From assembly GCA_018398765.1 (NCBI GenBank), contig JAHBMJ010000034.1:1-57500 (forward strand): 57,500 nt of DNA, written 5' to 3'. Of the stretch, positions 1-57,500 are shown in pieces; position 1 is the first letter of the stretch; each line of letters opens with the position of its first letter. Under the pieces are notes generated by a model. It was not told where the DNA came from. It did not search any database and was given only the letters and a program-made list of their open reading frames with translations. The translations under genes and the position numbers were made by a program. The DNA is from Chromera velia (Eukaryota; Sar; Chromeraceae).

Positions 1-218
1 AAGTAAAATATGACTAAAATATGAATTTTTTGTAATATTTTATAATATTTAGTCATATTTACTAAAAGTTTTATAGGGCTAGTCTCAGAGAAATCCTAGG
101 GGAAATCTAATTAAGTGAAATCTCACGGAAATCCAAGGGAAATTAATAAGAAATCTGATATAGGAAATGAATGGACACGGGGATGATGATGATGATGATG
201 ATTGAGGGAAGGGAAATT
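1..218. other. AT-rich non-coding DNA with a short GAT microsatellite
   Basis: No open frame here looks like protein. The stretch is AT-rich and contains a (GAT)n microsatellite at about 182-201, directly left of the fold-back element. Nothing regulatory can be supported. Confidence 0.6.
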
Positions 219-673
219 CGCATGCCAGGGGCGAGTGGGGTGCTTTTTGCCCCCCTAAAGCGGCGCATTTCTGCAAAAAACTCGTTCTTATAATTGGTAA
301 GGAATTAGAAGCTGAAACTTTGTATAAAAAAACGTTGTATCGATAGAAAAAGAACTATAGAACAAATTTTTTATATCATTTCTAGAAACATAGGCTGCCA
401 TACAAATTTTTTTATTTTGCGGTCATTTTTTAACGGTTTTCAACAGTAAGAAAAACGGTATAAAACTCATAAAATTTATATGGCAGCCTATGTTTCTAGA
501 AATGATATAAAAAATCTGTTCCATAGTTCTTTTTCTATCGTTATAACCTCTTCTTACACAAAGTTTCAGCTTCTAACTCCTTACCAATTATGAGAACGAG
601 TTTTTTACGGAAAAGCGCCAGTCTCCTATGCAGAAGGAGGGGCAAAAAGCACCCCACTCGCCCCCGGCATGCG
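219..673. mobile_element. Fold-back (long inverted repeat) element
   Basis: Two arms of about 190-205 bp (roughly 219-412 and 469-673) are near-perfect reverse complements separated by about 55 bp. The outer tips read CGCATGCC and GGCATGCG. Both arms contain the block GGGGTGCTTTTTGCCCC and the block GGCTGCCATA followed by an A/T run. No coding capacity is seen. Structure and size match a non-autonomous fold-back or MITE-type element. No target-site duplication is obvious, so the exact ends are approximate. Confidence 0.75.
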
Positions 674-2811
674 TTAATAGAAAACCTAGTAGGGAAATCT
701 GACACTATCTGAGTCATAATTTGACACAAGGAAATTAGTCAGAAATTTGTAAGAAATTTTTACGTAGATTTCCCATCAATTTTCTAATTCCCATGGACTT
801 CCGGGTCACTTCCCTAAAATCTAGCCTATAAGATTTCCCTCGGTAGCTTCGATTTCACTAAGATTTCCCATCAATTTCGTTATCGCGAGAAGGCCTAGCG
901 CGGAACGAATCAATCAATCAATCAAAATCAATCAATTCCTACAGATTTTTCTATGATTGATTTCTATATTTTTTTGTAGCGTGTTTTTGAGAACATCCAC
1001 GCATGCGGCTATGTATGCGGTCATTAGAACAAGCCTGGCCAGGCCGGCCCGCGCCGCCCACGGCTTAGGAGAAATAAGAAGCCGGAGTTGGATGTCTGAC
1101 AACCTAGCTGACAACTTCAGTGACAATTAACTCGAAGTTAATTTATTAAATATAACAACTGTCTCCAGCCGTTCTAATCTCTAGTTTAATCGATTGACAA
1201 CTGCGCTCTCTTGCCGGGCCCGGCCGCCCGGGTATTTGGGGTCAAGACCTAGGTCAAGACTCAAGCGGACTAGGAATAAATGTATGGGAATGCACCAAGT
1301 CTGAACAAGAATCATGGTGGGGTGAAAAAGACAGAGCGGCGGAGAAAAACACCGATTTGGCACCTAGTTTGGCACCCTTTTTGCTGTGGACACCCGGGAG
1401 GGAGAATACGGAGATTCACTGACGTGATGAAAGTAGAATGTCACCGATGCCAGGACAACACGTACATGCATTCAAATCATTGTCTCTGGATGGAGGGGCA
1501 TCCAACCAGCGATGATCCAGGGATAAAAACGAGAGGCACACACAAACTTACAAGCACGCAAACAACATGCTCCCACAGCGAGACAACTGCAGTCCCATTC
1601 CCCCCTAGATTCCTTCCCCCCTCCCTCCTCCCAGCTACAGCTCGTCTGCATCTCTGTGTGTGTTTTTGCATGGCTTCCTTGTCTACTTCTGCATGTGCGC
1701 CTCTTTCTTCCTCTGAGTGAACGCCTTCTTGTCCACTTTCATCCCCCAAAGCTTTCCCACTCCCGTTCCCTCCCCTCACTCATTCACGAACACCACACAT
1801 GCACACGCGCAGAAAGAAAGAGGGGAAAGGAGGGAGCAGAGGAGAAAACTGGGAGCAGAAGGAGGGGAGGCACAAGAGAGAAAAGACGAGAAGGAACCAG
1901 CTGAGGGCAAGGGTGATGGTCTGCCTTACAGCGAATATCATGGAAACACAGCTCGGATACTTACACACATGCAAGCATAAACACCGAAACACAAATCAAA
2001 TCACCGACTCATTCAGACTTCAGAAATTGTCTAAGGGTCTAATGTTTCCGGTCAAAACCGCACCTCCTGACCAGAAAGCAGTATCAAAGTGTACGGAAGG
2101 AAAAACCAAACAAGAAGGCCCCACCCTCCCATGGCCCCCAACTCCCTTTGCAGGGCAATGCACGCTCCTGCTCCCGGTCAAAGAAGAAAAGAAGTTGCGC
2201 TTGTCTCTGGGTAGGCAGCGAGGTGTGGGGTGCCCGCACCGCCCAGGTGCACAAAAAGGGTGAGGCACTTCGATCGCTCTGTATCGCAACGTACAAACTT
2301 TCCAAGAAAGACCGGAAGGTACTGTTGAAGGGGGGGATCCGCAGGCTTCTCCGTTCAGAGAATGGCGGAAGACAGACAGCGGCAGAGAGAATTTCGAATC
2401 CTCAAGCGAAAACGAAAAACGACTGGACGCCGCTCTGCTCTGCTCTGCACTGACCACTTCCACATTCACAGAGACAGAGAAGAGGTTTGTGTTTTAAATT
2501 ACAGAGAAGCGGGATGCGTACACGTGTGTGTGCATGCATGCAAGAGAGACTGAGGGAGGGGGACAGGGAGAGAGGGGCAGAAAGAGGCGCTCAGAGTTCA
2601 GTGCGTGTCCTATTTTTTCTTCTCTGAGGATCTCTCGAATGTCCCTTTTCTTTTTTTTTCCTTCACGGCTTCTGGCTCTCTTCTTTTTTGAAGAAACAGC
2701 AAGCAAGGGAATTTCATGACATTTTCTTGGCACCTGACGCCCCGCCCAGTCCTTCCTCCTCTCTTTCCCTAAACTGCCCCTCCCTCCATTCTCTCACACA
2801 CGCCCTCCCTC
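674..2811. other. Intergenic region without a supportable gene
   Basis: Several open frames of 60-150 codons occur on both strands (for example 1799-2263 plus and 2020-2469 minus). They overlap one another, lack recognisable domains and are biased by C/T- or A/G-rich sequence. A TCAA tetranucleotide run lies at about 906-936 and GC-rich GGCCGGCC-like clusters lie near 1025-1060 and 1210-1240. I see no gene that can be defended. Confidence 0.5.
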
Positions 2812-4158
2812 TCAGTTCATCCCGCTACCCCCTTCCTCTCCGTCATCTCTGTCCGTGTCTGCGTTCCCCCTTCCCATGAGCAGATTCCTCGAAAGGGAAG
2901 GATCCGTCCTTCTCTGCATTCGGACGTGAAAACTAGGCACTATGATGTCTAGAAGGTCATGGAGAATTTGGTTGTCTGCCCCCGCTATCTCCCCATTTGC
3001 TCTCTCCCCCTGCGGCATTTCGCCTGCCTCTGCTTCCCGTCTCTCCCCCTCCCTCTCTCTCTCCCTCTCCCTGTGCGCCTGAAGGGCCTGGGTGAGGAGA
3101 GGCGGGCGGGGGTGGGTGCGGGCGTTCATGTCCGCCCCCGCGTCTGCGAGGATAGCCACGAACTCTGCACGGTTGAATCGCGCAGCCACGTGTAGGGCCG
3201 TGCGGCCGTCTTCTGCCGTGGCATTCACGTCGGCCCCGTGTTTGAGAAGGGCACGCGCAGGCTCTGCGTAGCCTGCCTCTACCGCCCGATGAAGGGGGGC
3301 CTCCCCCTTGGAATTCCCCTTCTCCTTATCTGCCCCTGCTTGCAAGAGACGCTCTAACATGTCCAGCCGGTCATTCACAGCTGCCATGTGGAGAGGCGTC
3401 TCTTGGGAGATTGGATCTTGCTTGTTCACATCCGCACCGTGGGCCAACAACCACTCGAAAGCAGGCATGCTGCCTGCCTCTATGGCGTCATGGAGGGGGC
3501 TTCTGCCTGCTTTTGCGAACACGGAGGGGAGAGAGAGTTCGGGGGGTTGGGGGACGCGTACGGTCATCTCGAATCTGCGCTGGCGGAGCATCTGTCTAAG
3601 CGTGTGCGTCATGCAATCGGACCTCATAAACTGTTCTTGAGACAGAAAATCGTTGACCCCTGCCCCCGCTTTGAGGAGAACATCTGCAGTCTCGGTCTGA
3701 TCATGGCGACAGGCGAGACGGAGGGGGGTGAGTAAAGCAAGACCACCTCGAGCTACGGGGCTTGCACCGCACTTCAGAAGGGCACTCACCATGTTGGTGT
3801 CACCCCTCTGAGAAGCAATGCAGACGACAGGCCACCTAAACTTGTCAACAATCCGATCAACCTTCTGCTGCCATTCTTCTGTCCAGGCAGGGCTCTCTCT
3901 ATCGGGTATTCGGACCTCTCTGAATTCATCACAGACGCGATCTAAAATGTCTTCCCACTGTTCATTCACTTCCCATTCCGTCAACTTTCGTCCTGTGTTA
4001 GGATCCCCCCCCAGCCTGATTAGCATCACCACTTCCTCTACATCCCCGCGCTCCACAGCCGCAACAATCAAATCAGAATCGATGGGGCGATACTGACGGA
4101 CATGGAGCAGACACTCTGGACTGAGCTCAAGGGGGTCAGGGGAATTTTCTTCTTCCAT
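2812..4158 (-). CDS. Ankyrin-repeat protein
   Basis: Open frame of 448 residues from the ATG at 4158. This start is chosen because it is followed by an acidic MEEEN segment and the frame further upstream is unlike coding sequence. About seven ankyrin repeats are visible. The first three are diverged (around LIVAAVERGDVEEVVMLI, VVCIASQRGDTNMVSALL and LTPLRLACRHDQTETADVLL). Four canonical ones follow, with the SPLHDAIEAG, TPLHMAAVND, APLHRAVEAG and TALHVAARFN signatures and the GADVN hairpin ends. Ankyrin arrays are protein-binding scaffolds, so no catalytic role can be inferred. The last roughly 100 residues are low-complexity, begin with an RERERERE run encoded by a CT-rich microsatellite, and may be intron or 3' UTR read through rather than true protein. 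No neighbouring gene is close. Confidence 0.8.
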   Translation of the reverse strand: MEEENSPDPLELSPECLLHVRQYRPIDSDLIVAAVERGDVEEVVMLIRLGGDPNTGRKLTEWEVNEQWEDILDRVCDEFREVRIPDRESPAWTEEWQQKVDRIVDKFRWPVVCIASQRGDTNMVSALLKCGASPVARGGLALLTPLRLACRHDQTETADVLLKAGAGVNDFLSQEQFMRSDCMTHTLRQMLRQRRFEMTVRVPQPPELSLPSVFAKAGRSPLHDAIEAGSMPAFEWLLAHGADVNKQDPISQETPLHMAAVNDRLDMLERLLQAGADKEKGNSKGEAPLHRAVEAGYAEPARALLKHGADVNATAEDGRTALHVAARFNRAEFVAILADAGADMNARTHPRPPLLTQALQAHREREREREGERREAEAGEMPQGERANGEIAGADNQILHDLLDIIVPSFHVRMQRRTDPSLSRNLLMGRGNADTDRDDGEEGGSGMN

Positions 4159-5115
4159 CTTCCTCCACAGAAAACACAAGATAAAACGGCAGGCTTGTCC
4201 TACTGCAAACGGAGACTGAACATCACCGATCTTTGGCAGTTTAATGAACGGCAAACTGATCGGAGAAGCTACACTCTTACGAGCTAGCACACACACTCGG
4301 ACATGGAGACTGGCCAGACCATGAGTCAGTGTAAACCAAGCTGCTCCAACATGCTCCAACAACTGCCTTGGAAAGAGCTGTAGGGACGCCGCGAGCAACA
4401 AGTGACTCTGTGAGTTCGCACAGATTTCTTGCGCCTCCGCCATCACAGCATGCAGGATGTTGCAGGATACCCCCTTCGGGGGTATGCCGGGGCCCTGATG
4501 AGAGAGTTCCATGCGTGCGTCGATTTGAATAGTTCAAGATGTAAGTAAATTAGATGGACCTATACGCACCTATTCGTGCAGACAGATTGAGAAATATAGA
4601 TAGATACCCTATTCTATCCTACAAAACGACGTTCTTATATTGTTCTCATACCATGAAGATTGAAGAACTTCAGAAGAAGAGCTTTGTTATTTAGTTTTAT
4701 CAATTCGATTGTAGTTTACATCAAAATTCTTGATTGTAATTAGAAGTAATAGTGTTGCTGAGTAGAAGAAAAAAAAAAAAGAACCAAAATGTTTAATTTT
4801 TGAGTAGTTGCAGTGTGACAATGTGACGAATTTAGTATGACTCGAATTATATAGAATGCATGATAGGTGCATTGTTTTGCTGTTGTAAAAGGGTATAAAT
4901 AGGGTCAAAAAAAGATGTTGTGGTACTTACACGAATTGCAAAGGTGTTACTCCCTGGGCACTAGTCAGATTTTGTAGGCTCTTTTATACCACTTACCGGC
5001 CTTTTTCCATTAAAAAAAAAACAAACCACCGGCAGTTTCCCACTCAAAAACCGCTTCATACCGGATTTTTCCCGAAAAATAGTATTTATAAGTATTTATA
5101 TTATTATACATAAGT
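4159..5115. other. AT-rich intergenic DNA
   Basis: No coding feature is seen. A short segment at about 5022-5075 (CCGGCAGTTTCCC followed by a CAAAAACCGC-like string) resembles 9320-9357, so it is probably relic repeat DNA. Confidence 0.5.
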
Positions 5116-6979
5116 TGAAGTATAGGGTACCAGCTTGCCGCGTATCCATACTTGCTTCTGGACCTAGCTACTGGGCCGAGCGTGCAGGCCGTGCTGCGCA
5201 GTGCCGAAGCGCCATGCTGGCCGGGATGGGATTGCCGCATGCGTATTCGATTTTATACGATTTTGTGCCGTGCGCATTCAGCACCAGCCAGTTTAAATCG
5301 ATTCACTTTGTGCAGCATTAGCTGATTGAACGCCTTTCAGCTGTTCATTCTACTCTGCCTTGATGGACAGACTATTTTATGAAGTAGTTCCACCATTATG
5401 GAGATCTAGCTCTGCATTCCGTTTGACCATCATTTGGTCATTCTTTTTAAATTTATGGTTGACAGCGCTCTATTGTGTCCCATTTCGGTCAGTCAACGAC
5501 CGCAATGATTTCTATCTCCTTATCTCTCCAGCTATTTTTTGCTCCACCTTTCCACTGCTTGAAAGCCATCCGTTCCAGTCAGAGGTGGAATGAGAGAAAG
5601 TTTTCAGGAAGTTTTCTCCTTCTAATCTGGAAGCTGTGGAGGAAAGATTAACCTGCAGCTACTGCTGCGCCTGTAGGTCTCTGCTGGGAGACGTCATATT
5701 GCACGATGATGTTCGTTTATCGAAGACTCCAACGTGGACGCCAGATAAAACTGTTCCCCCAAGCTCTTTCAGCTTCTCTCCTCAACAACATCACCCAGAT
5801 CGAGCACGTAGACAAAGACCGCCAGTAGCATGATTGCCGCCATTTCTGCTAAGAGCCACCCTCACCTCAGCTGCCACCAGCTGCTGCCTGGACCGCACTG
5901 AGCCGTCAGTGTACCATCTGCTCACAGCTGCTTTGCGGGCCGCCAAGAGCTGAGAGTATTGCAGCTTTTCTACTATGACTTCGCTTGTCTGCTTGCCAAG
6001 GATCATAGAGGAAGGAAAGGTTTCGGAAGCGCCTCTTTGGGGGGGGGGGATTCAGAATCTTAATGACTTTTTCATCTGTGCTTGGCTGTTTCTATGTCTT
6101 CTGCCAGTCAACATCCATCCATGTGCACACTGGAGTGAGGGGGGATACAAGGACGCTCCGTTCAGTTGCGAATGTAAGGTTTGCAGTGTTTGTTTTCTCT
6201 TGTTAGGCAGTGAGTGCAAACTGTGCATGTGATCGAACTTTGATGGAAAAGCATGCAAGACGCGATTTGTTCTCTGTCTTTCTACACAGCCACTGCATCG
6301 ATTTTTTCTTTCCTTATTACTTTTCCAGTGTTGCGAAGCATATCTTTTCAAAGGCATCAGACAGGCAGAACGAAAGAGGCAGACCGGAGATGGGTAGACT
6401 TATTAAAGTAGCAGACCAGAGTCAACTGATCTTATGATGTCTAGCCTTCTACCTTGTTCTTGTGATGTCTAGCCCTCTGTCTCTTTGCATTCTGTTGGTG
6501 CATGCTCTTCGATCAACGACACCAGCAGACAAGTGAAAGCAAGAAAAGATTTTATTGGCTCTCACGCAATCAGACCAAAAGACTGTTTCATTCCTTTTAT
6601 CTTTATCTTTCCCTGGTGTTTCGCTTCCGTTTCTTTCTCTTTGCATAGAAACGTAATCGAGGGGGGGAGTTGAAGTATAGAGTACCAGCCTGCCGCGTAT
6701 CTATACTTGCTTCTGGACCTAGCTCTAGACCTAGCTACCGGGCCGAGCGTGCTGGCCGGGATGGGATTGCCGCATGCGTATTCGATTTTATACGATTTTG
6801 TGCTGCGCGCATTCAGTACCAGCCAGTTTAGATCGATTCACTTTGTGCAGCACTAGCTGATTGAATGCCTTTCGGCTGTTCATTCTACTCTGCCTTGACG
6901 GACAGACTATTTCATGAAGTAGTTCCACCATCATGGAGATCTAGCTCTGCATTCCGTTTGACCATCATTTGGTCATTCT
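5116..6979 (+). mobile_element. TRIM-like non-autonomous LTR element (terminal direct repeats)
   Basis: Two direct repeats of about 310-330 bp lie at 5116-5444 and 6671-6979. Both start TGAAGTATAG and end ...CATTTGGTCATTCT, and are highly similar apart from a roughly 30-bp indel. The right copy is immediately preceded by a G-rich purine run (GGGGGGGAG at 6661-6669) in the position of a polypurine tract. The 1.2 kb between them has only short frames with no gag or pol motif. Known TRIM elements have this layout. A clear primer-binding site and target duplication were not found, so a segmental duplication remains possible. Confidence 0.55.
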
Positions 6980-7567
6980 CTTTTACATATATGTAGTGAA
7001 AAAGAAGTTTGTAAAAATAATGACATGGTTCTAGTAGAATAGTAGTAACTAAATATTGCACTATAAAATGATATATTAAAATCATTTTAAAGTATCTTTT
7101 CTTAGAATTTTTCTTAAAAAAGAAATTTAAAGTCATTTATCCTCCATTGAAACATCTTGCTGCATCTGGCCGCGTCGTGGGTCAACAACTCGCGGTATGT
7201 ATCTCTGACATACTCCGTATTTAGGTCCTTGGGCTGTGACACACCAATGATGGTGATCACACTCCGTTTTTAGGTCTTTCGGGCCTTTATGAACTCTCCG
7301 AAACAACACACTCCACAAAACACACTCCGATTTTAGGTCGTCGGCCCTGAACTCTCCGGGAGTTGGTGACCCACGGGCCACGTTTCCCTTGCGCTAGCTG
7401 CTGGCACAGTGGCACATCAGAGTTAGAATCGTCCCAACCTGACCCGAACCAGTCACAGAGCGCCTCTTTCTTCCGAGTGCACCGTTTAAGCTGTACACTT
7501 CGCTTTTTGTACCCGTCTTCAAAGTTAGCTATGACTCCACGTCCTCTTCTTCAGGAAGGCCCTCACG
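6980..7567. other. Intergenic DNA with a thrice-repeated CACACTCCG..TTTAGGTC motif
   Basis: AT-rich at its left end. Between about 7205 and 7345 a 19-bp motif close to CACACTCCGTTTTTAGGTC occurs three times, spaced about 50-65 bp. A fourth copy lies far away at about 14820. No gene is supported. Confidence 0.5.
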
Positions 7568-8835
7568 GCTGACCGGCTTACTGATTAGCTGACTGGCTGA
7601 CTGACTGGCTGACTTGCGGAATGACTGGCGCTGACTTACTGGTTGACTGGCAGGCTGACTGACTGGCTGACTTACTGACAGACTGACTAACTGACTGACT
7701 GACTGACTCACTGTCTGGCTCACTGACTCACTGACTGAGTGACTCATAACTCATAACTCACTGACTGACTAACTCACATCTGACTCACTGACTGGCTGAC
7801 TGACTGACTAACTGACACAACTCATGACTCACTGACTGACTCACTGACTGACCGGCTGAGACTGCCTGACTTGCGGAATGACTCGCGCGGGCTGACTGGC
7901 AGGCTGACTTACGCTGACTTACTGGTTGACTAGCAGGCTGACTGACTGGCTGACTTTAAGTTACTGACAGACTGACTGACTGACTGACTGACTAACTCAC
8001 TGTCTGGCTCACTGAGTCACTGACTGAGGGACTCATAACTCATGACTCACTGACTGACTGACTGACCCACTGACTGACCCACTGACTGACTGACTGACTG
8101 TCAGTGACTGACTGACTGACTGACTTACTGATTTACTGACTAACTGACTCTCTGACTCATTGACTGACTAACTCACTGACTGACTAACTGACTCATGACT
8201 GACTGACTGACTGACTGACTGACTGACTGACTGACTCACTGACTGACTGCGGCTGACTAACTGCCCGACTTGCAGAATGACTCGCGCAGGCTGAGTGGCT
8301 GGCTGACTTGCGCTGACTTACTGGTTGACTGGCAGGCTCACTGACAGGCTAACTTACTGACAGACTGACTGACTGACTAACTCACTGTCTGGCTGACTGA
8401 CTCGCTGACTGACTGACTGACTTATGACTCACTGACTGACTGACTGACTGACTCACCGACTGATTGGGTGAATCTGGCTGACTCACTGGCTTACTGACTG
8501 ACTCACTGACTGACTGACTGACTCATGACTGACTGACTGACTGACTCTCCGACAGACTGGCTGACTGACTGGCTCACTGACTGACTCACTAACTGACTGA
8601 CTGACTGACTCACTGACTCACTGACTCACTGGCTGACTGACTGGCTGACTGACTGGCTGACTTGCACTGACTTGCTGGTTGACTGCCAGTGGCTGCATGG
8701 CTGACTGGCAGACTGACTGGCTGGCTTACTAGCTGACAAGCTGACTGGCTGACTGATTGACTGGCTCAGCCTGGCTGTCAGTGAGTGATTGACGGAGGGG
8801 CTCACTGGATCTGACTGGCTGCATAACTGCCTCTG
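7568..8835. repeat. CTGA-based satellite with higher-order structure
   Basis: About 1.27 kb built almost wholly from CTGA/CTGG/CTCA tetramers. A longer block recurs about three times (starting near 7612, 7868 and 8269). It is recognised by CTTGCGGAATGACT or CTTGCAGAATGACT, followed by GCTGACTTACTGGTTGACTGG and a run ending at ACTCACTGTCTGGCT. Translated frames give SQSVSQ-type repeats that are artefacts of the array. Confidence 0.9.
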
Positions 8836-9590
8836 CTTCGCGTAGACGGCAGGACATGACAGGAGACCGCAGAAGACGGACGGAGACGGATTCTGACGGA
8901 AGGAGACGGCTTAGTCCCTCCTTCTACAAGTTGCAAAGAAAGGCTGGGTAGAACACTATCTTCATTTTGGCTCCAGTCTCGGCTCCGGAGCCTCCGGTGC
9001 AGACTGCCAAGTTGATGGAAAAAACATGAGAAGACATTGAAAGACATGAGAGACCGGACTCATCGGGACTCATGCACAAACACCGATGATCAACGAACGA
9101 TGTACATGTACGCATGCGTCCATGCACATGTCACGTCATGCCTCCGACAAGGTCTATGCAAGTGACGCCGGCCTTCGGCGCCCACTGGCAAGGTCCATGC
9201 ACGCATGCAGCGCTTCGGCGCCCATCGGCAGTGACAGTCCAGGCGGCGCCTTCGGCACCTACCGGCAGTTTCCCGGCGGCGCGTACGGCGCCTACCGGAA
9301 ACTTCTGCGGTAGGCCTTCGGCCCACCGGCATCTTCCCATTTCAAAAACGGCTTTCTGACCACCACCCTGGGGGTAAAAGGTGTATAGCAACAGAGACAA
9401 CGATGAACTCAAACGTACCGCAATTGTGAAAGAAAGACAAACCCGAATGGTAAAGATGAAGAGAGATGGTGAGAAACATGAAATAGGTGGTGAAAGCAAG
9501 TCGATCGACCCAGAGTTAATATGAGACGCAAATACTGTTGGTGAAAAGGAGAGTGACAGGCAAGAAGGAGATAGGCAGGCATGAAGGTCC
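8836..9590. other. Intergenic DNA with a CCTTCGGCGCC mini-repeat
   Basis: No gene is supported. Between about 9165 and 9330 a roughly 20-40 bp degenerate unit recurs about five times, recognised by CTTCGGCGCCCA/TACCGGCAG-type strings, sometimes spaced by TGCACGCATG. The open frames here overlap in several registers and come from the GC-rich repeat. Confidence 0.5.
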
Positions 9591-10440
9591 CCTGGAGGCA
9601 AGCTGGCAAAAAGGAGTAAGATAAGTATTATGGAGACAGGTGGGTAAGAAGCGGCAAGCAGCGGAAAAAAGGATGTGAGGACATGTCATTAAGGGAAAGA
9701 GGCAGAGACAAAGGAAACAGCCAAGAAAGGAGGAGACAACCAGGTAAGAAAGAGGGTAGAGAAAGAGGCAGGGAAGCATGAAGGTGAGAGGCAGGCAAGA
9801 AGGAGACAGTCAGCCAAGAGGGAGAATGGCGGGCCAGAACGAGACAGCGAGGAAAGAAGGAGGGAACCAGGGAAAAAGGAGACATAGGCAAGCAGGCAAA
9901 AAGGAGACAGGGAGGCATGAAGGCGAGAGGCAGGCACAAAGGAGACATCCAGGAAAGGAGCAGACAACCAGGCAAGAAGGAGGGGGGCAGGCAAGAAGGA
10001 AACAGGCAGGCAATTGAGAAGGAGACCGGCAGGCAAGGAGGAGGCCGGCAGGCAACAAGGAGACAGGCAGGCAAGAAGGAGTCGGGCAGGCAAGAAGGAG
10101 GCAAGCAGGTAAAAGGGAGGCAAGCAGGCAAAAGGGAGACGGGCAGACAAGGAGGAGAGAGGTAGGGAAGCAGGAAACTCTGAGAGGCAGGCATGAAGGA
10201 GGGAGGCAGGCAAAAAGGAGACAGGCAGGCAAGAAGGAGACAGGCAGGCATGAAGGAGGCAAGCAGGCGAAAAGGAGAAAGGTGGGCATTTAGGAGACGG
10301 GTAGGCAAGAAGGAGGCAAGCAGGCAAAAAGGAGACAGGGAGGCATGAAGGAGAGAGGCAGGCCACAAAGTAGATAGCCAGGCACGAAGGAGGCAAACAG
10401 GCAAAAAAGAGATAGGTAGGCATGAAGGAGATCGGCTCAT
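9591..10440. repeat. Purine-rich minisatellite (AGGCAAGAAGGAGACAGGC-type units)
   Basis: About 850 bp of imperfect repeats of a roughly 20-24 bp unit such as GGCAGGCAAGAAGGAGACA. Variants with GGCATGAAGGAG and AGGCAAAAAGGAGAC extend weakly to about 10660. The plus strand is nearly all purine plus C. Long minus-strand open frames of 244-270 codons exist in overlapping registers but encode only Cys/Leu/Pro/Ser-rich periodic strings, as expected from a stop-free repeat. I do not call them genes. Confidence 0.85.
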
Positions 10441-11272
10441 CTAGTTGCTGAGATGTGCCTCAGATGAAGATCAGGGAAGAACAACATTGAAACACACGAG
10501 TCTAGGAGGCGAAGCGACAAAACCGAGAGCGGCAGGCATGCATGATCATGGAGACGGGTAGTACTACCGACAGGCATGAAGGAGACAGATACGGAAAACG
10601 GAGACGCGTAGGTATGAAGGAGGCCGGCCGTCAGCTAGGTGAAGAGGAGATGAACAGGGAAGAAGGAGGTACTGCGGCAAGCTGGAGACTGTATGAACAA
10701 ATGTATCGAAGCATGCTCGTAGTACTGCGAGGTAAACACGTGACGAGCATGCAGTAAGGAAAGAAAAACGAGCGAGGGATGAGGAAGAGAGAGAGAGAGA
10801 GATCGTGGGGAAAAAACGATCTCCATGCAGGCCATGGAGAGCATGGACGGCCGCCACCTTATACAGGGCGACGGCCTCGCTTTAATGACAAGGTAGCCGG
10901 TCAAGCTGAGATCCATACCATCTAGAGGTGAGATCTATACCATGTGTCTGTCTGCATGGATGGGATCCATGGCAAACCCAAAGCGCCCGGCAGGCCATGC
11001 ATTTGAATGAAAAGACAGATGCGGGAACGGATAGACGGTCGGTTATGCACACACGAAAAAGTAGAAATGTCATACAGTTGAATGTGAGAAGAGTGTGAAA
11101 CCATAACTCATACCTGAAAAGGTAAACAGACAATCTGCGTCGAAGAAGCCAAGTGCGACGTCTTGCTGAGATTCCTCCCTAGCTCGTGTTTCATTTTTTT
11201 CTTATCCCCCCGTTTCGTTTCGTTATCGCGCTCTCATCCAGCACGGGTGTCCATGATCCTACATTATGGAAG
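10441..11272. other. Intergenic region upstream of the cysteine-repeat gene
   Basis: No supported gene. It contains a (GA)n microsatellite at about 10786-10802 and, near 11195-11215, a T/C-rich stretch before the next gene. Confidence 0.5.
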
Positions 11273-11851
11273 ATGGAAGTAGATTCTGGACAGGTTGAGC
11301 TGTATGAAGGAGGAGGAGGAGAAGCGGATGCTGTGATGGGAAACGCTGCCGCTGCGGAACAAGGTGGCGCCAATGTGCAACTGATGGTCGGGGATGGTCA
11401 GAGACTGGAGGTGGAAGGTGAACATGAAGGGAGAGAGGAGAACGGGTCGAAGTGCCCTCACAACAAGGCAGACCATCGGTTCTGTCGCGAGTGCGCTGGA
11501 AACTGTCTGTGTGTTCATGCAAGGAACAAGAGACTTTGCAAAGAGTGCAAGGGAAGCGGGCTGTGTCCGCACGGCAAGCGTGTCGGGACTCGTAGGTGTC
11601 CGGAGTGTGGAATTGCAGGAACGCAGGCAGAGAGGTGCCCCCATGGATTTTGGAAACAGAATTGCCGAGAGTGTACTGCGCACAAGTTCTGCGTGCATGG
11701 GAAAGTGCGCAGGCAGGACCGTCTATGCAGGGACTGCATCGCGGAAGGGGGCGCGAACGAGGGAGGGGTAGAGATGGAGCCGCCGTTGCCTCCAGAGTTG
11801 GGCGTGGCTGCCCAGATCCTTTATTGTGTCTCCGCACTGAGAGCACTTTGA
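11273..11851 (+). CDS. Small CxH..CxxC cysteine-repeat (putative zinc-binding) protein
   Basis: Open frame of 192 residues from the ATG at 11273; the same frame is open upstream to 11186. After an acidic, glycine-rich N-terminus come tandem units of the form C-x-H-x(5-8)-C-x2-C. Visible examples are CPHNKADHRFCREC, CVHARNKRLCKEC, CPHGKRVGTRRCPEC, CPHGFWKQNCREC and CVHGKVRRQDRLCRDC, giving about five units. The regular C/H/C/C spacing suggests one metal ion per unit. Repeats of this kind are common in algae, oomycetes and large DNA viruses of protists, but their function is not established. The C-terminal tail is Pro/Glu-rich. A spliced extension cannot be excluded. Confidence 0.75.
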   Translation: MEVDSGQVELYEGGGGEADAVMGNAAAAEQGGANVQLMVGDGQRLEVEGEHEGREENGSKCPHNKADHRFCRECAGNCLCVHARNKRLCKECKGSGLCPHGKRVGTRRCPECGIAGTQAERCPHGFWKQNCRECTAHKFCVHGKVRRQDRLCRDCIAEGGANEGGVEMEPPLPPELGVAAQILYCVSALRAL

Positions 11852-12730
11852 TTCCTTTTGAACCCCATACTGACGTGTCACAGCAGATGCTGCTCGGGGT
11901 CGTGAGTCGCGCGAGAGAGTCATGTTTCAGATAAGTCACTTCCTCGACAATTAGGCGAGTGCTAGGGCGAGTGAAGGCCGCGTAGTGATGTTTCGAAGGT
12001 CAGACATTATTGTGACTCGCGGAGACATTTGTCACTAAATGACGACAGCGATTGTGTGGCGACAGCTGACGACTGTGCACAGCAGAAAACGAGCGAACAG
12101 GCAATGCGTTCTTTGAGTAGTAACTCGGCCCTTGAAGTGAAGTGACGGCTTTCTCGTTTGACGTAGAGATTTGCGAGACGGACGCGTCCGTGATGTATAC
12201 ATGTAGACGGACTAAGATGGCATGGATCCTACAAAAATTACAATCCGTGCATGCCGATGCCGCGAAGGGGCCGTCGGATTGCATGGCGTCGCGTTTGGCG
12301 CATGGATCTCGCGGGGGCATGTGCATGCAGCTAAACATGCCGCCATCACAGCAGTCTCCACTAAAAGGGCCCCGGCATGTCCTCGCGGCATTCGCGTGGA
12401 ATTCATGCAATGGGCCCCGCGGCGATCCGAGCAAATCCGAGCAAAGACTGCGATGTCAGACTGAACATGCAGACGGCATCAGACGGCTCATTTTCTCGAA
12501 TCATCGTTTGTTTGTAGACGGCCGGAATCATGCCGGAATCACACGTATGGCACCAATTAAGTTGTCTGGGATTGCGCAAAGCTTCTTAAGGCACGTTTCA
12601 ATTGTCATTTCTTCGAAGTGTGAAAAAGCCGGAAGCAAGCCTTCTTGCTCGTGGAATCAACCCGCTGAAAGATCGGGATCTCATCTCCCGTCTCCTTCAT
12701 TCAAGAAGGGGAAGGCAGTGACTCGCAGCA
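11852..12730. other. Intergenic region between two plus-strand genes
   Basis: Open frames exist on both strands (for example plus 12142-12753 and minus 12000-12434). They overlap each other and show no domain. No gene is supported. It presumably holds the 5' region of the U-box gene. Confidence 0.45.
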
Positions 12731-13450
12731 ATGTCGGATCCCAACCACTTTGAAAAAAGCGCCGAATTATTGGTGCACGAAATCCAAGGCAGTTGGAGAA
12801 GATCTGCATCGTGGAAGCTGGAGTTTCTGGTGCTCTCCTCCCTTTCCGAGTACACCAGGCGGCTCTGGGACTGGGTGCTGATTTGGTTCAGCTCACTGTT
12901 GGATGATTTCTTTTTTGACGTCGACTTCTCACTCTTTCATGAAAGGGGAAAGGCGGTGAGCCATGCAGCTTACACGCAAATGTGGTTCAAGGCGATGATT
13001 GTTCGAGTGGGCGTGACGGTATTTTCTGTCGGGGTGACATGCGCAGTTCCGGAGACGTACAGAATCGCGGCCCCGTTTGCTGTCTCCGCTTTGCTTTTGG
13101 CTTCCTGGGTCGTGAAGACTTCAGCAAAGACGCCCAACTCTCCGCCTTCAATTCCATCATCCTGGTACCGGCAGTGCAACATGCAGATCGGCTGGGATTA
13201 CCACGGGAAGGACGTGGAGGTGCCTGAGGGTTTGTGCTGTCCCATCACCCAGGAATTGTTTATCGACCCGGTGGCATTGGTAGACCGTATCTATGAGAGA
13301 CGCGAGGTGGAAGCCTGGGTAGCTCGGACAGGAGAGACGCCATTCCGAGCTAAGGCGTCTCGAAGAAGCATCAGGCCCCACGGGAAGATGAGGGAACTGG
13401 TTTGGGCCTTCGCCTTCAGCAGGGGGGTCTCGCCTGTCTATGCGGTGTAA
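12731..13450 (+). CDS. U-box domain protein with two predicted membrane segments
   Basis: Open frame of 239 residues from an ATG at 12731. The C-terminal third is a U-box. It begins VPEGLCCPITQELFIDPVAL, continues with IYERREVEAWV, has a Pro in TPFRAK and ends RPHGKMRELVWAF, matching the family pattern CPIT-x-E-x(3)-DPV ... YER-x(2)-I-x-W ... L-x(2)-N/H-x(3)-L. U-box domains bind E2 enzymes and act as ubiquitin ligases. Two hydrophobic stretches (around MIVRVGVTVFSVGVTCAV and IAAPFAVSALLLASWVV) lie just upstream. This suggests an organelle- or endomembrane-anchored ligase, which is inference. No substrate-binding repeats are seen. Single exon as read. Confidence 0.8.
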   Translation: MSDPNHFEKSAELLVHEIQGSWRRSASWKLEFLVLSSLSEYTRRLWDWVLIWFSSLLDDFFFDVDFSLFHERGKAVSHAAYTQMWFKAMIVRVGVTVFSVGVTCAVPETYRIAAPFAVSALLLASWVVKTSAKTPNSPPSIPSSWYRQCNMQIGWDYHGKDVEVPEGLCCPITQELFIDPVALVDRIYERREVEAWVARTGETPFRAKASRRSIRPHGKMRELVWAFAFSRGVSPVYAV

Positions 13451-14168
13451 TGAGGTGGTGGGTTGGTGGAACAGACGGGAAGAGGCAGAGGGATGTAACT
13501 CAGAGGAAGGTTTGCAAGAGGGATGGAGAGTATTTGGGGTCCTGTAACAGTATTGAGAGGATGTGATGGACTATTAATGGGAGGGGTTTGAAGGGGAATG
13601 GGAAACGGAGAGGGAGGGATGAGGATGTAAGGGAGTGAATGCTGGATGGGAAATGAGGAGTGGGGAATGAGGTTTTGAGGAAAACTGCAACGGCATTTTA
13701 GAATGCATGAAGGGAAACGCAATGGGTCGGTGCATCGGAGAAAGGAGTCTTTCTGGTCTCTGTCCAACTGTCTGCCTGTGTCAGGCTGTCTGTCTCTTTC
13801 TCCGCTAGCCTTCTCTCTCTCACTCGTGGTCAACCGTTGTGCCCACTTCTTTGAATTCGGTTGACAGAGCTGCCACTGACGGTCTCTTGGATTGTCTGAC
13901 TTCTTATCGGAATCGTAGTCGGAGTCTCTCTGGGATGTTGGGATCTAGGTTGGGGTCAGAGGCTCAGCCTTCAGGCAGATGAGTCTCAGATGATCTGAAT
14001 TAAGAATCTGAAGCGAAGTCTTGGAGAAAGAAGGTTCGGTGAAACAGGAAGCAAACCCGAAGTAAAATGGTCGCAGAGAGATCAACTGAGCGGAACCCCG
14101 TATACGTATGTATTCTTCTAGGTATTCTAAGGTATTCTTTAGATTTATTTCTTTTTAACTTCGTTGGT
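13451..14168. other. Intergenic, purine-rich then mixed sequence
   Basis: No gene is seen. The stretch just after the U-box stop is G/A-rich and produces a low-complexity Pro/Ser minus-strand frame (13438-13833) with no domain. Confidence 0.5.
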
Positions 14169-14702
14169 ACACTGTGCTGTTAGGAGTAACTACCGGCCTT
14201 CTCAGAAAGCTTTTGGTTACCATCAAATTGCTAACCAAAACTTGGTAACTGGAGGGGTCTGAGGGGACTACCACTACCGCGGTAATCTGACTGTATCTGC
14301 CCGTAAACTAGCCCACAAATGTGTTGGATCGAGATTTAATATAGCAGAAACGCATCTTTAAAAACTGTCACAGTGTACGAGTACAGTACGATGTAAAAAA
14401 GATTATTTTTAAACTTTTTTTATCTAAGTTGTTTTTATTATATCAAAAACTTGACTTTAACTTATACATATTTGTGGATATAAGAGAACTTTACAATAAA
14501 TCTATCTTTGGTACTCGATTTACCCACTAATTTGTTTTGCTTAAAAGAACGATTACCACTGTTTTAGTTACCGAAACAACGGTAATCAATGTGACTCTGC
14601 ATGATTTAAAATGAATTACCGTAACCATGAAAATGGTTATCGAGTGGCCTAACGGCCGCCTCGGTAACCAAACTAAGTTGGTTACTCCTAACAGCACAGT
14701 GT
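14169..14702. mobile_element. MITE-like element with terminal inverted repeats
   Basis: The left end ACACTGTGCTGTTAGGAGTAAC is matched by its reverse complement at the right end (about 14681-14702). The inner sequence carries several GGTTACC/GGTAACC strings. The element is about 534 bp, AT-rich and non-coding. A TTCGT string lies just outside each end (14161-14165 and 14703-14707), a possible imperfect target duplication. TIRs and size suit a DNA-transposon-derived MITE; the superfamily is not assignable. Confidence 0.6.
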
Positions 14703-15351
14703 ATTCGTCAGGGTTACCGATTTTTTCGGTGGTAGACAAGCTTCATTACCGGTAACCGGTAATTACCGGCAGAGTTTACTGGCAGTCAGAAAAGACTTAG
14801 CAGAATTCTAACAGTCACTCACACTCCGTTATAGGTCAATCAATCAATCATAGGTGGCCTAGTAGGTGGCACAGTCCGAAAAAGTGCTTTTACTATACTT
14901 TTACCGTCCAGTTGTAACTGGCAGTATGCAAGGTGCAAGAGAGTCACTAGGTCAAGTGATGCATGCCGGTCGGTCCTAGGATCTGTATTATTAATTGTAT
15001 TGATACAGATGAGAATACAAATACAGATGGATCGAACAGAACAAAGACACAAGCAAGAGGAAGTCTCTTCATGTTATTGTGAACAGTATTAACTTTTATA
15101 AGATGTGAACTCTGGATAAGTATGCCTTAGGAGCCGACTACACTGAGTACTGCTAAGTCGTTACTTATCCCGTACTTTGATCGCTCTCAAACGACGGTTC
15201 AAGGCCTGATAAAGAGAAGCAGAACAGTAAAAGATGAAACAGAGTTAATTTAAGGAAAAGGGAGTAGCTGTTGGACAGAGCTGTTAGAACTTTATGTCAC
15301 TTTAATATAGGGGTGATCGAAGCAGTTAAAATAATTGAAATTATAGTAAAT

Positions 15352-15387
<36 letters not shown>

Positions 15388-16074
15388 AATAGGCTTTTTT
15401 AAATGTCAATAAACACTTAAAAACATGTTTTTGAAGGTTGGCGCCACAGGCGAAATTTTTTTTTTGACCTTATAATTTTTATCATTTTTTTTTGTCGGTA
15501 AAAGGAAGGTAAACTGAGGCCATTACCGGTTACTGGCAATTGCCGGTAGACTACATCTGTTACCGATAAGAAAAGCAACTCTGGTATTCGTTGGAAACAA
15601 AGATATGATCAGATTGTGATGAGAGATAATTAGCTTTAATAGCTTGCTAGGATTTGATGTATACAATCACTTTCAAGTTTATCTAACGATCGATATGCAT
15701 TACATACATTCAACAGTTCCTTCCATTAATTGCCTACATTAATTGCTAGTGACTCAGAACGGAAATGCATGCAGCACCCGGCTTAGCTACAATGAGATCG
15801 CTGCTGCATGTATATGCACACTGGCGTATATGTATCTATGGGCTAATTAAGTTATTTTCTAGCTTGCATGAAAAAAACCCTAATCATCATTTTCTAGCTG
15901 TACCGTGTTTCCTACAGCAACTTGAAAGGAAAATTCTCAGTATTTTAACTTCTTTGCAAAAATCCTAATCGATCGCTCTCAGTTTAGACTGTAAGACCGA
16001 TAGCATAGCATAGCATAGCTAGCATGGATGTTCCGGGTTTTGCCCGTGGTCTACTGCTGAAGGTCGATAGAAAC
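14703..16074. other. AT-rich intergenic DNA with an (AT)n microsatellite
   Basis: No gene. An (AT)n run lies at about 15354-15381. Strings such as ATTACCGGTTACTGGCAATTG (about 15521-15545) and TACCGGTAACCGGTAATTACC (about 14745-14768) suggest further relics of the TACCGG-rich repeat family. Confidence 0.5.
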
Positions 16075-17437
16075 CGTAGCGTTGTGAAAGTCTGACAAGC
16101 AGTTGTGTCAGGATGAAATGAAGTACGCGCGCATAACATGCGTAGGGCGCATGCATACATGCATACTGGGAATTAATTGTGCAGCATGCAGTCTCTATCA
16201 AAACATCCGTTGTTTGTCTTACAGAACAGAGATAGCAGAACTACCCATATATGACAGAACCTTTATTCGTATATAGGAGCTGATCCTAGCTACGACTAGC
16301 TGAGGGCCTACATCCCTACGGGGAGGGGCACGTAACATAGTGAGGTGAGCCACGGGACCGGCCAATCCCGGGGTGAGCCGAACTAACGCGCACCGCCACT
16401 GTACGGGACGCCCGCAGCTCAGAGACCAACACACGCACGCAGGCTCATGGAGGCGCCGCCATGTCAGTCTGTATTAGAAGAGAAATAAATAAAATAGAAA
16501 TAAAATGGAATTAATTCAGTCAGCTGCGTATAGCCTGAATTGAGTAAACAACAGTTGCTTGCAAAGCTTCTAGAAGCAGTTTGGAAGTGAATCTTGAACT
16601 GACAGACTTTTCGTAGTAGAGATCTAACTGAACCAAGTGCGCTCACTTAGGAGAAGAGGAGTTTCTTCCTTAGGGGGCACGGTGTGGGTGAGGAAGGAAG
16701 GGAGGAGACGGAAGCAGGTGGCATGCAGTAAAGAGACAGAGCAAAGAGAGGAAGAGAAGAAGAGCTGACAGTGAGTGACAGCCAGAAAGGGAAGACTCTG
16801 TTTGCGCAGCATCATGATGATAGCTGAAATAAGGCAGACATTCAGATCGATCAGAAAAAGAGAGAGCAAGAGTTGAAGTAGGCAGAAGTAGCTGTATTGG
16901 CTACGGATTAGCCAATCAGAGAAACAGTTCATCTCATGTGCTGCTGCATTCCAGGTTCAAATCCTGTGAACGATTCTTCATTCCGCTTTTCATATGAGGA
17001 AAGAGAGCCTGCTTTGGAATCAGTCGTCATATGCCTAATCAGCAGCAAAGGCTGGAAGAAGGAGAAAATGACTTGAGGTGACTTGCATAGATTTGAGACT
17101 GTTCTGTATGGACTGCGCCTTTTTTGAGATTAAATTGCCTCATGCTGATGAAGTGGCGGGACGCCACTCTAGAGGGAGGGGGCACGTAGCGTTGTGAAGG
17201 TCTGATAAGCAGTTATATCAGGATGAAATGTCATTGAAGTACGTGCGTATAATGTGCGTAGGGCGCATGCATGCATGCATACCGGGAATTAATTGTACAG
17301 CATGCAGTCTCTATGAAGACATCCATTGTTTATCTTACAGAACAGAGATAGCAGAACTACCCATGTATGACAGAACCTTTATCCGTATGTAGGAGCTGAT
17401 CCCAGCTACGACTAGCTGAGGGCCTATATCCCTACGG
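16075..17437 (+). mobile_element. Element or duplication bounded by about 250-bp direct repeats
   Basis: Direct repeats of about 247-253 bp lie at 16075-16321 and 17185-17437. Both start CGTAGCGTTGTGAA and end ...GAGGGCCTA.ATCCCTACGG, with roughly nine in ten bases identical by eye. A purine run GAGGGAGGGGG lies just before the right copy (17171-17180), as a polypurine tract would. The 860-bp interior has no gag or pol motif. A similar G-rich CACGTA string follows the left copy, so a tandem-duplication origin is also possible. Confidence 0.5.
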
Positions 17438-18659
17438 AAACGACCAGACTCTGAGACTCACATCTTAACAAAGTATAACTCTGTTAAACCACACCAAGCA
17501 AGTGCACTTTGTCTAGTACCGCAGATGCATCGCTTGCTTATGTATGCGACATTACGTACGTGTCTGAGAATCTTAGATAAGTGGTTGGCTGTGGTCCCCA
17601 CTATACAACATACGATTATATCTCTCATCGACAGTCTTCCCCCCCCATCTACCCTAAAAAACCAGTACAGAATAGTCTTTCAGACTCTTTCCCCAGTAAA
17701 CTGAGTTCACTACCAATTGTAGTATAACCGAGTAGTCAATCGGTTTTACAGTTAAGGTGATAGATATTTGAGAAACACTGTCTAACGTGGTGGAAAGGTG
17801 AGTTCCGTTTTGTTTGACAAAACAGTTACTGCCAGAACAAACTATCATCTTTTCTCTTTCGTTTGACTTGTCTTCAACTATTTTTTTTTTTTTAAGTCAG
17901 AATGATTTTATATGCATTCGGTTTAGTCTAGAAGTCAACTATTCAATATAACTCAATATATCTTTTCTTATTTTCACATTTTTCTAAGCGCGCAGCGGAT
18001 ATAGATGGGCGGATATCACCGTCACGACTATTTTTTCTCGCCCGTGCGCCGGGGACGGATTTGACCCGGAGGCGTTGGTTGGCCCAACTATATTTCCGGT
18101 CGGATCTTGATTTCCGTCGTTTGAATGCACGGCTTCACTCGATCCGCAAGCTAGGCTTCGCCTAGCTTAATTCCATATACTAGCCAGGGAGGCCCATCCG
18201 ATGGTAATGATACATGATATAAAGTGTAAATATATGCTAAAGTATGTTAAAGTAGCCGAATGTTGCAAAATATAAAAAAAATATTTAAAAATTAGAATAT
18301 TTCCCTGAAGGCCTTAGGCCGGAACATATCAATCAATCAATCAATCAATCCCTATAAATGAAGAGGAAAAGAATTTGTTTTTAAAAAAATGTTTAGGATA
18401 TGTTTGTAAAGAAATATATATAGGGATTTGTAAATGTGGAAATTTCTAATGTGGATGATGATGAAACACATATTAAATTGTTAATTTAAACTTTGAAGAG
18501 CGTTTGCTCTACTCGAAGATTTCAGAATATACAACAGGAATGTTCTAGTATGATTAGTTCTCTTCCAACAGCCGAGACAGTCCTGCTATGCACGTACTGT
18601 TTGCTAAGGGACCGACGGTGGACTCTACCGAAATCACCATCTCCAAGATTGGTCTCACT
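17438..18659. other. AT-rich intergenic DNA
   Basis: No gene. A perfect 9-bp-stem palindrome AAGCTAGGC TTC GCCTAGCTT lies at about 18149-18169, and TCAA repeats lie at about 18331-18350. Nothing else is supported. Confidence 0.5.
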
Positions 18660-20233
18660 TCACACATTTTTGAACTTCACAGGGCCAGTTTGCCCAACCT
18701 CAGCCGGGTTAAAAACTTTAACAGCTTCTTCTTCTCCGCTGCGAGACAATGCAACATAAGATTGACCGTGAGAAAAGATTTCTGACATCAGACAGAGGCC
18801 CAGCCTTTCAAGAGTCTGCCCTTGAGATCGATTGATAGTAAGAGCAAACGCAGGCAAGATGGGAAACTGTCTTCGTGTGAATTTGAAAGGCTGAGTACCC
18901 ATCTGTTCTGCCTCTAAATTCAATCGCGGAATGAAGATCTCTTTTCCAGTCTGCGGACCGGTGATCACTCGGCAGTGCAGATACCGAGAGCCAACGTTCA
19001 AAAGAATCAAACGGGTTCCGTTTGCTATCCCTCTTGTTTTGTCAAGGTTTCGAATCAAAATCAAAGGCATGTTTTTCTTCAGACGCAGCTTATGGGGGGG
19101 GAAGCCAGAAGGTTGGAAGGTTGGAGCGTATTGAGAAACTCAGGAACTAAGAGGTGTCCCATCTCCGGATCAGTGGACATATCGACGCTCAAAAACTCAG
19201 TCTCCTGCCCAGGAAACATGTCAATCGCTGTTTTGTTTACCTCATTGACATCTTCGTTTCGGGGAGCCAGAATAGCTCTGCTTGCGATGGTTTCGGGTGG
19301 GATGTTCCCGGAGGAAATGTCACCGAAGATTTCCTTGATAAACCCGTCAGTGTCTGACGCTGTACTCCTGGTCGAAGGGGCAAGAGTGACAGTGTCCCCG
19401 TCTCTTCCCCTTCCAACCCTACGGAGTAGATCAGCCCATGCCTGCTGTCGTGCAGGGTCGCGTCCCTGAGCAATCAATCGCTGCACTCTCATGTTTTGAG
19501 TGAGCTGTCGCACCTGGATGGGGCGCCAATGCTCCCACTTCTTCATGGTGCTTGCTACGATTGTGGCTCTGGGTGCCTTCGGGATGACGGGCAAGCACTG
19601 CTGCCAGTCTCCCGAAAAAACGATCACTTTCCCCCCCCACTCGTCACCTCCACACACATCCTCTAACCATCTCTTCACGGCAGCTATAATGTACTTATGG
19701 GACATGGTGACCTCATCCCACACAATGAGTCTACACTGTCTGACGATCTGTGCAGCAGCTGAATTCTTCGAGGGGGCACAGACACTGTCTTTTTCAATCT
19801 TCAGAGGAACGCCAAAGGCCGCATGAGCGGTGGAGGCCAGCGGGAGGAGAGTTGCTGCTATGCCAGTCGACGCGACTGCAAGGGCTGGTGTTCCTTGCTG
19901 ACCGGAAGGGAGACGGTCTATCTCTACTCCCACAGAGGCAAATGAGAGGGACGTGTTGAAAGCACGCACGTTCTCAATGAGATGGGCGTGATCGGGGTGG
20001 CCGTGCTGTAGGCGGTTTTTGATGCTTGCCGGAGGGTCTGAAAATCGTTTTAACTGAACCCTCCCATGTGAGCAGCAAATAGAAAACTTGGCGGCTCCGT
20101 AATGGCTGCTTGTTGAGACCTCTTCCCCCTTCCAGACCTGAGCTCTGCATGTGGGGCATTCTTGCACTGGGCCTTCAAAGTCTGCTGAACCAGGAGCGAC
20201 TCTGCGCAATATATCATAGACGTGGGGGTTCAT
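18660..20233 (-). pseudogene. Helitron-type helicase remnant (internally deleted and frameshifted)
   Basis: Two minus-strand frames, 20233-19079 and 19070-18660, together form one Helitron protein. The N-terminus has a Cys-rich finger (CPTC..., then ICCSHGRVQL). Next comes the start of the Helitron-like N domain (HLIENVRAFNTSLSFAS). The text then jumps at about residue 116 (near 19885) straight into the PIF1-like helicase at TGIAATLL, AHAAFGVPL and LIVWDEVTM. The later motifs NGTRLIL and SYVALSR follow in the second frame. The replication-initiator nuclease region (HUH and Tyr motifs) and the helicase Walker A loop are absent, so the copy cannot be autonomous. The frame breaks in an 8-base C run on the minus strand (plus 19094-19101). 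It could be a pseudogene or, at the frameshift only, an assembly error. Confidence 0.85.
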
Positions 20234-20259
20234 GTACAGGCCGGCGGGGATGTAATTTC

Positions 20260-20732
20260 CTGGTGCAAAACCAGGGATTGTTGGGGAGTACCTGCTGTGT
20301 AACGCCCATCCTGCAGACAGACACAGAGACGGCGGAGACGGTGGTCAAATTTGTTCCAGGGTGTGCACATGTCTGTGCGTACTGAGAGGGAAAATAGAAG
20401 GTTGGCTGATCTTTCGTCGGGTTTCTGAGGAAGTTTCTGTTCCCATGAATTCTTGGTGGCGCAGGGGGTGCAATGTAGTTTGGCGGAAGCCGCGGCCTCA
20501 GTGGAGGCAGAGGAACGGGCAAAGGCGGTGGTGGCGGTGGTTGAGGAGGCGGCAGCGGTGCAGCAATTATTCCTGCTGCGGCTCCAGCGCTGGGAAGGAG
20601 TTGGGGAGGTGGATGTACAATCGGAGGCGGATATATCTGGTTAGCCGCCATTCCCGTGAACACACACAGATGCGATACCACACACAAGACACGTACAGCA
20701 CGAAGGAGACGGCGGTTATTCATACAGAACAA
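20260..20732 (-). pseudogene. Proline-rich N-terminal region, possibly of the Helitron gene
   Basis: An open frame directly upstream of the Helitron frame, on the same strand, encodes a hydrophobic start followed by a Pro-rich stretch (PPPQPPPPPPLPVPLPP and similar). Its end overlaps the Helitron start in another register. A consensus-like acceptor CACCAG lies between them, so an N-terminal exon joined by splicing is conceivable. It may instead be unrelated low-complexity sequence. Confidence 0.3.
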
Positions 20733-21450
20733 TCAGAAGAGAAGTGTAACAAATTGGTAAATGCCCTCAAAGGCAGGCGAACGACAAAAAGTGACGGATG
20801 AGCAACAAATTCGATACGGGGACAAACCCGGATATCAAACGGGACAAAGTGGTCTGTGTCAGGAAAGGAGACGGAGCTGGAGACGGCACAAATGATACGT
20901 TCTCGGTTCACTTGTTGGGTTTCGCAGGAAGGCGGGTTGCATGACACAGAAAAGCAGAGGCATGCTGGTCAGGTCGGACACGTGGACCCGTCGCGTGGGC
21001 TGGACATGGGCTGGACAGGTCGGGAGTGACAGTGTGTGACAGTTCGGGAATAAATTTGGGGGTCGAGTTTGTTTGCCCTGTTCACTTGTTGCGTGCGTCA
21101 ATGCTGTCAGAGGAAAAATCCCGCGCGAGCTCCGTGCGAGCGGCTTCGGAGATGGCGTTTTGGGAAGGAAGTGCCCCCCCAGCGGATTTGCGGGATTCCC
21201 TGGCCCACAGTAGGTATAGTAGATATGCATGCACCCAACGATCGACTGACCTTTTCATATATATATATGTCAGCACGTTCGTCTGAGTTTCTGTCCGGCT
21301 GTGTAGCAGGCCCTTTGCATGCATGTCTTGCGGCCTCACTCGTCCAGATCTGTAGCGCAAAAAGAAGTCGGGCGTGAGTTAATCAACGCACATGCAACTA
21401 TCTGTGCGGTTCCAAAACCTCTTCACGTGCTTGATTTGAGCACCAGAAAA
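20733..21450. other. Intergenic region upstream of the DAC-like locus
   Basis: No gene is supported. Sequence upstream of the ATG at 21451 stays open from 21319 without protein-like features, so this stretch is taken as the 5' flank. Confidence 0.45.
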
Positions 21451-22209
21451 ATGCCGACAAAGTCGCAGGCAGCCCCTAGGGAAGGCAACCCGGCAACTTC
21501 GGTCCTTCCCTTCGCGGGTGAGTTGCAAAATGAGACCTGTCTGGACTCTGCGATCTACTTTTACACGCTTCGCATCGCCTCCAAGTTAGCTTGCACAGGG
21601 ACAGAGGGCAAGCACGAAGGGAGAATCTATGTAATTGGGTCTGTTGACGAAATCATGGGGCATGCTGATAGTCGGAAGGACGACGTTGCCATCCTGTTGG
21701 CGAAGCACGAGGCCACGAACTCCTTCGTCCTGAAGGAGGATGGATCAGCTAGCGAGGAGGGGGAAGCGTTCATCCGAAAACACCTCCTTCAGGACGGCGC
21801 ATTCGTAGTATCAGGGCAGAATCGCGGTCGCATCCAGGCTTGCACTGTAATGCTGAAAACCGCCGGCAATGCTCTCAGACAGGATGTACAGGGTGGTACA
21901 GGGCACAAAGTCGCCTTAAACTTCTCTCAGGATATGCGGAATTGCGTTATCATCAAGGCTTCCGAAAACTCCACGGGAAAAGTCCTCGTGTGTTTTCGGG
22001 GAACGAAGGACCATTACACGTATCCCGATTTGGGGATGGAGGTGAGGGTCCAGAATCAGACTCGTCCGCCGGCTCCCACCGAGACATATCTCGAGATCAA
22101 AGAAGAAAAAGTGACGAAGATCCTCATGCGGATGCCCCCAGTGTACAACTTGAATACAGGGGTGCAGCAGGAGCAGGTGGTGGAGGCCTTATCTGCATTG
22201 CAGAAGAAG
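21451..22209 (+). CDS. First exon of a multi-domain gene: diadenylate-cyclase-like (DisA_N-like) domain 1
   Basis: From the ATG at 21451 the exon encodes 253 codons and ends in phase 0 at a GTGAGG donor. Residues about 30-185 resemble the DAC (DisA_N) fold. A helix (LDSAIYFYTLRIASKLA) is followed by a GRIYVIGSVDEIM strand-turn, then DGAFVV (residues 115-120) and GRIQA. A glycine turn GGTGHKVA (148-155) follows, then NCVIIKASE..TGKVLV (164-180). In bacterial cyclases the DGA and RHR motifs bind metal and ATP. Here DGA is kept and RHR is replaced by GHK, the histidine aligning. Cyclase activity is therefore uncertain; a nucleotide-sensing role is an alternative. The exon is the start of a gene that probably runs to 30449. 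Confidence is for the coding call and fold resemblance, not activity. Confidence 0.65.
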
Positions 22210-22436
22210 GTGAGGAAGTGATCAGTTTCCGAGTGGCTATCCGATTTATGATCTGATTGATTCGATTGAGCAGAGTCAGGGAGAGGCACCACGTTCTCAT
22301 ACCGCAAGCGAGCAAATTTTGACTCATTCACTCGTTTTGTTTTTCTTCCCTGTTTGTGGCCTGTTTGTCACCTCCTTCTCACAGCGCGGCTGTCCAATCT
22401 GATTCTTGACCTCTCGACCGAAAAACATCCTTGCAG

Positions 22437-22691
22437 AAAAGGCTTTCGGTATCGGTTTTCGGGTCCGACTCGCTGCCTCGCCAATGGCGGGAAAAAGGCA
22501 GGCCGTCAAAGCTGGAAGAGAAGAGAGCAGCGAAAAGGATTCTGAGGAACCAGTCGGTAGAAGGACACGGATTTTCGGAAGACCAGGGCGAGAAGGAGAG
22601 CAGGGAGCAAGACAGGACAGAGCGACAGATTCTCGATCGCCAAAACGAAAAATCGGAGGGAGACGGCAGCAACCTCAGCGGGCATGAGCCG
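22437..22691 (+). CDS. Probable second exon: charged linker
   Basis: Phase-0 exon of 85 codons between a consensus acceptor (TTGCAG ending at 22436) and a GTCAGT donor at 22692, both matching the splice signals of the ABCC gene nearby. It encodes a Lys/Glu/Arg/Ser-rich, probably disordered segment without a domain. Phases agree with the preceding exon. It is judged by splice signals and frame only. Confidence 0.45.
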
Positions 22692-22952
22692 GTCAGTGGA
22701 GCATTTGAAGAGCATCGAGTCACTTGCTTGGCAAGATTGGATGGACTTCTCAGCCTAGCCGCACATGGTTAACCCGCCACGCATCTTCTGCTCAGTTCAT
22801 TTTGATGTTCGATTCCTTCCTGTCTTTTCATGCTCCAGATGCTCCTCATTATTCTCCTTGACTATCCAGATCTTCGCTGATCGCCGCAACTTCTTTGAGG
22901 AACTTCTTCTTCACCCTTCATTTATGTTGACCATGCGCATATCTTGCTGCAG

Positions 22953-23518
22953 GGGCCCGATCCTGCGGCTCCAAGTGGCAGGTATCGTGACTTTCCAGCT
23001 TTTGGCCAACTCGACGTACATCTGGTCAGCAGTCACCGTAAAAGCACGTGATGCAAAGACAGGGAAGGGCTCAATTGAGTGCACACTTAAGTGTTTGGCT
23101 TGCGTGTTTTGGGATGTGTGTATGGGTGGAACAGCTGCAGACAATACACTCTTTGCTCCAGAGCTACAAAATTAGCTTGAATTCAAAGCCGTCCTCCACG
23201 CAAAGCTTTTCATGTCCTCTTTGTATTCTTCTGCATGTCTGCAGCCTCAAAGTACGTCCTCAGGAGCACCGGGGAGAGGTCAGTAAGAGAGTGCTCGAAT
23301 GCCACTTGCTCACTCACTCAGAACCCTGTAGTGATGAGGTTGGAGAGTGCAGTGCTCTTGCGATACCAGCAAAGACAGATCTTCTTTATTGTGTGAGCAG
23401 GATATTTTGTGCATCCTCACATGAGCATCTCAATGTTTTGTCTTGCACGTGAAAGTCATGCAGTGACAGGGTGAATTCGGTTGAGAGTTTGAGACCGTCA
23501 GGCCACACGTGTGTCCTG

Positions 23519-23558
<40 letters not shown>

Positions 23559-23882
23559 CATGTGTGTGTGTGCATGTGTGTGTGTGTGTGTGTGTGTGTT
23601 TATCTCTTTGACTGGCTCCATTCTTCCTCTTCTCTTTTCTCTTTCTTTTTCTTCTCGTCCTCCTTTCTCTTCTTCTTCTTACCTCGAGTCTTCGCATTGG
23701 GAAGGTGTTTTTCCTGCACGTGCAATGGGCCTTTTTTCTCTTTTTTCTTTTCATCGTCTCTTTTGCTGCCGTCTATCCTGCTGTCGTGTGCCCGCAGGAA
23801 TCTGTGAGGAGTCGAAAGGTTTTGCGAACGAGAACGAATGCGTATTTGCTGCGCTACGTGATGATTTGGGCCGATGCGGAGA
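22953..23882 (+). CDS. Probable small linker exons
   Basis: Three short segments fit the local splice rules. 22953-23024 (24 codons, CTGCAG acceptor, GTCAGC donor) and 23245-23278 (34 nt, CTGCAG acceptor, GTCAGT donor) precede 23798 to about 23882 (CCCGCAG acceptor, GAG/GTGCCT donor). The last two join in frame (phase 1) to give a segment reading GICEESKGFANENECVFAALRDD. Between them an intron contains (TC)n and (TG)n microsatellites at 23520-23600. Function is not recognisable, and other exon choices are possible. Confidence 0.3.
23520..23600. repeat. (TC)n(TG)n microsatellite in a probable intron
   Basis: A TC run of about 28 bp is followed by TG/TGCATG repeats. The same composite recurs at 28473-28532 in the intron before the coiled-coil exon. 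Similar CA/GC/GA runs occur at 43352-43382 and 46506-46570 in ABCC introns. Confidence 0.85.
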
Positions 23883-24021
23883 GGTGCCTTTCTCTGATCA
23901 CAATTGGCACTTTGTGGAGAAAAGAGGGAGGGAGGACAATCCAGTAGAGACTTTTGAGGGGGTGGAAACCTACAGTCACATTTGAAAGTCCTTGAGCTGC
24001 GGTTGCTGGACCTCTTGGCAG

Positions 24022-24972
24022 AAGATTGAGGAAGCACACATGTGGGCGTTGAAGTATCACGACGTCAGGGACCCCCAGGCTCAGTCTCCAGGTCAGAGAG
24101 CCTTTGACCCTTTCGAGTGGATTTTCAACTTACGTGTAAAAGTTTTTGTCGTCTTCTCTGTCGTTCCACCGAAGTGTGCAGAGAATCCTGTCAAATTGGA
24201 GGTACTTAAAGTGCCTTCTGAACTTTGGACAGAAGAGTCGGCGTATGAAGAGCAGAACCACCCGCAGTCATCAAATTACAATGTAGAGGTGAGACGCTGG
24301 ACTTCTCAAACAACCAAAATGCTGTTGAGCGCCTGCCTTTGCTACTCAAAAAAAGTCCGGCCGGAAATGAGACAGAGGCACGGTCTGTCTTGTTTTTTCT
24401 GCATGGATCTCCGTCTCCCCCCTAGCAAGAAAAACGCCAAAACAGCATTCACCGTCTCCATCCGAGAGAGCGAAGGATCCACCTCCCCATCCAAGAGGCC
24501 TCACTCTCAGAGCCCCAATCAAGCACAGACAGGGAGCCTGAGTGGCATGAGTCAGCAACCATCAGGAGGCATTTCAGGAGGACAGTCGCTGTCCAGCTCC
24601 GCAGCCGGAGTGCACAGAGCTGACCACCATGTCAGTTCGAGCCTAGCGGGAGAAGAGGGAGAGAGTGCTGACTCTGTTGGTGACGGGCCATCGTCTCACA
24701 CTGAGGCAACGTCACTTGATCGACAGGACGGGAGGTGGGCAGAGGGGCCACGCACGAAGAAGGACTCTGACACAGTGTTCGGGGTACAGTCAGCAGTCAG
24801 CGAAAGAAAGGGAAATACGGCCACGGGGGAAGAGTCTAGCTCTAGCTCAGCCGAGCCCGATGTTGCTCAGCAGTGTTCCAAAGCCCCTTGCGAGGTGCAA
24901 TCTTTACTTTCAGGAACACTGCCCGACAGTGGAGACGTCGAGCCTGTTCGGCTCTGCGACCTTAATTGCTGA
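24022..24972 (+). CDS. Ser/Gln/Gly-rich linker region of the DAC-like gene
   Basis: A GGCAG acceptor at 24021 opens a frame starting KIEEAHMWALKYHD, a helical TPR-like string. A GTGAGA donor lies at 24292. A later part of the same frame (24427-24969) is a long polar, Ser/Gly/Gln-rich segment (for example GGISGGQSLSSSAAG) typical of disordered linkers. The order and borders of exons here are not settled. No catalytic motif is seen. Confidence 0.35.
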   Translation, partial: KIEEAHMWALKYHDVRDPQAQSPGQRAFDPFEWIFNLRVKVFVVFSVVPPKCAENPVKLEVLKVPSELWTEESAYEEQNHPQSSNYNVEVRRWTSQTTKMLLSACLCYSKKVRPEMRQRHGLSCFFCMDLRLPPSKKNAKTAFTVSIRESEGSTSPSKRPHSQSPNQAQTGSLSGMSQQPSGGISGGQSLSSSAAGVHRADHHVSSSLAGEEGESADSVGDGPSSHTEATSLDRQDGRWAEGPRTKKDSDTVFGVQSAVSERKGNTATGEESSSSSAEPDVAQQCSKAPCEVQSLLSGTLPDSGDVEPVRLCDLNC

Positions 24973-25019
24973 AATGATGGACCTTGGCCTCCGTGCTATT
25001 CAGGTAGACGGAGTACGTA

Positions 25020-25420
25020 GCGAGCCCATACAGAGAGAGCGAAACGATATACAAATTTGGGACCACCCTTGCAAGCGACTCTGGTGATGAGAATCAGCAG
25101 GATTGGCAGCGGATCTTTCAACGCATTCCTGCCGTATCACTTCTTGAAGATCCTGATATTGCGCACAGCAACCTGACGCAGGCAACTTTCGAGGATGTGA
25201 AACGATTTCTGCACCGCATTTTTGCTGAGCTGAAGGAATGTGCAGACCATCTAGACCTCGACCCAGACACAGAACAGGAAGGAGATCTGAGAGAAGAAGA
25301 GAGAAGCGACCATCAGTTCCCCGTCTTTTGCAAGTTGCAGTCGACAGATGGTCCCGACTTTGAAAGGGAAGACATCCTAAAAGCGCTAAGAGAGCTGCAT
25401 CTTTGGAAGGAGGAAAAGGT
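25020..25420 (+). CDS. Helical acidic module of the DAC-like gene
   Basis: An open frame reads DENQQDWQRIFQRIPAVSLL, then DVKRFLHRIFAELKECADHL, and after an acidic stretch FEREDILKALRELHLWKEEK. The start resembles the later module at 26457 (SEEDWQQFIDRYPAAALVFE), which suggests each DAC-like unit is preceded by a related helical module. The 5' border is uncertain (a stop lies close upstream in the same frame). A family could not be named. Confidence 0.4.
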
Positions 25421-26456
25421 TTTGGAGGGCACTTCAGGGGACAGGGGGGTGCAGGGGTGGCTTCATGAGGGGGTGATCCAATGTTCTCAAAGGAAAGAGG
25501 ATTCCCAAATCGGCTTCCACGCGGGCTTCTTTCATCTCAGCACGAATACTCTGCAGCGTCAGATGATTTCGAACTTTCCTTGTGCGCTCTTCTGGTTTGT
25601 TGTCGAAGGACCGGGGGGGGAACGGAGGGAGACGAAGGGGGGCAGGTGGCAGTCGAGGAGTTGGGGGGGGAAACCGGGAAGACATTTATGGTGGAAGAGT
25701 CCTTGGAAACAGTGACGGAGAAGGGGGGCAGGTTGAGAGCGCGGAGGGAAGAGGAGGAGAGATGTTGGCTAACTTGGCTTCCTACAGCCCTTCGCCAGGG
25801 CCTGTCTCTGTTGGGATAGTAACTGAGACAGCAACGAGAGAAACAAAAGAGAGAGGTCAGCACGCCAAACTTGCTCCATTCCGTTTCTGTGTGCAATTGT
25901 GCCAAGCGCTGCGAGAGGCTTCCTTTTCTGTTGTTTCGCTGCCATAATGGACGAAATTGTCACCACTGTTTTCAGCTGCCAAACATTTCAAAGGGACGCA
26001 AGGGAGGGGAATGCTCAGCATGACTTTGAGGGGTGGAAGTTTGGGGAAGGCGGAGGAGGGGTTTCATGAGAATGAACGAGAGGACGCACGAGCGGATCAG
26101 GAAGAAGGGGGTGCAGAGGGAAGGGTGGAGATGCAAATTGGGGAGGAGACGCGGAGCAAACACGGAAAAGGGCACGAGAAGGGAAAAAGCGTAGAAGAGA
26201 GAAAAAGAAGCCTTGTTAGTCTCACTTCCCCTGAGAGTTCTTGCTTTTGGGTAGACAGCGGCGGCAAAAACAAATCAAACGACTCAACAACATCAGTGTT
26301 TGATGTCTGTTTTAGTCCCTTTCAAGGTGGCAATGTAGGAAGATCAGCCTGTTGATTCTTCTTCTTGCTCCTGCTGCCCAAAAATCCTTTCATGTGTCTA
26401 TCGGTCGACCAAAAGTGTCTGAAACATACAGAATCTTTTGTTTGATGTATTTGCAG
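25421..26456. other. Mostly intronic or linker sequence within the DAC-like locus
   Basis: G-rich sequence with frames that change register. A polar frame from about 25975 to 26330 (acidic and Lys-rich) could be a linker exon behind a TTTTCAG acceptor. Nothing can be called with confidence. Confidence 0.35.
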
Positions 26457-26902
26457 ACACACAGGATAACGAGGACAACTTGATGAGCGAAGAAGATTGG
26501 CAGCAATTCATTGATCGCTATCCCGCTGCTGCTCTCGTATTTGAAGCAGACAGAGCATGGAAGAGAAGGCAGGCTCTGAAAAGGCAACTCGGAGTGAGAG
26601 AGCAAAAGACGAAGCTGAGGGAACCAGACACCACCAAAACCTCAAAGAAAGGAGGTCCTGAGTTCTCTCTTCCGCTCTCATCCCCTCAAAAAACACCCCA
26701 TGTGCTTCAGGGTGCAGAACTGAGAGAAGAGGACACGCGCGACTGTGACAAGGATTGCAAATCTGGTCTTGAGAGCTCCTGCAAAAGTGCTGCCCTCGGC
26801 AGATTAACAACGGCGGGGTCTGACCTTTCCTCACGATCCTGCAATAGCCTCTCAGTGTCCCCCAGACTCATCAATGAAGCCGTGTCTGCAGTAGGCTCCA
26901 GA
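26457..26902 (+). CDS. Probable exon: helical module plus polar linker before DAC-like domain 2
   Basis: Begins after a TTTGCAG acceptor (26451-26456) with TQDNEDNLMSEEDWQQFIDR, then a basic helix (AWKRRQALKRQ) and a Ser-rich polar tail. The frame meets TAA at 26903-26905, yet the very same frame then continues into DAC-like domain 2. A splice that removes the TAA (for example an AG at 26905-26906) or a real disruption are both possible. Confidence 0.4.
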
Positions 26903-26905
26903 TAA

Positions 26906-27429
26906 GAACGGCTGCTCCCCCTTTTGGAAGAAATCCCGCCCCAATGGCGTGCAACCGCCATTGAAGCCGTCTTCCTTGCGGAGGTATATTCAAGGGCGGG
27001 CATCAAAGGGCGTCAAGCAGGGACTTCTCTAGTTGTTTGCGATGCCGACGCTCTGCTCGCCAAGAGCAGATCCGAGAAGGATCAGAGCACAGAGCACAGA
27101 ATCACGCCTTATGGGTCAGTTCGAGAGGAGGGCATCATCAGACATCCGGCAAACATCAAGACAAAGCAAGGCATTGACGCACTCAGGCGTTGCATGAACT
27201 CAGACGGCGTACTGGTTGTCGACGGTGCGACGGGGGAGTTTCGTGCTTTTGGATTCGTTCTGAAGCACGAGGCTCAGGGTGGGGGATTATCAATTGGACG
27301 GGGGACGGGCTCAGCAGTAGCAGAACAGGTTCCAAAAAAGTCGCAAGTCTTCGAGATTCGAGTGTCCTGTGGCGGGGAAATCCTAATTTTTGCCGGTGGG
27401 GCTGAGCCTCTGGTTTTGGAGCCCCCCAA
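26906..27429 (+). CDS. Diadenylate-cyclase-like (DisA_N-like) domain 2
   Basis: Reads LLEEIPPQWRATAIEAVFLA, then the AGTSLVVCDADALLAKS strand, ITPYGSVREEGI, DGVLVVDGATGEFRAFGFVL (DGV at 27203), a GRGTGSAVAEQ turn (about 27298) and FEIRVSCGGEILIFAGG. The order and spacing match domain 3 closely and domain 1 and bacterial DAC domains more loosely. The metal-binding DGA is DGV and the RHR motif is replaced (GTGSA), so catalysis is unlikely. A GTAAGA donor follows ...EPPK at 27430; an alternative GTGGGG donor lies at about 27400. Internally duplicated relative to domain 3. Confidence 0.6.
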
Positions 27430-27509
27430 GTAAGAGAGCGACCCCCTCCAACAGTTTGACCCCACAACAAATCCCGAAAAGGTCCTGTCTCTGCCCGAGA
27501 GCGCTGCAG

Positions 27510-28450
27510 ACGCAAGGTGGCAAGAAATAACCAGACTGTATTCCTCTCTGAGCGGCGAAGTGCGGGAGATCAGAGAACAGCCTAGCGTCTCTGAACACCG
27601 TCCGCTCTTTTCCGCCCTAGTAGGGAAAGCCCATTTAGAGATGAAGGTAGGACTTCTTGACCAAGCCTACAAGAGCTATAGAATGGCGTCCTCTCTCCTT
27701 CCAACTTCACTCACTCATCCTTCTGGAGAGTCATCTGCGCGCTCTTCAGTGTTGGGTCAGACTCGTCTTTCGTCAAAATTTTGTGTTTCTCTGGAAGAGC
27801 TCTCGGTCTTTTTCCAGCTTCAGCGCGATGTGAGTAAAAAGAAGCCCGGCCACTTTTGGATTAGCGAAGCCCACAGTGGGATTCGCCTTCTGTTGGAGGA
27901 AATCCCAGAAGCATGGCGTGCAACTGCCTCGCGCGCGCTTGAGATTGCAGAAAAGCATGCAGACACCGGTATTGAGGACCCTGGAGGCCATGCAGGCACA
28001 TGCATTGTTGTTTGCAACGCCAATGCATTTCTTGCGAAGAGTGAAGACAACCAAGATGGGTCGAATCCAGAAGACATCATGACTCCTTTTGGAGGTGTGA
28101 AGGAACAAAACATTCGCAGACCCCCGAAAAGTATTTACACCACCGAGGGCGGCAGCAGGCTGAAAGAGCGGATGAATGATGACGGTGCGCTCATTATTGA
28201 CGGTTCGAGTGGAGAATTCTGTGCATTCGGGTTCCACTTGAAGTGCAGTGGGAGACCCTCTTCCATTGGGGGGGGACTCGGCACAGCATCCGCACAGGAA
28301 GTTGCACGCAAGGCATCTGCATTCGTCATCATGGTGTCGAAGGACGGGGCGGTGAAACTCTTCTGCGGGGAGGCAGAGCCGATTATGTGGAAAGAGGATG
28401 CGGCAACAGCGGGTGACCGAGGCTTCACCCCCGACCATCTGTTGGAGAGG
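27510..28450 (+). CDS. TPR-like segment and diadenylate-cyclase-like (DisA_N-like) domain 3
   Basis: Opens behind a CTGCAG acceptor (27509; another AAG acceptor at 27516 is possible) with ARWQEITRLYSSLSG, then a TPR-like helix pair (ALVGKAHLEM, LLDQAYKSYRMASSLLP). The DAC-like domain follows. It reads LLLEEIPEAWRATASRALEI, GTCIVVCNANAFLAKS, IMTPFGGVKEQNI, DGALIIDGSSGEFCAFGFHL (DGA at 28181-28189), GGGLGTASAQEVARKAS and FVIMVSKDGAVKLFCG. The INPF-G and DGA motifs fit bacterial DAC-like families; the RHR position reads ASA. It ends in phase 0 at a GTCCGT donor (28451), which joins in frame to the coiled coil at 28788. Confidence 0.65.
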
Positions 28451-28472
28451 GTCCGTCCTTGTTTTCACATTT

Positions 28473-28474
28473 GA

Positions 28475-28532
<58 letters not shown>
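28473..28532. repeat. (TC)n(TG)n microsatellite in an intron
   Basis: A pure TC run of about 28 bp followed by a TG run of about 30 bp, inside the intron that joins DAC-like domain 3 to the coiled coil. Confidence 0.85.
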
Positions 28533-28533
<1 letters not shown>

Positions 28534-28787
28534 ATTCGTGTGCATTCGTGCGTGCAATCGGATCAGTGGATGCTGCGGGGGAAGCGACAGAACATATTGA
28601 GAGAGCGTGCAGCCTCACCCATTTGCACGCAGCAGCTGCGTTCCTGATGCTGCGGTGTGTAGGCCATGCCTGATTGTGGGGAGGCTGGTATGGGCTGGTT
28701 ATCAAGCTACACCACAGTGAAGAAAGTCTGGCGGTGCTTATTCAGTAATAGTATCATTAATGAAGTATCCACTTGTATCTTGTGCAG

Positions 28788-30449
28788 CTGATTGCGCAGC
28801 TTCGGCGTACTGCAGCTTCAAGCACGGAAGAGAAGTCCGAGCGGCAGGAAGTGACAGAAGAGAAGCGGCAGAAGCTTCAGGAAGATCTGTCCAAAGCAGA
28901 ATCGCGCCTGCGTGTGTTCAAGTTGCAGGCAAAGAAAGCAGAGGTCGAATTGGATAAGTACCACGAGTGGAAGAAGCAATTTGCACTTAGAGGTGATAAA
29001 CTGCCGAACAAAATCCAGGCTGACGTGCTTCATCCGCTCCTTGTCCAAAATATCAAAGAAGAAGTCGAGAAGGCAGAGAAAGAGATTGCAGATATTCTAT
29101 CCCAGGTGTCCGCCCAAGGCATCACCCTCACTCGTGATGAGCCCGCAACAGGAGAACAGAGACTGGAAGAAGCCAAAGCGCAGCGAGAAGTCAAAGAGGC
29201 GGAGAAAGAGCTGGCAGCAGAGAAAAAAGAAACGCAGAAGCAGAAGGAGATGGTGGAGACCATTTCAGAAATGCCCGTCAGATTTCAGGATCGTCTGGCC
29301 GAGATGGAGTCCCGTCTCCGAGTATTCACATTGCGGGCAAGGGGGGCAGAGGTAGACTTGGAGAAGCTTCGTGAACTGAAGAAGTGCTCTGCTTCTACAG
29401 GAGACCCATTGCCGAGCGAAAAAGAGCCTCCTGAGTACAGGGCGTTTGTCGGAAAGAGAAACTTTGAGGAAGCAGCTGAGAGTGTCGAAAAAGATATTGC
29501 AGACTTTCTGTCAAAGGTCTCTGCCCAGGGCATCACCCTCATTCGTAACCGGCCCGCAACAGGAGCGCATAGAGAAGAAGAGCTGAGTGCGGATCGAGAT
29601 TTGAAAGGGAAGGAGAAAGAGTTGCACGCAGAGAAAGGAAAGAAACAGACGACGGCAGGGGCAACAGTAACAGAAGAGACGCGTGAAAAGCTTCAAGAAG
29701 ATTTGACTAAAGCGGAGTCGCATCTCCGAGTATGCAAGTGGAAGGCAAGGGCGGCAGAGGTGGAGTTGGAAAAGTACCGTGAGATGAAGAAACGGTTGGA
29801 ATTGACAGGTTCGTCAGTGCCAAACGAAAAACAGTGTGAAGTGGTCTACCCGCTGCTTGTCCAAAGGACAAAGGAAGAAGTCGACAAAGCCGCGAAAGAG
29901 GCCGCCAAGATCTTTCCCAAAGCTCTTGCCCAAGGCATACAGCTCACTTTCAACAGACCTGCAGCAGAAGCAGACAATGAAGAAGAAGTCAAAGCATATG
30001 AAAAGCTGAAAGAAAAGGAGAAAGAGTTAGAAGCAACGAAGAAGCAAAACCAGGAGCTTGAGGAGATGCTCCGATTCATCTCCAGTGCACAAAAAACCCT
30101 CCAAGCCACCTGCACGAAAGCCCAATCCGAGCTCAGAATTGCCAAACTCCGACAGGAAACGGCAGAGTTGGAGCTCCGAAATTTCGAAGAAGTGAAGGGA
30201 GGTCAACCGGAGGGCAAGTCGGAAGCCGAACATCAGCGTTTGAGAGACGTTGTGAAATTGGCATTGCAACAGGCTGAGGAGAAAGAGGCTGCATTCCATG
30301 AGGCAGTCCAAAGTGCTGTGAGCACTGGAATGGACCCAGACTTGAACTGTCCGGTAGATGGTGCACAAAAGGAAGCCGAAGAGGCAGCAGAGCGGGAATT
30401 GCACCTTTTGAAACAAGGGGGGACCTTGAAGGGGTCGGGAGTTCCCTGA
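28788..30449 (+). CDS. C-terminal coiled coil of the DAC-like gene, four diverged repeats
   Basis: After a TGTGCAG acceptor the frame is open for 553 codons to a TGA. It is rich in Glu, Lys, Ala, Gln and Leu with heptad character. A unit of about 140-150 residues recurs. Markers are KLQEDLSKAESRLRVFKLQA / RLAEMESRLRVFTLRA / KLQEDLTKAESHLRVCKWKA / CTKAQSELRIAKLRQ, each followed by a (V/L)EL(D/E)K-Y/L..(M/W)KK helix. Each unit then ends near VSAQGITLTRDEPATG, VSAQGITLIRNRPATG, ALAQGIQLTFNRPAAE or VSTGMDPDLNCPVDG. The array probably oligomerises the protein or holds partners; function is unknown. The intron before it (28451-28787) contains (TC)n(TG)n. Confidence 0.75.
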   Translation: MIAQLRRTAASSTEEKSERQEVTEEKRQKLQEDLSKAESRLRVFKLQAKKAEVELDKYHEWKKQFALRGDKLPNKIQADVLHPLLVQNIKEEVEKAEKEIADILSQVSAQGITLTRDEPATGEQRLEEAKAQREVKEAEKELAAEKKETQKQKEMVETISEMPVRFQDRLAEMESRLRVFTLRARGAEVDLEKLRELKKCSASTGDPLPSEKEPPEYRAFVGKRNFEEAAESVEKDIADFLSKVSAQGITLIRNRPATGAHREEELSADRDLKGKEKELHAEKGKKQTTAGATVTEETREKLQEDLTKAESHLRVCKWKARAAEVELEKYREMKKRLELTGSSVPNEKQCEVVYPLLVQRTKEEVDKAAKEAAKIFPKALAQGIQLTFNRPAAEADNEEEVKAYEKLKEKEKELEATKKQNQELEEMLRFISSAQKTLQATCTKAQSELRIAKLRQETAELELRNFEEVKGGQPEGKSEAEHQRLRDVVKLALQQAEEKEAAFHEAVQSAVSTGMDPDLNCPVDGAQKEAEEAAERELHLLKQGGTLKGSGVP

Positions 30450-32066
30450 GAGCCTTCTTCCTGAGATTTCCTCGAAATAGAATGCCAGAGCACGTGACGC
30501 TCTGTCAGTCTCAGAAAGGAACGTGGAGGCCGGCGTTGAGAGCCCCGAAGGCCGTGCAGGCACGCGAGATCGAAGACGGTGAGGCCCAAGCGGGGAATGA
30601 TTTTTTCTTTGCAGAGCCGTGCATTTAGGGCAGTTGCAAAGCTGGATCCGGGGAGTCTCAAGCTCTAGAGCAATGTAACAGGCCAATCGAGGCCCGAGCC
30701 CTTCATTCTCACCTCAGGAATTCGGGGTTCGCGCAAGACCCAGCAGGCAAGTGAGTCCCTTCTCAGCTCTAAGCTCCACAACACAAAAATCTGGCTGGGG
30801 GCCTCTTTTCGAGAGGGCTTACAAAGAGAATCAAACGAGGTGTCCGCGGGTATGTAAGGACATCATGGAAGCAAGAGCACCAATTAAGGAAGGAGGAGAA
30901 CAGATTGCGAACAGCACCGAGCTGTGTAAGTGGTTGGAGGAAAGCGATGAATGAATTTTGGGGGTTGATGACCAGAAGGACCCTGAGATCCTCTTGGAGT
31001 TCACGCCAAAAACTCACAAAGACACTGTGATTAGCACCAGCCGGAAGGAGTCCATTTTCGCTTAATTTCCCCCCTCCGTAAATGATGAAGCTGGAGAGTT
31101 TGGAGCTTTTCAAGTCTGCTAGCGAGTCTCCAACGCTCAGATGCTTCTGCAGACGCTAGGCAAAAAGCCGCACAGTCGTGCTGATTTCGAAGCCCCCACC
31201 AATCCCCTTGAATGCCAACCCCTCGGCCTGTAAATGCCTCCGACTTTTGCTTGTTTGGCTTGGCGTGTAACATGTGAGAGAGCCGGGTGAAACTGTTTAG
31301 GAAACTGTATTACATGCAGGACATATGAGTGGTGAAGGCGGGGATACACTCAAGTGAACGAGTTCAAGTTGTTTAATAGTCATTCTAGCAGTCAGTTCAC
31401 ATCATTGACGTTGATTATAGCTAACTCAGTTGCAGTAATATTTTTTATCAGACAAAGCCATATGTCCTAATAATACAGTCCTATAATATTACTCTTATTA
31501 ACTCTTTGAAACACATACTACACACTAATATTAAATTCCAGAATATCTATTTGAATTGAATTTGAATTGAATTGAGCGGAATTGAGGCGGTTAAATCTAT
31601 ACGTACAGGTTATGCATGCTTAGCTAACTACTGTTTCCAACTAGATTTAAACTAAGATTTTTAAATCACTTAAGACTCATCTGACTCAATTTTATATTAA
31701 TTATATATTATATTTTTTATTATATCTTATCGTCATAATCAACATGATACGCCATCGCTATCGGCCTATTTAATCAGAACCTAGGCTCCTTATATAAGAA
31801 TATTATAAAAATCGAGAAGCAATGTTATAAAAGTCAACTAGGAATCCAATAGAAATTAGCGATAAATCCTTCGAACTTGAATTAAATTTCACTGCGGCAT
31901 CGAAGCGTCATAGAAATCTAATTATAGAAATGTTCTAAAAATTATAAAATTACTTAATAATTCGTTTTAGATTTAATAAATTATCTTAAATTGATTTAAC
32001 TATGACATCAACTCTAGCGTTAACTTAAATTACTTTAAAATACTAATTTAAAGCTTAATGACTTAT
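30450..32066. other. Gene-poor, AT-rich stretch
   Basis: A short frame at about 30793-30953 (LFERAYKENQTRCPRVCKDI and on) continues after a TGA in the same frame as a protein-like string to about 31062. This may be a decayed exon. From 31350 the sequence is very AT-rich with AATTGAATTGAATTGA-like repeats near 31553-31585. No gene is supported. Confidence 0.45.
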
Positions 32067-32132
32067 AATTGCCCCTAGGCGCCGCTAGGCGCCACACATA
32101 GAAAAAAAAAAGAAAAAAAAGTTGGGAAAGTG

Positions 32133-33856
32133 TGTTGTATGCCGCTGTATTGCGTCTCGCATGGACCTTGCGTTGGTCTCGGCATGTCCATCCTGGCTGT
32201 CCCGTTCGTGCCTGTACAGGCGGGGGCCACGGCATCTATTTCCGTTTGCAGAGGCGAAATGTATCCATTTATTCCTCTCTAGCCTCATGAAGCAGTCTGT
32301 TTCCTCTAGCCTGAACTGACAGTCTATGGACTCGGGTGCACTGTACATCTATAGCAACCGCTTACTCCCTGTATACAACATGGTAGCAGAGCTTGAAATC
32401 GACCTAGGGAAATAAAGTCTGAATCTTTTGGTTTTGCCTTCACACCTCAGGGAGGCTGTTGGTGTGATTTTTTTTCGGACCTGCTTGAGCCTTTTGTTTG
32501 TGTTTTTACTATCGCTAGCCACTACTAAAATTTGATCCTCCAATTCTTGATGTCGGAAGGGGGGGTAAGGCAAACACTGAGGATGATTTTGCCATTGAGA
32601 CTTTGGCTTGCCGTCTCCATCTGTTCTTGTAATTGTTGGAAGAGATGAAAGACGCATAGGCCAGATGCTAGGAACAAACTTTAAGTCAATGCCCCCCTGT
32701 AATTGCCTCTTGTCTGTCTTTGTCCTTTCCGATGTGGATCGATCTGGATGCGCCTGACGTGGGTTTATGCCTTTTGACCAACTAGTTCTGGTCAACGTCC
32801 ACCACTGATGACCATTCGGAGGACCTGCCTGGCACTGCCTGGAGATTTTGGCCACAAATATGACTTGCATTCTTGATCACCCTGATAACTCCTCCGTCTC
32901 CGACCAGACTAACAAGATTTTTCTCTGTGATGATGTGTCTCATTCCACCAAGTGAATCTTTTTGTGTTTGTCTTTGATAGGCAGGCTTCTTTTTGGTCTT
33001 GTCAGGTATTGTTTGTGTCTGTGCATGCCATTCCTCCTCTGACAGTTCCAGAAAAGTAAGCGAAACGCATCTTTCATCTCTTTCTTTTGTTGGCTAGAAA
33101 GAAACGTGAGGTGGTGGTATACCAGTCCTACTTCGATCCTTTGCCTTGTTGCCCTAATATCTGATCGTAGCAACGTTTGCTCTTTCACTTGGATTGGCGG
33201 AGGACAGTAAAAGAAAAGAAGAAGCACATGACACTGTGTCTGTCTCTCTAGATTGTCTCCTTTTACACACTCAATGCTCCTCTTTTCTCTGTTGTCCTTG
33301 CTCCTGGACGTACCTCCATACACCTGAATGGGTACAACGTGCAAGCATGTCCTTGTTTTTACCATCACTGTATCTCTCTTCTCTCATTTTCTCTCACACT
33401 TGCTAATAGAAGGCGTTTCCGCTTACCCCGCTGGCTGGTGGTTGAGAAGCAGTGGAGAGGGTAAAGGGAGGATGCAATGGCCGACCGCCTTTATTTTGAT
33501 GTCGTAAATGGCCTTGTTGCTTCATCTGCGTGACCTGAGTGTATCAACATTTGCGTTAGACACAGAGAGGAGGACTAATCGGAAGAAAAGGGCAAAGAAA
33601 AGGGAATCTATATTGCTTGCCGCTGTATTGTGTCTCGCATGGACCTTGCGTTGGTCTCGGCATGTTCGTCCTGGCTGTCCTGTTCATGCCTATACAGGCG
33701 GGGGCCACGGCATCTATTTCCGTTTGCGGAAGCGAAATGTATCCATTCATTCCTCTCTGGCCTCATGAAGCCATCTGTTTCCTCTAGCCTGAACTGACAG
33801 TCTATGGACTCAGATGCACCTATATATTCTCTGTATGTCTATAGCAACCGCTTATG
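32133..33856 (+). mobile_element. Non-autonomous LTR retrotransposon remnant
   Basis: The 5' LTR (32133-32380, 248 bp) starts TGTTGTAT and ends ATACAACA, a perfect short inverted repeat with TG..CA borders. Immediately after it, 32381-32392 reads TGGTAGCAGAGC. This differs by one base from the TGGTATCAGAGC primer-binding site that plant Ty1/copia elements use for initiator tRNA-Met. A purine tract (AAAAGGGCAAAGAAAAGGGA, about 33587-33606) precedes the 3' LTR copy (about 33612-33856), which lacks the last roughly 25 bp. The 1.2 kb interior has no plus-strand gag or pol frame. Confidence 0.7.
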
Positions 33857-33952
33857 TGGCCCCCGCCTATACAGGCACGAACGGGACAGCCAGGACGGAC
33901 ATGCCGAGACCAACGCAAGGTCCATGCAAGACGCAATACAGCGGCACGCAAC
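33857..33952 (-). repeat. Inverted fragment of the same LTR
   Basis: About 96 bp are the reverse complement of the first half of the LTR (from GGGGGCCAC back to GCCGCTGTATTG). It abuts the truncated 3' LTR head to head, so one LTR end was lost and replaced by an inverted piece. An A/T-run of the outer element follows. Confidence 0.7.
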
Positions 33953-34149
33953 AGAAGGCCTATTTTTTTTTTTTTTTAAATTTCAAGTGCCTCCAAAAAG
34001 AAAAGAATCACTTTTAACTCTGAAACTTACTTTTCTATGCACGCAAAATATGAACCTAACTTTTGACCCCCCCAAAAAAAAGAAAGAAAACAAGTTGCGG
34101 ACGCCTATTTTTTTTCTTTTTTTTTATGTGCGGCGCCTAGAATTGCCCA

Positions 34150-35832
34150 AACTTGGCTAGAGACTCGATCGGCTAAATTATTTACAAACCTTTATATTCT
34201 CTAGTATATTCTTTACTTATTTCAACTTGAATATTGTGCTAGATAGTGTGTTGTGAGTGAGTGAGTGAGTGAATGAATGAAAGGTTGGCTTTGCTAGGGT
34301 GGAGCCGTGCTCCCGGATGGAGCCGTACTCCCGGCAGCCCATGTATCAGAATGGCATGATACTGATCCATCGTTTCAGGCTGATTCGTAGGCCAATGCCA
34401 GTAGCTTGCTGCCGTTGATTCTATGGCCTGACGCATTCGTTTGATTCCATCCATACATTCATTGACTTCACAACATGGAATTTGCGCATCACCACCTACA
34501 TATATACACATGCGCGCGAAGATGAAACAATCGAATCGAAAGGACGAGGAGAAAAGAGAGTGACCACGCCTGCATGAGACAAAACAATCGACATGCATTT
34601 GAGGAAACAGAAAGAGGCAGAGCTAGAAGCAGAGCTGCATGAAGGACGCTTGAGACCCAACTCCTTTGGTTGGGGTCTGCAAGCAACTGCCTGGCTCTTT
34701 GCTGGATGGCTGCGACGACTCTTAGAGTGCTGTATTACCCCCCTGTCGCATTGTTCATGTCTCTACGTCCAAGAACAAAGACACGCTCTTCAATGCCAGC
34801 TGCGGTTTTTTCCCTTGGAATACCCGCTCGCCTGTGCGCTCTTCATTTTCAGATTCCCGACTTCCCTCTCAGTTTATTCAGGTGAGCATGCATGTGGGCG
34901 CATCTCTGTCTGCATTGGCATTGCTGTATGCTTCGCTCCACTCCTCTCCTTCTGATTGAGAAGAGAAGTGCAGCTGCTTCCAAAGCAAATGAAAGGATTC
35001 AACACAGACCAAAAAACAAACAACAGCCAAACAGACCAAGCCTGCCGCAAAGAGACCCAACGGCATCCAACCAAAGAACTCAAGTGCACTTGTGCTGCGC
35101 TCTCTTGCACTTTGTCACCCACGCACACAACACAAAAAGAAGGCGGGAGAGGTTCAAGTCAAATCAAAGGAGAGTGACCAAGAATCAGAAAAGAGAAAGA
35201 GAAGGGGAGAGGGGGAGAGAGGAAAGGAGGCGGGCATGAAACAATGAGGGGAGGAGAGACGAGAAAGAGAAAACTGCAAACAGACCAGCAGGACTGAACT
35301 TCAAACAGACAAGAGACACGGGAATTCTCCATGACTTCCCTCCATCAGCCCTCCATTCTCTCACTGAGAATCTTTTCATGTGGACGGATCCATCGGTATG
35401 GGCTGTGAAGGAGAGCATTCGCATTAGTCCTCCCTTCTTCAACTGAACAATCCCAGCATGATCGAGGCTCAACAAACAACCGCGAAGCCCCTCCCTCGCT
35501 CCTCATGCCCTCACCCAATACATTCTGCCCTCTGTCCTCTCCCTTTCCCTCCCATCTCAAATTAGGGTAAGACAACTCAAAGCCCTCGGCTCTCTCCAAC
35601 AAAACAAACAGACAAGCGGGCGGGCATCACGTCCCATCAAGTGCCCGCACGGGCGTTGTTGCACCCCGGCCCCCCACGAACCCCTCCCCCTTACCAAAAA
35701 CAGAACTGCAGGCTGCCCTGAAGGTCATCTTGACCTTCCTGCACTTTCTCTCGATCTCTCTTCTTCACTTTGCTTCTCTCCTTCTTCCCACACTCACAAT
35801 GAGAGCAAGGCACTCACTTGTCTCACCACACT
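34150..35832. other. Intergenic DNA downstream of the ABCC gene
   Basis: No supported gene. It contains GAGT repeats at about 34254-34270 and A/G-rich sequence at about 35195-35275. The part near 35640-35832 is presumably the 3' UTR of the minus-strand ABCC transporter. Confidence 0.45.
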
Positions 35833-48703
<12,871 letters not shown>

Positions 48704-49584
48704 CGTCTTGATCTCTCTCAGAAGGCAGTTCGAAGGATCTGAAGATGTGAAGTCGCAAATGCTGAAGCTCTCAAACGACAAGTCTGTGCACCTACACACG
48801 TGGACCTGCTCCTGACTTCTTCAGTTCCGAGAAGCGCGAAATTGTGATGGTCACGTCAGATGGTGAAGTGCAGGAAGAGGGTGAAAGTTGCGCGTTCATC
48901 TTCCCAGATCTTCCCAGCCGTCTCGTCAAATCCCGTCTTGCGGAAGGACGCGCTGTGTCAGCTAGAAAGGCGCATGCGGCCGCGGGTCAAGCGGGAATAT
49001 TGCAAACTCCGTGCGACCGTCGGAATCGCGCTCATTTGTGGTCCCATCTTTCTGTAAGAGCCCCACCTGGCAGCTGGTATATATATTGCCGGGGGCTTCA
49101 TGGATGCGCCAAACTGTGTGTGGTTGAGAGTGGGACCGACCCTGGTTCAATTAGAAGATGATGGAAGATGGGGAATATTGCGGAATGCTGTGCAGGATCG
49201 TGCAGGTCAACTGGTTGATTCAGAAGCAGGAGGATATGGCGATTAGACCTTTGTGTTGCGTATAGTGAAGCTGTAGACGATTGACTTATGTGTTTTCCAA
49301 GTGTTGTTCATCTCGTCTCCTCCCGTCTCTATATTCTTCTGTCCCTTTGTGCGACCTGTAGTCGACTCGGGGTTGTGAGTCCGTTGGGCCAGAAGGATGC
49401 GATCCTCCGCAGAACGGAGGTGCTCTCTTCGTTCAGCATTGCTTCTTTTCTGGTTCCCTTTCTTGTCCTCCGCTTTTTCCTTTTTCACGTACCCTTTCGG
49501 AACCAAATCGAGAAGGTCGAGGGACCCCTCCAGTCTTCATCTCTTGCTCGACCGGCCCGCTGCACTTGGACTCCTCGCGCATGA
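48704..49584. promoter_or_regulatory. Divergent intergenic region between ABCC and PPR genes
   Basis: About 880 bp separate the start of the minus-strand transporter from the start of the plus-strand PPR gene, so both promoters should lie here. No TATA box or other defined element can be pointed to. Short frames on either strand have no domains. Confidence 0.4.
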
Positions 49585-52500
49585 ATGCGAAAGGTTAGTA
49601 GCTCGGGCTGCGTACTTGAAATCTGCCCAGAGAGGCTCAAGATATTATACCCCACTTTCCGTTTGTTTCTCATTTTCGTCACTCGTTCTATCCGCAGGCG
49701 GACGGAGCAGAGGGGCAACGCGCCGAGGAGTCGAAAGCGAAATGCATGGACGAAGGGCCAGGGCCCCCCTAAAACGGACGGCCGCCCCACTGTGAAGACA
49801 GCTGAAGAACTCTCACAGATATATAACGTTTCTATGCCCCGGTCCACGGAACGGGGAAGGCCGGAGTCTTTGAGGGGGGGGGGAAGCGAGTATCAGAGAC
49901 GGGATCTAGCGGGGCAGGTGAGCACGCGGGCGAGCAACAGAACAGGAAACTACTTTAAGAGCCTCAGACAGATCACACCAGATTCCCCCCCCCGTGGCAT
50001 ACCACCAGAGCAACGGAAAAAGCCCATCCCCTCCCCCCGTGCGAAATATCCCAAGCGCAGGGAATTGAAGGGGATGGAGAAACTAAAACTGGAACTTCCC
50101 AAAGAGGCACAGCAACTAGATAGTTTTCCTTCTGCCAGTGTCTCGTCTCTCGTGTCAGTGCTGGAGACTGCCGCGGCGTCGGGCAATCTCACGGCAGCTG
50201 CGCATTACATTTGGGAGGAGGGAAAAGGGGGGTTTGTGGGGAGCAGGGCAAAGTGGCGCAAGGCGAAAGTGCAGATGAGATCCGATATTGACGCTATCGC
50301 TATGCTGGCGCCTGGAAGGAAGGGTGCGCAGCTTGCATTGACCCTCTGGAGGGTCCTTTGCTGTGATGCTGCCGCGGAAGTCGGTCTGCGTCCCGCTGAG
50401 TCTGTTGCAGACGGCGCGATTCGATCGTGTATCAACGATCCGGCAGATCCTCTATGGAAGGAGGGGTTGGAGGTCTGGAGAGAGGCGCGGGGTGAGGGGC
50501 TTAGACTTGGGGTAAGCACCTGCGTTGCCTTACTAAAGGCGTTGAAGAATGCAAAGGGCGGTGGACGAGTGTCAGAAGCAGAGGCGGTTTTTGAGGAGAT
50601 GCGAAATATGTCCATGATCCGGGGGCCAGGGGGGGGGGCTGCGTACACTATCATGATTCGTATGTACCGTACAGTTGGTGATTGTGAGAAAGCGGAGGGA
50701 GCGTACCGACAGATGATAGAGGATGGGGTCCCTCCAAATGCGGCAGCTTTTAATATGCTGTTGAGGAGTTTTGTAGAGGGGGGGCGGTTACAGGATGTGT
50801 TTCGAATATTCAAGGAGATGAGAAAAATCGGTGTGCAGATCAAAGAAAGCCATTATTATGCTGTGAAAAGAGCAGCAGAGATGTCCAGTCGCCCGGGTAT
50901 GTCGAGTGTCCTGTTTGGTCTTTGGAAGGAGATGAGGTCAGCAAACATCGTTCCACGACGCACTTGGTATACGAGTGTGATTAACTCGCTATCCAAGGCG
51001 GAGGGTCCGTCTCGGCATCAGGAAGCGATGTTTGTTTTCAGAGACATGATTGCGAACAAGATCGAGCCGAATGTGGTCACGTACAACTGTCTGATCCCTT
51101 CGGTTGTTGCGGGACTTCGGTCACGTGACAGGTCGGGATGGCAGCACGCCCAGCTTCTGCTGTCCGACATGCAGAGTCGGGGAATTCCTCCTTCTTCCCG
51201 GACGTTTTCCGTTCTGTTCAATGTGCTTTACGCTGCAGATAAGCAGGTAAAAGGGAGGCAGGATAAGGCGTATCAGATATACGAGCAGGCGAAGAAGAAC
51301 GCCACCGTCATAGAGACCTGGGGCACCATTACTTTGAACTCTCTGCTAGTCTGTATGAAAGGATCTCGGGGGGTTCCCAGTCGTTTCGACGTCGCGACGG
51401 AAGTCTACGAGCTCATGAAAAACGGCTCCGAGATCCAGAAACCGAACTGTGTGACGTACAGCCTGATGATGAAACTCGCTGCACAGTCAGGAAACGAGAC
51501 GGATGCAGCGCAAGTGTTGTCTTTCTTTGAAGAGATGAAGAAGGATGGTATCACCCCTGACATGAACTCATACATCAATTTGATGTCTACACAGGTTGGG
51601 ACCGGCGTGTTGAAATTGTTGAAAGAGATGAAGGAGACGGGGGTGCAACCGAGTTTGAAAGTGTACAACACTGCCATTTGGGCCCTTTCGGATGGTCAAG
51701 TTCAATCGAGTGACGCCGATGCTGCTGTAACCATCATGCGAATGATCAAGCACGATGGGATGCACCCGTCTACTTTGACCTACAATGGCATGATCAAAAT
51801 GTTCTTGAAGGCCAAACGCCCCGATGAAGCGTGGTCGTTGTTTGAGGAGATGAGAGAGGAGGGGAGGGTACAGATGACGGCCGAAACGTTCAAATTTGCC
51901 ACCGCGGCATTTATAAGGAAATCCGATGCCAATAGCTCCTCCTGGAGGGGTGCACTGCAGCTTCTTGAATCCTATCGAGCTGCAGAGATGGCTGTTGACC
52001 CGATACAGAGGCAGACGAGCACGTATATTTACGACAGGGTTTTGGAGGCAATGTCGAAAGGGTTAAATGAGTTCGGGGTTGTCCCCTGGGAGAGGGCAAT
52101 GGCTTTGTTTAACGAGATGGAATCTTCTGGTATTCGTGTGTCTCCCGTCTCCTTTTCCTTTGTGACATACGCAGTCGCCAGAGCTCCGGGGGGAAGTCAA
52201 TGGCGTCGTGCTGTGTCGTTCTTGAATGAAATGTCTCGACGAAAATTCCAGCCTTTCGATTTTGTGGTGGATGGGTTGATGGCTTCTGCTTTGGAAGCGG
52301 GTGGGGATGCTTTGTTTGAGGTAGTTGATGTTTTGGAGAAAGTAGAAAAGTTGGGGATGCGGGCGTCTGAGAAGAAGGACGGGAAGATGAGTGTATGCTT
52401 GGACCCTGTGCTGAGTTCGAAACTTCTTGTACAGCTTTGTGGGAAGGGAGGAGGGGAAGAGACGCAGTCAAGCGCAGGTGCCAGTCACCGTACGATCGCG

Positions 52501-52611
52501 CAGCGTTTTTTGGTGTTGCTAGAGAAATGGATAGTGCCTCTGACGACAGAGGGGAGCAGAGCGGTTTCTCGATTTGGACTTGTGAGTCAGCAGAAGGGGT
52601 CCGATGCATAG
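49585..52611 (+). CDS. Pentatricopeptide-repeat (PPR) protein
   Basis: Continuous frame of 1008 residues with no stop. From about residue 300 to 900 there are roughly 13-15 PPR units of about 35-40 residues. Examples are PNAAAFNMLLRSFVEGGRLQ, PNVVTYNCLIPSVV, KPNCVTYSLMMKLAAQSGNE, PDMNSYINLMS, PSLKVYNTAIWALSD and PSTLTYNGMIKMFLKAKRPD, with repeat ends such as EEMKKDGIT and LFEEMREEGRV. PPR proteins bind organelle RNA in a sequence-guided way and act in its processing or translation. The basic, Ser/Arg-rich N-terminus is compatible with an organelle transit peptide. No DYW or SMR domain is visible at the C-terminus. The first 37 codons may include an intron (AAAG/GTTAGT at 49594, CCGCAG at 49696); phases from the obvious ATGs do not fit, so the intronless reading is preferred. 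Confidence 0.88.
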   Translation: MRKVSSSGCVLEICPERLKILYPTFRLFLIFVTRSIRRRTEQRGNAPRSRKRNAWTKGQGPPKTDGRPTVKTAEELSQIYNVSMPRSTERGRPESLRGGGSEYQRRDLAGQVSTRASNRTGNYFKSLRQITPDSPPRGIPPEQRKKPIPSPRAKYPKRRELKGMEKLKLELPKEAQQLDSFPSASVSSLVSVLETAAASGNLTAAAHYIWEEGKGGFVGSRAKWRKAKVQMRSDIDAIAMLAPGRKGAQLALTLWRVLCCDAAAEVGLRPAESVADGAIRSCINDPADPLWKEGLEVWREARGEGLRLGVSTCVALLKALKNAKGGGRVSEAEAVFEEMRNMSMIRGPGGGAAYTIMIRMYRTVGDCEKAEGAYRQMIEDGVPPNAAAFNMLLRSFVEGGRLQDVFRIFKEMRKIGVQIKESHYYAVKRAAEMSSRPGMSSVLFGLWKEMRSANIVPRRTWYTSVINSLSKAEGPSRHQEAMFVFRDMIANKIEPNVVTYNCLIPSVVAGLRSRDRSGWQHAQLLLSDMQSRGIPPSSRTFSVLFNVLYAADKQVKGRQDKAYQIYEQAKKNATVIETWGTITLNSLLVCMKGSRGVPSRFDVATEVYELMKNGSEIQKPNCVTYSLMMKLAAQSGNETDAAQVLSFFEEMKKDGITPDMNSYINLMSTQVGTGVLKLLKEMKETGVQPSLKVYNTAIWALSDGQVQSSDADAAVTIMRMIKHDGMHPSTLTYNGMIKMFLKAKRPDEAWSLFEEMREEGRVQMTAETFKFATAAFIRKSDANSSSWRGALQLLESYRAAEMAVDPIQRQTSTYIYDRVLEAMSKGLNEFGVVPWERAMALFNEMESSGIRVSPVSFSFVTYAVARAPGGSQWRRAVSFLNEMSRRKFQPFDFVVDGLMASALEAGGDALFEVVDVLEKVEKLGMRASEKKDGKMSVCLDPVLSSKLLVQLCGKGGGEETQSSAGASHRTIAQRFLVLLEKWIVPLTTEGSRAVSRFGLVSQQKGSDA

Positions 52612-53517
52612 ATGTGTCAGAAGTCTCTTGAAAGTTGAAAGAAAGGACTCCTTTGATTTGTCGTCCGTCTATAGTATTTTAAGCATGATTTAATTCATGC
52701 GTAAAGCCGTGCATGGGAAGCCAGCTTTAAAATCTTGATTGATGAACGTAACTGCTATACAGCGTAGGCCCTGCCTCTAGCCCTGCATTCAAATTGATTC
52801 AAAAAATAAATTTGGGCTGATAGTGATAGTGATTTAATTGGGATGCATTTGAGATCCGTTCCTAGCATGTCTTGTACGAAATAGATTTCTAGATAGATTT
52901 AAATTTTCAAACTTTTGAAACACATCATCTAGCACATCATTTAAACATCATCTGATACCTACTCACTGGCAGGCTAGTCTAGTGATTAGTACCTAGTCTG
53001 TTATAAATACTAGGAGCAACGCCTAGTCAAACGTACGTTAAATAATTGATATTGGCCAGAGTCTATACGACTTACCGGCTTTAACCCCATACATCATCAA
53101 CATCATCATCATCATCATCACTATCCTAGATACTATTAAAACATAAAAATTACAATGACGTTCATCATAATAGCATATTTTGTTATTCAACTACAGCTAC
53201 AGCCTCAGCGATGAAACTTTTATATACCAAAATTTCACTTTAATAGAGTTTTGCCTAGAGTGTTACTTGTGAATATATATATTTACAATTAATTAAAAGA
53301 TTATTTTGAATATTATTACTATAAGGCGATGTGAGGGACAAAATTAAAAATTCAAGGGAATGTCTTGACTTACAACCTCAATTTATACCTAGACTGCAGC
53401 CTATATACTAAATAGACTTATACGTCTCATTTCACCATGCACACACAAGAAATTGTTAAGAATGTCGGTTTTCTTTTTTTTATCCAAGCTTTTCAAATGT
53501 AAACGGGTTAGTTGTGT
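52612..53517. other. AT-rich intergenic DNA with a CAT microsatellite
   Basis: No gene is seen. A (CAT)n run lies at about 53093-53121. The rest is AT-rich with no motif. Confidence 0.5.
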
Positions 53518-55867
53518 TTAGTTGTGTTCTTCTTCCACAATTGGATGACAATATGGTCTGTGCGCCCTCCAATGTTTTGTTTGACACTCTTTTAAGCAGT
53601 ATTTTACCGCCAGACACCTCATACATCTCTTTAAAGTTCTATCAAGTTGCTGATCTGGAACACCGCAAGAAGCACAACTCTCTTCTTCTTCCTCTTCCTC
53701 TTCCTCTTGCTCTTGCTCTCCCTCTTCCTCTTCCTCTTCTTCTTCCTCTTCCTCCTCCTCCTCCTCCTCCTCTTCCTCTTCCTCTTCCTCTTCCTCTTCC
53801 TCTTCCTCCTCTTCCTCCTCTTCCTCCTCTTCCTCCTCTTCCTCCTCTTCCTCCTCTTCCTCCTGTTCCTCCTCTTCCTCTTCTTCCTCTTCACTCGCAC
53901 TACTGCCTTCCATTTCTCTCACAGATGAACTCGCATTTGTGCCCTCTTCGGAGAGACTCCCACTCTCTCTGTCTTCCTTTTTCGCCGCATAAACAAAAAT
54001 TTTAAAAGACTTCAACCGAGAAACCCAGCAGAAAATTGAGAAGCGACTCCGGGCAGAAGAATCTTCCGAGATCGTCGTACAAGTCGGTCTCCTCTCTTCC
54101 TCTTCTTCCTTCTTTTCGTCCTCCTCCTCGGTGCTTCCGGAGTCCAAAAGGGGTGATCCTGTTGTTGAAGGAACTGACTGTGACTGTGCCTGTTGGGCTG
54201 CTTCTCGTTTTTTTGCCTTTTGCCGCTCTCTGCTCAGCTGGCTCCGTGTCTGAGCCACCTCCTGTATTGCTCTCCTCCCCGCAGCTGCTGCTGCCTCTGC
54301 CCTCCTCCACCGTCGAAGGAGCACACAAGACACATGCCACAGAAACCAACAACCCAGAAAACAAATGAGGAGGCAGAAAAGCACATCTGTCCAGTACCAT
54401 CGACGTTTCTTCACAACTTCTGACAAAACGTTCACTCGTGCACGCACAATTGCTTCGTCGGACGGTCCCAAAAAGCCCTTCTCGCGCGTCAGCTGCACAC
54501 ATGCAACCACGCAATGCAGGAAGTAAGTCCGACGTCCAGCAATTAAAAAAAAAAAAAACCTTGGAAGAAGGCCATCAGAAAGACCTTCTGGATCACTTCC
54601 CGACTTTGCACAAATGGAAGAAAGGGAACCCAGGCCATTGACAGGATTGCACCCCCCTGCCGTAACGGCTATTCACTGTGCATGGACGTGATTCAATGCC
54701 GGCATTACTTTCGACTCTCCCTACTACCGACTGACGTTACCCTTCCGGATAAATTCGCCCCATCCGAAAGTATCGCGCTTTTTCCGAAAAGTGAATCTGT
54801 CCCATCTCTCTACCGACAACCTGCAAAACAACACATTCGCACCATCAGCCTCAGACCAAAGAAAATCTTCCATGTATGCAAGTGGGATCAGAAACCTTCA
54901 TCGGGCTGAGTGGGAATTCTCCAATATACCAAAAAGTATCTCCTAATTGCCTGTGCAGACCTTTACCCTGCCCCTCAATCTGGACTTGTTGAGTCGATTC
55001 AGCTGGAATTGATTGACGATCGAAGCATTTGTCTTGACGCGATAAAAAGAGGAGCGAACCAAAACAATACAAAAACACTCCCACTCCCTTTGCTCTCGCG
55101 TCTCTCACTCACCCACTTACAACACGGCACTCACCCTTCGTCGTTGAAGTTTACAAGTTCAATCTGATATTCGGTCTCGACTTCCCAGCGGACCCATCTT
55201 TTGGGAACTTTTGCTTCTAGGAAGACGGTCATTGCGCCTGCGTCCTCTTTCACTTCCCCCGATGGGTAGATGAGCAAGCTGAAGTCGACGTTTCCTCCCA
55301 CACGCTTTGTCTGACAATAAATAGGGAACGCAGATAGATACATGAATGGAAAATTAATGGAATCCGAGTGTGAATCAATCACGAGAGGGGGTCACTTTCT
55401 TGTACTTCCTTGGTGCTTGGTTTGGAATTTCAGACTTAGTCTCTCCTGCCCTTACGCTGCCGGCTCTTTGACTGTGGGCTTTTCTCAAACAGACTCCTTC
55501 CTTGATTGGAAAGGGAAGGAAGAAAAGGCAACTAAACAGAGCGTTCTGCAAGGCGACTTCGTTACTGCTACATCGATTTGTTCCCTCCAAAAGTGCCTCC
55601 ACTACCTCACTTGGTCTAGCGGCCTGTGGTGGAATTTGGGCCCTCCATTTTTATTTCTTTCTCAGACTTTCTTCGTTGAGTCGCATAGTCACTTATCTAG
55701 TCACTCCCTTGCGCGTATCTCCTATGCTCCCATCACAAGCTCCCTGACGCACGCACACAAACACTCAATGCAAAGCGTTGCCTCCGGGAACTGACTGGAC
55801 TCTTGACGTAGTGGCCCATTGGCATGGATGCAAAGTTGTAAGGGAAATCCTCCAGGACGAACTCAAT
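53518..55867 (-). CDS. MATH domain A, membrane segment, poly-Glu tract and MYND zinc finger (3' part of a larger gene)
   Basis: Exons read 55796-55867, 55135-55310, 54736-54820 and 53518-54492, joined by GT..AG introns with consistent phases. The first three and the start of the fourth form a MATH (TRAF-like) domain. It reads IEFVLEDFPYNF, GGNVDFSLLIYPSGEV, MTVFLEA, WEVETEYQIELVNF, WDRFTFRKKRDTFGWGEFI and GFLGPSDEAIVRARVNVLSE. A hydrophobic helix (DVLFCLLICFLGCWFLWHV) follows, then an Ala/Arg/Gln-rich helix, a Ser-rich part and about 70 mostly Glu residues. The C-terminus is a MYND finger: CASC, then CMRC, YCLKEC and HWRAHRPYC, with the standard C/C..C/C..C/C..H/C pattern. MATH and MYND domains both bind proteins. 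The gene continues upstream into MATH domain B. Confidence 0.8.
53660..53905. repeat. CTC/CTT trinucleotide-hexanucleotide tract encoding poly-Glu
   Basis: About 245 bp of TCCTCT/TTCCTC units on the plus strand encode an almost unbroken glutamate run in the minus-strand MATH/MYND gene. Its length is probably variable between isolates and hard to assemble. Confidence 0.85.
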
Positions 55868-56205
55868 CTGCGTATGTGGATGCAATTGTAGAGGCGTGAA
55901 GAAGCAGACAAGCAGGCAGGGAGGCGGAGAGACAAAGAAACATTCAGGCTGATAGACAGAGAGATACCTTTTTGCGGACGTCTTTTGTTTCCCTCTTCTC
56001 AATCCCCACTGTCTAGCTCCTTTTTTGTTTCATTTTTTTCCTTCTCTATGTCTCTTTCTTCTTGCTTTAAGAACGAACTGACTGACTGACTGACTGACTG
56101 ACTAACTGACTGACTGACATGTCAGCGAGCCAGACGGCCTTCAAACCGTACGTCTTCTGACTGACTTCCAGAACGTATCATATCATACCTCCCTCCCCAC
56201 CTCAC

Positions 56206-57223
56206 CTCATGGGCTGATTCAAATTTGGGGGGAATCTTCTTATCCGTTTTTTTGTTCTTCTTCCGGATCTTCAGCTCGCTTCCGTCTTCCGGTGTCTCTA
56301 CGTTCTCAGGAGGAAACTCTTCTGAAATGACTTGCACCTCCGCTCGCAAGGTCAGCTCATTCGACGGCCCCAGAAAGCCCTGTGCGCGCGTCAACTGCAG
56401 ACTCGGTGCGTCAGTCAAGCAGACAAGGTAAGCCCGAGTGGGGGTAAGAAAGTGTGATACTCAAAGCGAAAAGAAAAAGAGACGACAGGGTTTGCGTTCG
56501 ACGCTTTCCAGGTCGCCCACTTCCTACTGAAAGTATTTGACAGAAAGAATGGATGACTGTTTCCTCCCCTCTAGCTCTCACGGAACCCGCCAGGAATGAC
56601 TCTTGAAGGTTCCCGATGACTCTTGCGTGTGACAGCTGACCTCGTCGAGAGTTATCATGTCAGGCCATCCTCGGTCGAGGTTGGTTTCGTTGAAAATAAA
56701 GTTGTCGCCCTTTTTTACTGTATAACTGCATTCGATGAAACATGTACAGAAAAATCTGCGTTGCAATACGTTCTGAAGCAAAAATTCGCCACGATGAACG
56801 CTACGCAGTCTTAATTTTTCAATTGCAGGCAAATACCTAAAGCTGCAGGAATGAATATGACCAGGCTTAATTGTGGCAATCTCCAGTACGTGCTGTGAAA
56901 AAAGAAAGGAAGTGCAGACACACATACAGAAAGGACAAAGATGAGAAAGAGAGAAGGATTCATCTGATGGAAAGTGCGCGCAGCGATCTTTCCCCCCCTC
57001 TCGTCCATCCGCAGAGACAGAGATCCAACCAGCCAGCAACCGACCCTTCGTATTTATGGTTCTGAACGATGATCCGATATGATACATCAACGTCCCATTT
57101 CTTCACCGTGAGGTTCTGAGGTAATACCTCAAGGAAGACAGACATTGCATCTTATGCTCTTTGATGGTCAGTGCCTGAAGGAAAGACCAGAAGGTTGAAC
57201 TCGAAATTTCCAACAAGTGTCGC
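56206..57223 (-). CDS. MATH domain B (upstream exons of the same gene), with an in-frame stop
   Basis: Exons read at about 57223 down to a GTCGGT donor near 57054, then 56641-56725 and 56206-56394. They encode ATLVGNFEFNLLVFPSG, AMSVFLEV, WDVDVSYRIIVQNHKYEG, YTVKKGDNFIFNETNLDRGW and QGFLGPSNELTLRAEVQVIS, the same MATH order as domain A. The middle exon is 85 nt in both copies. Phases join cleanly, and 56206 joins in phase 0 to 55796. In the loop between IFPSG-like and MSVFLE a TAA (57152-57154, minus) interrupts the frame. No plausible splice removes it. The matching first MATH exon and the gene start lie nearer the window edge or beyond it and are not resolved. Confidence 0.65.
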
Positions 57224-57500
57224 CTGCAAGGAGCCAATTATCCACATCCAGGGAGAGATGAGATGAGAGAGAGAGAACCGACGAAGCTGCATTCTTGTTC
57301 TCACTGCTTCTTGAAGAAAAGTAGCAGAAAGGAGTGAACGGTTGTTGCATACGAATTCTGTCCGAACCACTCAGCCTGTCTTCGTGATTGTGAAGCCATG
57401 CAGTCTCTCTTGCCGAATGTCCTGGTAGATGTGCCCTTACTGCGCGTCTTCTTTCAGGAACACGCACGCACGTTGAGCGCCTTCAAGCACAACCTCTTGA
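57224..57500. other. Unresolved 5' flank of the MATH/MYND gene at the window edge
   Basis: By analogy with domain A, a roughly 72-nt first MATH exon should lie to the right of 57223. I could not find a convincing one before the window ends. A short frame at the very edge (starting QEVVLEGAQRACVF on the minus strand) may be coding. Confidence 0.3.

Follow-up and report, generated by a model that had tools for sequence, protein, structure and literature searches.

Diadenylate cyclase (DAC) domains are the makers of cyclic di-AMP (c-di-AMP) in bacteria and archaea, and NB-ARC, caspase and RRM domains are not known to be among the partners of the three DAC classes. NLR proteins, for their part, usually carry a TIR, CC, CARD or RPW8 module at the N-terminus, and animal CARD/death-fold networks include Apaf-1, caspase-9 and RIPK2. 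Burroughs and Aravind reportedly described DACNV, DACNG and their kin as DisA_N-like domains predicted to act as sensors in bacterial conflict systems; nothing relevant under these names turned up in the available literature. As a published account describes, the DGA and RHR motifs matter for catalysis in each of the three DAC classes, DGA and a serine line the adenine nucleotide pocket of the bacterial enzymes, and bacterial DAC domains pair face-to-face around their ligand (PMC7288161). In addition, brown algal NB-ARC-TPR proteins exist, as reported in PMC11378527, and they are likened to the present proteins by description. A literature search, outside which most subscription journals lay, found no link between a diadenylate cyclase and NB-ARC, and nothing on the family described below in connection with DAC domains and c-di-AMP in protists or algae or with gene transfer.

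In the eukaryote Chromera velia, a DAC-like domain has become a recurrent module, found in fusion with NB-ARC ATPases and with a caspase-like protein. The window, i.e. the whole stretch of 57,500 nucleotides that was analysed, contains three units of this kind (Table 1). In the best reading, to which we assign a probability of roughly 0.55 on the strength of sequence comparison, the domain would be a pseudo-cyclase that serves an NLR-like family as an adaptor or sensor module. Specifically, the three units would be diverged members of the DAC fold, probably catalytically dead, belonging to a multigene family that a photosynthetic eukaryote carries and whose DAC-like domain heads NB-ARC (NLR/Apaf-1-like) ATPases as well as one caspase-like and one RRM protein. 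Unit 1 would then be a stand-alone DAC-like protein. Units 2 and 3, together with the TPR-like stretch and the coiled coil, would be the remains of tandem family genes whose NB-ARC was lost or broken.

Table 1. Features of the DAC-like locus in the window.
Feature	Position	Strand	Remarks
Unit 1 (type A DAC-like)	21451-22221	+	ORF of 256 aa with its own Met (21451) and stop (22219-22221)
Unit 1, related-domain span	about 21547-22047	+	
Unit 1, Pfam DAC match	21589-22002	+	
In-frame stop TAA	26903-26905	+	one codon upstream of the unit 2 ORF; read from the sequence
Unit 2 (type B DAC-like)	26912-27430	+	open frame 26906-27430; 49% identity to unit 3
In-frame stop TAA	27431-27433	+	downstream of unit 2; read from the sequence
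TPR-like helical stretch	27461-27832	+	kin of the C-terminal tail of the C1771 NB-ARC ORF
Unit 3 (type B DAC-like)	27887-28405	+	inside 346-aa ORF 27434-28474
Repeat coiled coil	28764-30449	+	561-aa open frame
Decayed NB-ARC remnant	30687-31284	+	tblastn with the C1771, C637 and C357 ORFs

A preliminary description of this DNA had proposed three related domains, all of which were recovered on the forward strand, and had joined them with TPR-like and coiled-coil parts in a single gene. Both parts were located, the TPR-like stretch forming one ORF with unit 3; the joining into a three-domain gene was not supported, one intact three-DAC gene being rejected on account of the in-frame stops, the separate ORF of unit 1 and the broken NB-ARC. 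The evidence favours a unit 1 that stands alone, with a tandem array that has been rearranged and has partly decayed. The TPR-like stretch is 42% identical over 131 aa to the C1771 tail (tblastn, E 5.6e-17), and it matches Pfam TPR_1 at only E 0.28. Unit 3 is followed by the coiled coil and then by the NB-ARC remnant. The former repeats internally about every 136 aa (AQGI at residues 117, 254 and 389) and is not a feature of the DAC-like family, since no second match was found genome-wide at E<=1e-6. The latter, which contains a frameshift, four in-frame stops and an altered Walker A stretch, was recovered also in a separate search (30693-30845, E 6.4e-5); an intact NB-ARC is absent from the window locus. 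Neither the remnant nor the genome-wide family had figured in the preliminary description.

No convincing splicing solution around the stops of unit 2 was found by eye on the sequence. A somewhat unlikely explanation is that the window locus represents a pseudogene cluster without present function, the family being functional elsewhere. The in-frame stops flanking unit 2, the broken NB-ARC remnant and the start codon that was sought by eye and not seen at units 2 and 3 would fit such decay, whereas the open frames of 256, 346 and 561 aa are long and the dN/dS of units 1 and 3 against their paralogues is 0.15-0.37, pairwise values that do not isolate the window branch.

As to the DAC (DisA_N) homology that had been proposed for all three units, it is clear for unit 1, and it holds for units 2 and 3 by way of family links, with a weaker direct tie. 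Unit 1 passes the curated cut-off of Pfam DAC (PF02457, diadenylate cyclase; 27 bits) with 29.6 bits (E 5.7e-7; 31 bits in another search), and its score was reached by none of 500 shuffles of its own composition; it is 61% identical to family member C1207, and it matches the CdaA model TIGR00159 at E 3.8e-4, far under the cut-off of that model. Unit 3 scores 18.2 bits with Pfam DAC within its 346-aa ORF (E 0.0019) and reaches E 4.8e-4 when taken alone, both under the cut-off; its score was likewise reached by none of 500 shuffles, and its identity to most type B paralogues is 48-62%. Unit 2 has no Pfam DAC match and is tied to DAC through the family alone, since 93 of 500 shuffles reach its score. 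Among the 20 sequences shuffled in this way, there were 11 whose score was equalled by 3-138 of the 500 shuffles, and for C509 one shuffle did so. The Pfam matches of the DAC-like sequences were to DAC only, and C508 scored 61.5 bits with it. A single-sequence structure model of unit 3 reached a pLDDT of 40.4, insufficient for a fold search.

Profiles extend these comparisons. Profile A5, made of six bacterial or phage DACs only, was searched against 2112 ORFs (minimum length 60 aa) from the window and from 21 fetched loci chosen for holding family members. Six ORFs scored at E<=1 (C508, unit 1, C1207, C2260, C2089 and C2930), all of them DAC-like candidates and units 2 and 3 not among them; the high score of C508 is partly due to choice, because the six DACs had been gathered with C508 as query. 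When the 19-member profile A2, seven members of which match Pfam DAC at E<=1, was compared with the PDB, the top 7 of the 15 sequences at E<=1 were diadenylate cyclases (best 2e-5). Without type A, profile A8 gave no significant DAC in the PDB (0.32, ranked second behind a lectin) and profile A3 no DAC; in the search for a direct DAC match, profile A7 alone gave 0.36 and unit 1 alone none. In hhalign, type A against the bacterial DAC profile scored 94.5% and type B against type A 97.3% over 147 columns, with NB-ARC control profiles at 0.1% in both comparisons; in profile comparison of this type A8 against bacterial DAC reached only 39%, and A3 against A4 30.8%. The direct DAC matches of type B, weak or absent, might be taken to mean that its likeness to DAC arises by chance from short motifs and that true DAC-like sequences are confined to type A, C508 and C2260. 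This appears very improbable in view of the type B-type A score just given, of the tblastn match between unit 1 and C495 (E 4.5e-8; genome-wide E 1.7e-4) and of the Pfam DAC match of unit 3 alone. As judged from their sequences, units 2 and 3 are of the same family as unit 1, but they connect to DAC less strongly and for the most part indirectly.

Like the diadenylate cyclases of bacteria and archaea (DisA, CdaA/DacA, CdaS and CdaM), to which they are related by domain homology, the units display the order GALI-like strand, DGA strand, GxRHRxA-like turn and (V/I)SEE-like strand. In the 20-row motif table, which leaves out C752, C70, C1771, the first C3707 unit and C2260 as partial, split or spliced, DGA is present in 12 units, DGV in 2 and other residues in 6; units 1 and 3 have DGA and unit 2 has DGV. 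Unlike in the cyclases, RHR (GxRHRxA) is kept in none of the 20: its position reads GTGHK in unit 1, GTGSA in unit 2, GLGTA in unit 3 and RHL in C508. The serine of (V/I)SEE is kept in 18 of 19 units, and the glutamates are mostly replaced, often by x-D. C2260, outside the table, reads GHRHS by eye. On the basis of the DGA and RHR counts, the DAC-like units are probably not cyclases. That some members still form c-di-AMP or another cyclic dinucleotide through a changed catalytic loop is most improbable: C508, with its Pfam score and with LHDGV and RH kept, would be the candidate, and dN/dS is low (0.13-0.37 in 11 of 12 pairs; the remaining pair gave no estimate), a rough estimate since most dS exceed 1; RHR is nevertheless lost in all 20 units, C508 included, and PMC7288161 describes both motifs as important in every DAC class. 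The loss of RHR in all 20 units rules out active cyclases as the leading reading.

In the pseudo-cyclase reading, the half of the ancestral pocket that serves adenine and ribose (G-x-x-h-V-V, DGA and the (V/I)SEE serine) would be retained, and the loss of the phosphate-holding RHR would make c-di-AMP synthesis no longer possible. Moreover, the face-to-face pairing of DAC domains might be reused to assemble partner domains, with an adenine nucleotide or NB-ARC oligomerisation as the gate. The sensor or scaffold derived from a cyclase that the preliminary description had envisaged would agree with the loss of RHR. DACNV and DACNG, likened by description only, are similar in being DAC-derived domains without the catalytic set. 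A rather unlikely variant is that the DAC-like domain acts as a ligand-binding input that switches NB-ARC or the caspase without pairing to other DAC-like proteins, the ligand being c-di-AMP or another adenine nucleotide, from bacteria or from the cell itself. The pocket-lining DGA and serine are kept in most units, which speaks for this variant, and no unit among the 20 has DGA and RHR complete, so that c-di-AMP synthesis by the cell itself is not evident; yet the phosphate-holding RHR is kept nowhere, DGA or DGV is also lost in six units, and no match to the STING family or ligand-binding domain was found, a result of little weight as the control was silent too.

The genome searched (177.8 Mb in 4040 contigs) holds DAC-like units on at least 20 contigs. 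NB-ARC exceeds its Pfam cut-off (23.5 bits) in nine of the ten tested ORFs carrying both a DAC-like unit and NB-ARC, two of the nine holding the second half of NB-ARC only; C2219, a partial exon, scores 11.5 bits and lies under the cut-off. All seven NB-ARC places from the genome search sit in DAC-like ORFs; a further NB-ARC, that of C3595, is accompanied by no DAC-like match within the 3 kb that can be read there. These ORFs share with STAND ATPases of the NB-ARC/NLR/Apaf-1 type the GGVGKS-type P-loop (GGVGKS, GGIGKT and GGMGKT in the five ORFs of A9), and differ from NB-ARC/NLR proteins in that their N-terminal module is the DAC-like domain. All five NB-ARC ORFs submitted matched NCBIfam FxSxx_TPR (E 1.8e-29 to 2.2e-26 or 3.6e-26, under its 300-bit cut-off), the matches falling on the ATPase part; no TPR was found at E<=0.1 in the 906-aa C1771 ORF. 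The C3747 ORF joins a DAC-like unit to a caspase domain (Peptidase_C14, 33.1 bits, cut-off 21.4), and the DAC-like domain is N-terminal also in an RRM protein. A kinase fusion at C495, considered by eye from a glycine loop and HGDLNPSN, has zero Pfam matches and is unproven. PADLOC returned one weak caspase match and one weak mad8 match.

As in animal CARD networks, one N-terminal module is common to an NB-ARC ATPase and a caspase-like protein; unlike there, the fold is unrelated and homotypic contact is a candidate only. By this analogy, DAC-like pseudo-cyclase domains could play the role of animal CARD/death folds in a convergent apoptosome, a doubtful proposal. An NB-ARC oligomer triggered by a nucleotide or a microbe would display DAC-like domains, and these would recruit, by the face-to-face pairing inherited from c-di-AMP synthesis, those of the caspase-like protease and of stand-alone proteins such as unit 1. 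More generally, the gene family may point to a so far unrecognised circuit for signalling or self-defence. If the DAC-like domain pairs or binds nucleotides, it would represent a front end of NLRs that descends from bacterial second-messenger signalling, and, if this is true, the origin of innate-immune adaptors would become testable outside animals and plants.

In contrast to the known cyclases, the Chromera units have no prokaryotic relative in two GTDB scans, in which 67 pattern matches to the type B alignment and 50 to the type A alignment yielded none confirmed. None of 42 pattern matches of the type B alignment in viral contigs was confirmed, and unit 1 had no match in plasmids. In the genome, PsaA/PsaB and the RuBisCO large chain found no matches, and 58 light-harvesting matches mark the organism as photosynthetic.

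The DAC-like (diadenylate cyclase-like) units of the window belong to a gene family rather than to a single gene. With unit 3 as query, 15 contigs of the same genome were retrieved at E<=1e-3, to which unit 1 adds C1207, C2930 and C2089, and the Pfam DAC model C508 and C2260, giving a total of 20 contigs with the window's own contig included. One member, C1748, matches unit 3 at E 0.457 genome-wide and at 8.7e-6 in a small local search. The copies on C1771 and C70 and the first unit of C3707 are split or carry stops, and pairwise dN/dS is 0.13-0.37 in 11 of 12 pairs, most dS values exceeding 1. Unit 1 belongs to type A and units 2 and 3 to type B, both types with paralogues on other contigs.

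Features of the window and of fetched loci (L) on other contigs (C)
Feature	Position	Strand	Remark
Unit 1	21451-22221	+	256-aa ORF, own Met
Unit 2	26912-27430	+	related to units 1 and 3
Unit 3	27887-28405	+	Pfam DAC below cut-off
TPR-like stretch	27461-27832		resembles tail of C1771 NB-ARC ORF (42%, E 5.6e-17)
Broken NB-ARC	30687-31284		
CTGA repeat	7589-8763		long, imperfect, ~294 copies
Pif1/Helitron-like helicase	18660-20344	-	remnants (by eye)
ABC-transporter-like pieces	43600-48800	-	by eye
PPR-like ORF	49585-52608	+	long (by eye)
C508 DAC-like gene	L001:1333-2280		separate, better conserved; Pfam DAC 61.5 bits; reads LHDGV, RHL
C2260 DAC-like gene	L003:710-2124		seemingly intron-split; Pfam covers profile positions 77-117 only; by eye, GTS at DGA place, GHRHS at RHR place
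C495 815-aa ORF	L033:4573-7017		DAC-like domain; ORF looks kinase-like by eye (GRGRFG, HGDLNPSN), no Pfam match
Two stretches with a DAC-like domain	L032:2637-3641, L037:5688-6851		alike C-terminal region behind the domain, by eye; region matches no Pfam family

The preliminary description had proposed three DisA_N-like domains. By the Pfam cut-off of 27 bits this holds for unit 1 (29.6 bits; 31 bits in the genome-wide search), while unit 3 falls short (E 0.0019 within its ORF, 4.8e-4 as an isolated domain) and unit 2 gives no Pfam match. Among NCBIfam models, unit 1 is nearest to CdaA (TIGR00159; 19.8 bits, E 3.8e-4, the cut-off being 188.8). Twenty domains, together with 500 shuffled versions of each, were scored with a profile built from six bacterial or phage DACs: no shuffle reached the real score for units 1 and 3, C495, C1207, C2930, C2089 and C508, and one did for C509, whereas unit 2 was equalled by 93 and each of the remaining 11 domains by between 3 and 138. 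Run on the 2112 ORFs of >=60 aa that the window and 21 loci contain, the same profile found six at E<=1 (C508 75.2 bits, unit 1 21.5, C1207 16.6, C2260 15.6, C2089 12.0, C2930 9.5). In the PDB, the 19-member family profile matched 15 sequences at E<=1. Diadenylate cyclases fill the first seven ranks, starting at 2e-5, and there is one more at E 0.87; with profiles that leave out type A, no DAC in the PDB reached significance, and type A alone found one at E 0.36 only. The hhalign comparison gave 94.5% for type A against bacterial DAC, 97.3% over 147 columns for type B against type A, and 39.0% for type B against DAC directly (30.8% with a narrower set and C508 on the DAC side), with NB-ARC control profiles at 0.1% in both comparisons. 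Taken together, the hhalign, PDB and profile results indicate a good tie of type A to DAC; type B is tied to DAC for the most part through its similarity to type A. C508, matching diadenylate cyclases in the PDB from E 1.3e-9, is possibly the least changed DAC-fold member in the genome.

The review PMC7288161 describes how, in bacterial DACs, GALI contacts the adenine, the DGA aspartate the ribose, and GxRHRxA and (V/I)SEE the phosphates, with two domains standing face to face. Among 20 family domains, DGA is found in 12, DGV in two and other residues in six; RHR occurs in none, and the SEE serine is retained in 18 of the 19 aligned domains. At sequence level, this pattern favours the reading that catalysis has been lost while some of the pocket remains.

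We class the family as an NB-ARC family (NLR/Apaf-1-like ATPase) with a new, DAC-like front domain. Nine DAC-like ORFs exceed the NB-ARC Pfam cut-off of 23.5 bits (C1207 46.3, C2930 41.7, C637 40.4, C247 40.2, C2089 32.8, C371 30.8, C1771 26.9, C357 25.8, C70 23.7), although the ORFs of C1771 and C70 include just the DAC-like domain's second half; C2219 stays under it at 11.5 bits. Pfam DAC scores 19.2 to 23.7 bits on the type A NB-ARC ORFs and is absent at E<=0.1 from the type B ones tested (C357, C247, C637, C1771). A genome search for NB-ARC gave seven places, all inside these ORFs, and was not exhaustive, since C357 and C70 were missed; around the NB-ARC of C3595, no DAC-like match was found in 3 kb of readable sequence, a further 2 kb being N. 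Other partners are Peptidase_C14 in a 700-aa ORF of C3747 (33.1 bits, cut-off 21.4) and, at the cut-off, RRM in C1748 (20.9 against 20.7). No paper on a DAC-NB-ARC link emerged from a literature search with thin coverage of subscription journals. Scans of GTDB genomes, viral contigs and plasmids confirmed no relative; since such scans detect close relatives, an old transfer could still lie behind the family.

In contrast to its type A paralogues, unit 1 of the window is not continued by an NB-ARC part. By eye, a Met lies a few residues ahead of the domain in most paralogues, and none was seen at units 2 and 3. The window's coiled coil has no other match in its own genome at E<=1e-6. The simplest account of the locus is two tandem family genes, with NB-ARC parts lost or broken, plus the stand-alone unit 1.

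As to function, the reading we prefer is that the module is a pseudo-cyclase and would pair, perhaps around an adenine nucleotide, and that pairing would couple NB-ARC oligomers to partners such as the caspase-like protein. This reading is suggested mainly by the one N-terminal module that NB-ARC and caspase ORFs have in common, for which we take Apaf-1 and caspase-9 to be a parallel, by analogy only. Its main rival is that the DAC-like domain is a pure sensor.

As for the genome at large, the search found neither a RuBisCO large chain, whose absence would be odd if the gene is nuclear here, nor PsaA/PsaB; plastid contigs are probably missing from the assembly. Light-harvesting matches number 58.
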